From Macromonas bipunctata (GTDB lineage Bacteria > Pseudomonadota > Gammaproteobacteria > Burkholderiales > Burkholderiaceae_C): 64,000 nt of DNA. The notes beneath the pieces are model-generated. The model did not search any database. It had not been told where the DNA came from and saw nothing but the letters and a program-made list of their open reading frames with translations. Numbering within the stretch: position 1 is the first letter of the stretch; the number at the start of each line of letters is the position of its first letter. Shown here in pieces: positions 1-64,000 of the stretch. The position numbers and the translations under genes are program-made. The DNA lies in the NCBI RefSeq assembly GCF_002837135.1, contig NZ_NWBQ01000060.1, forward strand, positions 1-64,000. The letters are read 5' to 3'.

Positions 1-81
1 GACCTCGCGCGCCATCTGACGTAGCACGCGGGCGTGCTTGTCCTTGATGCGCAGTTGCAGGGTTTTGGTGGTAGTGTTCAC
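1..81 (-). CDS. IS200/IS605-family TnpB (OrfB) N-terminus, cut by window edge
   Basis: Read from a GTG at 81 down to base 1, 27 codons are open with no stop, and an in-frame TAG lies nine codons upstream, so the GTG is the likely start. The residues include KTLQLRIKDKHARVLRQMAR, which resembles the opening of IS605-type TnpB/OrfB proteins, RNA-guided nucleases encoded by these elements. Everything after residue 27, including the RuvC-like catalytic region and the zinc finger, lies outside the window, so intactness cannot be judged. Identification rests on a short N-terminal motif only. Confidence 0.6.
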   Translation of the reverse strand, partial: MNTTTKTLQLRIKDKHARVLRQMAREV

Positions 82-118
82 GCCGACGATGATACGGGTC
101 GGCTACACAAAAGACAAC

Positions 119-164
119 AGGCCGTCCCGGCCTGATCGCTCGAACCTCGGGCTGAACCCCGAGG
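119..164. other. Two perfect hairpins between tnpB start and HD-GYP stop
   Basis: Bases 119-124 (AGGCCG) and 128-133 (CGGCCT) form a 6-bp stem with a 3-base loop. Bases 145-151 (CCTCGGG) and 158-164 (CCCGAGG) form a 7-bp stem with a 6-base loop. The first could be the subterminal hairpin of an IS200/IS605 left end, which these transposases recognise as single-stranded DNA. The second lies 55 bases beyond the HD-GYP stop and could help end that operon, but neither is followed by a clean T tract on the minus strand. Confidence 0.4.
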
Positions 165-218
165 CTTGCCGCTCAGTCTGGGTCAAACACCATGTGGCGC
201 GGCATGGGGCGGGCGGCT

Positions 219-1391
219 TCAGGTGGTGGTGGAAGCGGTGTCGAGCACCAGGCGCTGCTGCTCGGCCTTGCGCTGCAGGTCGGCGTCGGAGTCGGCAAAG
301 CGCTGGGCGATGGCCTGGAACTGGTCTTGCACCGCCACGAAGGCGTCCACGATGTCGGGGTCGAAGTGCTGGCCCCGGCCCTGCACGATGATGGCGGCGG
401 CCTTCTCGTGCGGCATGCCTTCCTTGTAGACGCGGCGGCTGATGAGGGCGTCGTACACGTCGGCCACCGCCATCAGGCGCGCACCCACGGGTATGGCCTC
501 GCCCGCTGCGCCTTGCGGGTAGCCGCTGCCGTCCCATTTTTCCTGGTGGCCGTAGGCGATTTCCTTGGCCAGGTTGAGGAACTCGACCTTCATGCCCAGG
601 TGCTCCTCGGCGGACTGGATGGCGTCGCGCCCGAGCGTGGTGTGGGTCTTCATGATCTCGAATTCCTCGAACGTGAGCTGGCCGGGCTTGAGCAGGATGC
701 GGTCGGGGATGCCGACCTTGCCGATGTCGTGCAGCGGCGCGGACTTGAACAGCAGCGCAATGTAGCGGTCGTCGTCGAGCACGCTGGCAAAGCGCGGGTG
801 CTTGCGCAGGTGCTGCGCCAGCACTTTGACGTAGTGCTGGGTGCGCCGGATGTGGTTGCCGGTGTCGGAGTCGCGCGTCTCGGCCAGCGAGGCCATGGCC
901 ATGATGGTCACGTCCTGGATCGCCATGACCTCGGCGGTGCGGCGCACCACTTCGGCTTCGAGAAAATCGGCCTTGTTGCGCAAAAAATCGGCGCTGGCCT
1001 TGAGCGCGAGGTGGTTGCGCACGCGCGCCAGCACGATCGGCGGGCTGATGGGCTTGGTGATGTAGTCCACCGCGCCCAGCTCCAGGCCCATTTTCTCGTC
1101 CTCGATGCCGGCCTTGGCGGTCAGGAAGATGATGGGGATGTCGCGCGTGACGGGGTTGGCCTGCAGGCGGCGGCAGACCTCGTAGCCGTCCATGCCGGGC
1201 ATCATGATGTCGAGCAGGATCAGGTCGGGCGGCGCGTCGGACTGGGCGATGCGCAAGGCCTTCTCGCCGTCGATGGCGGCCTTGACCTTGTAGATGTCGC
1301 GCAGCAGGCCGGTCATGAGCGAGAGGTTGGCGGGGGTGTCGTCCACCACCAGCACGGTGGCTTTGTCGGGCAGGGCAAGGTCGAGGTTCAT
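219..1391 (-). CDS. Response regulator with HD-GYP c-di-GMP phosphodiesterase domain
   Basis: A 390-residue cytoplasmic two-domain protein. Residues 11-130 are a receiver domain with acidic pair D17-D18, phospho-acceptor D61 in LILLDIMMPG and the KP pair at 113-114. Residues about 155-365 are an HD-GYP domain with H221-D222 (HDIGK) and the DGSGYP motif at 287-292. The family hydrolyses cyclic-di-GMP. It is the last gene of a minus-strand operon, 33 bases after a sensor gene and two genes after a hybrid histidine kinase, so phosphorelay control of its activity is the natural inference. The architecture resembles RpfG, but no rpfF or rpfC neighbour is seen. Confidence 0.92.
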   Translation of the reverse strand: MNLDLALPDKATVLVVDDTPANLSLMTGLLRDIYKVKAAIDGEKALRIAQSDAPPDLILLDIMMPGMDGYEVCRRLQANPVTRDIPIIFLTAKAGIEDEKMGLELGAVDYITKPISPPIVLARVRNHLALKASADFLRNKADFLEAEVVRRTAEVMAIQDVTIMAMASLAETRDSDTGNHIRRTQHYVKVLAQHLRKHPRFASVLDDDRYIALLFKSAPLHDIGKVGIPDRILLKPGQLTFEEFEIMKTHTTLGRDAIQSAEEHLGMKVEFLNLAKEIAYGHQEKWDGSGYPQGAAGEAIPVGARLMAVADVYDALISRRVYKEGMPHEKAAAIIVQGRGQHFDPDIVDAFVAVQDQFQAIAQRFADSDADLQRKAEQQRLVLDTASTTT

Positions 1392-1424
1392 GGATGCAAG
1401 CGTAACCGCTGGAGAGGGCTGTTT

Positions 1425-3412
1425 TCAGTCCGCCGGACGAATGACCACGCACACGCAGCGCGCATGCTGGCCAATGGCGGGGATGTTGGCCAGGGTGATG
1501 GCAACCGGGAACTCGTGCCCCCGCTGGTGCTGGGCCATGAGGCCGGTGCGCCAGTTGGCCATCTTGAGCAGGTCGCCCATGCCGCCGTTGGCAAAGGTCT
1601 GGCGTTTGGCGACGTGGTCGGCGCGCAGGCGCGCGGGCAGCAGGTCTTCGACCGTAAGGCGCAGGAAGGCGTCGGCGCTGTGGCCAAAGAGCTGCTGCGC
1701 CACGCGGTTGGCAAAGATGATGCCGCCATCATCGGCCACGATGACGATGGCGTCGGGCGCACCCGAGAGGATGGACTGGTACCAGTGCTCCATGTCCTGG
1801 CTGTAGGCTTGCTGGGCCTGGGAGTGTTCGGCGTCGTGGCGGGCCTGGGCCAGCAGCTCGGTGGTGCGCTGTTGGGCCAGCAGGATTTCCATGTTCATGG
1901 CCAGCACGGGCAGCACGGCCTCCAGCGCCGCGCGGTGCTGCGCCAGCTGGGGGTCGGTCGAGGCCAGCTCCAGCACGCCCAGCAGTTGTTCGTTGCGCAC
2001 CAGCGGCAGCAGCGCCAGCCCGCGCGGCGGCACCTGCCCCAGCCCGCTGGCAATGCGCCAGAAGCCGGGCGCGGCCACGTCGTCAAACCACAGGGCGCGG
2101 CGCTCCAGCGCGCACTGGCCCAGCAGGCCTTCGCCCGGAGGCACCACGGCGGGCACGTCGTTGCCGGTGGCGTAGGTGCCGGCCAGGTGCAGCGTGGGCA
2201 GGGCGTCGGGGGCGCACAGGCTGTCCACGCGGTAGAGCGCGCCTTGCTGCACCGGCACAAAGCGGCCCAGATGCTGGAACAGGGTCTGCACCAGGGCCGC
2301 AAAGTCGCGCGCGTGCTGCAGCGCCAGCGTCAGCTGCGATTGCTGTTGCTCCAGCCGCCGGGCCTGGGCCAGGGCGTGCAGGCTGGCTTCGGCCTGGGCC
2401 AGCACGGCGCGGCGGGTGGCGGCGTCGCGCCAGCCGCGCAGCGCCAGCCACAGCACCACCCCCACGCAGCCCGAGACGCCACCGAACACCAGCAGCAAGG
2501 CGCTCCAGGGCGCCGCGCCCGACACCGGGGCCAGCACCACCAGCTGCCAGCGGCCGCGCGCGTCCTGCCAGCCCACGCTGGCGCGGGCCAGCAGGTGGCG
2601 TTCGCCCAGCAGCGTGGCTTCGGGCCGGCGCACGTCGAACGGCAGCAGCGCCAGCTCGGACGGGGCGGCATCGCCGTCGCCAAACTGGCGCTGCGTGCGC
2701 ACCTCGGACGCCAGCTCGGGCGACGGGGGCGTGACGTAGTGGTTGCGCCATTTCTTGTCGGTGCTGGCAAACACCACGCCCTGCGGCGAGACCAGCAACG
2801 CGCGCCGGTTGAGGCGCTGGCGCAGGCGGTCGTCCAGGTCGGCCGCCACCAGGCGCACCACCACCACGCCCAGCACGCTGCGCTGGGCCGGGGCGTCGTC
2901 GCTGTAGATGGGGGCGGCCACGTAGAAGCCGCGCACGGGGTTGCGGTAGCCCACCGCCGGGTACACGTTGGGCACGCCCGCCATCGCCTGCTGCCAGAAC
3001 GGGCGGTACGACATGTCGTCGCCCAGCGCGCTCTGGCGCTCGGTGGCGTGGGCCACCACGGTGCCGCTGGCATCGAGCACATAGACGCTGTGCACGTCCA
3101 GCGTCTGGCGCACGGCGTGCAGGCGCGCCAGCGTGCTGGGCTCGTTGGGTGGCAGTTGCCCGCGGGCCTGGGCCTTGAGCAGTGGCTCGTTGACGCCCAG
3201 CAGCTGCGCCGCGCCCATGGCCGGGCCGCGCAGGGTTTCGTCCTCCAGCTGGGTGGCGTGGCGCAGCGCCAGGCCTTGCAGTTCGATGCGGAAGTGTTCT
3301 TCTTGCGTGCTGCGGTACCACGCCGCCGCCGCCAGGCCCAGCAGCAGCGCCAGCACCCCCACCAGCAGGTGCAGCATGAACCAGCGTTGTTCAAACCATT
3401 TCAGGTGCCGGC

Positions 3413-3416
<4 letters not shown>
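1425..3416 (-). CDS. Membrane sensor protein, Cache-GAF-PAS, no kinase domain
   Basis: A 663-residue protein. A transmembrane segment at about 13-34 precedes a periplasmic region (about 40-300) resembling a double Cache/PDC fold of the DctB type. A second membrane segment at 305-325, a GAF domain (about 370-515) and a PAS domain (about 545-660) follow, and the protein then ends. No histidine kinase, GGDEF or EAL domain is visible, so it is a sensor without its own output. Its ATG overlaps the stop of the hybrid kinase gene by four bases (ATGA), implying coupled translation and a role as an accessory sensor for that kinase. Its GAF segment ([15 protein letters not shown]) is close to the GAF segment of the kinase. 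Confidence 0.8.
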
Positions 3417-7539
<4,123 letters not shown>

Positions 7540-7549
<10 letters not shown>

Positions 7550-8709
7550 GGCGCGGCCCCTTCGGTGGTGCGGGGCAGCGCGTTGGCGGTCGGGGCCACC
7601 AGCGGCGGCTGTGGTGGGTCGCGGTGGGCGCTGGAGCCATCCAGCTGCTCGTTGAGCAGCGCCAGCACATGCCGCCCGGCGGCCAGCACGTGGTGAACGG
7701 TGCGCTGCTGGGCCGGTTGCAGCGGCGAATGCAACAGCACGTGCGACCCGTCCACCACCGCGTTCATGGCGCTGCGCACCTCGTGGCCGATGTGGGCCAG
7801 CAGCTGATGCTCGTGCTGCGCGGCCTCTTGCGCTTGGGCCAGCATCAGCTGGCTGTGCTCGCTGGCGGCGCGGGCCTCGTCGAGCAGCCGCTCGGTGCGG
7901 TCGGCGCGCTGCACGATGTCCAGGCCCATGGCAAACACGGGCTCGATGTCGGCCAGCAGCTGCAGCTCATCGGGCGTGAGGGGGCGCAAGACGGCCAGCT
8001 CCAGCACCGCGAACACCTGCCCGCCGTATTGCACCGGGTACAACACGATCTCGGCCGGCGCCATGTCGCCCAGGCCCGACGACACGCGCGGAAACCCTGC
8101 CCCCGGATCAGGAATGCGCAGGGGCTGGCGCTGCAGCGCGCACTCGTGCAGCAGCGTGCCCAGGCGCGGCAGGCGGGTCATCACGGCCTGGGCATCGGCC
8201 CCGGCGCCACCGTAGCGCGCAGCGGCCACCAGCGTGCGTTCGGTGTCGTTCCACAGCGCGCACAGGGCCTGGCGCACCGGCAGCAGCTGGGCCAGTTGCG
8301 ACAGCAGCGTGTCGGCCAGCTCCACCGACGACTGCGCCTGCTGCAGCCGCACCGACAGCGCCGCCACCTGCGCGCGGCGCTGCAGCTGGGCCTGCGCGGC
8401 GGCGGAGCTGGCCTCGGCGTGATCCTGCACCTCCAGCATGGCGCAGCGCAGGCGCCACAGCGCCCACCACAGCAGGGCCGCCACCGGCGGGGCCACCAGC
8501 GCCACCAGGCCTGCCAGCGCGTGTGCGGCCACCAGCGGCAGCCACTCGCCCCACGCCAGACCATAGGCCAGCGCCACCACCAGCGCCGCCGAAGCCAGCA
8601 CCAGCAGCGGCAGCAGCCACAACCAGCGCGCCCACAGCCGACGTATCGGGTGCGACCCCAGGGCAGGCCCGGCGGCGACGGCCACGGCAGGAGTTGGAGA
8701 AATGGACAC
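7540..8709 (-). CDS. Membrane GAF protein with HisKA box but no ATPase domain
   Basis: A 389-residue protein if started at GTG 8709; an in-frame start at 8751 would leave only nine bases to the divergent pilD, so the GTG is preferred. Hydrophobic segments span about 27-53 and 56-85, followed by a coiled region, a GAF domain (about 130-270) and a second coil. Near the C-terminus, [14 protein letters not shown] (306-319) matches the H-box of HisKA dimerisation domains ([12 protein letters not shown] in the next gene), with H309 in the phospho-acceptor position. The protein ends about 70 residues later without N, G1 or G2 boxes, so it cannot phosphorylate itself. First gene of the operon; it overlaps the hybrid kinase by ten bases. 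Confidence 0.75.
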
Positions 8710-8759
8710 GGTCTGGACGGTTAAACTGCAAACCCGCACACCATACAACAAAGACGCGC

Positions 8760-9614
8760 ATGGATTGGGATTATTTGACCGCCCACGGGGCCTGGCTGGG
8801 CGCGGGCGTGCTGGGCTTGCTGGTCGGCAGCTTCCTGAATGTGGTGATCCACCGCCTGCCGCTGATGCTGCAACGCCAGTGGGCGCGCGAATGCGCCGAC
8901 TTCAGCGGCCAGCCCGTGCCCGACGACGCCCCGGCGTTCAACCTGCTGGTGCCGCGCTCGCGCTGCCCGCACTGCCAGCACCCCATCGCCTGGCACCAGA
9001 ACCTGCCGCTGCTGAGCTTTGCGCTGCAAGGCGGGCGCTGCGCGCACTGCCAGGGCCGCATCGGCTGGCGCTACCCGCTGGTGGAGGCCCTGACCGGCGC
9101 GCTGTTTGCCGCCGTGGCCGCACAGCACGGCGCGCACTGGGGCACGCTGGCCTGGCTGGGCTTTGTGACGGCGCTGCTGGCGCTGGCCTTCATCGACTGG
9201 GACACCACCCTGCTGCCCGACGACATCACCCTGCCGCTGCTGTGGGCCGGGCTGCTGGCCGCCGCCGTGGGCTGGAGCGGCACCGCGCTGCCCGCTGCGG
9301 TGTGGGGCGCGGTGGTGGGCTACCTGACGCTGTGGTCGGTGTACTGGGCCTTCAAGCTCGCCACCGGCAAGGAGGGCATGGGCTACGGCGACTTCAAGCT
9401 GCTGGCCGCGCTGGGCGCCTGGTTTGGCTGGCAGGCACTCATCCCGATGCTGCTGCTGGCATCGCTGCTGGGGGCGGTGGTGGGCATCGCTCTCAAGCTC
9501 AGCACCGGCCTGCGCGAAGGCGGCTACATTCCGTTTGGCCCGTTTCTTGCCTTTGCAGGCTTGACGGCGCTGCTGCTGGGCCCCGACACCCTGCTGCGCT
9601 GGGCCGGCCTTTGA
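8760..9614 (+). CDS. pilD: Prepilin leader peptidase/N-methyltransferase (A24 family)
   Basis: A 284-residue polytopic inner-membrane aspartic peptidase that removes the leader of type IV pilins and type II secretion pseudopilins and methylates the new N-terminus. Cytoplasmic zinc cysteines C69-C72 and C94-C97 are visible, as are the aspartate motifs FIDWDTTLLPD (144-154) and GYGDFK. Length is typical. It starts at ATG 8760, about 50 bases from the divergent sensor gene. No pilB or pilC precedes it, unlike the usual pilBCD order. The five pseudopilins encoded at 19.7-22.9 kb are plausible substrates. coaE follows after 12 bases. Confidence 0.95.
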   Translation: MDWDYLTAHGAWLGAGVLGLLVGSFLNVVIHRLPLMLQRQWARECADFSGQPVPDDAPAFNLLVPRSRCPHCQHPIAWHQNLPLLSFALQGGRCAHCQGRIGWRYPLVEALTGALFAAVAAQHGAHWGTLAWLGFVTALLALAFIDWDTTLLPDDITLPLLWAGLLAAAVGWSGTALPAAVWGAVVGYLTLWSVYWAFKLATGKEGMGYGDFKLLAALGAWFGWQALIPMLLLASLLGAVVGIALKLSTGLREGGYIPFGPFLAFAGLTALLLGPDTLLRWAGL

Positions 9615-9626
9615 TGGATGCACCCC

Positions 9627-10271
9627 ATGGACACACACCTTTCGCTTTTTGATGCCCCCCTGCCCGCGCTGGATGGCAGCCGCGCCCTGCGCCTGGGCCT
9701 GACCGGCGGCATCGGCAGCGGCAAGAGCACCGTGGCAAGAGAGCTGCAACGGCTGGGCACCACCGTCATCGACGCCGACGCCCTCTCGCGCGCCAGCACC
9801 GCCAGCGGCGGCAGCGCCATTGCCGCCATCCGCGCCGCGTTTGGCGACGCCTTCATCACCCCCGACGGCGCACTCGACCGCGACCGCATGCGCACGCTGG
9901 TGTTTGCCCAGCCCGAGGCCCGGGCGCGGCTCGAAGCCATCATTCACCCGCTGGTGCGCGCCGAGATCGAGCAGCGCGCCCACGCCGTGCCGCCCGGCCA
10001 GGTGGCGGTGCTGGACCTGCCGCTGCTGGTCGAATCGGGCAACTGGCGCCAGCGCGTGGACGTGGTATGGGTGGTGGACTGCAGCCCTGAAGTGCAAATC
10101 CAGCGCGTGATGCGGCGCAACGGCTGGCCGCGCACCCAGGTCGAGGCCGTGCTGGCCAGCCAGGCCACGTCAGCAGAACGCCGCGCCGTGGCCGACACCG
10201 TCATCAGCAACGACGGCAGCGAACTGGCACCGCTGTTGCAACAAGTGCGCCAGGCCTGGGCGGCGTTGTGA
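9627..10271 (+). CDS. coaE: Dephospho-CoA kinase
   Basis: A 214-residue P-loop kinase for the last step of coenzyme A synthesis, phosphorylating the ribose 3'-hydroxyl of dephospho-CoA. The Walker A motif GGIGSGKST lies near residues 27-35, and the family motifs VIDADALSR and VLDLPLLVE follow. An alternative start three codons upstream (9618) exists; 9627 is chosen because residues MDTHLS then lead into the conserved core. The pilD-coaE order is common in Burkholderiales, but the zapD-yacG genes that usually follow are absent here and yacG lies 22 kb away. Its TGA overlaps the GTG of the next gene. Confidence 0.95.
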   Translation: MDTHLSLFDAPLPALDGSRALRLGLTGGIGSGKSTVARELQRLGTTVIDADALSRASTASGGSAIAAIRAAFGDAFITPDGALDRDRMRTLVFAQPEARARLEAIIHPLVRAEIEQRAHAVPPGQVAVLDLPLLVESGNWRQRVDVVWVVDCSPEVQIQRVMRRNGWPRTQVEAVLASQATSAERRAVADTVISNDGSELAPLLQQVRQAWAAL

Positions 10272-11986
10272 GCCTCAAGACCCGCTTTCTGCTGCTGGCC
10301 GCCGCGCTGATGGTGCTGGCGTCGCTGGCGTCGTGGCTGGTGTTCGAGTCCATCTCGCAGCGGGTGATCGAAGGCTGGGGCCGGCGCATGGCCCAGGTGC
10401 AGGTGCGCTACGACAGCGCGCGCCTGCTGCAGCCGCTGGAGCGCGAGATTGCGCTGGCGCGCCAGATGGCACAGTCCAACGTGCTCAGGCGCTGGGCCAG
10501 CGAAGCACAGCCCACGCCCGAACTGCACGCCGAAGCCCTGGCCGAGATGGAAAGCTACCGGCGCAACTTCATGGATCGCAACTACTTCTTTGCACGGGTG
10601 GACAACGGCGACTACTACCACAACAACGCCCAGAACGAGTACGCCACGCAGCCGCTGCGCTACCGGCTCCACCCCGGCCAACCCGCCGACGTCTGGTTCT
10701 ACCAGCTGGTGCGCGAGCGGCGCGACTTCCACCTCAACATCAACCCCGACGAAGTGCTCGACGTCACCAAGCTCTGGATCGACATGCTGGTGCGCGACGG
10801 CGAGCGCGTGGTGGGCGTGCTGGGCACGGGCATCGAACTGGGCGCGTTCCTGCACAGCGTGGTCGATATCGGCCAGCCCGGCATCACCAGCCTGTTCGTG
10901 GACCAGCACGGCGCGATCCAGCTCTCGCGCGAGCAGAAACTGATCGACTTTGCCAGCTTCGTCAAGCCCGAGGGCCAGAAAAACACCCTGGCCCTGCTGC
11001 TGGATCGCCCCGAGGAACAGCAGCGCGTGCAAGCCACCATGCAGCGCCTGGCCCAGCTGCACACCAGCCGCGCGGGCATGCCCGAAGTCCACACCGACTT
11101 TGTGAGCGTGCGGGGCCAGCGCCACCTGCTGGGCGTGGCCTACCTGCCCACCATCGGCTGGTTCGAGGTCACGCTGATCGACCTCGATATCCTCATGCCC
11201 GCGCACCAGTTCTGGCCCGTGCTGGGCGTGTTTTTGCTGATGCTGCTGCTCAGCCTGCTGCTGTTCCACGAGGCGCTGCGCCGTCTGATTCTCAAGCCCG
11301 TGGCCGCGCTGGAGCACGCCATGCAGCGCCTGCGCAACGGCGAGCTGCAACCCACTCCGCTGCCGCGCGCGCACAGCGAGATGGGCCGCCTGGTGGCACA
11401 CTTTGACAGCATGGCCGACGCCATACGGCACAACACCCGGGAGCTGGAACAGAAAGTGCGCGCGCGCACCGAAGAGCTGGATCGCCTGGCACGGCTGGAC
11501 GCGCTGACCGAACTGCACAACCGGCGCGGCATGCAAGAGCTGCTGGGCGCCGAGGCCGAACGCGCCCAGCGCCAGCACACCCCCTACGGCGTGCTGTGGC
11601 TGGACGTGGACGAATTCAAGGGCATCAACGACCGCCACGGCCACGCCAACGGCGACCAGGCGCTGCTGGCGGTGGCGCAAGTGCTCAAGGCCAGCTGCCG
11701 CCGCTACGACCACGTGGCACGCTGGGGTGGCGACGAATTTCTGGTGCTGCTGGCCCCCTGCGACGACACCACCCTGCGCGGCATGGGCGAGCGCATCCGC
11801 AGCGGCGTGCAAGCCCACAGCAGCACCCTGGGCTACCCGCTGAGCGTGACCGTGGGCGGCTGCCTGAGCCAGCCCGGCCAGACGCCCGAGGACGTGCTGC
11901 AATGCGCCGACGAGGCGCTCTACACCGCCAAGGCACAGGGGCGCAACCGGGTCTGCCTGGCGGGCGAGCCCCAGCCCGCGCCTTGA
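10268..11986 (+). CDS. Membrane diguanylate cyclase with periplasmic Cache-type sensor
   Basis: A 572-residue protein starting at a GTG that overlaps the coaE stop. Membrane segment at about 7-25, periplasmic double-Cache-like sensor (about 35-305, with the MDRNYFFARVDNGDYY region), second membrane segment at about 310-335, HAMP-like linker, coiled coil, and a GGDEF domain whose signature GGDEF starts at 487. The allosteric inhibitory site RxxD (RRYD, 478-481) lies five residues upstream, so product inhibition by cyclic-di-GMP is expected. The domain should condense two GTP into cyclic-di-GMP. The ligand is unknown. Translational coupling to coaE looks incidental. Confidence 0.9.
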   Translation: MSLKTRFLLLAAALMVLASLASWLVFESISQRVIEGWGRRMAQVQVRYDSARLLQPLEREIALARQMAQSNVLRRWASEAQPTPELHAEALAEMESYRRNFMDRNYFFARVDNGDYYHNNAQNEYATQPLRYRLHPGQPADVWFYQLVRERRDFHLNINPDEVLDVTKLWIDMLVRDGERVVGVLGTGIELGAFLHSVVDIGQPGITSLFVDQHGAIQLSREQKLIDFASFVKPEGQKNTLALLLDRPEEQQRVQATMQRLAQLHTSRAGMPEVHTDFVSVRGQRHLLGVAYLPTIGWFEVTLIDLDILMPAHQFWPVLGVFLLMLLLSLLLFHEALRRLILKPVAALEHAMQRLRNGELQPTPLPRAHSEMGRLVAHFDSMADAIRHNTRELEQKVRARTEELDRLARLDALTELHNRRGMQELLGAEAERAQRQHTPYGVLWLDVDEFKGINDRHGHANGDQALLAVAQVLKASCRRYDHVARWGGDEFLVLLAPCDDTTLRGMGERIRSGVQAHSSTLGYPLSVTVGGCLSQPGQTPEDVLQCADEALYTAKAQGRNRVCLAGEPQPAP

Positions 11987-12011
11987 AGCAACAGCGCGCC
12001 CGTGCGCCCGC

Positions 12012-12752
12012 TCAGTCGCCCTGGAAACCGCCGGCGCTGCAGGTCAGCACCAGCGTGTCGCGCCAGCCCAGCTCGCCGGGCTGCTGCGGCTGGATGGGCG
12101 TGGTCTCGTGGATCATGCGCGCGTCGTCGAGCAACAGCAGCGACCACGGCTCGGTCAGCGTAAAGCGTTGCCCGGCGGGGCCGTTGGCCTCGAAGATGCG
12201 GCTCTCGCCGCCCTTGATGCGGTGGCGCCCCACCATGAACACCGCCACCAGCGCCACGCCGTCGCGGTGCGCGCCCTCGGGCGTGGGCCGGCCTATGCCG
12301 TCGGTGGTGTCGATGCGGAACTGGTGCGCCTCCACGTACCACGGCTGCACGCCCTTCAGCGCCGAAGTGGCGGCGGCGGTCTGCACCAGCAGCCGGTGCC
12401 AGGCGGGCAGCGCCAGCGTCTCGGGCGCCATGGGCTCGAACCAGCGTTGCATGCCGCCGTGCAGGGCGTTGTACTCCAGCGGCTGCCAATGCGCGCGGTG
12501 CGGCACCAGGGTCACCTGCTCACCATCGACCACAAAGCAGCTGTGGCGGCGCTGGCGGTAGCGGCCACCGTCCTTGAGGTACTGGTCGCTGGGCAGGTCG
12601 TCCCAGCTGGGCTGCAGGCGGGCCAGCTCCTGCGGCGGCACGTCCAGCCACTGCTGCACCGAACGGCCATCGAGCAAGGCAAAGCCCTGGCCAGCCAGCG
12701 TGTCGTCCAGGCGGCTCAGGGGCACCGAAGGGGGTAGAAAATGGGCACTCAT
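12012..12752 (-). CDS. 2-oxoglutarate/Fe(II) dioxygenase family protein
   Basis: A 246-residue soluble protein. The iron-binding facial triad of the 2-oxoglutarate dioxygenase fold is visible as H162-x-D164 (GAHRDGVAL) and H215 (MIHETTP), with R231 (WRDTLVL) placed to bind the 2-oxoglutarate carboxylate. The overall pattern fits the small bacterial 2OG-Fe dioxygenase family that includes isoleucine hydroxylases, but the substrate cannot be told from sequence. ATG 12752 is preferred over longer in-frame options because homology-like sequence begins there. It is convergent with the diguanylate cyclase gene and divergent from coq7. Confidence 0.75.
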   Translation of the reverse strand: MSAHFLPPSVPLSRLDDTLAGQGFALLDGRSVQQWLDVPPQELARLQPSWDDLPSDQYLKDGGRYRQRRHSCFVVDGEQVTLVPHRAHWQPLEYNALHGGMQRWFEPMAPETLALPAWHRLLVQTAAATSALKGVQPWYVEAHQFRIDTTDGIGRPTPEGAHRDGVALVAVFMVGRHRIKGGESRIFEANGPAGQRFTLTEPWSLLLLDDARMIHETTPIQPQQPGELGWRDTLVLTCSAGGFQGD

Positions 12753-12825
12753 GCCAGCAGTGTAGCGAGGCAGCGGCTTTGCCATAATCACCGTATCAAA
12801 AAACCACGTCCCCAAGGAGTTTGCC

Positions 12826-13494
12826 GTGACCACCTTTGTTGACGCCAGCCTCATCGCCGCCGACAGCGCGCTGCGCACCCTGTTTGCGCCCCACCGCGCC
12901 AGCCGCCCCCGTCCCACCGCACCCGGCGTGCCGCCCACCGCCAGCAACGACGGCCTGAGCGACGCCGACAAGGCCCTGGCCGGGGCGCTGATGCGCGTCA
13001 ACCACGTGGGCGAGATCTGCGCGCAGGCGCTCTACACCTCGCAGGCGCTGGCCGCGCGCACCGGCCCCGGCAGCACCCGCACCAAGGAAGAACTGGCCCG
13101 CCACCTCGACGCCGCAGGGCAGGAGGAAACTGACCATCTGGCCTGGTGCAAACAACGGTTGGACGAACTGGGCTCACGCCCCTCGCTGCTCAACCCGCTG
13201 TGGTACGCCGGGGCGTTTGGGATTGGCCTGCTGGCTGGCCGCTTGGGCGAGCGTGTGAGCTTGGGCTTTGTGGTCGAAACCGAACGCCAAGTGGAAGCCC
13301 ATTTGGATGGGCACATGCACCGCCTGCCTGCGCACGACCACGCCTCACGCGCCATCGTGGCCCAAATGAAAGAGGACGAAGCGCGCCACGCCCGTGAAGC
13401 ACAACGCGCCGGGGCAGCCGAGCTGCCTCTGCCCGTACAAGCCATCATGAAAACCGCGGCCAAGGTGATGACCACCGTGGCACACCGCATCTAA
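12826..13494 (+). CDS. coq7: Ubiquinone biosynthesis diiron hydroxylase Coq7
   Basis: A 222-residue diiron hydroxylase performing the penultimate ring hydroxylation of ubiquinone synthesis (demethoxyubiquinol to demethylubiquinol). The carboxylate and histidine ligands are present: E63 (NHVGEICA), E101 and H104 (EETDHL), E153, E157-A-H159 ([10 protein letters not shown]) and E185-x-x-H188 (DEARH). The start is a GTG at 12826 preceded by AAGGAG at the right distance. The first 45 residues are Pro/Ala-rich and not part of the four-helix core. Coq7 is used by part of the Proteobacteria in place of UbiF. Confidence 0.93.
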
Positions 13495-13505
13495 AGATTG
13501 AAAGC

Positions 13506-15053
13506 TCAGGCGGCGCGTGCCTGCGGGTTCACCTTGAACGCCGACACCGCCGCCACCAGCCCATCCGCTTGCACACGCATGTTGCGTGCTGCCACAGCCG
13601 ACTCCTGCACCAACCCCACGTTTTGCTGCGTGGCCTGTTCCATCTCTTGAATGGTCTGGTTGACGTGCTCAATGCCATTGCGCTGCTCTTGGCTGGCACT
13701 GCTGATTTCACGCACCATGCCATTGACACGGGCAATCGCCTCCACAATGTTGTGCATGGTGGCACCCGCGTTTTGCACCAGACCAGAACCTTGCTCCACC
13801 GTTTGGGTACTGGCCACAATCAAGTCCTTGATCTCCTTGGCCGCAGCGGCGGTGCGTTGCGCCAGCGTGCGCACCTCGCTGGCCACCACCGCAAAACCGC
13901 GCCCTTGATCGCCCGCGCGGGCCGCTTCGACCGCCGCGTTCAACGCCAGAATGTTGGTCTGGAACGCAATACTGTCGATCACGTTGATGATCTCGGCAAT
14001 GCGGCGTGAGGATTCGGAAATGCCTTGCATCGTGACCACCACATCCTGCATCAAGCTACCCCCCTGGGCGGCCACGGCGGCCGCGTCGCCGGCCAACGTG
14101 TTGGCCTCGTGGGCGTATTCGGCGTTTTGGTGCACGGTGGTGTTGAGCTGCACCACGGTGGCTGTGGCTTGGCGCAAAGATTGGGTCTGCTGCTGCGTGC
14201 GCACCGACAGGTTCTCGTTGCCCGCATCCAGCTCAGCGCTGGTGCTGGCCACGGTTTCGGCGCTGCGGCGCACCCCCACCACCACGCGGGTCAAAGATTG
14301 TTCCATTTCAGACAGTGCCGTCATCAGCGGGGCAAACTCATCGCTTTGCCCATCCAAGGTGATGCCCATCAGGTTGCCATCACGCACCTGCTCCGCCACA
14401 CGGCGGCACACGCCAATGCGCTGACTCAAGGTGCTGCGCATCCACACAGCAAACCCCAGCAAAGCCGCCACAATCACCACCAACACCACCGTACCCAGTA
14501 CCAGATTGGTGTGGATCAAAGCTTTGATGCCGTTGATGTCGTTCGACAACCCCTGGGTTTGGTATTCCACCGTGCCCGCCAACACCTGCAACAAGGCGTT
14601 GCGGGCCGGAATGGTTTGGTCCACCAGGTAGGCAAATGCCTCTTCTTTTTGACCGTTCTGAATCAAACGCAGGTTGGCTTCGCCATGCCGCCAAAAGGCT
14701 TGCACCAAGCCGGGAACCGGTGCAAACCGTTGTCGTCCCTCATCGGTGTGCAATTTTTTTTCGTAGTCTCGCAACACACTGTCAATGTCACGGCGCTTTT
14801 GGGCAATGTCGTCCAATGCGGTTTGTTGTTCTTGTGGCGTGCGGGCCAAAATGCTATGGCGCAGTTACAGTGAAACCCGCGTGACATTGAGCTCCACCGC
14901 CGCCATAGCGCGCAACTGCGGCACCCGCACCGACTCGGCTTTGTCGGCCAACACCACGACGTGGTTCAACTGGATGTAATTCCACACCGCCATGCCCACC
15001 ATCATGATGGACAGCAGGCCAATGGTGAACATCAAGCGTTGAATGATGGTCAT
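13506..15053 (-). pseudogene. Methyl-accepting chemotaxis protein gene, interrupted by TAA at codon 63
   Basis: Reading from ATG 15053, preceded by AAGGAG, gives a standard chemoreceptor start: membrane segment, then a four-helix-bundle ligand region. At 14867-14865 the codon is TAA, after which the same frame continues ([14 protein letters not shown]) through a second membrane segment, HAMP and a full signalling domain with the hairpin-tip region [34 protein letters not shown]. The complete frame is 515 codons before the terminal stop, a normal length. A single C-to-T change (CAA, Gln, to TAA) explains the break. The first fragment would be a 62-residue membrane stub. A TTG at 14849 could restart translation but would lack the first membrane segment. 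The rest shows no decay, suggesting a recent mutation, a sequencing error or suppression. Confidence 0.85.
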
Positions 15054-15123
15054 TTTGTCTCCTTGTTTTGCAGGTTATGGTCGTTCACAGCAGTTGCACT
15101 GTGCAGGCCCCGTGCAAGGCAAC

Positions 15124-15155
15124 AAAAAACCCAGCTTCCGCGCTCGAAAACTGGG
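15124..15155 (-). terminator. Strong intrinsic terminator on minus strand
   Basis: Read on the minus strand, CCCAGTTTTC and GGAAGCTGGG form a 10-bp stem (two G-T pairs) around a 6-base loop, followed by six T (15129-15124). It would end transcription coming from the OsmC-like gene before the chemoreceptor gene. If so, the 8-bp repeat array lies in the 3' untranslated region of that transcript. Confidence 0.75.
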
Positions 15156-15204
15156 CCACACGCTTTTAAAAGACGGTTTTTTCGGAACTTTTGTGCAAGC
15201 TACG

Positions 15205-15323
15205 GCACGTCGGCACGTCGGCACGTCGGCACGTCGGCACGTCGGCACGTCGGCACGTCGGCACGTCGGCACGTCGGCACGTCGGCACGTCGGCACGTCG
15301 GCACGTCGGCACGTCGGCACGTC
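15205..15323. repeat. Tandem 8-bp repeat, 14.9 copies of GCACGTCG
   Basis: Fourteen exact copies of GCACGTCG run from 15205 to 15316, followed by seven further matching bases. The unit is not a multiple of three, so all six frames stay open and encode periodic 8-residue peptides (for example RHVGTSAR); nothing suggests these are real genes. The array sits in the only stretch longer than 300 bases without a coding region (15054-15395), between the minus-strand terminator at 15124-15155 and a hairpin at 15342-15370. Perfect identity of all units suggests recent slippage expansion. Confidence 0.97.
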
Positions 15324-15341
15324 AGAAACTCGGAAATTCAT

Positions 15342-15370
15342 GGGGAGGTATCAGACAATTGATACTCCCC
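15342..15370. other. Hairpin downstream of OsmC-like gene
   Basis: GGGGA-(G)-GTATCA and TGATACTCCCC form an 11-bp stem with one bulged base and a 6-base loop, 26 bases after the stop of the OsmC-like gene on the minus strand. No T tract follows on either strand. It may protect the 3' end or aid termination; it borders the repeat array. Confidence 0.5.
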
Positions 15371-15395
15371 ATTGTACGCAGCGCAGACTGTGCGC

Positions 15396-15845
15396 TCAAG
15401 CTTCGATCAAATCAAAACTGGTGGTGATGTCGGCGGTTTTGCCCAGCATGATGCTGGCCGAGCAGTATTTGTCGTGGCTCATGGCAATGGCGCGCTCCAC
15501 CGCTGCCGCAGGGATGCCCTTGCCGGTGACGGTAAAGTGCATGTGGATTTTCGTGAACACCTTGGGGTCGGTGTCGGCGCGTTCGCTGGTGAGCTTGACG
15601 CTGCAGCCGCGCACGTCGTGGCGGCCACGCTTGAGGATCAGCACCACGTCGTAGGCGGTGCAGCCGCCGGTGCCTGCCAGCACGGTTTCCATCGGGCGCG
15701 GGGCCAGGTTGGCGCCGCCGTTTTCGGGTTTGGCCGCATCGGGCGCGCCGTCCATCGTCAGGGTGTGGCCGCTGCCGGTTTCGGCCACAAAACCCATGTG
15801 GGAGCGGGTACCGGCAGCGCCGGTCCAGGTCACGGTACATTCCAT
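15396..15845 (-). CDS. OsmC/Ohr-family protein
   Basis: A 149-residue protein of the OsmC superfamily, small dimeric peroxidases that reduce organic hydroperoxides with two cysteines. Both expected cysteines are present, in GTGGCTAYDV (about residue 62) and HDKYCSASIM (about 128). The overall sequence fits the YhfA-type branch, whose physiological role is less clear than that of Ohr. Expression is monocistronic by context: the sRNA promoter region lies upstream and diverges, a hairpin and a terminator follow. A 15-base inverted repeat at 15871-15885 lies 26 bases before its ATG. Confidence 0.88.
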   Translation of the reverse strand: MECTVTWTGAAGTRSHMGFVAETGSGHTLTMDGAPDAAKPENGGANLAPRPMETVLAGTGGCTAYDVVLILKRGRHDVRGCSVKLTSERADTDPKVFTKIHMHFTVTGKGIPAAAVERAIAMSHDKYCSASIMLGKTADITTSFDLIEA

Positions 15846-15870
15846 CGCAAATCCTTGTTACACAAAATCA

Positions 15871-15885
15871 TGTTGCAACGCAACA
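15871..15885. promoter_or_regulatory. Inverted repeat TGTTGC-AAC-GCAACA, candidate operator
   Basis: Perfect 6-base arms separated by three bases overlap the -35 hexamer of the plus-strand promoter at 15873 and sit just upstream of the minus-strand OsmC-like gene. A dimeric regulator bound here could control both directions. The motif does not match a consensus I can name. Confidence 0.4.
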
Positions 15886-15901
15886 AATCAGGGTTTATAC
15901 T
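15873..15901 (+). promoter_or_regulatory. Sigma-70 promoter, TTGCAA-17-TATACT
   Basis: The -35 hexamer TTGCAA (15873-15878) and -10 hexamer TATACT (15896-15901) are separated by exactly 17 bases. Transcription would start near 15908, about 176 bases before the ilvA ATG and 105 bases before a strong terminator. It is the clearest plus-strand promoter of the region. Confidence 0.7.
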
Positions 15902-15907
15902 AACGTC

Positions 15908-16047
15908 ATTGCATGCAAGCGGGTTACTGTAACGGTTCTTGCCCCCTTGCATTGCAGGCTGGAGTTTTCCAGCGTTGCCAGTTGTCTCCTCTGCCCTCTA
16001 TGGGTGGTTATATGCCCGGACCAGTTTATGTGTCCGGGCTTTTTTTT
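15908..16047 (+). ncRNA. Candidate small RNA or terminated leader upstream of ilvA
   Basis: About 140 bases bounded by a good promoter and a strong intrinsic terminator, with no convincing coding region. Visible structure: a palindrome TTGCATGCAA at the 5' end, a small hairpin CTGGA-GTTT-TCCAG in the middle, then an unpaired-looking pyrimidine stretch TCTCCTCTGCCCTC, then the terminator stem. The stretch CTCCT is complementary to Shine-Dalgarno sequences, a feature of several known trans-acting small RNAs. I do not recognise a known family; it lacks the hallmarks of 6S, SRP and tmRNA. The alternative is an ilvA leader with attenuation. Confidence 0.55.
16014..16047 (+). terminator. Intrinsic terminator, perfect 8-bp stem plus T8
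   Basis: GCCCGGAC (16014-16021) and GTCCGGGC (16032-16039) pair perfectly around a 10-base loop and are followed by eight T. It lies 37 bases before the ilvA ATG, so it either ends the small RNA or works as an attenuator for ilvA. Confidence 0.88.
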
Positions 16048-16083
16048 GCCGGTACTGTTGCCGGTAGGCTGTACCATTTGCCC

Positions 16084-17673
16084 ATGTCACGCCACACGCC
16101 CTCTTGCCACGCCGACGCGTCGGCCCCCATCACCCCCGCCGATTACCTGAAGAAAGTCCTGACCGCCCGCGTGTACGACGTGGCCATCGAGTCCGACCTG
16201 CAACCGGCGCGCCACCTCAGCCAGCGCCTGCACAACAAAATCCTGCTCAAGCGCGAGGACCAGCAGCCCGTGTTCAGCTTCAAGCTGCGCGGTGCGTACA
16301 ACAAGCTGGCACACCTGACCCCCGAACAACTGGCCAAAGGCGTGATTTGCGCCTCGGCGGGCAACCACGCACAGGGCGTGTCGCTGGGCGCGCGCAAGCT
16401 GGGCACGCGGGCCGTGATTGTGATGCCCACCACCACGCCGCAGCTCAAGATTGATGCCGTCAAGAGCTTTGGCGGCGAAGTGGTGCTGTTTGGTGAGAGC
16501 TATTCCGACGCTTACGCCCATTCGCTCAAGCTGGAACAGGAACAAGGCCTGACCTTCGTCCACCCGTTCGACGACCCGTACGTGATTGCAGGCCAGGGCA
16601 CGATTGCGATGGAAATTTTGCGCCAACTGCAACGCCTGGGCTCCGATAGGCTGGACGCGGTGTTTGTGGCGATTGGCGGTGGTGGCCTAATTGCGGGCGT
16701 GGCCAATTACATCAAGGCCGTGCGCCCCGAGATCAAGGTCATTGGTGTGCAGATGAAAGACTCCGATGCCATGATGCAATCGGTGGCAGCGGGTGAGCGT
16801 GTCACGCTGCCCGACGTGGGCCTGTTCAGCGATGGCACCGCAGTGAAGTTGGTGGGCGAAGAAACTTTCCGCATCAGCCAGGAGTTGGTGGACGACTTCA
16901 TGGCCGTGGACACCGACGCGGTGTGCGCCGCTATCAAGGACGTGTTTGTCGATACCCGCAGCATTGTGGAACCCGCCGGAGCGATGGCGGTGGCGGCCAT
17001 CAAGCAGTATGTGGCCACGCACAAAACCAAGGGCGAGACCTACGCCGCCATCCTGTGCGGCGCCAACATGAACTTTGACCGCCTGCGCTTTGTGGCCGAA
17101 CGCGCCGAAGTGGGCGAAGAACGCGAAGCCCTGTTTGCCGTGACGCTGCCCGAGGAACGCGGCAGCTTTAGGCGTTTTCTGGAAACGATCGCCAACCTGG
17201 CCGGGGGCGCGCGCAGCGTCACCGAATTCAACTACCGCATCAGCCAAGCGCAACTGGCGCACGTGTTCATTGGCCTGACCACACACGGCAGGGGCGAAAG
17301 CACCAAGATCGCCACCAGCTTCGAGCAACAGGGCTTTGCCACGCTGGACTTGACGCAGGACGATCTGGCCCAAGAACACTTGCGGCACATGGTGGGCGGG
17401 CATTCGCCGCTGGCGCAAGATGAGCGCCTGCTGCGCTTTACCTTCCCCGAGCGCCCCGGTGCGTTGCTCAAATTTTTGAGCCTGATGCGCCCGAACTGGA
17501 ACATCAGCCTGTTCCACTACCGCAACCAGGGCGCGGACTATGGCCGCATTCTGGTGGGGTTGCAAGTGCCACCCAGCGACGATGCGGCATTCCAGGAGTT
17601 TCTGGCGGCGCTGGACTACCCGTGGGTGGAAGAAACGCACAACCCGGCGTACCGCCTGTTCCTCAAGACCTGA
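16084..17673 (+). CDS. ilvA: Threonine ammonia-lyase, biosynthetic
   Basis: A 529-residue PLP enzyme converting threonine to 2-oxobutanoate and ammonia, the committed step to isoleucine. The PLP-binding lysine is K67 in VFSFKLRGAYNK, and the glycine-rich phosphate loop is IGGGGLIAG. The C-terminal third contains two ACT-like regulatory repeats, starting near FAVTLPEERGSF and RFTFPERPGALL, as in the long, isoleucine-inhibited form. ATG 16084 follows the terminator, so the start is well constrained and the gene needs read-through or a promoter within 16048-16083. cobS starts eight bases after the stop. Confidence 0.95.
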   Translation: MSRHTPSCHADASAPITPADYLKKVLTARVYDVAIESDLQPARHLSQRLHNKILLKREDQQPVFSFKLRGAYNKLAHLTPEQLAKGVICASAGNHAQGVSLGARKLGTRAVIVMPTTTPQLKIDAVKSFGGEVVLFGESYSDAYAHSLKLEQEQGLTFVHPFDDPYVIAGQGTIAMEILRQLQRLGSDRLDAVFVAIGGGGLIAGVANYIKAVRPEIKVIGVQMKDSDAMMQSVAAGERVTLPDVGLFSDGTAVKLVGEETFRISQELVDDFMAVDTDAVCAAIKDVFVDTRSIVEPAGAMAVAAIKQYVATHKTKGETYAAILCGANMNFDRLRFVAERAEVGEEREALFAVTLPEERGSFRRFLETIANLAGGARSVTEFNYRISQAQLAHVFIGLTTHGRGESTKIATSFEQQGFATLDLTQDDLAQEHLRHMVGGHSPLAQDERLLRFTFPERPGALLKFLSLMRPNWNISLFHYRNQGADYGRILVGLQVPPSDDAAFQEFLAALDYPWVEETHNPAYRLFLKT

Positions 17674-17681
17674 ACGCCCGC

Positions 17682-18530
17682 ATGCAGGGACTCAAGCACT
17701 TTCTGCTGGCGTTGCAGTTTTTCACGCGCATCCCGGTCACGGGCGCGCTGGCGGCTTGGGTCGGCTACAGCCCCGCCATGTTGCGCGCCAGCACGGCGCA
17801 CTTTCCGGCCGTGGGCGCGGTGGTGGGCACCGTGGCGGCGGGCGTGTACGCGCTGCTGTGCCTGCATCTGCCCTCGGCGGTGGGGGTGACGCTGGTGGCG
17901 GCGGTGTTGAGTACCGTGGCCACAGTGCTGGTCACGGGCGGCTTCCACGAGGACGGGCTGGCCGACCTGAGCGATGGCCTGGGCGGCAGTTACAGCCGCG
18001 AGCGCGCGCTGGAAATCATGAAAGATTCGCGTGTCGGCGCTTTTGGTGCCATGGCACTGGTGCTGGCGCTGCTGGCCAAGGTGGCGCTGCTGGCGTTGCT
18101 GGGGCAGGTGTCGCTGGCCAGCGCGGTGCTGGCGTTGTGGCTGGGGCATGTGGTATCGCGCACTTGGCCGCTGCTGACCATACGTGGTTTGCCCCACGTG
18201 GGGGATGTGGCGGGCAGCAAATCCAAACCGCTGGCGGATCAAATCTCCGGCCCGGTGTTGGCCACGGCACTGGCATGGTGCGCCGCCGCCGTGGCGCTGG
18301 CGTGGTGGGCACTGTCGGCCTTGCCACCCCATTGGCTCGGCGGCTTGGTGCAAGGCGAACGCTGGCCCGAGGTGCTGGCCAGTGGTTTGCTGGGCTCGGG
18401 CGCAGGCTGGGCGCTGGTGCATTGGCGCTTGCAGCGCCGCTTGCAGGGCTTTACCGGCGATGGGCTGGGTGCGGTGCAGCAAATGAGCGAAATCGGCTTC
18501 TACCTGGGCGTGGCCCTGGCACTGGGCTGA
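17682..18530 (+). CDS. cobS: Adenosylcobinamide-GDP ribazoletransferase
   Basis: A 282-residue integral membrane enzyme joining adenosylcobinamide-GDP and alpha-ribazole in the final assembly of cobalamin. The family signature GGFHEDGLADLSDGLGG lies near residues 86-102, and several hydrophobic helices follow. The ATG at 17682 gives the usual N-terminus (LLALQFFTRIPV). It is followed after two bases by cobC. No other cobalamin genes are in the window. Confidence 0.95.
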   Translation: MQGLKHFLLALQFFTRIPVTGALAAWVGYSPAMLRASTAHFPAVGAVVGTVAAGVYALLCLHLPSAVGVTLVAAVLSTVATVLVTGGFHEDGLADLSDGLGGSYSRERALEIMKDSRVGAFGAMALVLALLAKVALLALLGQVSLASAVLALWLGHVVSRTWPLLTIRGLPHVGDVAGSKSKPLADQISGPVLATALAWCAAAVALAWWALSALPPHWLGGLVQGERWPEVLASGLLGSGAGWALVHWRLQRRLQGFTGDGLGAVQQMSEIGFYLGVALALG

Positions 18531-18532
18531 TA

Positions 18533-19177
18533 GTGCCGCCGCCCGCTGAACTCGAACTGTGGCTGGTGCGGCACGCACGGCCTGTGATCGCCCCCGGCAT
18601 CTGCTACGGCAGCACCGACGTGGCCGCCGATGCGGAACATACCGCACAGAGCGCCGCCCGCTTGTGGCGGGCGCTCAACGCCCAAAGCGCATCGGGCAAC
18701 ACCACCGAACACATCCCGTGGCAGGTGTGGGCCTCGCCACTGCAACGGGCACAAACCCTGGCGCAGGCCCTGCACGCCGCATCGGGCCACACCCTGCACT
18801 GGCACACCGACGCACGGCTGGCCGAGATGGACTTTGGCACTTGGGAAGGCCGCGCTTGGGCCGAATTGGGTGCCGATGCCTTTGCACCGTGGATGGCCGA
18901 CTTTGCCCACCACCGCGTGGGCGGTGGCGACAGCGTGGCGCATTTCATGGCCCGCGTGGGGCAGGCGTGGCAACACGCGCTGCAACAGTGCCACGCACAG
19001 GGCCACACCCGCGCCATCTGGCTGACGCACGCCGGCGTGATCCGTGCCATGCGGCTATGTCACCAGGGCATCACCTGCCCCGCCAGCGCACAGGACTGGC
19101 CCGCCGACGCACCCGGCTATGGCGAGTGGACGGTGTTGCACTTCAACGTGGCAGGGGCGGCAGGCTCAGGCGCGTGA
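18533..19177 (+). CDS. cobC: Alpha-ribazole phosphatase (histidine phosphatase family)
   Basis: A 214-residue histidine phosphatase starting at GTG 18533, two bases after cobS. The catalytic motif is LVRHARP near residue 12, and the second histidine is in LTHAGVIR near 167; EMDFGTWEGRAW is the conserved middle block. Next to cobS, removal of the 5'-phosphate of alpha-ribazole phosphate (or adenosylcobalamin phosphate) is the expected role. Its last 35 bases overlap the 3' end of convergent gspC. Confidence 0.85.
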   Translation: MPPPAELELWLVRHARPVIAPGICYGSTDVAADAEHTAQSAARLWRALNAQSASGNTTEHIPWQVWASPLQRAQTLAQALHAASGHTLHWHTDARLAEMDFGTWEGRAWAELGADAFAPWMADFAHHRVGGGDSVAHFMARVGQAWQHALQQCHAQGHTRAIWLTHAGVIRAMRLCHQGITCPASAQDWPADAPGYGEWTVLHFNVAGAAGSGA

Positions 19178-19595
19178 CGGCGGGGCCGCCGGGCTGCGCT
19201 ACCAATGTGGCGTCGCGCGCACCCAAGGCGCCCAACCATACGCCATCGGCCACAACAGCGCCAACGCGGTAGGCCTTAGCGGGTTGGCCGTTGGTGGCGA
19301 TCAGGGCCAGACCAGCGCCGTTGCGGTCACGCACCACGCCCAGCAGCACATGGTTGGATGCCGTAGCGGCGGGCGCGGTCGCCAGCGTGGCGGTGGAAGA
19401 TACCCCCAGGCCGCGCGCCACCCCATCGGTCTCCACCGCCAAGCGCTGCGCCGCCACCAGCGGCACCGGCTCGGGCGGGGTCTGGCCCCACCAGCGCCAG
19501 CCCCAGTGCGCCAGCGACAAGCCCACGCCCAACCACAGCAGCATCGCCCCCCACGTAGGGGGCGCTGGCAAACGGCGGGCGACAACAGTTGGCAT
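19143..19595 (-). CDS. gspC: Type II secretion inner-membrane protein GspC, short form
   Basis: A 150-residue bitopic protein: a membrane segment at about 15-35, a periplasmic linker, then a homology-region-like domain (NHVLLGVVRDRNGAGLALIATNGQPAKAY) of the type that binds the secretin GspD. It ends without the PDZ domain found in many GspC proteins of about 270 residues. The start at 19595 is chosen because MPTVVARRL leads directly to the membrane helix. It diverges from gspG with 73 bases between them, and its end overlaps cobC. Confidence 0.78.
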   Translation of the reverse strand: MPTVVARRLPAPPTWGAMLLWLGVGLSLAHWGWRWWGQTPPEPVPLVAAQRLAVETDGVARGLGVSSTATLATAPAATASNHVLLGVVRDRNGAGLALIATNGQPAKAYRVGAVVADGVWLGALGARDATLVAQPGGPAVTRLSLPPLPR

Positions 19596-19630
19596 GGTGA
19601 TCAAAAAGAAAGCGCCGCCAGCACACACAG

Positions 19631-19642
19631 GCCGGCGCCGGC
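19631..19642. promoter_or_regulatory. 12-bp palindrome GCCGGCGCCGGC between gspC and gspG
   Basis: A perfect palindrome in the 73-base divergent intergenic region of the secretion locus. A TATGAT hexamer follows 13 bases downstream toward gspG and could be its -10. Palindromes arise easily in high-GC DNA, so operator function is only a possibility. Confidence 0.25.
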
Positions 19643-19668
19643 ACGGCGTGATCGTATGATAGCCGCCC

Positions 19669-20151
19669 ATGCGCTTGACCTACTTTTCCCTTCCCGACCT
19701 GCCCCGTTCGCGGCCGCGGCGCCGCCTGGCTGGCAGCACCCCGCGCCAGCGCGGCTTTACCCTGATCGAGCTGATGGTGATTCTGGTCATCATTGGCACC
19801 CTGGCGGCGCTGATCGTACCCAACGTGCTCGACCGCGCCGACGAGGCACGTACCACCGCGGCCCGCACCGATGTCAACAACCTGATGCAGGCGCTCAAGC
19901 TGTACCGGCTCGACAACCAACGCTACCCCAGCACCGAACAAGGCCTGCAAGCTCTGGTGACACAGCCCACCAGCGGGCCGCAACCGCTGAAGTGGCGGCC
20001 CTACCTGGACAAGCTGCCCACCGACCCCTGGGGCCGTCCGTACCAATACCTCAATCCGGGCGTGCATGGCCCGGTGGATGTGCTGTCACTGGGCGCCGAT
20101 GGCCAGCCGGGCGGCGAAGGCGATGCCGCCGATGTCGGGAGCTGGCAATAA
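19669..20151 (+). CDS. gspG: Major pseudopilin GspG
   Basis: A 160-residue pseudopilin, the main subunit of the type II secretion pseudopilus. The leader has a basic stretch ending in RG, cleaved before F30 (G29/FTLIE), with the conserved Glu at +5 (E34), followed by a 20-residue hydrophobic helix. The C-terminal domain has the GspG-type calcium-site region (LDKLPTDPWGRPYQYLNPG). The leader of 29 residues is longer than usual, so a later start is possible, though no ATG lies between. The gene opens the operon running to gspF; the stop abuts the start of gspH. Confidence 0.93.
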   Translation: MRLTYFSLPDLPRSRPRRRLAGSTPRQRGFTLIELMVILVIIGTLAALIVPNVLDRADEARTTAARTDVNNLMQALKLYRLDNQRYPSTEQGLQALVTQPTSGPQPLKWRPYLDKLPTDPWGRPYQYLNPGVHGPVDVLSLGADGQPGGEGDAADVGSWQ

Positions 20152-20679
20152 TTGCGGCTGCACCCAAGTCGGTGGCCACGCCAACCACACGCAGGGGCGC
20201 ATCACCGGGCAGCACGCGGCTTTACGCTGATTGAGCTGCTGGTGGTGCTGCTGATCCTGGCCGTGGCCAGCAGCGGCGTCGGGCTGGCGTTGCACGACAC
20301 CGAACACGATGTGCTGGAGCGCGAAGCCTTACGCCTGAGCAGCCTGCTGGAAGCGGCACGGGCACAGTCGCGCGCCACAGGCATCACGCTGCATTGGCGC
20401 AGCACCGCGCAGGGCTTTGAGTTTGTCGATGCCAACGGTCAGCCCCTGGCCAACGATCCCAGCTTGCAGGCGCCACGGCACTGGCCCAATCCGGATTTGC
20501 AAGTGGACGTGGTGCGCCCCGCCAACGCCCCGCAACTGCTGCTGGGGCCAGAGCCCTTGCTGCCCGCCCAGACGGTGCGGCTGCGACTGAACGGGCGCTC
20601 GGTGCTGGTCCACAGCGACGGGTTTTCGCCCTTTGCGGTGGGTGGCGGTGACACGCCCGCCAGCGCCAACACGCCATGA
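20152..20679 (+). CDS. gspH: Minor pseudopilin GspH
   Basis: A 175-residue pseudopilin starting at TTG 20152. The start is forced: the gspG stop is the codon immediately before in the same frame, and no ATG or GTG lies between it and the RG/FTLIE cleavage site (G23/F24, E28). After the hydrophobic helix comes a GspH-like beta-domain (ALRLSSLLEAARAQSRATG). It belongs to the pseudopilus tip with GspI, J and K. The stop overlaps the ATG of gspI. Confidence 0.85.
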   Translation: MRLHPSRWPRQPHAGAHHRAARGFTLIELLVVLLILAVASSGVGLALHDTEHDVLEREALRLSSLLEAARAQSRATGITLHWRSTAQGFEFVDANGQPLANDPSLQAPRHWPNPDLQVDVVRPANAPQLLLGPEPLLPAQTVRLRLNGRSVLVHSDGFSPFAVGGGDTPASANTP

Positions 20680-21113
20680 CGACGGCCAGCACCCCAACAC
20701 GGGACACTTGTGCCAGCCCGCTCGCACCAACAGCACCGGTACCGGCACAGCAAGGCTTCACCCTGATTGAAGTGCTGGTGGCGCTGGCCATCGTCGGCAT
20801 CACCCTGACCGCCGGACTGCAAGCCACCGGTGCGCTGACGCGCCACGCCGAACGCCAGCGCCTGCAATGGCTGGCCCAGCTGTGCGCCGACAACGCCCTG
20901 GTGCAAGTGCGGCTGGCCACGCAGATGCCCCCCATTGGGCGCAACAGCAGCAACTGCGAACAGGCCGGACACACGCTGGAGGTGGTGCAGGACGTGTCGC
21001 CCACGCCCAACCCCAGTTTTAGGCGCGTGGTGACGCAAGTCCACACCGGTGCCGACAGCGACGATGGCCGTCGGCTGCTGCTGCAACTGTCCACCGTGGT
21101 GGGGCGGTATTGA
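20676..21113 (+). CDS. gspI: Minor pseudopilin GspI
   Basis: A 145-residue pseudopilin. Cleavage is predicted between G27 and F28 (QQG/FTLIEVLVALAI) with Glu +5 at E32; the residue before Gly is Gln rather than the usual Arg or Lys. A compact GspI domain follows (LQWLAQLCADNALVQVRL). It overlaps gspH by four bases (ATGA) and gspJ by one, consistent with stoichiometric tip-complex production. Confidence 0.9.
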   Translation: MTTASTPTRDTCASPLAPTAPVPAQQGFTLIEVLVALAIVGITLTAGLQATGALTRHAERQRLQWLAQLCADNALVQVRLATQMPPIGRNSSNCEQAGHTLEVVQDVSPTPNPSFRRVVTQVHTGADSDDGRRLLLQLSTVVGRY

Positions 21114-21862
21114 TGGCACGCCGCCGACGCCCCACCCACCCGCTGGCACGCACTGCCCTGCGCGGCCTGACGCTGATCGAGCTGCTGGTGGCGCTGGCGC
21201 TGATGGCGGTACTCACAACGCTGAGCTGGCGCGTGCTGGACGGCATGACCCGCACCCAGCAACAAACGCAGGAACACGCCGACAGCTCGCAGCAATGGCA
21301 AGTGGCGCTGGCCCAGTGGCAGACCGACCTGGACGCGCTGCAGGAGACCAACCTGCAAACTGCGGTGGATTTCAATGGCCGCGTGCTGCGCCTGACGCGG
21401 CGCGCCCCGGCCAGTGCCACCGAAGCCGACAACGGCCTGCACGTGGTGGCCTGGGCGCTGCAACCCGACGCTGAAGCGGGCAACGGCCTGCGCTGGGCGC
21501 GCTGGATGTCGCCCCCGCTGCGCCAGCGCCAAGAACTGGAACGCGCCTGGCAGCAGGCCGCACAATGGGCTGAGAACCCCGGCGGCAGCAACACCGCGCA
21601 AGAACGCCAATGGCTGCTGACCCCCGTGGCCGCATGGCAACTGTTCTACCACCGGGGCGGCAGCTGGAGCAACCCGCAATCCAGCGCCGATGCGGGCACC
21701 AGCGCCACCACGCCCGGCGAAGCCACAGGCACCCCGCGTACGGTGGCAACACCACCCGATGGCATCCGCCTGCAACTCACCCTGCCCGACACCACCAGCC
21801 CCAGCGGCACCCTGACGGTGGACTGGGTGCGGCCCCAGACCGGCGGGGGCAAAGCGCAATGA
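21113..21862 (+). CDS. gspJ: Minor pseudopilin GspJ
   Basis: A 249-residue pseudopilin; the ATG at 21113 shares its A with the gspI TGA. Leader RRRRPTHPLARTALRG is cleaved before L19, with LTLIE giving Glu at +5. Leucine rather than phenylalanine or methionine at +1 is unusual but seen in GspJ. The C-terminal domain includes LQETNLQTAVDFNGRVLRLT and the YHRGGSWSNPQSS block typical of GspJ. A Thr/Ala/Gly-rich loop near 195-220 is low complexity. It forms the tip trimer with GspI and GspK. Confidence 0.9.
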   Translation: MARRRRPTHPLARTALRGLTLIELLVALALMAVLTTLSWRVLDGMTRTQQQTQEHADSSQQWQVALAQWQTDLDALQETNLQTAVDFNGRVLRLTRRAPASATEADNGLHVVAWALQPDAEAGNGLRWARWMSPPLRQRQELERAWQQAAQWAENPGGSNTAQERQWLLTPVAAWQLFYHRGGSWSNPQSSADAGTSATTPGEATGTPRTVATPPDGIRLQLTLPDTTSPSGTLTVDWVRPQTGGGKAQ

Positions 21863-22884
21863 AGCCCCACCCGCACGCACCCGCCACCCCACCACGCCAG
21901 CGCGGCGCCGCCCTGCTGCTGGCCATGCTGATCGTGGCGCTGGTGGCCAGCCTGAGCGCCGCCGCCTTCTGGCAACAATGGCGGGCTTGGGCGGTGGAAG
22001 CGGCCGAACAGCAGCGCAGCCAGACCGCCTGGGTACTGACCGGGGCGCTGGACTGGGGCCGGCTGATCCTGCGCCAGGACGCACGCGCCAGCAGCACCGA
22101 CCATCTGGCCGAACCGTGGGCGGTACCGTTGCAAGAAAGCCAGCTCTCCACCTTTCTGGCGGGCAACAACGACAGTGCCAGTGAAACCAACGACGTGGCG
22201 CTGCAAGCCTTTTTGTCCGGCGAAATCCACGACCTGCAAGGCCGCCTGAACCTGCGCAACCTGGTGGCCAGCGGCAACACACTGTCGGAACCCGACTGGC
22301 GAGCCTGGCAACGGCTGTACCGCACGCTGGGGCTGCCAGAAAGCGAACTCAGCGCCGTGGCACAACGCCTGCGCCTGGCACTGGAACCCGCGCAGGACGC
22401 CGCCAGCACCGCACCCCTGCTGCCACAAGGCTGGGCGCAAGTGGGTTGGCTGGGGATGTCGACACACAGCGCGCGCACGCTGGCCCCGTACGCCACCTGG
22501 CTGCCGGAGCGCACCCCGCTCAACCTCAACACCGCCAGCGCGCTGGCGCTGCATGCCACCATACCGGGGCTGGACTTGGCACAGGCGCAGCAACTGGTCA
22601 CGCAACGCCAGCGCAGCCACTTTGCCAGCGTCGCCGATGCCGCCAGCCAGGTGCAGGGCCTGGGCGCCAATGCCATCAACCCGCAGCAGCACAGCACCAG
22701 CAGCCGCTACTTCGAGATCCTGGGCCAGCTGCGGCTGGACGACAGCGTCACCGCCGAAAGCTCCACCGTGGTGCGCAACGGCACCGAAGTCCGGGTGCTG
22801 TGGCGGCAACGGGCAGCGGTGCCGGGCCACGCGGGGCACAGGTCAATCGCGCCACCAGTCATTCCAGCGTCATCGCTAGAATGA
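21859..22884 (+). CDS. gspK: Minor pseudopilin GspK
   Basis: A 341-residue large pseudopilin capping the pseudopilus. The leader ends RQRG16/AALLLAMLIVAL, lacking Glu at +5, which is the family norm for GspK. The globular part contains LQGRLNLRNLV and the helix-hairpin-helix-like PLNLNTASALALHATIPGLD region of the alpha-domain. It overlaps the gspJ stop by four bases. A 68-base gap follows before gspL, the longest in this part of the operon. Confidence 0.9.
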   Translation: MKPHPHAPATPPRQRGAALLLAMLIVALVASLSAAAFWQQWRAWAVEAAEQQRSQTAWVLTGALDWGRLILRQDARASSTDHLAEPWAVPLQESQLSTFLAGNNDSASETNDVALQAFLSGEIHDLQGRLNLRNLVASGNTLSEPDWRAWQRLYRTLGLPESELSAVAQRLRLALEPAQDAASTAPLLPQGWAQVGWLGMSTHSARTLAPYATWLPERTPLNLNTASALALHATIPGLDLAQAQQLVTQRQRSHFASVADAASQVQGLGANAINPQQHSTSSRYFEILGQLRLDDSVTAESSTVVRNGTEVRVLWRQRAAVPGHAGHRSIAPPVIPASSLE

Positions 22885-22952
22885 TGCGCGGTTTGGGCAC
22901 CTGATGTTGTTCGTTTTTTGCACCGGCCATTTCTGACATTGAAACCACCGCT

Positions 22953-24230
22953 GTGCTGCTGCTGATTCCCGCCTCCCCTTTTCCTATGGCTGCCGATGCG
23001 CCCCTGCTGTGGCATTGGGTGCAATCCTCCGACGGCCTGACGCCCGACGCGCAGGGCCAGCACGCCGCCACCGGCAGCTGGCCCACCGATGCCGAACGGG
23101 TGCTGGTGGTGCCGGTGCAGCAGCTGTCGTACCACCAGGTGATGGTGCCCAAGGTCAACACCGCCCGCCTGCCCGCCGTGCTGGCCGGGCTGCTGGAAGA
23201 GCAGCTGCTGGACGAACCGGAACAGCTGCACGTGGCACTGGCCCCCGGTGCGGTGGCGGGCAGCAGCGCCCCGGTCTGGGTGGCAGCGTGCCAGCGGGCG
23301 TGGCTGCAGCGTTGCCTGCAGGCGCTGGAACAGGCGCAGTGCCCCGTCAGCCGCATCGTGCCAGCGGCGGCGCCGCAAGAGCTATCCCAACTGGGCGTCT
23401 ACGCCGACCCCACCAGCGACCACACCCACTGGCACCTGTGCGGCCCGCACGGCGTGGTGACGCTGGCCTGGCCACGCAACGCCGACCCACACCCCGGCGC
23501 CCCTCCAGCAGCCTTGCTGCGCGGTCTGACTCCCTGGCCACTGCCCACCCACACCAGCACGCCCTGGCCCGACGAGCTGCACGCCTGCGCCGACAACGCC
23601 AGCACCGGCCTGGCCGAACACGCCTGGCCAGAACTGCGTTGGCACGCCGAACCCGTGGCCGCCAGCTGGCTGCGCGCCGCCCGCAGCGACTGGAACCTGG
23701 CCCAGTTCGACTTCAAGCTCTCGGCCCCCACACGGCGGCGCCAATGGGCCCAGCGCACGCTGCGCCAGCTGTGGCAGGATCCCGCCTGGCGCGTGGCGCG
23801 CTGGGGCCTGGCCAGCCTGGCCGTGGTGCAACTGGTCGGCCTCAACCTGAGCGCCTGGCAAGAGCGCCAGGCCTTGCGCCAGCAGCAACGGGCCGTGCAA
23901 CAGACGCTGACCCAGACCTTCCCGCACGTGACGCTGGTGCTGGATGCCCCATGGCAAATGCAGCGCGAACTCGACCAGCTGCGCGAGCGCCAGGGCGACA
24001 CCACCGGGCGCGACCTGGAAAGCCTGCTGCAAGCCATCGGCCACAGCCAGCAAGACACGCCGTGGCGCTACCAGCAACTCGACTTCACCCCCGAACGCAC
24101 CACCCTGAGCGGCGTGCAACTGCCGCCCGACCAGGCCAGCGCCATCCAGGCGCGGCTGGCCCAGCACGGCTGGCACGCCACCCTGCAGGGGCCCGACATG
24201 CAACTGCGCCCCGCCGGAGCCATGCCATGA
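22953..24230 (+). CDS. gspL: Type II secretion cytoplasmic-membrane platform protein GspL
   Basis: A 425-residue bitopic protein that anchors the ATPase GspE to the membrane. Residues 1-260 are the cytoplasmic actin-like domain (LVVPVQQLSYHQVMVPK near 50), a membrane segment lies around 285-305 (LASLAVVQLVGLNL), and the periplasmic ferredoxin-like domain follows. The start is GTG 22953; the frame is open only back to a TGA near 22903 and contains no ATG, so the GTG is the best available start. It overlaps gspM by four bases. Confidence 0.88.
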   Translation: MLLLIPASPFPMAADAPLLWHWVQSSDGLTPDAQGQHAATGSWPTDAERVLVVPVQQLSYHQVMVPKVNTARLPAVLAGLLEEQLLDEPEQLHVALAPGAVAGSSAPVWVAACQRAWLQRCLQALEQAQCPVSRIVPAAAPQELSQLGVYADPTSDHTHWHLCGPHGVVTLAWPRNADPHPGAPPAALLRGLTPWPLPTHTSTPWPDELHACADNASTGLAEHAWPELRWHAEPVAASWLRAARSDWNLAQFDFKLSAPTRRRQWAQRTLRQLWQDPAWRVARWGLASLAVVQLVGLNLSAWQERQALRQQQRAVQQTLTQTFPHVTLVLDAPWQMQRELDQLRERQGDTTGRDLESLLQAIGHSQQDTPWRYQQLDFTPERTTLSGVQLPPDQASAIQARLAQHGWHATLQGPDMQLRPAGAMP

Positions 24231-24724
24231 ACCGCACCGCCCTGCAACAGTTTTGGCGCGCGCGGCCAGCGCGCGAGCGGTACGCCCTGGTGGTAGCAGG
24301 GCTGGTGGTGGGCACGGCGCTGCTGTGGCAGCTGGGCGTGGCGCCCGCCTGGCGCACCCTGCGCGACGCACCCGCACAACGCGCGGCGGCGCAACAGCAG
24401 CTCAACGCCATGCAGGCGCTGGCCGCCCAGGCACGGGCATTGCAAGGCCAGACCGGTCGCAGCGCCCTGCCCCACGCGGAACGGCTGCGTGCGCTGGAAA
24501 CCGCCACCCAACAGCACCTGGGCACGCAAGCCCGCATCGCACCCAGCGCCGAATCGGTACAGGTTACGCTGCAGAACGCGCCAGCACCGGCCGTGGCGCA
24601 ATGGCTGCAGCAGGTGCGCCTCAACGCCCAGCTGCCTGTCACCAGCGCCAGCCTGACCCGCAGCGGTGACCAGCACTGGAGCGGCACACTGGTGCTGGGC
24701 GGGCCGGGGCTGCAAGCGCCATGA
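24227..24724 (+). CDS. gspM: Type II secretion protein GspM
   Basis: A 165-residue bitopic protein with a short cytoplasmic N-terminus, a membrane helix at about 20-40 (YALVVAGLVVGTALLWQLGV), a coiled stretch and a small periplasmic domain. It partners GspL in the inner-membrane platform. The ATG at 24227 overlaps the gspL stop; the next gene overlaps its own stop in the same way. Confidence 0.88.
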   Translation: MNRTALQQFWRARPARERYALVVAGLVVGTALLWQLGVAPAWRTLRDAPAQRAAAQQQLNAMQALAAQARALQGQTGRSALPHAERLRALETATQQHLGTQARIAPSAESVQVTLQNAPAPAVAQWLQQVRLNAQLPVTSASLTRSGDQHWSGTLVLGGPGLQAP

Positions 24725-25554
24725 AGCACTGGTCACGCAATCACCCCGCCGGGGCTGGTCACAACTCTGGTAGGCCACACTGGCGCGGCTGGGCAGCGGC
24801 AAGCGCCGGGCTGCTGCTGGGCAGCGTGGTGTTTGCACCCGCCCGCTGGGCCGCGCAATGGGTGCAACAGGCCAGCCAGGGCCAGGTGCAACTGCGCAAC
24901 GCACAGGGCAGTCTGTGGCACGGTCAGGCCGATGTGCTGCTGCGCGGTGGCCACGGCAGCCGGGCCGAACTGGCACTGCCGCAGGGCATCCAATGGCAAC
25001 TGCGGCCCGGCTGGGCCGAAGGTGCGCCCGTGCTGCGCCTGCACCTGACGGCGCCGTGCTGCATGGCACAGCCGATGCAATGGCAACTCTACGCGGGCTG
25101 GGGCGGCTCCGGTGTGCGCCTGGACGCCCACCGCAGCCAATGGCCCGCTGGCTGGCTCGCCGGGCTGGGCACACCCTGGAACACCATCGGGCTGCAAGGC
25201 CAGCTGGTGCTGGACACCCCCGGCCTGCAACTGCACTGGGCGCAAGGGCGGCTGCAATGGTTGGGTGGCCTGACGCTGGACGCGCTGGACGTGACCTCCC
25301 CGCTGTCCACCCTGCAACCGCTGGGCAGCTACCGCCTCTCGCTTAGCACCCGCCCCGGCCAGCCCATGCCCGCGCTGCAACTGCACACCCTGCACGGCGA
25401 ACTCGCACTGCAAGGCGAAGGCCAGTGGAGCGGCGCCCGGTTCCGCTTCCGGGGCACCGCCCAGGCCAGCCCCGCCAGCGTGGGCGCAGTCTCCAACCTG
25501 TTGAACCTGCTGGGCCGCCGCGATGGCGTGCGCGCCCACATCAGCCTCGGATAG
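24721..25554 (+). CDS. gspN: Type II secretion protein GspN
   Basis: A 277-residue protein with one N-terminal membrane helix (about 24-42) and a periplasmic beta-rich domain; NAQGSLWHGQADVLL and LDALDVTSPLSTLQPLGSYRL match the GspN family. GspN is found in only some type II systems and its exact function is not settled. It overlaps gspM by four bases and precedes gspD by eight bases. Confidence 0.87.
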   Translation: MKHWSRNHPAGAGHNSGRPHWRGWAAASAGLLLGSVVFAPARWAAQWVQQASQGQVQLRNAQGSLWHGQADVLLRGGHGSRAELALPQGIQWQLRPGWAEGAPVLRLHLTAPCCMAQPMQWQLYAGWGGSGVRLDAHRSQWPAGWLAGLGTPWNTIGLQGQLVLDTPGLQLHWAQGRLQWLGGLTLDALDVTSPLSTLQPLGSYRLSLSTRPGQPMPALQLHTLHGELALQGEGQWSGARFRFRGTAQASPASVGAVSNLLNLLGRRDGVRAHISLG

Positions 25555-25562
25555 ATTTTTTC

Positions 25563-27800
25563 ATGCGCCACGCTACGCCTCCTTTTGTCCAACGCCCGCT
25601 CTGGAGCGGCCTGCTGCTGGCCGCGCTGTGTGGCGGTCTTTCCTTAAACAGCTTGTCGGCCCAAGCACAAACCCCACCCGCCGCCAACAGCGCCCCCACC
25701 GTGCGCCCCGGCGAGCCCATCACGCTCAACTTCGTCAATGCCGAGATCGAAGCCGTGGCACAGACGCTGGGCCAATTGGTGGGCCGTCAAGTGGTGGTCG
25801 ATCCGCGCGTCAAGGGCACCATCAGCCTGAGCACCGACAAACCCCTGCCCCCCCACGCGGCGCTCAACCAGTTCATGGCCGCACTGCGCCTGCGCGGCTT
25901 TGCGCTGGTCGAAGCCGAAGGCCTGTACAAGGTGGTGCCCGAGGCCGAAGCCAAGTTGCAAAGCCCCACGGTACTGAACGACAAGGCCAGTGCCAGCGGC
26001 GGCCAGATCGTGACGCAGATCTTCCGGCTCAACCACGAAAACGCCAACAACCTGGTGCCGGTGCTGCGCCCACTCATCAGCCCTAACAACACCATCAACG
26101 TCAACCCGGGCACCAACGCGCTGGTCATCACCGACTACGCCGACAACCTGCGCCGCCTGGGCCGCATCGTGGCCGCGTTGGACGTGTCCAACGCCAGCGA
26201 CGTGGAAGTGATTCCGCTGCAACACGCGCTGGCCAACGACCTGGCACCGCTGGTGCAGCGCCTGATCGACGGCAGCGGCGCGGCCAGCGGCGCCGCCACG
26301 GGCGCAGCGGGTGGCGCCGACACCTCGTTCAAGACCGTGCTGTTGCCCGAGCCGCGCAGCAACGCGCTGATCCTGCGCGCCGCCAACCCGGCGCGGGTGG
26401 CACTGGTGCGCTCGCTGGTGAGCAAGCTCGATCGACCCAACAGCACCGGGGCCAACGGCAACATCCACGTGGTGTACCTCAAGAACGCCGATGCCGTGCA
26501 ACTGGCCACTACCTTGCGCGCTGCCTTGGCCGCTGACAACGCCAGCGCAAGCAGCGGCAACAGCCCCGCCGGAGCGACCAGCGGCACCACCACGGCTGCC
26601 ACACCGCGCACCACCGGTAACGCGGCCAGCGCCGCCGTGGCCCCCAGTGCCGCCCCCTCGGTGGGTGGACAAATCCAGGCCGACCCGGCCACCAACGCCC
26701 TCATCATCAGCGCGCCGGAACCGCAGTACCGCCAACTGCGTGCCGTGATCGACAAACTCGATATGCGCCGTGCGCAGGTGTACGTCGAAAGCCTGATCGC
26801 CGAAGTCAATGCGGACAAAGCCGCCGAGTTCGGCGTGCAATGGCAAGGCGCGCTGGGCCGCGCGGGCGATGGCGTGGTCGGGCTGCTGGGCACCAACTTC
26901 AGCACCAGCGCGGCAGCCAACATCCTCAACGTGGCCACCGGCGCGGCGCTGCCCTCGGCGGGCCTCAACATCGGCGCGGCACAGCGCACCAACGGCACCT
27001 ATGTGCTGAGCTTTCTGGCGCGCTTCATCGAGCAAAACGGCGAGGGCAACATCTTGTCCACCCCCAACCTGCTGACGCTGGACAACGAGGAAGCCAAGAT
27101 CGTGATCGGGCAGAACGTGCCGTTCGTCACCGGCCAGTACACCAACAACAACTCGGCCAACGGTGCGGTCAACCCCTTCCAGACCGTCGAGCGCAAAGAC
27201 GTGGGCCTGACGCTGCGCGTCAAACCACAGATCAGCGAAAACGGCACCGTCAAGATGAACATCTTTCAGGAAGTCAGCAGCGTGCTGAGCTCCACCCTGA
27301 AAGACCCCAACGGCCCCACCACCAACAAACGCTCCATCGAATCGAGCGTGCTGGTGGACGACGGCAACATCGTGGTGCTGGGCGGCCTGCTGTCGGACGA
27401 ATACGGTGGCAACGAGGACAAGGTGCCCCTGCTGGGCGACCTGCCCGTGCTGGGCAACCTGTTCAAAAGCGAGCGACGCAACCGCAAGAAAACCAACCTG
27501 ATGGTGTTCCTGCGCCCGGTCGTCATCCGCGACATCCGCCAAAGCGACAGCCTGGCCCAGGACCGCTACGAACTGATGCGCGCAGCCCAGATCCAGCAAC
27601 AACCCAAACCCAGCAACGTGCTGGGCATCAACGAAGCCCCCGCACTGCCCGAACTGGACTTGAGCGGCCGCCGGACACCGCTGTCGGGGCTGGTGCAACA
27701 GGCCGCACCCGCCGACGCAACACCGGCCAGCGCCACACCCCAGCCTGTGCTCACAACACCAGCGTCCACTCCGGCACCGGCCAGCCCCAGCGCCCTGTAA
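25563..27800 (+). CDS. gspD: Type II secretion secretin GspD
   Basis: A 745-residue outer-membrane secretin. A signal peptide ends near residues 35-37 (SLSAQAQ). N0 (ITLNFVNAEIEAVAQTLGQL), then N1-N3 ring domains follow, with Ala/Thr/Gly-rich insertions near 240-255 and 325-365. The secretin barrel core (VYVESLIAEVNADKAAEFGVQW onward) contains VPFVTGQYTNNN and the terminal VLGGLLSDEYGGNEDKVPLLGDLPVLGNLF signature in the expected place. The ATG 25563 start is the first giving a signal peptide. The tail after 680 is Pro/Ala-rich and may carry the pilotin-binding element. Confidence 0.94.
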   Translation: MRHATPPFVQRPLWSGLLLAALCGGLSLNSLSAQAQTPPAANSAPTVRPGEPITLNFVNAEIEAVAQTLGQLVGRQVVVDPRVKGTISLSTDKPLPPHAALNQFMAALRLRGFALVEAEGLYKVVPEAEAKLQSPTVLNDKASASGGQIVTQIFRLNHENANNLVPVLRPLISPNNTINVNPGTNALVITDYADNLRRLGRIVAALDVSNASDVEVIPLQHALANDLAPLVQRLIDGSGAASGAATGAAGGADTSFKTVLLPEPRSNALILRAANPARVALVRSLVSKLDRPNSTGANGNIHVVYLKNADAVQLATTLRAALAADNASASSGNSPAGATSGTTTAATPRTTGNAASAAVAPSAAPSVGGQIQADPATNALIISAPEPQYRQLRAVIDKLDMRRAQVYVESLIAEVNADKAAEFGVQWQGALGRAGDGVVGLLGTNFSTSAAANILNVATGAALPSAGLNIGAAQRTNGTYVLSFLARFIEQNGEGNILSTPNLLTLDNEEAKIVIGQNVPFVTGQYTNNNSANGAVNPFQTVERKDVGLTLRVKPQISENGTVKMNIFQEVSSVLSSTLKDPNGPTTNKRSIESSVLVDDGNIVVLGGLLSDEYGGNEDKVPLLGDLPVLGNLFKSERRNRKKTNLMVFLRPVVIRDIRQSDSLAQDRYELMRAAQIQQQPKPSNVLGINEAPALPELDLSGRRTPLSGLVQQAAPADATPASATPQPVLTTPASTPAPASPSAL

Positions 27801-27809
27801 CGCCCCACC

Positions 27810-29243
27810 ATGAGCACCGCCCACCCCCTGCCCTACGCCTACGCCCGCGAACACCGTTTGCTGCTGGAGCGGCTGCACGGCGACGTGGTGCTGTGGGTGC
27901 CCGCTGTGGCTCCTGCGGCAACGGACACCGCCGCCCAACGCACCACCCTGCTCAGCGCCATCGCTGAAGTGCAACGCCGCTACGGCCCATGCCAGTTGCA
28001 AGTCGAAGACGCAAGCCTGCTGGCCCAGCGCATCAGCGCCGCCTACGCCAACCAAGGCGATGCCAGTGCCGCCGCCGTGGTCAGCGAGGTCGAATCCGAT
28101 GCCGACCTCAGCCGCATGATGCAAGAGCTGCCCGCCATCGAAGATTTGCTCGAAACCGCCGACGACGCGCCCATCATCCGCATGCTCAACGCGCTGCTGA
28201 CGCAAGCCGCACGCGATGGGGCCAGCGACATCCACATCGAACCTTATGAGCGCCACTCCAGCGTGCGCTTTCGCGTCGATGGCACCTTGCGCGAGGTGGT
28301 GCAACCCAACCGCGCCCTGCACGCCGCGCTCATCAGCCGCCTCAAAATCATGGCGGAACTCGACATCTCCGAAAAACGCCTGCCGCAAGATGGCCGCATC
28401 AGCCTGCGCCTGGGCACCCGCGCCATCGACGTGCGCGTCTCCACCCTGCCCAGCGCCCACGGCGAACGCGCCGTGCTGCGCCTGCTGGACAAATCCGGCA
28501 GCAAACTCACGCTGGAAGCCGTGGGCATGCAAGGCCACGTGCTGCAACAACTCGATGCGCTGATCCACCAGCCGCACGGCATCATCCTCGTCACCGGCCC
28601 CACCGGCTCGGGCAAGACCACCACGCTGTACGCGGCGCTGCAACGGCTGGACGCGCAGCGGCTCAACATCATGACGGTGGAAGACCCCATCGAGTACGAA
28701 CTGCCCGGTGTGGGCCAGACCCAAGTCAACGCCAAAATTGAACTCACCTTTGCCAAGGCCCTGCGCGCGCTGCTGCGGCAAGACCCCGATGTGATCATGA
28801 TCGGGGAAATCCGCGACTTCGAAACCGCCCAGATCGCCATCCAGGCCAGCCTGACCGGCCACTTGGTGTTGGCCACGCTGCACACCAACGATGCCACCAG
28901 CGCCGTCACACGCCTGACCGACATGGGCATCGAACCCTTCTTGCTCAGCAGCTCCTTGCTGGGCGTGCTGGCGCAACGCTTGGTGCGCAAGCTCTGCCCC
29001 CACTGCCACGGCGCGGGTTGTGCCGACTGCGGCCACAGCGGCTACCAGGGCCGCACTGGCGTGTTCGAGCTGCTGGTGGCCGACGATGCCATCCGTGCCC
29101 ACATCCACCGCCAAGCGGCAGAGGCCGACATCCGCGCCACCGCGCTGGCCAGCGGCATGGTGCTCATGCGCGACGACGGCGAACGGCTGGTGCAAGCGGG
29201 CATCACCAGCCGCGAAGAGCTGCTGCGCGTCACGCGCGACTGA
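27810..29243 (+). CDS. gspE: Type II secretion ATPase GspE
   Basis: A 477-residue hexameric ATPase powering pseudopilus assembly. The N1E region binds GspL. Walker A is GPTGSGKTT (263-271), the Asp box is VEDPIEY (290-296), Walker B is [10 protein letters not shown] (327-336), and the His box LATLHTNDA follows. The zinc-binding tetracysteine is C396, C399, C404 and C407. All motifs are intact. The short N-terminus, about 120 residues before the [10 protein letters not shown] block, is typical of GspE. A cyclase gene, not gspF, comes next. Confidence 0.95.
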
Positions 29244-29283
29244 AGCGGCTGCCGCCACGCCCGCTGGCGTATCCTTGCGCACC

Positions 29284-30878
29284 ATGACGCTCCACATTCC
29301 CACGCTGTTGCTGACGCTGGTGGTGGCCACGGTGACCATGTCGCTGGCCATTGCCTACATCACCTACCGCCGCCAGCAGGCACTGGTCATCATGGCCGGG
29401 GGCTGCTGCTGCATGGCTTGGGCTACGGGCTGTTCAGCGTGCGGGGCTTGATTCCGGACGCGGTGTCGGTGGTGCTGGCCAACGTGTCGGTGCACAGCGC
29501 CTGCGCGCTGTACGTGCTGGCGTTGTACCGGCTGCAAGAACGCCCGCCCACGCGCTGGCTGCTGGTGCTGCCCGTGCTGGTCATCGCACTGACCCTGCCG
29601 TGGCTGTTGCGCGACTACACCCTGCGCCGCTTGCTGGTATCGGCGGTCAGCCTGTTCCAGTTTGGGCACATGTTGGTGCTGCTGCACCAGCGCCGCCACG
29701 TCACACCGGGCCGTGGGCACCGCATCCTGGCCTTTGCCGCACTGCTGACGTGCGCTTTGATGCTGTACCGCCTAGGCGTGACCCTGGCAGGCTGGGACAC
29801 CGCCCGGCAAGTCACCGACTCCACCTTCACCGTGGTGATGACCTTCATGCTGGTGCTGATGGTCATCCTGCTGCTGTCCACCGGCACCCTGCTGATGGTG
29901 CAAGAGCGCAGCGAGCACGCCCTGGCCGCCAGCGAGGCGCGCTACCGCCTGCTGGTCGAATCGGCCAACGAGGGCATCTGCGTGATTGCCAACGGCCACA
30001 TCGAATTCATCAACACTCAAGGTGCGGCCCTGTTTGGACACCCACCCGCAGCCCTGCTGCACCAACCCATCACCGCCTTCATCCACCCCGACGACCGCGA
30101 CAGGGTGCGCGACAACCACCACCGGCGCCTGCAAGGCGTGGTCAACGGCATGACGTATGCCGCACGGGTACTGACCACGCCCGAGCACATCACCCGCTGG
30201 TTTGAAGTCAGCGGTGTGGCCCTGGAATGGCACGGCCAGCACGCGGCGCTGAACTTCTTCACCGACATCACCGAACGCAAAGAGATGGAAGAGCGCATCG
30301 AGCATCTGGCCTTTCACGATGCCCTGACGGGCCTGCCCAACCGCCGTCTGTTGCTCGACCGCATCACACAAGCCCAGCACGCCAACGGCCGCAGCCACGG
30401 GCACAGCGCGCTGGTGTTTCTGGACTTGGACAACTTCAAACCCCTCAACGACCGCCACGGCCACGCCACCGGCGACCTGTTGCTGGTACAGGTGGCACAG
30501 CGCCTGCACCAACACACCCGCGCCGCCGACACCGTGGCCCGCTTGGGCGGCGACGAGTTTGTGCTGTTGCTCCACGGCTTGGGCCCGGATCTGGCACCAG
30601 CCACCGCACAAGCCCACATGCTGGCACAACGCACCATCGCCACCTTGGCCCAACCTTACACCCTGCCCTTGGGCAGCGACCACGCGGCCACCACCGTCAC
30701 CCACCATTGCACCGCCAGTGCGGGCGTGGCGCTCTTCAGCGACGACAGCGCCTCGGCCAACGATGTGCTGGACCACGCCGACGCTGCCATGTACGCGGCC
30801 AAGGCTGCAGGCCGGGGCCAAGTGCACCTGTTTTCGGATGCCGACCGCACGCCTGAAGCACCGCCGGCCACCTCGTAA
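29284..30878 (+). pseudogene. PAS-GGDEF diguanylate cyclase gene with one-base frameshift, inside gsp operon
   Basis: From ATG 29284 the frame encodes a membrane start (MTLHIPTLLLTLVVATV) but shifts at the run of five G at 29398-29402 and stops near 29451. From the same point the +2 frame continues uninterrupted (HGLGYGLFSVRG) to 30878. One extra G would restore a protein of about 531 residues: five or six membrane helices, a PAS domain, then GGDEF with inhibitory RxxD (RAAD) five residues upstream. If real, expression could only begin at an internal start such as TTG 29418, giving 486 residues. A homopolymer sequencing error is equally possible. The catalytic domain is intact. Confidence 0.8.
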
Positions 30879-30889
30879 CCCATCCCCCC

Positions 30890-32125
30890 ATGCCCGCCTA
30901 CACCTACGAAGCCGTTGATGCCGAAGGCCGAGCGCAACGCGGCCTGCTCGAAGCCGACACGGTGCGCGCCGCCCGCACCCAGCTGCGCCAGCGGGGCCTG
31001 ATCCCGCTGAATGTGGCCAGCGCCATCGACAGCACCCACCCCACCAACGGCCACGGCACCGGTCTGAACCGCACCGTGTGGCAACGTCGCACCTTCCCCA
31101 CCAGCGCGCTGGCGGTGTGGACGCGCCAACTGGCGGGCCTGGTCAGCGCGGGCCTGCCCTTGGAGCGGGCCCTGAGTGCGCTGGCTGATGAGGCCGAAAC
31201 CCCGGCCCAGCAACGCTTGGTGGCCACCTTGCGCGCCGAAGTCAACGCCGGTGCCCCCTTTGCCAGCGCGCTGGCGCAACACCCGCGCGAATTTGATGCC
31301 AGCTACATCGCCGTCATCGCCGCTGGGGAACAAGGCGGCCAGCTCGGCACCGTGCTGGAGCGCCTGGCCACCGACCTGGAAGACAGCGAACTGCTGCGCG
31401 GCAAACTTATCTCCGCCGCGCTGTACCCGGCCATCGTCACCGTGTTTGCCACCGTCATCGTGGTGTTCCTGATGACCTACGTGGTGCCACAAGTGGCCAA
31501 CGTCTTCATCGGCAGCAAACGCGCTCTGCCGCTGCTGACCACCGTGATGCTGGCCGCCAGCGACTTTGTGCGCCACTGGGGCTGGCTCATGGCGCTGCTG
31601 CTGGCCGGGCTGGGCGCAGGCGTGGTGCAGGCGCGCAAGCACGCCACCCTGCGCGGCCGCATGGACGCGGCTTGGCTGCGCCTGCCCGTGGTCGGGCGGC
31701 TGGCCTGTGGCTACAACGCGGCGCGCTTTGCCGCCACCCTGTCGATGCTGGCCGGTGCGGGGGTGCCCATCCTGCGCGCGCTGCAAACCGCCGCCGACAC
31801 GCTGCACAACCGCGCCTTGCGTGCCGATGCGCTGGACGCGCTGGTGCGGGTGCGCGAAGGTGCGCCGCTGGCCTCGGCGCTGGCGGCCCACCAACGCTTT
31901 CCGGGCCTGCTGCCCATGTTTGCGCGGCTGGGCGAACAAACCGGCCAACTGCCCGTCATGCTGCAACGCGCGGCGCAACAACTCAGCGGCGAGGTGCAAC
32001 GCCGCGCCCTGCGTTTGGCCACGCTGCTGGAACCTTTGCTCATCGTCGGCATGGGCCTGGTGGTGATGCTGATTGTGCTGGCCGTGCTCATGCCCATCAT
32101 CCAGCTCAACCAGCTGGTGAAATAA
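30890..32125 (+). CDS. gspF: Type II secretion inner-membrane protein GspF
   Basis: A 411-residue polytopic platform protein with two homologous cytoplasmic four-helix domains, residues 70-195 (TRQLAGLVSAGLPLERALSAL) and 275-395 (AATLSMLAGAGVPILRALQTA), and three membrane helices near 175-195, 225-245 and 380-405. It sits at the centre of the assembly platform below GspC, L and M. It is separated from gspE by the cyclase gene, starting 11 bases after that gene, and closes the gsp operon. Confidence 0.94.
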   Translation: MPAYTYEAVDAEGRAQRGLLEADTVRAARTQLRQRGLIPLNVASAIDSTHPTNGHGTGLNRTVWQRRTFPTSALAVWTRQLAGLVSAGLPLERALSALADEAETPAQQRLVATLRAEVNAGAPFASALAQHPREFDASYIAVIAAGEQGGQLGTVLERLATDLEDSELLRGKLISAALYPAIVTVFATVIVVFLMTYVVPQVANVFIGSKRALPLLTTVMLAASDFVRHWGWLMALLLAGLGAGVVQARKHATLRGRMDAAWLRLPVVGRLACGYNAARFAATLSMLAGAGVPILRALQTAADTLHNRALRADALDALVRVREGAPLASALAAHQRFPGLLPMFARLGEQTGQLPVMLQRAAQQLSGEVQRRALRLATLLEPLLIVGMGLVVMLIVLAVLMPIIQLNQLVK

Positions 32126-32135
32126 TCACCCAACC

Positions 32136-32354
32136 ATGAACACGCCCACCGCAGCCCCCGCCTTTCAAGCCAAAACCGTGACCTGCCCCGCCTGTGGCGG
32201 CCCCAGCCTGTACGCCCCCAGCAACCGCTACCGGCCCTTTTGCAGCGAGCGTTGCAAGACCCACGATCTGGGCGCGTGGGCCAGTGAGGACTTCCGCGTC
32301 CCCACCGCCCCCACGTTCGATGCGGCACCACCCGAAGACAGCTGGCGCCATTGA
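32136..32354 (+). CDS. yacG: DNA gyrase inhibitor YacG, zinc-binding
   Basis: A 72-residue zinc protein with cysteines in VTCPACGG and RPFCSERCK, followed by the conserved DLGAWASEDFRVP. YacG binds GyrB and inhibits gyrase. It usually follows coaE and zapD in betaproteobacteria; here it follows gspF by ten bases while coaE is 22 kb upstream. Confidence 0.93.
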   Translation: MNTPTAAPAFQAKTVTCPACGGPSLYAPSNRYRPFCSERCKTHDLGAWASEDFRVPTAPTFDAAPPEDSWRH

Positions 32355-32363
32355 AAACCGAGC

Positions 32364-32382
32364 ACCGCCAGTGCAGGGCGGT
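32364..32382. terminator. Hairpin between convergent yacG and Nudix genes
   Basis: ACCGCC (32364-32369) and GGCGGT (32377-32382) form a 6-bp stem with a 7-base loop in the 28-base gap between converging stop codons. There is no T tract on either strand, so termination efficiency is doubtful. Confidence 0.35.
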
Positions 32383-32847
32383 TCAGGCGCCCGCCGCGGC
32401 CTCCTCGGCCAGCCACTGCAACACCGGCACCGTACCGGGCAACACCGGCTCTACCGTGACGGGCAAACGTTGCCACGCAAACGTCTGGCCTTCGTGCATG
32501 TGCAAGTCACCCTGCCAATCAAACACCTTGCAAAAATGCAGCCGCACCAGCGCATGCGGGTAATCCACCAACTGCTCGCGCCACGGGTGGACTTCACCCA
32601 CCGTCACGCCAATTTCTTCCTGCAACTCGCGCCGCAGAGCTTGCGCCACGGTTTCACCCGCCTCTAACTTGCCGCCGGGAAACTCCCAGTAGCCCGCATA
32701 CACCTTACCCGGCGGGCGCGTGGTGAGTAGGAACTGGCCGTCCGGGGCGATCAACACCCCCACGGCCACATCGGTCACGGGCCGGTCGGCACCGCCAGTG
32801 CGCTGCTGCTGGCCATCGGCCACCAGCACGTTCTGGCCGCTGCTCAT
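32383..32847 (-). CDS. MutT-like Nudix hydrolase
   Basis: A 154-residue Nudix hydrolase. The Nudix box reads GGKLEAGETVAQALRRELQEE, matching GX5EX7REUXEE fully. The surrounding sequence (TTRPPGKVYAGYWEFPGGK) is like MutT, which removes 8-oxo-dGTP from the nucleotide pool. ATG 32847 overlaps the stop of the ATPase gene (ATGA). The gene order argJ-ATPase-Nudix is typical of the family of organisms. Confidence 0.88.
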   Translation of the reverse strand: MSSGQNVLVADGQQQRTGGADRPVTDVAVGVLIAPDGQFLLTTRPPGKVYAGYWEFPGGKLEAGETVAQALRRELQEEIGVTVGEVHPWREQLVDYPHALVRLHFCKVFDWQGDLHMHEGQTFAWQRLPVTVEPVLPGTVPVLQWLAEEAAAGA

Positions 32848-33716
32848 CGGTTGCCCGCGTAGTCGCGCGCAAACTGGTACGCCACGCGGCCACTGCGTGA
32901 GCCACGCTCCAGCGCCCACACCAGCGCCAGCGGGCGGGCGGCCTCCAGTTCAGCGTCGGGCACACCGTAATAACGCAGCCACTGCGCCACCACGCTCAGG
33001 TACTCGTCCTGGCTGAACGGGTAAAAACTCACCCACAAGCCAAAACGCTCCGACAGCGAAATTTTCTCCTCCACCGCCTCGCCGGGGTGGATTTCACCGT
33101 CGTCACCGTGGCGCGTGCCCAGGTTGTCCTTCATGTACTCGGGCAACAAGTGACGGCGGTTGCTGGTGGCGTAAATCAGCACGTTGGGCGATGCCGCCGC
33201 CACCGAACCGTCCAAAATCGACTTGAGTGCCTTGTAGCCCGGTTCCCCGTCCTCAAAACTCAGGTCGTCGCAAAACACCATGAACTTCTCGGGGCAGCCC
33301 GCCACCACTTCCACAATGTCGGGCAAATCGGTCAGGTCGGACTTGTCCACCTCGATCAGGCGCAAGCCTTGGTCGGCGTAAGCGTTCAAGCACGCCTTGA
33401 TCAACGAACTCTTGCCAGTGCCACGCGCGCCGGTCAACAGCACATTGTTGGCCGGGCGACCCTGCACAAAGTGCTCGGTATTGCGCTGGATCTTGGCCTT
33501 CTGGTCGTCAATTTCCTGCAAATCGCTCAGGGCAATGTGGGCCACATGGCGCACCGGCTCCAGCACACCATGCCCGCCGCGCTTGCGGTAGCGAAACGCC
33601 ACCGACGCGCCCCAATCCGGCGCAGCCAAGGGTTGTGGCAACGCCGCTTCCCAGCGCGCCAGCACCGACTCGGCCCGCGCCAACAAGCGTTCCAAAGCTT
33701 CGGGGTTCATCGTCAT
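32844..33716 (-). CDS. AAA-type ATPase (DUF815 family)
   Basis: A 290-residue cytoplasmic ATPase. Walker A is LLTGARGTGKSS (about 93-104), the likely Walker B is FMVFCDDLSFE, and sensor-like residues lie in LIYATSNRRHL. The family is widespread in Proteobacteria beside mutT and argJ but its function is not established. It starts three bases after the argJ stop. A start two codons later (ATG AAC CCC) is equally possible. Confidence 0.88.
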   Translation of the reverse strand: MTMNPEALERLLARAESVLARWEAALPQPLAAPDWGASVAFRYRKRGGHGVLEPVRHVAHIALSDLQEIDDQKAKIQRNTEHFVQGRPANNVLLTGARGTGKSSLIKACLNAYADQGLRLIEVDKSDLTDLPDIVEVVAGCPEKFMVFCDDLSFEDGEPGYKALKSILDGSVAAASPNVLIYATSNRRHLLPEYMKDNLGTRHGDDGEIHPGEAVEEKISLSERFGLWVSFYPFSQDEYLSVVAQWLRYYGVPDAELEAARPLALVWALERGSRSGRVAYQFARDYAGNR

Positions 33717-33719
33717 GGT

Positions 33720-34949
33720 TCAGCTGCGGTAATCGGCGTTGATGGTCACGTAGTCGTGGCTGAAATCGCACGTCCACACGGTTTCCGCCGCATCGCCCCG
33801 GCCCAAACCCACGCGGATGGTGATTTCGCTCTGCGCCATCACGCGTGCGCCATCGGCCTCTTGGTACTCGGCGCGGCGGCCGCCTTGGCTCACCACATGC
33901 ACATCGTCCAAGTGCAACTCAATCTTGTTCTGGTCCAGGTCGGCCACACCGGCGTAGCCCACCGCCGCCAGAATGCGGCCCAGGTTCGGGTCGCTGGCAA
34001 AAAACGCGGTCTTGACCAGCGGCGAGTGTGCAATCGCATACGCCACCTTCAGGCACTCGTCGGTGGTCTGGCCACCTTCCACCCGCACCGCAATGAACTT
34101 GGTGGCACCTTCACCGTCGCGCACAATCGCGTGCGCCAGCGTGCGGGCCACTTCGGTCATAGCGGCTTGCAGGGCCTGGCCGTCGGCGCTGTCCAGGTCG
34201 GTGATGGGCACGTTGTCCGCCAAATGCGTGGCCACCACCACAAACGAGTCGTTGGTCGAGGTGTCACCGTCCACCGTTACGCGGTTGAACGACGCATCGG
34301 CCAGACGCTTGGCCAGCTCTTGCATCAAACCCGGTGCCACCGCAGCGTCGGTGGCCACAAAACCCAGCATGGTGGCCATGTTGGGGCGGATCATGCCCGC
34401 GCCCTTGGCAATGCCAGTAATGGTCACTGTCTTGCCTCCCAGCTGCACTTGGCGGCTGGCCGCCTTGGGCACGGTGTCGGTGGTCATGATGCCTTCGGCG
34501 GCCTTGAGCCAGTTCTCGGCACAAGCATCGCCCAGCGCGGCGGGCAGGCCAGCAATGATGCGGTCCACCGGCAGCGGCTCCATGATCACGCCGGTCGAAA
34601 ACGGCAGAATCTGCTCGGGTGACACGCTCAACTGGCGCGCCAGCGCAATGCAGGTGGCGCGGGCATTGACCAGCCCAGGCTCGCCCGTGCCCGCATTGGC
34701 ATTGCCGGTGTTGATCACCATCGCACGGATGCCATGCCCGGCGGCCAGGTGCTCACGGCACAACTGCACCGGCGCGGCGCAGTAGCGGTTCTGCGTGAAC
34801 ACGCCCCCCACCGCACTGCCTTCGGCCAGCAAGAACACGGTCAGATCCTTGCGGTTGGCCTTGCGCACTCCCGCTTCGACCACCCCCATGGTCACGCCCG
34901 TCACGGGCAACAAATCCGCCGCCTCGGGCGCAGTCCAGTTCACAGCCAT
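33720..34949 (-). CDS. argJ: Bifunctional glutamate N-acetyltransferase/amino-acid acetyltransferase
   Basis: A 409-residue enzyme transferring acetyl from N-acetylornithine to glutamate, which recycles acetyl in arginine synthesis. The self-cleavage site is in [14 protein letters not shown]; the proenzyme is cut between Ala and Thr, and the Thr becomes the beta-chain nucleophile. The N-terminus [21 protein letters not shown] is standard for the family from ATG 34949. Whether it also uses acetyl-CoA (bifunctional) cannot be seen. The next gene upstream on the strand is a diguanylate cyclase. Confidence 0.95.
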
Positions 34950-35019
34950 GTTCAACTCCAATCAGGTCATCAGAAGCGGGGCGCACACGGCCCCATTGCG
35001 CGGGCAATATACCCGCTTT

Positions 35020-37305
35020 TCAAGACGATTCGGCTTCCACGCGGTCGCGCCCCAAATGCTTGGCGCGGTACAGTGCGGCATCGGCACGGCCCACCAGGGT
35101 TTCCACCGTGTCGCCGCTGCGGTAGGCCGCCACACCAAAGCTGGCGGTAATGTGCTGCGGAACGGCGCTCCAGTCGTGCTCGCGCAGGCGCTGGCGCAAC
35201 GTGTCGGCCAGGTGCATTGCCCCGGCCAGATCGGTGTCGCGGCACACCAGCAGGAACTCCTCGCCACCCCAGCGCCCGGCGGCATCGGTGGCGCGCACGC
35301 CGGTCTGCAGCAGCGTACCGATACCCACCAGCACAGCATCACCCACCAGGTGGCCCCAGGTGTCGTTGACCTGCTTGAAGTGGTCCACGTCCAGTATCAC
35401 CACCGCAAAACCCGTGCCGTGGGCGGCGGCCTCCAGCCCGTGCTCGAGCAGTTGCTCCAGGCGCATGCGGTTGTAGACGCCGGTCAGGCGGTCGGTGGTG
35501 GCCATCTGCTCGAGCTGGCGGTTGGTCTCCTGCAGCTCCAGCTGCATCTGGCGCAGCTCGTCCACCGCCTGCTGCGCGCGCTGGCGCGCCTGGTGCAGCG
35601 TGCGGTTCCACCATAAGGTCAGCGCCAGCGCCAGCAGCGCCATGCCGCCCACCATCCAGGCGCGCGAGTAGTCAATGCCCTCCTCGGAGCGCAGCGACAG
35701 CCAGCGGCTCATCAGGGTCTGGCGGTCGGCGTCGCTCAGGCTGTCCACCGCCTTTTGCAGCACGCCGTGCAGCAGCGGCGAGGCGTGCTCGGGCATGGCA
35801 AACGCCAGCGACAGCGCAAACGGCGTCTTGCCCACCACCTTCACGTCGGCCACCGCGTCCTGCTGTAGCGCAAACGCCACCGCCACCGGGGTGTCGATGT
35901 AGGCAAACACCTGGCCCGAGTGCACGGCGGCCACACCATCCACGGCACGCGGCACCGACTGCAGCTGGATGCCAGGATAGAACAGCCGCAGGTCGTTCCA
36001 CAGCGCCTCGTTGTCGCCCAGGGCAAAACGGCGCTGCGCCACGTCGCGCATGTCCTCCACAAACAGCTCGCTGCTGGAGGTGGCCAGCACGTAGGGCAGG
36101 TTCAGGAAGTGCTCGGTCCAGTGCCACGACAGCTCCGTGAACGTGCCTGGCGCCAGCACCGCCACCTCGCAGCGGCCCGCGCGCAGTGCCTGGCGCGCCG
36201 CCGCCACCGACGACACCAGGTGCGGCTCGAACGACAGCCCGACCCGCGAGCCCAGCAACTCCAGGTAGTCCCACAGCAGGCCCTGCAGCGCCACCGGGCC
36301 CGGGGCGTCCTTGGCCTCCACACGCCAGATGTAGGGCGGGCGGTTCTCGGGCAAGCACACCGACACCCCGGCGCGCTGGCGCACAAACGTCTGCTCGGCC
36401 ATGGTCAGGCGGCTGTCCACCGACGCCTGCCGCACCCCCAGGCTGTGACCAAACCACTTCAGGTACAGGGCTGTGCGCTCCTGCGGCGTCAGGGCCGCCA
36501 GCGCCTTGTTGAGCATGACTTGCAGCTGCGGCAAGTCCTTGCGCACCCCAAAGTGGCCGGTGTAGAAGTTGCCGTACCGGTCGCCAAACAGGCGGTACAC
36601 CATCTGCAGGTCGGTGTAGCCGCGTTGGGTGATGATGTGCTGCAGCACCATCTCGGCCTCCAGCGTGGCGTCGGCGCGCCCCAGCGCCACCGCCTCCACC
36701 GCCTCGGCCATGTTGGCCACCGGCAGGTGTGTGAACTTGATGCCGTGCTCGCGCAGCACATTCAGGTAGTCGTAGCTGTGCGGCATGGCCACCACGCGGC
36801 CACGCAAATCCAGCGCGCTGCGGATGCTGCGGTTGTCGCTGCGGGTCAGGATCACCTCGCGCGCCCGCAGGTAAGGCGCGCTGAACAGCAGGTACTGCGC
36901 GTCCGAGTCGGTGTACTGCACCGACGTCACCACATCGATCTGGCCCGCGCGCAACTGGCCCAGCGCCGCATTCCAGTCCGATCCATCCACAAACTCGGGG
37001 CGCAAGCCCAGCTTGTGCAGCAACAAGCGGATCAGCTCGATGCTGTAGCCCTGGGGCTGGCCATGCTCGAAAAAGTCGAACGGGGCGTAGGTGTGGTCGT
37101 TGGCCACCCGCACCACCGGGTGGCGCTGCACAAAGGCGCGCTCGCCGGGCGTGAGTTCGATTGTCTCGGCCAGCGGGGCCGGGGCGGGCGTCTGGGCCTG
37201 CGTTGCACCGACGACACCCAGCCACAGCGCGGGCAGCAGCCAGATCAGCGCCGCCCAGCGGTACCGGCGCCATACCTGCCACCAGTTCATCGTCGGTACC
37301 CGCAT
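35020..37305 (-). CDS. Diguanylate cyclase with two periplasmic solute-binding domains
   Basis: A 761-residue protein: signal or anchor helix (about 15-38), two family-3 solute-binding domains (about 50-285 and 310-545), a membrane helix (about 553-573), a coiled coil, and a GGDEF-type domain with GGEEF. The inhibitory site RATD lies five residues before it. The binding modules resemble those of BvgS-type sensors and probably sense an amino acid or similar ligand. A later in-frame ATG at 37290 is also possible. It lies between argJ and secA on the same strand, which is an unusual neighbour for both. Confidence 0.9.
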   Translation of the reverse strand: MRVPTMNWWQVWRRYRWAALIWLLPALWLGVVGATQAQTPAPAPLAETIELTPGERAFVQRHPVVRVANDHTYAPFDFFEHGQPQGYSIELIRLLLHKLGLRPEFVDGSDWNAALGQLRAGQIDVVTSVQYTDSDAQYLLFSAPYLRAREVILTRSDNRSIRSALDLRGRVVAMPHSYDYLNVLREHGIKFTHLPVANMAEAVEAVALGRADATLEAEMVLQHIITQRGYTDLQMVYRLFGDRYGNFYTGHFGVRKDLPQLQVMLNKALAALTPQERTALYLKWFGHSLGVRQASVDSRLTMAEQTFVRQRAGVSVCLPENRPPYIWRVEAKDAPGPVALQGLLWDYLELLGSRVGLSFEPHLVSSVAAARQALRAGRCEVAVLAPGTFTELSWHWTEHFLNLPYVLATSSSELFVEDMRDVAQRRFALGDNEALWNDLRLFYPGIQLQSVPRAVDGVAAVHSGQVFAYIDTPVAVAFALQQDAVADVKVVGKTPFALSLAFAMPEHASPLLHGVLQKAVDSLSDADRQTLMSRWLSLRSEEGIDYSRAWMVGGMALLALALTLWWNRTLHQARQRAQQAVDELRQMQLELQETNRQLEQMATTDRLTGVYNRMRLEQLLEHGLEAAAHGTGFAVVILDVDHFKQVNDTWGHLVGDAVLVGIGTLLQTGVRATDAAGRWGGEEFLLVCRDTDLAGAMHLADTLRQRLREHDWSAVPQHITASFGVAAYRSGDTVETLVGRADAALYRAKHLGRDRVEAESS

Positions 37306-37325
37306 GGTGCGCTTTCAGGCGGGGG

Positions 37326-40079
37326 TCAGGTCAGCTGGCCGTGGCAGTGCTTGTAACGCTTGCCGCTGCCGCACGGGCAGGGGTCGTTGCGGCCCACGCG
37401 CGGCACGGCCTGCCCGTGCGCCACCTGGGGGCCATTGGCGGGTGTGGTCTGCGGCTCGCCGGTCTCGGTGGGTGCGGTGTAGGTCACGTGGCCCAGGTGC
37501 TCGGCCTGCGCCTCCAGCTGCTGGGCGGCGGTGCTCACCTGCTCGGGCGACTGCACTTTCACGTTCATCAGCAGGCGCGTCACATCGTTGCGCACCGTGT
37601 CGAGCAACTGGCCAAACAGCTGGAACGCCTCGCGCTTGTACTCCTGCTTGGGCTGCTTTTGCGCGTAGCCGCGCAGGTGAATGCCCTGGCGCAGGTAGTC
37701 CAGCGCGCTGAGGTGGTCGCGCCACTGGCCGTCGATGTGCTGCAACAGCACCACGCGCTCAAAGCTGGTGAAGCTCTCGCGCCCGGCCTGCGCCACCTTG
37801 GCCTCGTAGGCCGCGTGCGCGGCGGCCACCACCTGCGCCACGATGTCCTCGTCGGTGATGGCCTCGGCACCGCCGACCAGCTGCACCAGCGGCAGCGCCA
37901 CGCCCCACTCCTCGGCCAGCACCCGCTCCAGCGCGGGCAAGTCCCACTGCTCTTCCACACTGTTTTCTGGCACGTACTGACGCACCAGATCCGCAAAGCA
38001 ACCCTCGCGCAGCGCCGTGATCTGCGCGCTCATGTCGTGGGCGTCGATGATGTCGTTGCGCTGCTGGTAGATCACCTTGCGCTGGTCGTTGGACACATCG
38101 TCGTACTCCAGCAACTGCTTGCGGATGTCGAAGTTGCGGGCCTCCACCTTGCGCTGCGCGCTCTCGATGCTGCGCGTCACGATGCCGGCCTCAATCGCCT
38201 CGCCTTCGGGCATCTTGAGCTTGTCCATGATGGCGCGCACGCGGTCACCCGCAAAAATGCGCATCAGCTGGTCGTCCAGGCTCAAGTAGAAGCGGCTGGA
38301 GCCCGGATCGCCCTGGCGGCCCGCACGGCCACGCAACTGGTTGTCGATGCGACGGCTCTCGTGGCGCTCGGTGGCAATGATGCGCAGCCCCCCCAGCGCC
38401 TTCACCTTGTCGTGGTCGGCCTTCCACTGCTGGCGCAGCGCCTCGATCTGCTGTGCCTTGGCGGCCTCGTCCAGCGCCGGGTCGGCTTCTAAAGCCATTA
38501 CCATCTTCTCGATGTTGCCCCCGAGCATGATGTCCGTGCCCCGGCCCGCCATGTTGGTGGCAATCGTGATAGCCCCCGGACGACCCGCTTGCACAATGAT
38601 GTCGGCCTCACGCGCATGCTGCTTGGCGCTGAGCACCTCGTGCGGCAACCCTTCCTGCACCAGCAGCTGCGCAATGATCTCCGAATTCTCGATCGACGAC
38701 GTGCCCACCAGCACCGGCTGGCCGCGCCCGTGGCATTCGCGAATGTCCTGAATCGCGGCAGCGTACTTCTCGCGCGTGGTCTTGTACACGCGGTCGAGCT
38801 CGTCCTTGCGCAGACTGGGGCGGTTGGGCGGAATCACCACCGTCTCCAGGCCGTAGATCTCTTGGAACTCGTAGGCCTCGGTGTCGGCGGTGCCGGTCAT
38901 GCCCGACAACTTGCCGTACAGGCGGAAATAATTCTGAAACGTGATCGAGGCCAGCGTCTGGTTTTCGGGCTGGATCGCCACCCGCTCCTTGGCCTCCACC
39001 GCCTGGTGCAGGCCATCGCTCCAGCGCCGGCCACTCATCAGGCGGCCCGTGAACTCGTCCACGATCACGATCTCGCCGTTTTGCACCACATAGTGCTGAT
39101 CGCGGTGGTACAGGTGCTGCGCCTTGAGCGCCGTCACCAAACTGTGCATCAGCACAATGTTGCCGGGGTCGTACAGCGACGCACCTTCGGGCAGCAACCC
39201 GGCCTGCGCCAGAATGCGCTCGGCGTTCTCGTGCCCTTGTTCCGTCAGGTGGATCTGGTGGCCCTTCTCGTCCACCGTGAAGTCGCCCGGCTTGGTCACG
39301 CCCTCGCCCGTGCGCGGGTCGGCCTCGCCCTCCTGGCGAGTCAACTGCGGCACCACCGCGTTGATGGCCAGGTACATCGGCGTGTGATCCTCGGCCTGGC
39401 CGCTGATGATGAGCGGCGTGCGCGCCTCGTCGATCAGGATCGAGTCCACCTCGTCCACGATCGCATAATGCAGCTTGCGCTGCACGCGCTCGCTGGCCTC
39501 GTAGACCATGTTGTCGCGCAGGTAGTCAAAGCCGTACTCGTTGTTGGTGCCGTAAGTGATGTCGGCGGCGTAGGCGGCCTGCTTGTCCTCCTTGGGCATG
39601 TTGGGCAGGTTGATGCCCACGCTTAGGCCCAGCCAGTTGTACAAGCGGCTCATCCACTGCGCGTCGCGGCTGGCCAGGTAGTCGTTCACCGTGACCACGT
39701 GCACGCCCTGGCCTGCCAGCGCGTTCAGGTACACCGGCAGCGTGGCGGTCAGGGTCTTGCCCTCGCCGGTGCGCATCTCGGCCACCTTGCCGTGGTGCAG
39801 CGTCAGGCCGCCCAGCAACTGCACATCAAAATGGCGCATCTTCATGATGCGCTTGCTGGCCTCGCGCACGGTGGCAAAGGCCTCGGGCAACAGGGCGTCC
39901 AGCGTCTCGCCTTGCGCCAAGCGTTGCTTGAACTCGGCGGTCTTGCCTTGCAGCGCCTCGTCCGACAGCTTCTCGAACTGGGGTTCCAGCGCGTTGACGC
40001 GCTCCACCGTCTTGCGGTACGTCTTGAGCAGGCGATCGTTGCGGCTGCCGAAAATCTTGGTCAAAAATGGGATGGCCAT
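37326..40079 (-). CDS. secA: Preprotein translocase ATPase SecA
   Basis: A 917-residue motor that drives unfolded preproteins through SecYEG. Walker A is MRTGEGKT with K108, the DEAD-like motif is [15 protein letters not shown], and the second nucleotide domain has [10 protein letters not shown] and GRAGRQGD. The C-terminal zinc site [13 protein letters not shown], which binds SecB, is complete. ATG 40079 gives the normal start ([18 protein letters not shown]). It is upstream of a diguanylate cyclase gene and diverges from the DUF721 gene across 204 bases. Confidence 0.97.
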
Positions 40080-40283
40080 ACAGACAGCGCCCGCACACAC
40101 CACACAGCACTGCGGGCAAGCGTTTCAATTGTGAATCTGAACACCGCTTGGAAACACGCCAAGCCGTGGACGGCAGGGGATGCCGCAATCGAACCATTTT
40201 AACGGTTGCCCCAGACCGGGGCGGTTCGGGCCATAATGCGCCCCCGCCCCGATTTCTGGGGCCTTTTAACCGCTCCAGCCGCC

Positions 40284-40601
40284 ATGTTCAGCCTGCAACA
40301 AGCCGCCCGCAACGCGCCCACACTGGCCCACCTGTTCGACCGCATCCGGCACTCCGAACAGATGCTGCACGTGGTGCAACCGCTGCTGCCGCCGGGGCTG
40401 CGTGCGCAGGTGCAAGCCGGGCCGCTGGACGACGCGTCGTGGTGCCTGCTGGTGAGCAACCCCGCCGTGGGCGCCAAGCTCAAGCAGCTCACACCTGCGC
40501 TGCTGGCCGCGCTGCGCCACGCCGGTTTTGAGGTGCCGGAGCTGCGCATCAAGGTGCGCACCAGCGCGCCGACGGGCACAAAAAAGCCTTCCAAGACATG
40601 A
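40284..40601 (+). CDS. DUF721 (DciA-like) family protein
   Basis: A 105-residue basic protein. The QVQAGPLDDASWCLLVSNPAVGAKLKQLTPALLAAL stretch matches the KH-like DUF721/DciA domain, whose characterised members load replicative helicase in many bacteria. This protein is shorter than typical DciA, and no functional assignment is made. The start at 40284 is preferred over longer in-frame options. Its last codons overlap the terminator stem of the opposing tRNA transcript. Divergent from secA. Confidence 0.75.
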   Translation: MFSLQQAARNAPTLAHLFDRIRHSEQMLHVVQPLLPPGLRAQVQAGPLDDASWCLLVSNPAVGAKLKQLTPALLAALRHAGFEVPELRIKVRTSAPTGTKKPSKT

Positions 40602-40615
40602 CGCTTTGGAAGGCT
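40580..40615 (-). terminator. Intrinsic terminator for petABC-sspAB-tRNA-Thr strand
   Basis: On the minus strand AGCCTTCCAA and TTGGAAGGCT form a perfect 10-bp stem around an 11-base loop, followed by six T (40585-40580). It ends the tRNA transcript 23 bases after its CCA and lies inside the final codons of the convergent DUF721 gene. Confidence 0.9.
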
Positions 40616-40637
40616 GACAAGGTATCTGAAAGAAAAC

Positions 40638-40713
40638 TGGTGCCGCCTGTCGGATTCGAACTGACGACCTACCGCTTACAAGGCGGTTGCTCTACCAACT
40701 GAGCTAAGGCGGC
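40638..40713 (-). tRNA. tRNA-Thr (anticodon TGT)
   Basis: A 76-base cloverleaf with encoded CCA. Acceptor arms GCCGCCT and AGGCGGC pair fully. The D-arm contains AGCTCAGTTGGTAGAGC, the anticodon loop is CTTGTAA with TGT reading ACA (threonine), and the T-arm contains GTTCGAATC. It starts 13 bases after the sspB stop and is probably processed from the same transcript. Confidence 0.97.
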
Positions 40714-40726
40714 AACGCTGCGTATT

Positions 40727-41230
40727 CTACTTCACCCGCGTCAGGGCTGGGCGGCCCGGAGGCGGAGCGGTGCCCGCCCCGGCTTGCGGTGTGGGTGCCT
40801 GGCCCGGTGCGGCCTCGGCCTCGGGCGCACTGCCCTCCACCACCTGCAGGCCCTTGCGCCCGGCACCGGCACGCTGGCGGCTGGCGGCCTCCAGCGCGGC
40901 CGACGGCACCGGCGGCGTGAAGGCCATGCCCTGCCCGTTCTCGCGCGCGTAGATGGCCACCACGTGATCCACCGGCACCAGGATGTCGCGCGGTATGCCC
41001 CCGAAGCGGGCCTTGAACTCGACGTAGTCGTTGCCAATCAGCAGGTGGCTGGTGGCGTCGTAGCTGGTGTTGAGCACGATCTCGTTGTTCTGCACAAACT
41101 CGCGCGGCACCTGCACCGTGTCGTCCACATGCACCACCAGGTAGGGGGTAAAGCCGTGGTCGGTGCACCACTCGTGCAGGGCACGGATCAGGTACGGGCG
41201 GGTGGACGGGGCGTCGTCGTCAAAGCTCAT
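40727..41230 (-). CDS. sspB: ClpXP adaptor SspB
   Basis: A 167-residue adaptor that delivers ssrA-tagged and other proteins to ClpXP. The substrate-binding domain (residues 9-105) has RPYLIRALHEWCTDHGFTPYLVV and the NTSYDATSHLLIGNDYVEF block. A long flexible linker rich in Ala, Pro and Gly ends in the sequence PGRPALTRVK, the short ClpX-docking tail expected at the C-terminus. It follows sspA, with which it is nearly always paired. Confidence 0.93.
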   Translation of the reverse strand: MSFDDDAPSTRPYLIRALHEWCTDHGFTPYLVVHVDDTVQVPREFVQNNEIVLNTSYDATSHLLIGNDYVEFKARFGGIPRDILVPVDHVVAIYARENGQGMAFTPPVPSAALEAASRQRAGAGRKGLQVVEGSAPEAEAAPGQAPTPQAGAGTAPPPGRPALTRVK

Positions 41231-41256
41231 GGGGCACCTCCTTGTGCTTGCTTGCT

Positions 41257-41868
41257 TTACTTGCGCATCACCTTCTCGGACGGCGTCAGCGCCTCGATGT
41301 AGGCCGGGCGCGAGAAAATGCGCTCGGCGTACTTCAGCAGCGGAGCGGCGTTCTTGCTCAGTTCGATGCCGTAATGGTCCAGGCGCCACAGCAGCGGCGC
41401 AATCGCCACGTCCAGCATCGAGAAATTGTCGCCCAGCATGAACTTGTTCTTCAGGAACACCGGCGCCAGCTGCGTCAGGCGGTCGCGGATGTGGGCACGC
41501 GCCTTCTCCAGCGTCTTGTCGGTGCTCTTGACGTTGCGCGCTTCCAGCGCCGAGACGTGGGCAAACAGCTCCTTCTCGAAATTGAGCAGGAACAGGCGCA
41601 CGCGGGCACGGTCCACCGGGTCGCCGGGCATCAGCTGCGGGTGCGGAAAACGCTCGTCGATGTACTCGTTGATGATGTTCGATTCGTACAGAATCAGATC
41701 GCGTTCCACCAAAATCGGCACTTGGCCGTAGGGGTTCATGACGGCGATGTCGTCGGGCTTGTTGTAGAGATCGACATCACGGATTTCAAAATCCATGCCT
41801 TTTTCAAACAGCACAAAACGGCAGCGGTGCGAGAAAGGACAGGTGGTACCCGAATACAAAACCATCAT
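41257..41868 (-). CDS. sspA: Stringent starvation protein A (GST fold)
   Basis: A 203-residue glutathione-S-transferase-like protein lacking GST activity in characterised members; SspA binds RNA polymerase and alters promoter use during stress. The N-terminus MMVLYSGTTCPFSHRCRFVL and the PYGQVPILVERDLILYES motif are typical. It follows petC after a 111-base gap holding a terminator, so it may be partly uncoupled from the pet genes. Confidence 0.94.
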   Translation of the reverse strand: MMVLYSGTTCPFSHRCRFVLFEKGMDFEIRDVDLYNKPDDIAVMNPYGQVPILVERDLILYESNIINEYIDERFPHPQLMPGDPVDRARVRLFLLNFEKELFAHVSALEARNVKSTDKTLEKARAHIRDRLTQLAPVFLKNKFMLGDNFSMLDVAIAPLLWRLDHYGIELSKNAAPLLKYAERIFSRPAYIEALTPSEKVMRK

Positions 41869-41895
41869 GGCGAAAACTCCTCAATCACAAAAAGC

Positions 41896-41943
41896 AAAAA
41901 ACAGTGGCAGGCCGTCGGCGCACAAGGCACGGCACCACCACTG
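41896..41943 (-). terminator. Terminator or attenuator between petC and sspA
   Basis: On the minus strand CAGTGG and CCACTG form an outer stem, with GCCGT and ACGGC as an inner stem across a small internal loop, followed by six T (41901-41896). It lies 36 bases beyond the petC stop. Confidence 0.7.
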
Positions 41944-41979
41944 TGTCAGTGTCCGGCCCGACGTGCGGGCCAGAGGGGG

Positions 41980-42714
41980 TTACTTGACGTCTTTCCAGAA
42001 CGATGCGTTCAGGCGCCAGGCCACAAACGTGAACAGCGCCAGGAAGGCCAGCACAAAGTAGCCCATCTGCTTGCGGCTGGTCTGTGCCGGTTCGGCCATC
42101 CACTGCATGAAGGCCACCAGGTCGCCGACCGCGTTGTCGTACTGTTCCGGTGTCATCTGGCCGGGCTTGACCTGTTCCCAGCCGGTGATTTGCTGGTGCT
42201 CGTCAAACACGGGCTTGCGCTCGCCTTGCAGCTCCCAGAACACGTGCGGCATGCCCACGTTGGGGAACACGGCGTTGTTCCAGCCGGTCGGACGGGTGTC
42301 GTCGCGGTAGAAGGTGCGCATGTAGGTGTAGAGGTAGTCGGCACCGCTGCCAGCACCGCTGGCACGCGAGCGCGCCACCAGGGTCAGGTCAGGCGGGTTG
42401 GCACCGAACCACTCCTTGGCCTGCACCGGGTTGATGGTGGCCTTCATCACGTCGCCCACCTTGTCGGTGGCAAACACCAGGTTTTCCTTGATCTGCTTTT
42501 CGGTCAGACCAATGTCCTTCAGACGGTTGTAGCGCATAAAGGCCGCCGAGTGACAGCTGAGGCAATAGTTGGTGAACAGCTTGGCGCCATGTTGCAGCGC
42601 GGCCATGTCGGTCACGCGGTCGGGCGCCTTGTCGAGCGGGAAGCCCGCACCGGCCGCCTGCGCGCCACCGGCCAGGCCCAGGGCCATCATGCAGCCCACG
42701 ATCCACTTTTTCAT
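41980..42714 (-). CDS. petC: Cytochrome c1 subunit of the bc1 complex
   Basis: A 244-residue periplasmic haem c protein anchored by a C-terminal helix. The signal peptide ends at AQA (about residue 20), the haem motif is C51-LS-C54-H55, and GMPHVFWELQGE supplies the methionine ligand region. The C-terminal anchor is GYFVLAFLALFTFVAWRL. It passes electrons from the Rieske protein to soluble cytochrome c. Last of the petABC genes. Confidence 0.96.
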   Translation of the reverse strand: MKKWIVGCMMALGLAGGAQAAGAGFPLDKAPDRVTDMAALQHGAKLFTNYCLSCHSAAFMRYNRLKDIGLTEKQIKENLVFATDKVGDVMKATINPVQAKEWFGANPPDLTLVARSRASGAGSGADYLYTYMRTFYRDDTRPTGWNNAVFPNVGMPHVFWELQGERKPVFDEHQQITGWEQVKPGQMTPEQYDNAVGDLVAFMQWMAEPAQTSRKQMGYFVLAFLALFTFVAWRLNASFWKDVK

Positions 42715-42743
42715 GTTGATTCTCCTGTCGTCGCGGGTTGGGG

Positions 42744-44153
42744 TCAGTGGGGCTTGAAGGTGACGCGGGTCGGCACCGGCTTGAACTCGCCAATGCGGCT
42801 CCACACCGGCATCAGCAGGAAGAAGCCGAAGTAGATCAGGGTGCCCACTTGCGACACGCGCTCGCCCACCGGCGACGGCGGCTGCACGCCCAGGTAGCCC
42901 AGGATCAGGAAGTTGACCACGAACACCGCGTACAGCACCTTGTGCCAGGTCGGACGGTAGCGGATGGAGCGCACCGGGCTGTTGTCGAGCCAGGGCAGGA
43001 AGAACAGGATCACCACGGCACCACCCATGGCCACCACGCCCCAGAACTTGGCGTCGATGGCCAGCAACAGGCCCGACACCACCACGGCGGCACCGATGAT
43101 GGCACCCTTAAACTTGGCGTCCAGTTGCGACTTGCCCGCACCGAAGATGGCACCCAGCAGCACGCAAGCGATCAGCACGTACACCATCTCGCCGGTGATG
43201 GCGCGCAGCATGGAGTAGAACGGCGTGAAGTACCACACCGGGGCAATGTGGGCCGGGGTCTGGAACGGGTCGGCCGGGATGAAGTTGTTGTACTCCAGGA
43301 AGTAGCCGCCGAACTCGGGGGCAAAGAACACCACCGCCGAGAAGGCCATCAGGAAGAAGCCCACGCCCAGCAGGTCGTGCACCGAGTAGTACGGGTGGAA
43401 CGGGATGCCGTCCAGCGGCTTGCCCTTGGCGTCCTTGGGAGCGTTGGGACCCTTGATTTCCACGCCGTCGGGGTTGTTGGAACCCACTTCGTGCAGCGCA
43501 ATGATGTGCGCAGCCACCAGGCCGATCAGCACCAGCGGTACCGCAATCACGTGGAAGCTGAAGAAGCGGTTCAGCGTGGCGTCGCCCACCACGTAGTCGC
43601 CACGGATCAGCAGCGCCAGGTCGGGGCCGATCAGCGGCACAGCGGCAAACAGGTTCACGATCACCTGCGCGCCCCAGAACGACATCTGGCCCCAGGGCAG
43701 CAGGTAGCCCATGAAGGCCTCGGCCATCAGGCACAGGAAGATGGCACAGCCAAACACCCACACCAGTTCGCGCGGCTTGCGGTAGGAGCCGTAGATCAGG
43801 CCACGGTACATGTGCAGGTACACCACCACGAAGAACGCCGAGGCGCCGGTGGAGTGCATGTAGCGGATCAGCCAGCCCCAGGGCACATCGCGCATGATGT
43901 ACTCCACCGAAGCAAACGCCACGGCAGCGTCGGGCTTGAAGTTCATCACCAGGAAAATGCCGGTGACGATCTGGATCACCAGCACCAGCAGCGCCAGCGA
44001 GCCGAAGAAATACCAGAAGTTGAAGTTCTTCGGTGCGTAGTATTCGGAGAGGTGCTCCTTGTACAGCTTGGACAGCGGGAAGCGGTTGTCCACCCAGTTG
44101 AGCAGTTTCTCGCCCGCCGGAGCGTTGGGCGCGACTTCTTTGAATTCAGCCAT
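42744..44153 (-). CDS. petB: Cytochrome b subunit of the bc1 complex
   Basis: A 469-residue polytopic protein carrying both b haems and the quinone sites. Histidine ligand pairs are in IRYMHSTGASAFF and FHVIAVPLVLIGL; the PEWY-like motif is here APVWYFTPFYSMLR. An insertion around 235-255 (NAPKDAKGKPLDGIPF) is usual in betaproteobacterial cytochrome b. It starts 11 bases after petA. Confidence 0.96.
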   Translation of the reverse strand: MAEFKEVAPNAPAGEKLLNWVDNRFPLSKLYKEHLSEYYAPKNFNFWYFFGSLALLVLVIQIVTGIFLVMNFKPDAAVAFASVEYIMRDVPWGWLIRYMHSTGASAFFVVVYLHMYRGLIYGSYRKPRELVWVFGCAIFLCLMAEAFMGYLLPWGQMSFWGAQVIVNLFAAVPLIGPDLALLIRGDYVVGDATLNRFFSFHVIAVPLVLIGLVAAHIIALHEVGSNNPDGVEIKGPNAPKDAKGKPLDGIPFHPYYSVHDLLGVGFFLMAFSAVVFFAPEFGGYFLEYNNFIPADPFQTPAHIAPVWYFTPFYSMLRAITGEMVYVLIACVLLGAIFGAGKSQLDAKFKGAIIGAAVVVSGLLLAIDAKFWGVVAMGGAVVILFFLPWLDNSPVRSIRYRPTWHKVLYAVFVVNFLILGYLGVQPPSPVGERVSQVGTLIYFGFFLLMPVWSRIGEFKPVPTRVTFKPH

Positions 44154-44164
44154 TTAGGATCTCC

Positions 44165-44761
44165 TCAAGCCTTCTTTTCTTCGCCGATGAGCAGCAGCGT
44201 GTCCGACAGGTACACGTGCGGCGGCACTTCGAGGTTGTCCGGGGCCGGCTTGTTCTTGAACACGCGGCCGGCCAGGTCGAAGGTGGAACCGTGGCAGGGG
44301 CACAGGTAGCCGCCCACCCAGTCGTCGGGCAGCGAGGGCTGCGGGCCCGCCTGGAACTTGTCGGACGGCGAGCAGCCCAGGTGGGTGCAGATGCCCACCG
44401 CCACGAAGATCTCGGGCTTGATGGAGCGGTGGCGGTTCTTGGCGTATTCGGGCGTGGGGTAGGCGGTGCGCTCGGAGGTGGGATCGGCTAGGCCGCCGTC
44501 CAGTTTCTCGAGTTCCGCCAGCTGCTCGGGAGTGCGGCGCATGACCCAGACCGGCTTGCCGCGCCATTCCACCACCATTTTCTGGCCCGGCTGCAGGACG
44601 GAGACGTCCACTTCCACCGCGGCACCGGCGGCCTTGGCGCGCTCGGAGGGCTGGAATGTGCTGACGAAAGGTACGGCTACAGCGGCTGCTCCCACGCCGC
44701 CCATGGCGGCCGAGGTGATCAGCCAGACGCGGCGGCCGTTATCGACGGTTGCTTCGCTCAT
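44165..44761 (-). CDS. petA: Rieske iron-sulfur subunit of the bc1 complex
   Basis: A 198-residue protein with an N-terminal twin-arginine-type anchor (NGRRVWLITSA) and a Rieske [2Fe-2S] domain. Cluster ligands are C125-T-H127 and C154-P-C156-H157, with the disulfide partners C130 and C156 region intact. It oxidises quinol at the Qo site and is expected to be exported by Tat, encoded at 48.2-49.8 kb. It opens the pet operon. Confidence 0.96.
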   Translation of the reverse strand: MSEATVDNGRRVWLITSAAMGGVGAAAVAVPFVSTFQPSERAKAAGAAVEVDVSVLQPGQKMVVEWRGKPVWVMRRTPEQLAELEKLDGGLADPTSERTAYPTPEYAKNRHRSIKPEIFVAVGICTHLGCSPSDKFQAGPQPSLPDDWVGGYLCPCHGSTFDLAGRVFKNKPAPDNLEVPPHVYLSDTLLLIGEEKKA

Positions 44762-44902
44762 GGGGATCTTTCAATGACTAGCTAGACAATTGAGGAACCG
44801 CGGCAGGGTCACCGGGTCAACCGGCGATTGTAGCGGAGCCTTACCGTACCGGGTACTTTTGCAACAAACTGCAAAACCTTGCACGCCTGTGGCACATACA
44901 CC

Positions 44903-45937
44903 TCAGGTGGGCAGGGCCAAAAGGGCCGCCTCTACCGCCGCCATCAGGCTGCTGGGGTCGGCGCGGCCGGTGCCGGCCAGGTCGAACGCGGTACCGTGGT
45001 CGGGGCTGGTGCGCACAAAGGGCAAGCCCAGCGTGGTGTTGACACCGTGTTCCAGCCCCAAATACTTCACTGGAATCAGCCCTTGGTCGTGGTACATGGC
45101 CACCACCACATCAAATTCCCCCCGACGTGCGCGCATGAATACGGTGTCGGGCGCGTGGGGGCCGCTGGCGTCGTAACCCTCCCGCCGCGCCTGCGCGATG
45201 GCGGGGGCAATGGTGTCGATTTCTTCACGGCCAAACAGCCCGCCCTCGCCCGCGTGGGGGTTGAGTCCCGCCACCGCGATGCGGCATGGGTGCCCACCGA
45301 CGCCGTGGCGGAAGTGCTGGCCTGTGATGCTGATGGTTTGCAACACGTTGTCGAACGTCACCGCATCCAGCGCCTGGCGCAAGGCCACGTGGATGCTGAC
45401 CAGCACGGTGCGCAACCCGGGGTTGGACAGCATCATGCGAACCGGCACGTCGGCCACGCTGCGGCCCAGGTGTTCGGCGGCCAGCGCCTGCAGGTATTCG
45501 GTATGGCCGGGGTGGGCAATGCCCGCTGCCGCCAGCGCCTCCTTGTGGATGGGCGCGGTCACCACCGCCGCCACCTCGCCCCGCAACGCCGCACGCGCGG
45601 CCCAGGCGATGGCTTGTGCGGCGGCACGGCCTGCGTCGGCGCTGACCTGGCCCCACGGCACCGGCTGGGGCAGTTGCACCACGGGCAGCACTGGCACGCA
45701 ACGCGGCGGCAGCGTGGCCACATCGGCGGCGTGTTCCAGCACGGCCACGGGCAACAGGCCGCCCGTCGCCTCGGCGGCGCGGCGCAGGGTGGCCACATCG
45801 CCCACCACCACGCAGCGCTGCGACCACTCGGGCCGGCGCCGGAACAGCTCGGCCACGATTTCCGGGCCTATGCCCGCCGGGTCGCCCATGGTGATGGCGA
45901 TGGGCCGCTGGGCGGCCGATGTGGGTGGGGTGTCCAT
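44903..45937 (-). CDS. pdxA: 4-hydroxythreonine-4-phosphate dehydrogenase
   Basis: A 344-residue NAD-dependent, metal-binding enzyme of pyridoxal phosphate synthesis. ITMGDPAGIGPEI is the N-terminal signature; metal-binding histidines lie in VSIHVALRQAL and MYHDQGLIPVK. The start at 45937 lies four bases after the stop of the Nif3-like gene, so both share a transcript. It ends 140 bases from the divergent start of the pet operon. Confidence 0.93.
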   Translation of the reverse strand: MDTPPTSAAQRPIAITMGDPAGIGPEIVAELFRRRPEWSQRCVVVGDVATLRRAAEATGGLLPVAVLEHAADVATLPPRCVPVLPVVQLPQPVPWGQVSADAGRAAAQAIAWAARAALRGEVAAVVTAPIHKEALAAAGIAHPGHTEYLQALAAEHLGRSVADVPVRMMLSNPGLRTVLVSIHVALRQALDAVTFDNVLQTISITGQHFRHGVGGHPCRIAVAGLNPHAGEGGLFGREEIDTIAPAIAQARREGYDASGPHAPDTVFMRARRGEFDVVVAMYHDQGLIPVKYLGLEHGVNTTLGLPFVRTSPDHGTAFDLAGTGRADPSSLMAAVEAALLALPT

Positions 45938-45941
45938 GGGC

Positions 45942-46742
45942 TCAGGCCGGGTTGTCGATATCGATGAATGCGTGCGCCAGCCCCAGCTGGGCCGCCACGT
46001 GGGCGCCCAGCGCCTGCACGCCATAACGCTCGGTGGCGTGGTGGCCGCAGGCCAAGTAGGCCACGCCGCACTCGCGCGCGTAATGCGCCTGCGGCTCGGA
46101 GATTTCGCCGGTGATGAAGGCATCGGCACCGGCGGCGATGGCGGCCTCGAAGTAGCTTTGCGCACCACCACTGCACCACGCCACGCGGCGCAACGGGCGC
46201 TGCTGCGCGCCGCCGTCCACCACCGTCACGCCCCGGCCCAGTTGCTGCTGCGCGTGGGCGGCCAGTTCAACCACGCTGTCGCACGGCGACAGGCCCAGAA
46301 AACCCAGCTCCTGCTCGCCGAAACGGCCCCAGGCGCCGGTGTCGGGCAACGGCTGAAAACCCAACCTCAAGGCAAGCTGGGCGTTGTTGCCCAGCTCGGG
46401 GTGGGCGTCGAGCGGCAGGTGGTAGGCGTACAGGTTGATGTCGTGGCGCAGCAAGGCGGCTAGGCGCCGCTTCATCCAACCGGTGACGCAGCCGCTCTGG
46501 CCACGCCAGAACAGGCCGTGGTGTACCACGACAGCATCAGCCCCGACAGCCACCGCCGCCTCGATCAGGGCCAGGCTGGCCGTGACGCCGCTGACCAGCT
46601 TGCGCACCTCAGACCTGCCCTCGACCTGCAAGCCGTTGGGGCCATAGTCCTTGAAGGCACCGGGCTGCAGGACGCACTCGAACGCTTGCGTCAGCGCGGT
46701 GCGCTCCACCGCAGCAGCGGCAACAGAAGATGAATTCGTCAT
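45942..46742 (-). CDS. Nif3-like dinuclear metal centre protein (YbgI family)
   Basis: A 266-residue protein of the Nif3/YbgI family, which forms toroidal hexamers with a dinuclear metal site; some members are annotated GTP cyclohydrolase type 2 but the role is uncertain. Metal ligands are visible in VVVHHGLFW and HLPLDAHPELGNN, and in the C-terminal CGHHATERYG. ATG 46742 is chosen over a longer reading because MTNSSSVAAAAVERTAL leads into the domain. Confidence 0.9.
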   Translation of the reverse strand: MTNSSSVAAAAVERTALTQAFECVLQPGAFKDYGPNGLQVEGRSEVRKLVSGVTASLALIEAAVAVGADAVVVHHGLFWRGQSGCVTGWMKRRLAALLRHDINLYAYHLPLDAHPELGNNAQLALRLGFQPLPDTGAWGRFGEQELGFLGLSPCDSVVELAAHAQQQLGRGVTVVDGGAQQRPLRRVAWCSGGAQSYFEAAIAAGADAFITGEISEPQAHYARECGVAYLACGHHATERYGVQALGAHVAAQLGLAHAFIDIDNPA

Positions 46743-46779
46743 GCCAACATCATGCCACGGCACGCTGACCCCGGCGGCC

Positions 46780-46923
46780 TCAGCGGCGCTGGTTGCGCTC
46801 CGATTCAAGCATCTTGCGCCAGAAGAAACGGGCAAACCAGCCCATCATGCCCACCGCAAACACCACCACCACCAGGCTGAACAGCCCGTAGTCGGTGGAA
46901 AAAAGATCGACAATCGCTTTCAT
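46780..46923 (-). CDS. Small DUF3149 membrane protein, 47 residues
   Basis: MKAIVDLFSTDYGLFSLVVV begins a 47-residue protein with one membrane helix (about 14-33) and a basic C-terminus (FWRKMLESERNQRR). The pattern matches the DUF3149 family of tiny proteins found in betaproteobacteria; function unknown. Its ATG lies 28 bases after a predicted transcription start that is positioned for an FNR-type activator, and the Nif3-like gene follows after 37 bases. Confidence 0.82.
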   Translation of the reverse strand: MKAIVDLFSTDYGLFSLVVVVFAVGMMGWFARFFWRKMLESERNQRR

Positions 46924-46958
46924 TCACAGTCCTTCCAAAGACACAAGACGTTGGCACA

Positions 46959-46999
46959 GTTGTACCCGCTCTGCACCCATCGCCCTTGACTTGGGTCAA
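46959..46999 (-). promoter_or_regulatory. FNR/ANR-type promoter upstream of DUF3149-nif3-pdxA
   Basis: TTGACTTGGGTCAA at 46986-46999 is a perfect inverted repeat matching the FNR/ANR half-site pattern TTGAN-N4-NTCAA. On the minus strand a -10 hexamer TACAAC (46964-46959) lies 21 bases beyond the box, placing the box centre about 41 bases before the expected start near 46952. That is class II activator geometry. For the plus strand the box is too close to the protease gene to activate it in this way, though it could repress. Confidence 0.6.
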
Positions 47000-47028
47000 A
47001 TACCACGCAACCTTACCCTGACCTGACC

Positions 47029-48185
<1,157 letters not shown>

Positions 48186-48189
<4 letters not shown>

Positions 48190-48202
48190 CGGTGCGCGTC
48201 AG
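48186..48202. terminator. Hairpin at convergent stops of protease gene and tatC
   Basis: CTGACG and CGTCAG pair around a 5-base loop exactly across the nine-base gap between the two stop codons. No T tract follows on either side, so it is only a possible bidirectional terminator. Confidence 0.35.
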
Positions 48203-49011
48203 GCCGATGGCGGCGGGGGTGGCGTGATATCGGTGCCCGGTGCGGCGGCGGCGGGCGGGGCGGCCTTGCTGAACCAGCGTGCGCCCAGGATGCCCAGCTC
48301 GTACAGCAGGCACATCGGCACCGCCAGCGCCAGTTGCGAGATCACGTCGGGCGGCGTGACGATGGCGGCAATCACGAACGCCACCACAATGAAATAGCCT
48401 CGGAAGTTCTTGAGCTGCTCGACCGTGACCATGCCCATGCGCACCAGCAGCATCACCACCACCGGCACCTGGAACGCCAGCCCGAACGCCAGGTACAACG
48501 ACAGGATGGCCTCGACGTAGGACGCGATGTCGGGCGTGGCGTTGACGCTGTCGGGCGTGAAGCCCTGGATGAAGGCGAACATCTTGTCCAGCACAAAGAA
48601 CTGCACGAACGCAATGCCCGTGTAGGCCAGCACACTGCCAAAGACGATGAGCGGCAGCGCAAACTTCTTCTCGTGGCTGTAGAGGCCGGGCGCCACAAAG
48701 GCCCAGATCTGGTAGATCACCCACGGCAGCGCCAGCAGCAGGCCCGCCATCATCAGCACCTTGATCGGCACAAAGAACGGGCTGAACACGCCCACCGCAA
48801 TCAGCTTGACGTCGGGCGGCATGTGGGCCCGGATGGGCATGGCCACCAGGTCGATCAGCCCGCTGGGGCCGGGCCACACCGCCAGCAACGCCATGCACAC
48901 CCCCACCCCGACCAGCGCGTACAGCAGCCGGTCGCGCAGCTCCATCAGGTGCTGGACAAACGGCTGCTCGGTGCCGGCGAGTTCGTCGGCAGGATGGGGT
49001 GGTGTGGACAT
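48199..49011 (-). CDS. tatC: Sec-independent translocase subunit TatC
   Basis: A 270-residue six-helix membrane protein that, with TatB, recognises twin-arginine signal peptides. EQPFVQHLMELRDRLLYALV is the conserved N-terminal cytoplasmic block and SPFFVPIKVLMMAGLLLALPWVIYQIW the first loop and helix. The last residues are Pro/Ala-rich. It ends the tatABC set. Confidence 0.96.
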   Translation of the reverse strand: MSTPPHPADELAGTEQPFVQHLMELRDRLLYALVGVGVCMALLAVWPGPSGLIDLVAMPIRAHMPPDVKLIAVGVFSPFFVPIKVLMMAGLLLALPWVIYQIWAFVAPGLYSHEKKFALPLIVFGSVLAYTGIAFVQFFVLDKMFAFIQGFTPDSVNATPDIASYVEAILSLYLAFGLAFQVPVVVMLLVRMGMVTVEQLKNFRGYFIVVAFVIAAIVTPPDVISQLALAVPMCLLYELGILGARWFSKAAPPAAAAPGTDITPPPPPSA

Positions 49012-49014
49012 GGT

Positions 49015-49503
49015 TCAGAAAGGACGGGTTTTGGGGCGGTAGCGCGCCACCCGCGCAGCACCCGACTGCACCCGGGTGCGCGTGCCCGTGCGGGCCTTGT
49101 ACCACTGCGGCACCGCTTTTTGCTTGAGCCGGAACCGCTTGCGCGGGTGGCGGTACTGCGGGTACGACGGGGCCGGGGCCAGGCCTTCGGCGTCGGTGCC
49201 GGTGACGAAGCCGCCATCAAAGCCGGCGCTGCTGTCGTGCCAGGTGGTGTTGACGTCGCGCACCGTCTGGTGGATGGAGGACTCGACGTGCTGCGCGGCG
49301 TCCTGCACCGAAGCCTTCATGCGCTGCAACTCCTCGAGGTCGATGGAGCGGCTGACCTCGGCCTTGACGTCGGCCACGTAACGCTGGGCCTTGCCAAACA
49401 GCGCGCCCACCGTGCGCACCACGCGCGGCAGCTTCTCGGGGCCGATGACGACCAGCGCCACCACGCCGATCAGCGCCAGCTTGGAGATGCCCAGATCAAT
49501 CAT
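49015..49503 (-). CDS. tatB: Sec-independent translocase subunit TatB
   Basis: A 162-residue protein with one N-terminal membrane helix, then an amphipathic helix containing [14 protein letters not shown], the TatB signature. The long C-terminal part is polar and basic. The ATG at 49503 follows tatA by 38 bases; tatC starts four bases after its stop. Confidence 0.94.
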
Positions 49504-49541
49504 GCACGGCCCTCCCCGGCGCAGCGCGCAGCGGCACGGCG

Positions 49542-49802
49542 TCAGCCCCTGGTCTTGGCTTCCACATCGATGGTGGTGGGCTGGGCGGTGGGTTGGCTGG
49601 CGGCCTGCTGCGTGACCTGGGCCGCCGGAGCGGCGTTGGCGTCCGCATCGGCAGGCGGGGCGCTGCCGTCGCGCATGCCGTCCTTGAAGCCCTTGACGGC
49701 GCCGCCCAGGTCGGAACCGATGTTCTTGAGCTTTTTGGTGCCGAAAATCAGCACCACCACCAGCAACACAATCAGCCAGTGCCAAATCGATAAACTGCCC
49801 AT
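49542..49802 (-). CDS. tatA: Sec-independent translocase subunit TatA
   Basis: An 86-residue pore-forming subunit. [20 protein letters not shown] is the membrane helix and [21 protein letters not shown] the amphipathic helix. The tail is Ala/Pro/Gln-rich. The Rieske protein encoded at 44.2-44.8 kb is a likely client. Confidence 0.96.
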
Positions 49803-49891
49803 GTATTAATCTCCTGCGCCTAGGGTCAACACCCTGGCATGAAGGGCGAATTCTACGCCCACACCCGCGCGGGCGCAGCGCGCAGCCGGTT

Positions 49892-50263
49892 TCAACCGCG
49901 TGCCCACGGGCGCGGGCCGCCCATGACGTGCAGGTGCAGGTGGTGGACTTCCTGCGCACCGTCGGCGCCGGTGTTGGCAATGATGCGGAATCCTCCTTCG
50001 GGGTACGGGCGGCAACCCAGCTCCAGCGCCAGTTTGGGCGCCAGCACCATCATGCGGCCCAGCAGGCGCTCGTGCTCGGGCGTGACCTGCGCCATCGACG
50101 GGATATGCTGCTTGGGAATCAGCAGAAAATGCACCGGCGCCCACGGCGCGATGTCGTGGAAGGCGTAGATGTCGTCGTCCTCGTACACCTTGCGGCTCGG
50201 GATCTGGCCCGCCACGATCTTGCAGAAGATGCAGTGCGGGTCGGCGTTGGGATGCAAGCTCAT
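49892..50263 (-). CDS. HIT-family nucleotide hydrolase (HinT-like)
   Basis: A 123-residue histidine-triad protein; [10 protein letters not shown] holds the triad. [21 protein letters not shown] is the usual N-terminus. HinT enzymes hydrolyse adenosine phosphoramidates. It starts two bases before the stop of the preceding membrane-protein gene and belongs to the hisE-tat transcript, an order common in betaproteobacteria. Confidence 0.93.
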
Positions 50264-50264
50264 G

Positions 50265-50669
50265 TCAGAACACTCCATCGGCATCGACCGGCTGGCCCGC
50301 GTTCATGCGCGCCATACCCTTGACGATGCGGTACAAGAACCAGATTGAAATGGCCAGCCACGCCAGCCAGCCCGGCACCAGAAACAGCAGCCACAGCGGG
50401 AACGTGACGAGGTAGGCCACGCAGGCGATCAGCACGGAACGGATACGCCAGGTGAAGTGGCTGGCGTGCCAGGTGCCTTCGGCCTCGGATTTTTTCACGA
50501 AATCCAGGATCAGTGCCACGATCAACAGCGTTGGCCCCCACTGCCCGCCCGGCACCAGCGCCGCCACCGCCACCACCAGGTGCAGCAAATAGCTGATGAG
50601 GCCCACGGTGTTGAGCCGGCGCAGCAGCTCCGGGTCGTGGTCGGGTGGCAGGATGATGGGGTCGGGCAT
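50265..50669 (-). CDS. DUF4870-type small membrane protein
   Basis: A 134-residue protein with about three hydrophobic helices (RRLNTVGLISYLLHLVVAVA near 17, then 85-102 and 104-120). The pattern matches small uncharacterised membrane proteins of the DUF4870 type. It lies between hisE and the HIT gene in the same orientation, as in related genomes. No function is known. Confidence 0.75.
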   Translation of the reverse strand: MPDPIILPPDHDPELLRRLNTVGLISYLLHLVVAVAALVPGGQWGPTLLIVALILDFVKKSEAEGTWHASHFTWRIRSVLIACVAYLVTFPLWLLFLVPGWLAWLAISIWFLYRIVKGMARMNAGQPVDADGVF

Positions 50670-50686
50670 GGCGGTGGTGCGCTGGC

Positions 50687-51064
50687 TCAGGCGTTGCCCG
50701 CTTCGCGGGCCTGCACCTTGCGCAGGGCTTTTTCTTCCAGCCCGCTCAGGCCTTCGCGGCGGGCCAGTTCGGCCACCACATCGGCGGGGCTCAGGCCAAA
50801 GTGCGCCAATGCGACCATGCTGTGAAACCACAGGTCGGCCACTTCGCCCACCAGGGCTTGCGGGGTGCCGTGGCCATGTTGCAAGTCCTTGGCGGCCATG
50901 ATGGCCTCGCCCGCCTCTTCGGCCACTTTCTTCAAAAATGCGTCGGGGCCCTTGTGCAACAGGCGCGCGACATAGCTTTTTTCCGGGTCGCCGCCGTTGG
51001 CGGGCTTGCGGCTGTCGAGCACAGCGGCCAATCGGTTGAGGGTATCGGTGGTGGTAGCGGTCAT
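50687..51064 (-). CDS. hisE: Phosphoribosyl-ATP pyrophosphatase
   Basis: A 125-residue MazG-fold enzyme of the second histidine step. The metal-binding EExxE-type motif is in [14 protein letters not shown]. In this lineage hisE and hisI are separate genes. It overlaps the hisI stop by four bases. Confidence 0.95.
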
Positions 51065-51471
51065 TGTTTGTAGATGCTTTCAGGGTCTTTGAGCACAGGA
51101 TCGACACTGTGCCACACAGGCACGGCGTTGGTAGCGTCGGTGTCCAGACGCTGGTAGAAGCAGCTGTGGCGGCCGGTGTGGCAGGCAATGCCAGGCTCGT
51201 GGCCCTGCTGCGTGATCTTGAGCAGCACCACGTCGTTGTCGCAGTCCAGGCGGATGTCGTGCACAGTTTGCACGTGGCCCGATTCTTCGCCCTTGAACCA
51301 GAGCTTGTTGCGCGAGCGGCTGAAGTACACCGCCCGCCCCAGTTCGGCGGTTTTTTGCAGCGCTTCGCGGTTCATCCAGGCAAACATCAGCACGTCGCCC
51401 GTGCTGGCTTCCTGGGCAATCACCGGCACCAGGCCCTTGTCGTCCCACTTGATCTGATCCAACCAATCCAT
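51061..51471 (-). CDS. hisI: Phosphoribosyl-AMP cyclohydrolase
   Basis: A 136-residue zinc and magnesium enzyme opening the adenine ring of phosphoribosyl-AMP. [15 protein letters not shown] and [10 protein letters not shown] contain the metal ligands. ATG 51471 is preferred over a GTG at 51489 because GGGAGG lies seven bases before the ATG. It is 14 bases after hisF. Confidence 0.95.
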
Positions 51472-51485
51472 GGTCGTCCTCCCGT

Positions 51486-52286
<801 letters not shown>

Positions 52287-52310
52287 GGGAATGAAGTGTG
52301 GAGGGCCGGT

Positions 52311-53159
52311 TCAGGCCACGGTGAGTTGTTGCCAGCCCTGCCACCGGGCGCCGGGCGCGACCTGGATCGGCTCGAACACCTGCGCGGCCTCCACGCACAG
52401 CATGTGGCGGTGGCCGTCGGCGGGCATGTCGGGCAAGGCGGCGCAGTTGTCGGGGCCGGGGTTCCAGACCACCGCGCTGGCCCAGCTGGGGCTGTGGGCG
52501 ATGTGCAGGGCGTGTACGCCATCCTGCAGGTGCAGCGGCCCGGCCGGGGCGGCGTACACACGGTCGAATTCAGCGTTGAAGGTCTGGGCCGCAGCGGCTG
52601 GCTGGCGGGTGTCGCGCAGCGCGTCCCATTCTGGCTGCCCGTGCAGGCCGGTCAGCGTGGCCTGGGTCACGTCCTGCACCGCCAGGTAGGTGTGCAGGGC
52701 GCCGGTGAATAGCAGCGTTTCAACCCCGGTGTTGTGGACGTGCAGCGTGATGCGGAGCTGGCCAGGCTGCAGGTGCAGCGCCAGCCGCGCCTCGAACGCT
52801 TGGGGCCAGTGGGCGTGGGTGGCAGCACTGTCACGCAGGGCCAGCACCAACTCGGCCTGGTCGGCAGCGCCCTGGAACGACAGCACCTGCCACGGCATGG
52901 TGCGGGCAAAACCGTGCTTGGGCAGGGAGCCGCGCTGGTTGAACTGCGGCCAGCACACCGGCACGCCGCCTCGGATGGCGCTCACGCCATCAAAACGGCT
53001 ACGGGGGCTGAGGAACAGGCGCTCGCGCCCCGCCGCCTGCCACTGCAGCACCTGGGCGCCGTGTTCGGCCACCAGCAAGCTGTCGCCCTGGGGCAAGCGC
53101 AGGCGGTGGCACGGCAACCCGGCCAGCGCCTCGGGCGCGCAGGTGGCCAGTGCGGGCAT
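52311..53159 (-). CDS. D-hexose-6-phosphate mutarotase family protein, inside his operon
   Basis: A 282-residue galactose-mutarotase fold protein of the YeaD type. The blocks GGVPVCWPQFN, KHGFARTMPWQV, TGALHTYLAV and VVWNPGP contain the expected histidines and acidic residues of the aldose-1-epimerase superfamily. The family interconverts anomers of sugars or sugar phosphates. Its ATG overlaps the hisA stop by one base and hisF follows after 24 bases, so it is co-translated with histidine enzymes. A role in the pathway is not known. Confidence 0.85.
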   Translation of the reverse strand: MPALATCAPEALAGLPCHRLRLPQGDSLLVAEHGAQVLQWQAAGRERLFLSPRSRFDGVSAIRGGVPVCWPQFNQRGSLPKHGFARTMPWQVLSFQGAADQAELVLALRDSAATHAHWPQAFEARLALHLQPGQLRITLHVHNTGVETLLFTGALHTYLAVQDVTQATLTGLHGQPEWDALRDTRQPAAAAQTFNAEFDRVYAAPAGPLHLQDGVHALHIAHSPSWASAVVWNPGPDNCAALPDMPADGHRHMLCVEAAQVFEPIQVAPGARWQGWQQLTVA

Positions 53160-53899
53160 CAGCCGTTGAGCTCGTCGGCCAAGCGCTGGGCCGCTTCAAA
53201 GTCCAGGTCGCCGCTGTAGATGGAACGGCCACAGATCACGCCTTCCACGCCCTCGTCCTCCACCGCGCACAGCTGGCGGATGTCTTCGAGGTTGGACAAG
53301 CCGCCCGAGGCGATGACGGGAATGGTCAGCGCCTGCGCCAGCTTGACGGTGGCCTCGATGTTGATGCCAGACAGCATGCCATCGCGGCCAATGTCGGTGT
53401 AGATGATGGACTCGACGCCGTAGTCCTCGAACTTCTTGCCCAGATCGACCACGTTGTGGCCGGTGAGCTTGCTCCAGCCGTCGGTGGCGACCTTGCCGTC
53501 CTTGGCGTCCAGGCCCACGATGATGTGGCCGCCGAACGCAGTGCAGGCGTCCTGCAGGAAGCCAGGGTTCTTGACGGCGGCGGTGCCGATGATGACGTAG
53601 CGCAGACCGGCGTCCAAGTAGCGCTCGATGGTGTCAAGGTCGCGGATGCCACCGCCGAGCTGCACATCCACCTCGCTGCCGACTTCCTTGAGGATGGCGC
53701 GGATGGCGCCCTCGTTGCGGGGCTTGCCGGCAAAGGCACCGTTCAAGTCCACCAGGTGCACCCGCCGTGCGCCCTTGTTGACCCAGTTGCGCGCCATGGC
53801 GGCCGGATCTTCACCGAACACGGTGGATTGGTCCATGTCGCCTTGTTTCAGGCGCACACATTGGCCGTCTTTCAAGTCAATGGCAGGAATCAGAAGCAT
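53159..53899 (-). CDS. hisA: ProFAR isomerase
   Basis: A 246-residue TIM barrel carrying out the Amadori rearrangement of the fourth histidine step. D8 (IPAID) and the second catalytic region DIGRDGML are present, with the phosphate-binding loops LGGGIRD and ASGGLSN. It lies 49 bases after hisH and overlaps the next gene. Confidence 0.96.
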
Positions 53900-53948
53900 G
53901 GCTGTGCAGAAAAGTCAGAGGTGGAAACAAGAAAACCGGTGCCCCCGT

Positions 53949-54614
53949 TCAGGGGTTCCAGTGCAGGAAATTGCGGTACAGGGCCAGCCCCTGGTCGGCG
54001 CTTTTTTCGGGGTGGAACTGGGTCGCGAACAGGTTGTCGCGCGCCACGGCACAGGTAAAACGCTGGCCGTAGTCGGACTCGCCCACGCTGTGCGCTGGGT
54101 TGGTCGGGCGGGCGTAGAAGCTGTGCACGAAATAGAAATAGCTGCCATCGGCAATGCCGTCCCACATCGGGTGCGCCGGGCCACGGCCCAGATCGTGGAA
54201 CACCTGGTTCCAACCCATTTGCGGCACCTTGTAGCGGCTGCCATCGGGCTGGGTCTGGCCTTCCAGCCGGAACTTGACCACCTCGCCCGGAACCAGGCCC
54301 AGGCCGGGGGTGTCGCCCTCCTCGCTGTGGTCGAGCAGCATCTGCATACCCACGCACACGCCAAACAGCGGCTTGTGCGCGGCGGCGTGCAGCACGGCGT
54401 CTTGCAGGCCACTGCGAGCCAGTTCGGCCATGCAGTCGGGCATGGCGCCCTGGCCGGGCAGCACCACGCGGTGCGCGTCGCGCACCACCTGCGGGTCGGA
54501 CGTGACCAGCACGTCCACATGGTCCACCGCGGTGGCGGCATGGATCACCGCCTGCGCCACCGAGCGCAGGTTGCCCATGCCATAGTCCACCACGGCCACG
54601 GTTTGTCGGTTCAT
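53949..54614 (-). CDS. hisH: Imidazole glycerol phosphate synthase, glutaminase subunit
   Basis: A 221-residue class I glutamine amidotransferase supplying ammonia to HisF. The triad is C87 (GVCVGMQML), H201 and E203 (TQFHPEKS). ATG 54614 is chosen; an in-frame TTG three codons earlier is also open. Confidence 0.96.
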
Positions 54615-54668
54615 TGGTAACAAGTCGGTACGGTCACGGAAACGGCAGCGTGCGGGGCCGCGCAGCCC

Positions 54669-55271
54669 TTACAGCGAGCCTTTGGTCGAAGGAATGACGC
54701 CCGCTTGGCGCGGATCCAGCTCCAGCGCAGCACGCAGCGCACGGGCAAAGGCCTTGAAGATGGTCTCGCACTGGTGGTGGGCGTTGACACCTTTGAGGTT
54801 GTCGATGTGCAAGGTCACACCCGCGTGGTTGACAAAGCCCTGGAAGAATTCGTACACCAGTTGCGTGTCGAGTTGGCCCAGCATGCCGCTGGTAAATTGC
54901 ACATCCATGTGCAGGCCCGGGCGACCGGAAAAGTCCACCACCACGCGGCTCAAAGCCTCATCCAGTGGCACGTAGGCGTGGCCGTAACGGCGAATGCCTT
55001 TTTTGTCGCCCACCGCCAGCGCAAAGGCCTGGCCCAGCGTGATGCCCACATCCTCCACCGTGTGGTGGCCGTCGATGTGCAGATCGCCCGCGCACTGGAT
55101 GTCCAGATCAATCAGCCCGTGGCGGGCAATCTGGTCGATCATGTGATCCAGGAAACCGATGCCGGTGTGCAGGCGGGACTGGCCGCTACCGTCCAGGTTG
55201 AGGCGAACCGTGATCTGGGTTTCCAGCGTGTGGCGGGTGACGTCGGCTTGACGCATGTCTTGGGCACTCAT
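54669..55271 (-). CDS. hisB: Imidazoleglycerol-phosphate dehydratase
   Basis: A 200-residue manganese enzyme with metal motifs [10 protein letters not shown] and [11 protein letters not shown]. It is the monofunctional form without the histidinol phosphatase domain. ATG 55271 is 55 bases from the divergent hisC, so this and the following his genes need their own promoter here. Starts at 55256 are also possible. Confidence 0.95.
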
Positions 55272-55276
55272 AGAAA
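55248..55276 (+). promoter_or_regulatory. Candidate hisC promoter, TTGACG-17-TAGAAA
   Basis: TTGACG (55248-55253) and TAGAAA (55271-55276) are 17 bases apart, overlapping the first codons of divergent hisB. Transcription would start near 55283, about 44 bases before the hisC ATG. Confidence 0.45.
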
Positions 55277-55326
55277 TGGAAGCCCATGATACCATCCAGC
55301 ACCCCTTTTTCTATCGTACCCACCGC

Positions 55327-56400
55327 ATGAGCCGCTTCTGGAGCGCCGTCGTTCACGGCCTGACCCCTTACGTTCCGGGCGAGCAGCCCAAGCTCGATAA
55401 CCTGGTCAAGCTCAACACCAACGAGCACCCCTACGGCCCGTCGCCCAAGGCGCTGGAAGCGATACGCGCCGCCACCAGCGACGCGCTGCGCCTGTACCCC
55501 GACCCCAACGCAGACGCGCTCAAGGCAGCACTGGCGCAACGCCACGGCCTGCAGCCCAACCAGATCTTCGTTGGCAACGGCTCCGACGAGGTGCTGGCGC
55601 ACGCCTTCATGGCGCTGCTCAAGCACGACCAGGCGCTGTGGTTCCCAGACATCACGTACAGCTTCTACCCGGTGTATTGCGGTCTGTACCAGGTGCCACA
55701 CCGCAAAGTGGCGCTGACGGACACGTTCGAGATCAGCGTGGACGACTACCTGCCGCGCGGCGACGAGCGCGCGGGCGCCATCATCTTCCCCAACCCCAAC
55801 GCGCCCACGGGCCGCCTGCTGACGCTGGCCGAGGTGGAACGCATCGTGGCGGGCAACCCCGACGCGGTGGTGCTGGTGGACGAGGCCTACGTGGACTTTG
55901 GCGGCGAGAGCGCCATTGCGCTGGTCGACCGCTACCCCAACCTGCTGGTGGTGCACACCTTCTCCAAGAGCCGCTCGCTGGCCGGATTGCGCGTGGGCTT
56001 TGCGGCGGGCCACCCCGATCTGATCGAGGCACTGGAACGGGTCAAGAACAGCTTCAACTCCTACCCGCTGGATCGGCTGGCGATGGCCGGCGCGGTGGCG
56101 TCGGTGGAGGACGAAGCCTACTTCCAGGACAGCTGCCGCAAGGTGATGGCCACGCGCGAGCAGCTGGTGGCCGATATGGCGGCGCTGGGTTTCGAGGTGC
56201 TGCCGTCCGGCGCCAACTTCATCTTTGCGCGCCACCCGCAACATGACGGTGCGGCCCTGACGGCGGCGTTGCGCGAACGCGCCATCATCGTGCGCCACTT
56301 CAAGCAGCCACGCATCGACCAGTTCCTGCGCATCACCATCGGCACCGACGCGCAATGCCAGGCCTTGGTGCAGGCGCTGCGCGAGATCCTGGAAGTTTGA
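55327..56400 (+). CDS. hisC: Histidinol-phosphate aminotransferase, opposite orientation
   Basis: A 357-residue PLP aminotransferase. The PLP lysine is K214 in [28 protein letters not shown] and NPNAPTG are the substrate and cofactor blocks. Unlike its neighbours it is on the plus strand, between minus-strand hisB and hisD, together with infA. Its stop codon region forms the -35 of the infA promoter. Confidence 0.95.
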
Positions 56401-56426
56401 CAAAATCAGCGCGTCCGTCCTATACT
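56397..56426 (+). promoter_or_regulatory. Consensus-like promoter for infA, TTGACA-18-TATACT
   Basis: A perfect -35 TTGACA (56397-56402, starting in the hisC stop codon region) and -10 TATACT (56421-56426) with 18 bases between. The predicted start near 56433 gives infA a leader of about 216 bases. Confidence 0.75.
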
Positions 56427-56432
56427 TTGTCG

Positions 56433-56648
56433 GATCTGAAGGTGGCGCACGGTGTTGCGCTGCCTTTTGTTGTTTCTGCAACAACCCCCTGAACATGTGC
56501 GCCTTGTGCCCCTGATGGCTGCAAGGTGCCTGCACTCACCGACGATGGTGCCTGGTGTGGCCCCCCGGATCCGCCCGCAACGGGCACCGGCCTTGGGCCA
56601 CTGGCGTTTGCGTCGAACCCTGTTTCCTTATTTGTAGAAAGTGCCCTT
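56433..56648 (+). promoter_or_regulatory. Long structured 5' leader of infA
   Basis: About 216 untranslated bases between the predicted start and the infA ATG. It contains hairpin-forming segments such as GTTGTTTCTGCAAC and several GC-rich inverted repeats, and no credible gene. Long leaders of this kind are typical of cold-shock or translation-factor genes controlled at the RNA level. Confidence 0.4.
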
Positions 56649-56966
56649 ATGGCCAAAGAAGAACTCATTGAAGTCAGCGGCGTTGTGACCGAAGTGTTGC
56701 CCGACAGCCGCTACCGCGTCACGCTGGACAACGGCCACGAGCTGATCGCCTACTCGGCGGGCAAGATGCGCAAGCACCACATCCGCATCCTGGCGGGCGA
56801 CAAGGTCAAGCTCGAACTGTCGCCGTACGACCTGAGCAAGGGCCGCATCAATTTCCGCCACATCGAAGGCCGTGGCCCCGGCCCGACCGGCGGCCAGCGC
56901 AGCAAGATTCCCCGACCCCACGCACAGGCCACCTCGCAGTGGCCTGTTGGCGTTGCGGGCTTTTAG
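56649..56966 (+). CDS. infA: Translation initiation factor IF-1, extended form
   Basis: A 105-residue protein whose first 72 residues are a full IF-1 S1-like OB fold ([47 protein letters not shown]). About 30 extra residues follow, rich in Gly, Pro and Arg, beyond the usual end. The last codon overlaps the hisD stop by four bases convergently. Betaproteobacteria often carry a second infA; this is likely the accessory copy. Confidence 0.9.
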
Positions 56967-58273
56967 CGCAGGCGCAATTCGGCGGCGCGGGCGTGGGCGG
57001 TCAGACCCTCACCGTGGGCGATGACGCTGGCAATCTGGCCCAGCGTCTGCGCACCTTGTTCGCTGACCTCGATCAGGCTGCTGCGCTTCTGGAAGTCGTA
57101 CACCCCCAGCGGGCTGGAAAAACGCGCGGTGCCACTGGTGGGCAGCACATGGTTGGGGCCGGCGCAGTAGTCGCCCAGGCTTTCGCTGGTGTAGGCGCCC
57201 AAGAAGATGGCGCCCGCGTGCTTGAGCAATGGCTCCCAGCGGTGCGGCTCGTGGCTGCTGACTTCCAAGTGTTCCGGCGCAATGCGGTTGCTGATGGCGC
57301 ACGCTTCTTCCATGCTGCGGGTCTGGATCAACGCGCCGCGGCCATTCAGGCTTTTGGCGATGATGTCGGCGCGCGGCATGGTGGGCAGCAGCTTGTCGAT
57401 GGAAGCCTGCACGGCGGCAATGTAGTCCGCGTCTGGGCACAGCAGGATGGATTGCGCCAGCTCGTCATGCTCGGCCTGGCTGAACAAGTCCATCGCCACC
57501 CAGTCTGGCGGCGTGGTGCCGTCGGCCAGCACCAGGATTTCGCTCGGGCCGGCGATCATGTCTATGCCCACGGTGCCAAACACGTGCTTTTTGGCGCTGG
57601 CCACGTAGGCGTTGCCGGGGCCGGTGATTTTGTCCACCTTGGGCACGGTGGCGGTGCCGTAGGCCAAGGCGGCCACCGCCTGTGCGCCGCCGATGGTGAA
57701 GGCGCGCGACACGCCCGCCACGTAGGCCGCCGCCAGCACCAGCGCATTCTTTTCGCCGCGCGGCGTGGGCACCACCATGATGATCTCCTCCACCCCGGCC
57801 ACGTGGGCGGGAATGGCGTTCATCAGCACGCTGGACGGGTACGCCGCCTTGCCACCCGGCACGTAGATGCCCACGCGGTCCAGCGGCGTGACCTTCTGGC
57901 CCAGCAGGGTGCCGTCCTCGTCGCGGTAGCTCCAGCTCTCGCCGCTGGCGCGCTTCTGGGCCTCGTGGTAGCGGCGCACGCGCGCGGCAGCGGCTTGCAG
58001 GGCCTCGCGCTGCACGGCGGGCAGGCTGTCGAACGCGGCGCGCAGTTCGGTCTGGGTCAGCTCCAGCTCGGTCATGCCGGTGACGCTCAGGCCGTCAAAG
58101 CGGTTGGTGTAGTCCAGCACCGCCGCGTCGCCACGGGTGCGCACGTCGGCCAGGATGTCGGCCACACGCTGCTCGATCGCGGCATCGGTGTCGGCCGACC
58201 AGTGCAGGCGGGCCTGGAAACGGGCTTCAAAATCGGCGTCGGTGGTGCGCAACAGCAGCGGGGTAGCGTTCAT
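56963..58273 (-). CDS. hisD: Histidinol dehydrogenase
   Basis: A 436-residue zinc enzyme performing the last two oxidations of histidine synthesis. The signature region runs from [15 protein letters not shown] to [14 protein letters not shown], and the zinc and catalytic residues lie in [12 protein letters not shown] 58273 gives the normal length. It follows hisG by 94 bases. Confidence 0.96.
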
Positions 58274-58367
58274 GGGGCAGGTTCCATAGAAAAAGGGGCA
58301 TTCCAGCCCCCGTAGCGTAGCGCAAGCCGCCACGGCCTGGCGCGGCACGGTGAATTCGGCGCGGGCG

Positions 58368-59039
58368 TCAGCCCTGGGTGGCCTGGGCGAAGGCGTCCAG
58401 GATCGGGCGGATGGCGGCGCGCTTGGTCTTGAGCGCGGCGTGGTTGACCACCAAGCGCGATGAAATATCCATGATACGCTCGACTTCCACCAGATGGTTG
58501 GCCTTGAGGGTATTGCCGCTGGAGACCAGATCGACGATCGCATCGGCCAAGCCGGTCAGCGGCGCCAGCTCCATGCTGCCGTAGAGTTTGATGAGATCGA
58601 CGTGTACGCCCTTGCTGGCAAAAAACTCGCGGGCAATCGCCACGTATTTGGTGGCAACCTTGAGGCGCGCACCCTGGCGCACCGCGTTGGCGTAGTCGAA
58701 GTCGGTGCGCGTGGCCACGCTCATGCGGCACTTGGCAATCTGCAAGTCCAGTGGCTGGTACAGGCCGACGTTGCCCGCGCCACCCCACTCGGCTTCGTGC
58801 TCCAGCAGGGTGTCCTTGCCGCATACGCCCAGATCGGCACCACCGTACTGCACGTAGGTGGGCACATCGGAGGCGCGCACCAGCACCACCTGCACGTCAG
58901 GGCGGTTGGTGGGCAGAATCAGCTTGCGCGACTTTTCCGGGTCTTCGAGCACCTCAATGCCTGCAGCGGCCAGCAACGGCAGTGTTTCTTCAAAAATGCG
59001 GCCTTTGGACAAGGCCAGCGTCAGCATCGGGCTGCTCAT
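58368..59039 (-). CDS. hisG: ATP phosphoribosyltransferase, short form
   Basis: A 223-residue catalytic subunit of the first and regulated step of histidine synthesis. [15 protein letters not shown] starts the domain and [17 protein letters not shown] is the PRPP-binding loop. At this length it lacks the C-terminal regulatory domain, so it depends on a HisZ partner, which is not in the window. It overlaps the murA stop by four bases. Confidence 0.95.
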
Positions 59040-60310
59040 TGGATTCTTTCGATGTCCGCGCCCAAGGCGCGCAGTTTGAGTTCCATCTGGTCGTAACCAC
59101 GGTCCAGGTGGTAGATGCGGTCCACCACGGTCTCGCCTTCGGCCACCAGCCCGGCAATCACCAGGCTGGCGGAGGCGCGCAGGTCGGTGGCCATGACGGT
59201 GGCGCCTGACAGGCGCGGTACGCCCTCGACCACCGCCACCCGGCCATCAATGCGGATGCTGGCCCCCAGTCGCTGCAATTCCTGCACGTGCATGAAGCGG
59301 TTTTCGAAAATGGTTTCGGTCACGGTGCTGGCACCGTGCGCCACCGCGTTCAGGGCCATGAACTGGGCCTGCATGTCGGTCGGAAAGCCGGGGTATTCGG
59401 TGGTGCGGAAGGTCTGGGCCTTGAGCGCAGCCGCACCCGACGACACCACGCGCAGGCCTTCGGTCACGTCTTCCACCGTCACGCCCGCGTCGCGCAGCTT
59501 GTCGATCACGGCGTCCAGGTGGTCGCCGCGCGCGTGTTGCAGCGTCACGTCGCCACCCGTGGCCGCGACGGCGCACAGGAAGGTACCGGCCTCGATGCGG
59601 TCGGCTACCACGGCGTGTTCGCAGCCGTGCAGCCGCTCCACACCCTGGATGCGGATGCGGCTGGTGCCGTGGCCTTCGATCCTGGCGCCCATCTTGATCA
59701 GCATTTCGGCCAGATCGGTGATCTCGGGCTCCTGGGCGGCGTTTTCCAGGATGGTCTCGCCGTCGGCCAGCGTGGCGGCCATCATGAAGTTCTCGGTGCC
59801 GGTCACGGTCACCATGTCGGTGGTGATGCGCGCGCCTTTCAGGCGGGTCTGGCCTGCGGGCAACTGGGCCACCATGTAGCCGTGCTCCACCACAATCTCA
59901 GCCCCCATCGCTTGCAAGCCTTTGATGTGCTGGTCCACCGGACGCGAGCCAATCGCACAACCGCCCGGCAACGACACTTTGGCCCGACCAAAACGCGCCA
60001 GCAGCGGCCCCAACACCAGCACCGAAGCGCGCATGGTTTTGACCAAATCGTAAGGCGCTTCGGGCAACAAACTGGTGGGCGCTTGCAGCGTGAAGCCGCC
60101 GCGCTCGCCGTGGGTCTCGGCCTGCACGCCCATGTTGTCCAGCAGCTTGCGCATGGTGGCCACGTCGCGCAGGCGCGGCACGTTGCGCAGCTCGACCGGC
60201 TCGGCGGTTAGCAGGGCGGCGCACAGTTCGGGCAAGGCGGCGTTCTTGGCACCCGAGACCGCAATGCTGCCATGCAAGGGGCGGCCACCCACAATACGGA
60301 GTTTGTCCAT
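59036..60310 (-). CDS. murA: UDP-N-acetylglucosamine 1-carboxyvinyltransferase
   Basis: A 424-residue enzyme for the first committed peptidoglycan step. K22 (SGAKNAALP) and the active-site C118 ([14 protein letters not shown]) are present, so normal fosfomycin sensitivity of the enzyme is expected. It starts four bases after ibaG and is coupled to hisG. Confidence 0.96.
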
Positions 60311-60314
60311 CGCG

Positions 60315-60560
60315 TCAGTCCGCCGCCTGCTGCGCCCACTCGGCGGGGGTCAGGGTTTTCATCGACAGGGCGTGTACCTCGTCGGTCTGGATGCGCTGGC
60401 CCAGCGTGGCGTACACCAGCTGGTGGCGCGCAATCAGGCGCTTGCCTTCGAAGGCGGGCGACACGATGACCGCCGACCAGTGGCGGCCATCGCCGCTCAC
60501 GTCCAGGTGTTCGCACGGCAGGCCGGCCGCGATCAGGGATTGCAATTGTTCAGCGGTCAT
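60315..60560 (-). CDS. ibaG: BolA-family protein IbaG/YrbA
   Basis: An 81-residue BolA-like protein; [23 protein letters not shown] and [17 protein letters not shown] are family blocks. IbaG-type proteins partner monothiol glutaredoxins in iron-sulfur handling or acid response. It is conserved beside murA in Proteobacteria. Confidence 0.93.
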
Positions 60561-60579
60561 AGATCAGGAAGGGGTAAGC

Positions 60580-61331
60580 TCAATGGCGGATTTTGTAGCC
60601 CGTGCGCAGCAGGTGCAGGGCAAAGCCGCCCACCAGCAGCAGCGCCACGGTCACGACCGACAGGCTGTGCCACGGCGACACGTCGCTGACGCCAAAGAAG
60701 CCGAAACGGAAGCCGTCGATGATGTAGAAGAACGGGTTGAAGTGGCTGACCTGCTGCCAGAACGCGGGCAGGGAATGGATGGAGTAGAACACGCCGCTGA
60801 GGAACGTCATCGGCATGATGATGAAGTTCTGAAACGCGGCCATCTGGTCGAACTTGTCGGCCCACAGCCCGGCAATCACGCCCAGCGAACCCATGAGCGC
60901 CGCGCCCAGGAAGGCGAACACCAGCACCCACAGCGGCGCCACCAGCTGCAGATCGGTAAACCAGACCGTGGCCAGCAGCACACCCAACCCCACCACCAGC
61001 CCCCGCACCACCGACGAACCCACGTAAGCCACATACCAAGCCCAGTGTGACAGTGGTGTAAGCAAGAGGAACACCAAATTGCCCATCACCTTGCTCTGAA
61101 TCAAACTGGACGAACTGTTGGCAAAGGCGTTTTGCAGCAGGCTCATCATGGCTAGGCCGGGCAGCAGGAAGGCGGTGTACGGCACGCTGTCGTACACCTT
61201 GACGTGCTCGGACAGCACGTGGCCAAAGATCATCAGGTACAGGATGGCCGTCATCACCGGCGCGGCCACGGTCTGGAAGCCGACCTTCCAGAAGCGCAGC
61301 ACTTCCTTGTAGAACAGGGTACGCCAGCCGG

Positions 61332-61335
<4 letters not shown>
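60580..61335 (-). CDS. ABC-2 type transporter permease
   Basis: A 251-residue permease with six hydrophobic segments, resembling YadH. Its ATG overlaps the stop of the ATPase gene by four bases (ATGA). The substrate is unknown; the position between mlaB and murA suggests an envelope role. Confidence 0.92.
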
Positions 61336-62255
<920 letters not shown>

Positions 62256-62267
62256 GGGGGCGCGATT

Positions 62268-62546
62268 TTAAGCTGGCAGCAAGGCACCGACGCCATACAG
62301 CATCAACAAGTCGCGCAAACGCGGCGGCGTGCCCTGCACCTGCAGCGCCCCGCCTGCAGCCTGGGCCGTGCGCCGCAATGCCAGCAGCACCGCCACCGCG
62401 GAGGAGTCGAACACCTGCAGCGCGCTGGCATCGAGCCGCAGCGTGGCGCCCCGGGCCACTTGCTGCACCTGGGTGCGGGCCTGGGCCAGGAACACCGGGG
62501 CCTCGGCGTGGGTCAGGCGCGGGGGCAAGGGCAGCAGGGTGCTCAT
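62268..62546 (-). CDS. mlaB: STAS-domain protein, MlaB-like
   Basis: A 92-residue STAS protein with the conserved turn LQVFDSSAVAVLLALRR. MlaB regulates the Mla phospholipid transporter ATPase. Its ATG overlaps the mlaC stop by four bases. The mlaF, mlaE and mlaD genes should lie beyond the window end. Confidence 0.85.
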   Translation of the reverse strand: MSTLLPLPPRLTHAEAPVFLAQARTQVQQVARGATLRLDASALQVFDSSAVAVLLALRRTAQAAGGALQVQGTPPRLRDLLMLYGVGALLPA

Positions 62547-63253
62547 CCGGCCTTGGCGGGTTTGGGTGCCGCCTTGCTGTCGCTGGCGGCGTTGCTGCGG
62601 TTGCGCTCGGCCAGCGCGGCAATCAGGCCATCGACGCCCTTGGCGTTGATTTCCTGCGCGAACTGGGTGCGGTAGGTTTGCACCAGCCACACGCCCAGCA
62701 CGTTGAGGTCGTAGATCTTCCAGCCATTGGGGGTCTTTTCCACGCGGTAGTCAAGCTGGATCGGATCGCCCCTGCCACGCACCTCGGAGCGCACCACGAC
62801 TTCGGTGTCGGCGGGGCTGGAGCGCATGGGCTTGAAGTGTAGGGTCTGGTCCTTGACCTGGCCCAGCGCGCCGGAGTAGGTGTGTACCAGCAGGGTCTTG
62901 AACTCGTCTTGCAGGCGCTTTTTCTGCTCCGGCGTGGCGGTGCGCCACGAGCGGCCCACGGCGGAGGCGGTCATGCGCGTGAAGTTGACGTGCGGCATGA
63001 TCTTGGTGTCCACCAGCGCCAGGATGCGTTGCACGTCGCCCGCGCGCACGGCAGCATCGGCCTTGACGGTGTCGAAAGCGTCGTTGGCAATGCGCTGCAC
63101 CAGCGCGTCGGGCGCCTCTTGCGCGCCCTGCGACGCAGCCACGGCAGCAACAGCGGCGTTCTGCGCCCAGCCCACGGCGGGCAACCCGGCCACGCCGACC
63201 AGCGCCACCGCACCGGCCAGCAGCGTCTGGCGGGAAAATTTCAGCACGTTCAT
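62543..63253 (-). CDS. mlaC: Periplasmic phospholipid carrier MlaC
   Basis: A 236-residue protein with a signal peptide ending near AQA (about 30), then a Ttg2D/MlaC domain that shuttles phospholipids between the outer-membrane MlaA complex and inner-membrane MlaFEDB. Blocks FDTVKADAAVRAGDVQ and PNGWKIYDLNVLGVWLV are typical. The Lys/Ala-rich tail (residues 215-236) is an extension. Confidence 0.94.
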   Translation of the reverse strand: MNVLKFSRQTLLAGAVALVGVAGLPAVGWAQNAAVAAVAASQGAQEAPDALVQRIANDAFDTVKADAAVRAGDVQRILALVDTKIMPHVNFTRMTASAVGRSWRTATPEQKKRLQDEFKTLLVHTYSGALGQVKDQTLHFKPMRSSPADTEVVVRSEVRGRGDPIQLDYRVEKTPNGWKIYDLNVLGVWLVQTYRTQFAQEINAKGVDGLIAALAERNRSNAASDSKAAPKPAKAG

Positions 63254-63271
63254 CGATTCATTCCTCTCTGC

Positions 63272-63351
63272 AAAAAAACCGGCGCAGCCCAAGACAGCAC
63301 AGAGTATTGACCCTATTGTGTCCGCTGCACCCACAACGTGCAGCGCCGGTT
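63272..63351 (-). terminator. Terminator-like element between mlaA and mlaC
   Basis: On the minus strand AACCGGCGC (63351-63343) and GCGCCGGTT (63285-63277) pair over nine bases and are followed by a T tract (63278-63272). The enclosed 57 bases contain a second perfect 7-bp hairpin, GCTGCAC/GTGCAGC at 63324-63344, that shares two bases with the long stem. The two structures compete, so this may attenuate mlaC expression. Confidence 0.6.
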
Positions 63352-63382
63352 TACATTCGGTTGCAGCTGTGACACGGTAAAG

Positions 63383-64000
63383 TTATTGGTCGTAACGCTC
63401 TTCGGGCGCCACCGGGCCGATGCGGCTCTGGCGGCGCTGCAGGTAGGCGTCGCGCATGAAGCTGTAGGGGTCGAGTGCGGCCTGGTCCAGCACCTCGCCC
63501 GCGCCCAGCAGGCTGGCGCGCTTGTCGGTGATGCGCAGCACCTGCAGGCTGTTGCGGGTGGCGATGTGGTCGAGCCCGCCCACGGGGTCGGCCTGGCTGT
63601 CCACCGGCAGGGCGGCGGTGTCGCGCACAGTGGAGGGGCCCAGCAGCGGCAGCATCAGGTACGGCCCCGACGGCACGCCCCAGCGCCCCAGCGTGTGGCC
63701 AAAATCGAGCGTGGTGCGTTCGATGCCCATTTCGGTGGCCACGTCCAGCAGCCCGCCCAGGCCGAACACGGTGTTGACGTTGAAGCGCATGAAGTTCTCG
63801 GCCGCCTCGCGCGGACGCGCCTGCAGCAGGGCGTTGAGCGCCGACCAGGCGTCGCGCAAATTGCCAAAGAAGTTGCCCACGCCGGTGCGCACCGGGCTGG
63901 GCAGGGTGTCGCGGTACACCGTGGCCACGGGCTTGACCACGGCGCGGTCCACGCCGTCGTTGAACTGGTACACCGCGCGGTTGAGCGGCTCCAGCGGATC
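63383..64000 (-). CDS. mlaA: Outer-membrane lipid-asymmetry lipoprotein MlaA, 5' end outside window
   Basis: The last 205 residues of MlaA/VacJ, open to the window edge. The first visible residues DPLEPLNRAVYQFND are the conserved start of the mature domain, so only the lipoprotein signal and a few residues are missing. MlaA removes phospholipids from the outer leaflet with porins. The TAA follows EERYDQ, and the next gene starts 129 bases later. Confidence 0.93.
   Translation of the reverse strand, partial: DPLEPLNRAVYQFNDGVDRAVVKPVATVYRDTLPSPVRTGVGNFFGNLRDAWSALNALLQARPREAAENFMRFNVNTVFGLGGLLDVATEMGIERTTLDFGHTLGRWGVPSGPYLMLPLLGPSTVRDTAALPVDSQADPVGGLDHIATRNSLQVLRITDKRASLLGAGEVLDQAALDPYSFMRDAYLQRRQSRIGPVAPEERYDQ

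Follow-up and report, generated by a model that had tools for sequence, protein, structure and literature searches.

A divergent copy of a ribosome-binding-site-blocking sRNA family in Macromonas bipunctata, whose promoter carries a putative PhaR site that may tie carbon storage to gene control

The DNA between osmC and ilvA in Macromonas bipunctata is predicted to encode a small RNA that, by sequence and position, is a divergent copy of RF02278, a known sRNA family that blocks ribosome-binding sites. A palindrome resembling the PhaR operator overlaps the −35 element of its promoter, and through this putative site carbon storage may be tied to gene control. We think it probable that the RNA is a trans-acting, likely Hfq-dependent RF02278 ortholog, repressed by PhaR until PHB granules titrate this protein.

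Promoter, transcript and terminator

All coordinates refer to the window, that is, the whole stretch of 64,000 nucleotides that was analysed. A sigma-70-type promoter occupies positions 15873–15901 of the forward strand, with −35 (TTGCAA, 15873–15878) and −10 (TATACT, 15896–15901) elements separated by a 17-bp spacer. This promoter had been proposed in an earlier sequence-only reading, and was confirmed both by the sequence and by a promoter scan, which found two promoter-like sites in 1.4 kb where 0.5 were expected. Taking the start from the −10 element, the predicted primary transcript is approximately 140 nt in length (15908–16047, forward strand), as the same reading had given, and ends in a terminator hairpin followed by a T8 tract (16014–16047, forward strand). 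The terminator arms, GCCCGGAC and GTCCGGGC, span 16014–16039, and T8 then runs to 16047. A simple terminator scan, with a loop limit of 8, did not list the terminator for that reason; it was assigned, in agreement with the earlier reading, from its sequence, from the predicted fold and from covariation. The predicted 140-nt RNA folded with an energy of −56.3 kcal/mol (z = −4.4), which none of 200 shuffled sequences equalled. For the 3′ 66 nt folded alone, z was −5.45, and again none of 200 shuffles was equal.

Assignment to RF02278

At gathering scores, a search of the whole window against Rfam returned one tRNA and nothing else. The sequence-only reading had matched the RNA to no known family. 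This proved wrong: at relaxed thresholds, and only there, the last 65 nt (15983–16047) matched RF02278 (Betaproteobacteria toxic sRNA) at 35.9 bits (E = 7.4 × 10−6) over the full length of the model (1–64 of 64), a diverged match that does not reach the gathering cut-off of 50 bits. When the M. bipunctata genome was searched, the RNA was recovered at E = 1.6 × 10−5 and the next best match scored 26.4 bits; other sites, at 26.4 bits and less, were dropped, control genomes matching at the same level. Relaxed matches to RF02837, RF01719, RF00516 and others were set aside, with scores far under their cut-offs. Among 150 genomes of the same taxonomic family, RF02278 matched at E ≤ 0.1 in 135 and above the cut-off in 104, compared with 5 and 0, respectively, of 14 control genomes, the former at a loose E-value. 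A nucleotide search of 60 relatives gave one clear homolog, in genome G024, and mostly chance-level rows otherwise.

Gene order was conserved. Within the window, an osmC-family gene (NF008009) lies divergently at 15396–15845 on the reverse strand, and ilvA, encoding threonine ammonia-lyase (TIGR01124), lies downstream at 16084–17673 on the forward strand. In the 30 best-scoring loci fetched, a divergent osmC adjoined the RNA in all 30, coq7 stood beyond osmC in 29, and ilvA, using a query in the correct frame, was found downstream in 29. Sharing the osmC position with copies above the cut-off, the M. bipunctata RNA is the same gene by position, and the variants at L081, L087, L088 and L092 could be aligned with the window. 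It also has the two hairpins, the CU-rich linker complementary to ribosome-binding sites and the terminator of the family; the second CU-rich site, in the loop of hairpin 1, was not found (loop UCUAU). As it failed the score test, it was filed as a diverged positional ortholog and not as a formal Rfam member. On the far side of osmC, between it and a frame resembling a chemotaxis transducer, a perfect tandem repeat of CGGCACGT (15.1 copies, 15203–15323) is open in several frames.

For comparison across relatives, 111 gaps on the RNA side of osmC were used, from 111 of the 141 genomes with osmC: 30 with a high RF02278 score, 20 with a weak or absent one, 60 taken by osmC score, and the window. 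The core was present in 88 of these as TTGTC[TA][CT]C, and in 87 as TTGTCTCC; since the gaps were not chosen at random, 88 of 111 is no unbiased rate, and since the orthologs are related, counts among them are not independent events. Of the 23 gaps without a core, 22 served as the operator control, one being too short. The variant in the window, beginning with TTGTCTCCTCTGCCCT, was common to six relatives (G024, G136, G105, G088, G050 and G072).

Structure and covariation

The predicted mature RNA (15982–16047, forward strand), supported by the RF02278 match at 15983–16047 and by covariation, opens with anti-Shine-Dalgarno site 1, UUGUCUCCUCU (15982–15992, forward strand). Alignment and folding place this site in a mostly single-stranded stretch, its first nine letters being unpaired in the predicted fold. 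The sequence-only reading had noted a CTCCTCT pyrimidine loop here; the motif exists (15986–15992), but in the predicted fold it belongs to the mostly unpaired linker that leads into the first 3′ hairpin, and not to a loop. The complementarity of this stretch to ribosome-binding sites, also pointed out there, was borne out, and for an independent, terminated RNA, action in trans is probable. The first 10 alignment columns, which fall within site 1, did not vary in any of the 65 orthologs aligned; as the sequences had been selected by TTGTC[TA][CT]C, only the last letters of the site are an unforced test of conservation.

Hairpin 1 (15991–16007, forward strand), recognized by alignment, covariation and fold, has the shortened loop UCUAU. 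The second CU-rich site, which is present in many relatives, is lost from window-type RNAs, and the full CCUCC in this loop is also missing in some other aligned orthologs.

Covariation was assessed with 65 of the 88 cores, picked by hand before counting; the 23 omitted included the divergent L077 and L120. Standard pairs filled 95.4% of cells, and two-sided changes occurred at 11 of the 16 pairs. The total of 138 two-sided changes compares with 32.4 after shuffling (0 of 500 shuffles as high), and the signal was lost when the pairing was slid. For each of the two 3′ hairpins, the changes seen in these 65 orthologs provide covariation support. The earlier reading had made the RNA depend on conservation of its loop and stems; the stems covary, and site 1 is kept.

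Upstream of the core, folding and alignment predict a 5′ domain (15909–15973, forward strand) of two hairpins (15909–15957 and 15958–15973). Each of the six window-type members that were aligned has an extension beginning with ATTGYATGCA. The two-hairpin arrangement appeared in the minimum-energy folds of the window and of three of the four others folded (L081, L087 and L088). The domain of L108 folded poorly (z = −0.47), and L090 was outside the folded set. In G024, there is no 5′ domain and the core stands directly at the promoter, which marks the 3′ part as the conserved functional unit. By analogy with S17L, whose processing is described in an extract of PMC11722255, the 5′ domain is perhaps cut off.

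A PhaR-like operator at the promoter

The palindrome ATGTTGCAACGCAACAA (15870–15886), which overlaps the −35 element, differs at one position of 17 from YTKNTGCRNYGCANMAR, the consensus deduced for Ralstonia eutropha PhaR (PMC12849132, in extract). The published palindrome is therefore found, with one mismatch, at the promoter of the RNA, and the 15-base core of the site fits the pattern used for genome scans. In the terminator scan, the palindrome appeared terminator-like; this interpretation was dropped on the grounds of position and conservation.

When the 200 nt preceding the core were searched, 76 of the 88 orthologs proved to have a site with two mismatches or fewer, compared with 4.8 expected from dinucleotide shuffles, and 54 to have one with no more than a single mismatch, compared with 0.5. 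In a few of the 76, the best site differs from the one at the −35 element. Twelve orthologs had no site at two mismatches or fewer (nine had three and three had four), and PhaR is present in all 12 genomes. Among the control gaps without an RNA core, a site occurred in 1 of 22 (0.68 expected). This gap, L079 (G094), has the PhaR-like site directly before ilvA with the RNA core missing, and could represent a relic or a captured operator.

Twenty paralogs of the RNA elsewhere in the genomes were also analysed; these were non-osmC matches, mostly with higher scores, and did not include, for example, those at G066:C108, G021:C9 and G125:C111. A site was found upstream of one (0.84 expected), at L196 (G030:C17) with two mismatches, so the operator is no general part of RF02278. 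Outside this taxonomic family but within the same order, 28 copies from 25 genomes were compared; 13 had the site, where 1.24 were expected, and osmC was present in the 3-kb locus of 15 of the 28. These 28, three of which are second copies, remained from 30 after L180 (core unaligned) and L174 (a family genome already counted) were dropped. In 17 further copies from the order, the site (at most two mismatches) was found in 3, against 0.46 expected. A scan of named genomes for the operator and core combined matched at least 118 stretches, Variovorax paradoxus and Rubrivivax benzoatilyticus being among the species with this arrangement. Among the matches listed, comprising 80 loci, ilvA was within 700 nt in 56 of the 62 with room for it. 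From the 80 titles among the matches listed, we take 73 to be from Burkholderiales, with six named only as Proteobacteria or Betaproteobacteria and one as Singulisphaera.

PHB genes and phasin-linked copies

In the M. bipunctata genome, 18 sites fit the core pattern of the operator, while the reversed pattern, used as control, gave 2. Of the 18, one is the promoter of the RNA, three lie 72–133 nt before two phasin genes (TIGR01841), and one precedes a PHB depolymerase gene (TIGR01849) by 23 nt. The remaining 13 are not tied to PHB genes: nine are inside predicted genes, one is unclear, and three are intergenic: one follows rho (by eye), another precedes a SpoT/RelA gene and the last precedes an RTX-repeat protein. 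The second of these intergenic sites (L148, G000:C55:39062) is 41 nt before the SpoT/RelA gene start and could be chance; the third (L149, G000:C57:11340) is approximately 80 nt before the protein with the RTX repeat match. The other two of the four M. bipunctata phasin genes (on C111 and C50) have no such site just upstream, and no RNA of the GTCTCC type was found directly downstream of the phasin genes of this genome. PhaR (PF07879) is encoded once per genome in 145 of the 150 genomes, including M. bipunctata, where it is at G000:C24.

Eight of the 20 paralogs (L240, L243–L247, L249 and L250) lie behind phasin genes, each starting 13–116 nt past the stop codon. All eight of the corresponding phasin promoters contain the operator, seven with no mismatch and one with a single mismatch, and these RF02278 RNAs are possibly released from the 3′ ends of phasin mRNAs. 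The other 12 paralogs have varied neighbour genes; L235 and L233 follow, as seen by eye, genes resembling polyphosphate kinase 2 and thiolase.

Candidate targets

The sequence GAGGAGAC, followed by ATG at 3–10 nt, occurs nine times in the M. bipunctata genome and once in the reversed control. Profile matches identify the candidate targets as katG, ntrC, benB, an IclR-type regulator, a Phenol_MetA_deg protein, a Rid/L-PSP protein, a DUF485 gene (such genes usually encode the partner of acetate permease) and an aromatic-acid transporter, which scored 392 bits where the cut-off is 419. The ninth, a chemotaxis-type transducer, is a weak match whose ATG may be internal. Since many start regions are rich in purines, these motif matches serve as a lead only. 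The candidate carbon-uptake genes and sigma-54 activator would agree with the targets reported for S17 and NcS27 in extracts of PMC11722255, PMC5688073 and PMC10987360.

Alternative explanations

The sequence-only reading had also suggested that the RNA might be a cis-acting leader or attenuator of ilvA, with read-through set by amino acid supply. We consider this very improbable. In its favour, ilvA begins just 36 nt after the terminator in the window, a reading frame from 15913 runs uninterrupted into ilvA, and ilvA lies within the stretch of approximately 600 nt examined in 77 of the 88 orthologs. Moreover, a TATSAT hexamer, which could be the −10 element of ilvA itself, follows the terminator within 110 nt in 62 of the 88 loci (counted without a shuffle control), and occurs in 7 of 22 RNA-less gaps over a 160-nt stretch, but is missing in the window. 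The linkage is not conserved, however. Of the 11 orthologs without ilvA in the stretch examined, nine were followed (all but L077 and L127); five had no ilvA in approximately 2.7 kb, and in four it was roughly 0.8–2.6 kb away. Three of the six relatives with the same core variant (G136, G105 and G050) have no ilvA within approximately 2.7 kb, and the osmC–ilvA order is present in 18 of the 23 gaps from which the RNA core is absent. Nor did translation of the transcript reveal a leader peptide of regulatory amino acids: among start-led frames, none was rich in Thr or Ile, as that reading had proposed looking for, and the one frame that reads VTVTV has no preceding ATG, GTG or TTG start. The one fold examined contained no alternative anti-terminator. 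We therefore do not judge ilvA to be part of the function of the RNA. As a separate observation, at L269 (G078) approximately 1.1 kb with a transposase-like frame, recognized by eye, lies between the RNA and ilvA.

It is likewise highly improbable that the palindrome serves the divergent osmC instead of the RNA. It does sit between the two, and osmC adjoins 76 of the 80 loci among the matches listed. On the other hand, 21 of the 22 gaps that keep osmC without the RNA core have no site at two mismatches or fewer, and in 75 of the 80 loci among the matches listed, where about 5 would be expected by base odds, the side towards the RNA has a TAnnnT hexamer at promoter spacing (15–18). A third explanation, which we regard as unlikely, accepts a trans-acting RF02278 sRNA but has the palindrome bound by some other regulator, or merely shaping the promoter, and supposes no connection with PHB. 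The PhaR consensus is degenerate and was built on few R. eutropha sites (extract of PMC12849132), S17 changes with Bvg mode (extract of PMC11722255), and the 12 orthologs without a site would fit this explanation. Against it, the same motif precedes phasin and PHB depolymerase genes in M. bipunctata, and lies ahead of every one of the eight phasin genes that a sibling RNA was found to follow.

Discussion

In the PhaR-controlled scheme that we infer for the RNA, PhaR would occupy the operator over the −35 element when PHB is low, and transcription would be off. As PHB accumulates, the granules would attract PhaR, and the RNA would be switched on, together with phasins and PHB depolymerase. The precursor of approximately 140 nt would probably be cut at the CU-rich linker to give a double-hairpin RNA of approximately 66 nt, the 5′ end of which, UUGUCUCCUCU, could pair with purine-rich ribosome-binding sites and so repress translation, probably with the help of Hfq. 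Once induced, the RNA would damp carbon uptake and the catabolism of aromatic compounds, as well as regulators of which NtrC is an example.

More broadly, we lean slightly towards the view that RF02278 RNAs in Comamonadaceae-type bacteria serve PHB sensing as its riboregulatory arm. A single copy would be made from its own PhaR-repressed promoter and its siblings from the 3′ ends of PhaR-controlled phasin mRNAs, so that granules switch on RNAs that shut off translation of carbon-uptake genes and sigma-54 regulators. If so, PhaR, or a PhaR-like factor, becomes a candidate for the repressor postulated at the S17 promoter. Extracts of the literature on RF02278 RNAs identify no regulator of their transcription, and a 2021 review, in extract, describes the riboregulation of PHB in Cupriavidus necator as undeciphered (PMC8401924). 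The texts of PMC5688073 and PMC11722255 contain no mention of PhaR, PHB or phasin. Titles and abstract openings from a literature search showed no link between RF02278 and PhaR or PHB; the 2019 NcS27 paper (Sass) and Kimelman 2012 could contain one. If true, sharing of the PhaR operator, together with the linkage of sibling copies to phasin genes, would offer one directly testable answer to both the S17 repressor and the PHB riboregulation questions.

Comparison with known systems

The RF02278 RNAs were reportedly named, in a 2012 paper (Kimelman), for their toxicity in E. coli. The family includes the double-hairpin RNAs NcS03, NcS05, NcS27 and NcS62 of Burkholderia cenocepacia, and growth inhibition on overexpression in E. 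coli is stated, in the extracts, for relatives. The M. bipunctata RNA resembles these in its full-length structure, CU-rich linker, double hairpin and terminator. It differs from them in its sub-curated score, the lost second CU-rich loop, a longer 5′ domain, the osmC/ilvA locus and the PhaR-like operator. According to an extract of PMC5688073, processing of NcS27 to a short form is likewise indicated by dRNA-Seq, and NcS03, NcS05 and NcS27 rise 8.0-, 6.9- and 4.3-fold, respectively, in glucose medium, an increase that suits a signal of carbon surplus. Another Burkholderia sRNA, anti-hemB (RF02837), shows partial similarity; at 23.6 bits, against a cut-off of 49.5, the M. bipunctata RNA is not a member by score.

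S17 of Bordetella pertussis shares with the RNA a 17-bp spacer, a long precursor with a short product, and site 1. Extracts of PMC11722255 report that repression of BP2158 requires site 1, that RNase E processes S17L, and that S17 varies with Bvg mode; a repressor of the S17 promoter is postulated there but not named. The −35 element of S17, TTGCAT, is a form also seen in this operator among the orthologs, and S17 lies next to coq7, the gene beyond osmC in nearly all of the best loci here (29 of 30). In contrast to the M. bipunctata RNA, S17 is 190 nt in its long and 67 nt in its short form, keeps both sites 1 and 2, and is Bvg-linked; the CU-rich site lost from window-type RNAs corresponds to S17 site 2, with site 1 intact.

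The proposed working resembles that of MmgR. In Sinorhizobium meliloti, the PHB-limiting sRNA MmgR is itself under AniA/PhaR, which represses its gene, mmgR, by way of a palindrome of this type (extracts of PMC12542648 and PMC8401924); the alpha-r8 RNAs carry the CU core UUUCCUCCCU (extract of PMC12559287). A short sRNA with a CU core, a PhaR palindrome in the promoter and a link to PHB would thus be common to both, while MmgR/alpha-r8 RNAs are alphaproteobacterial. The covariance match to RF00519 (mmgR) was 18.4 bits, against a gathering score of 41, so the likeness is one of working and not of membership. If true, the PhaR–RF02278 circuit would be a parallel to MmgR in another bacterial class and, by the score test, in another RNA family.
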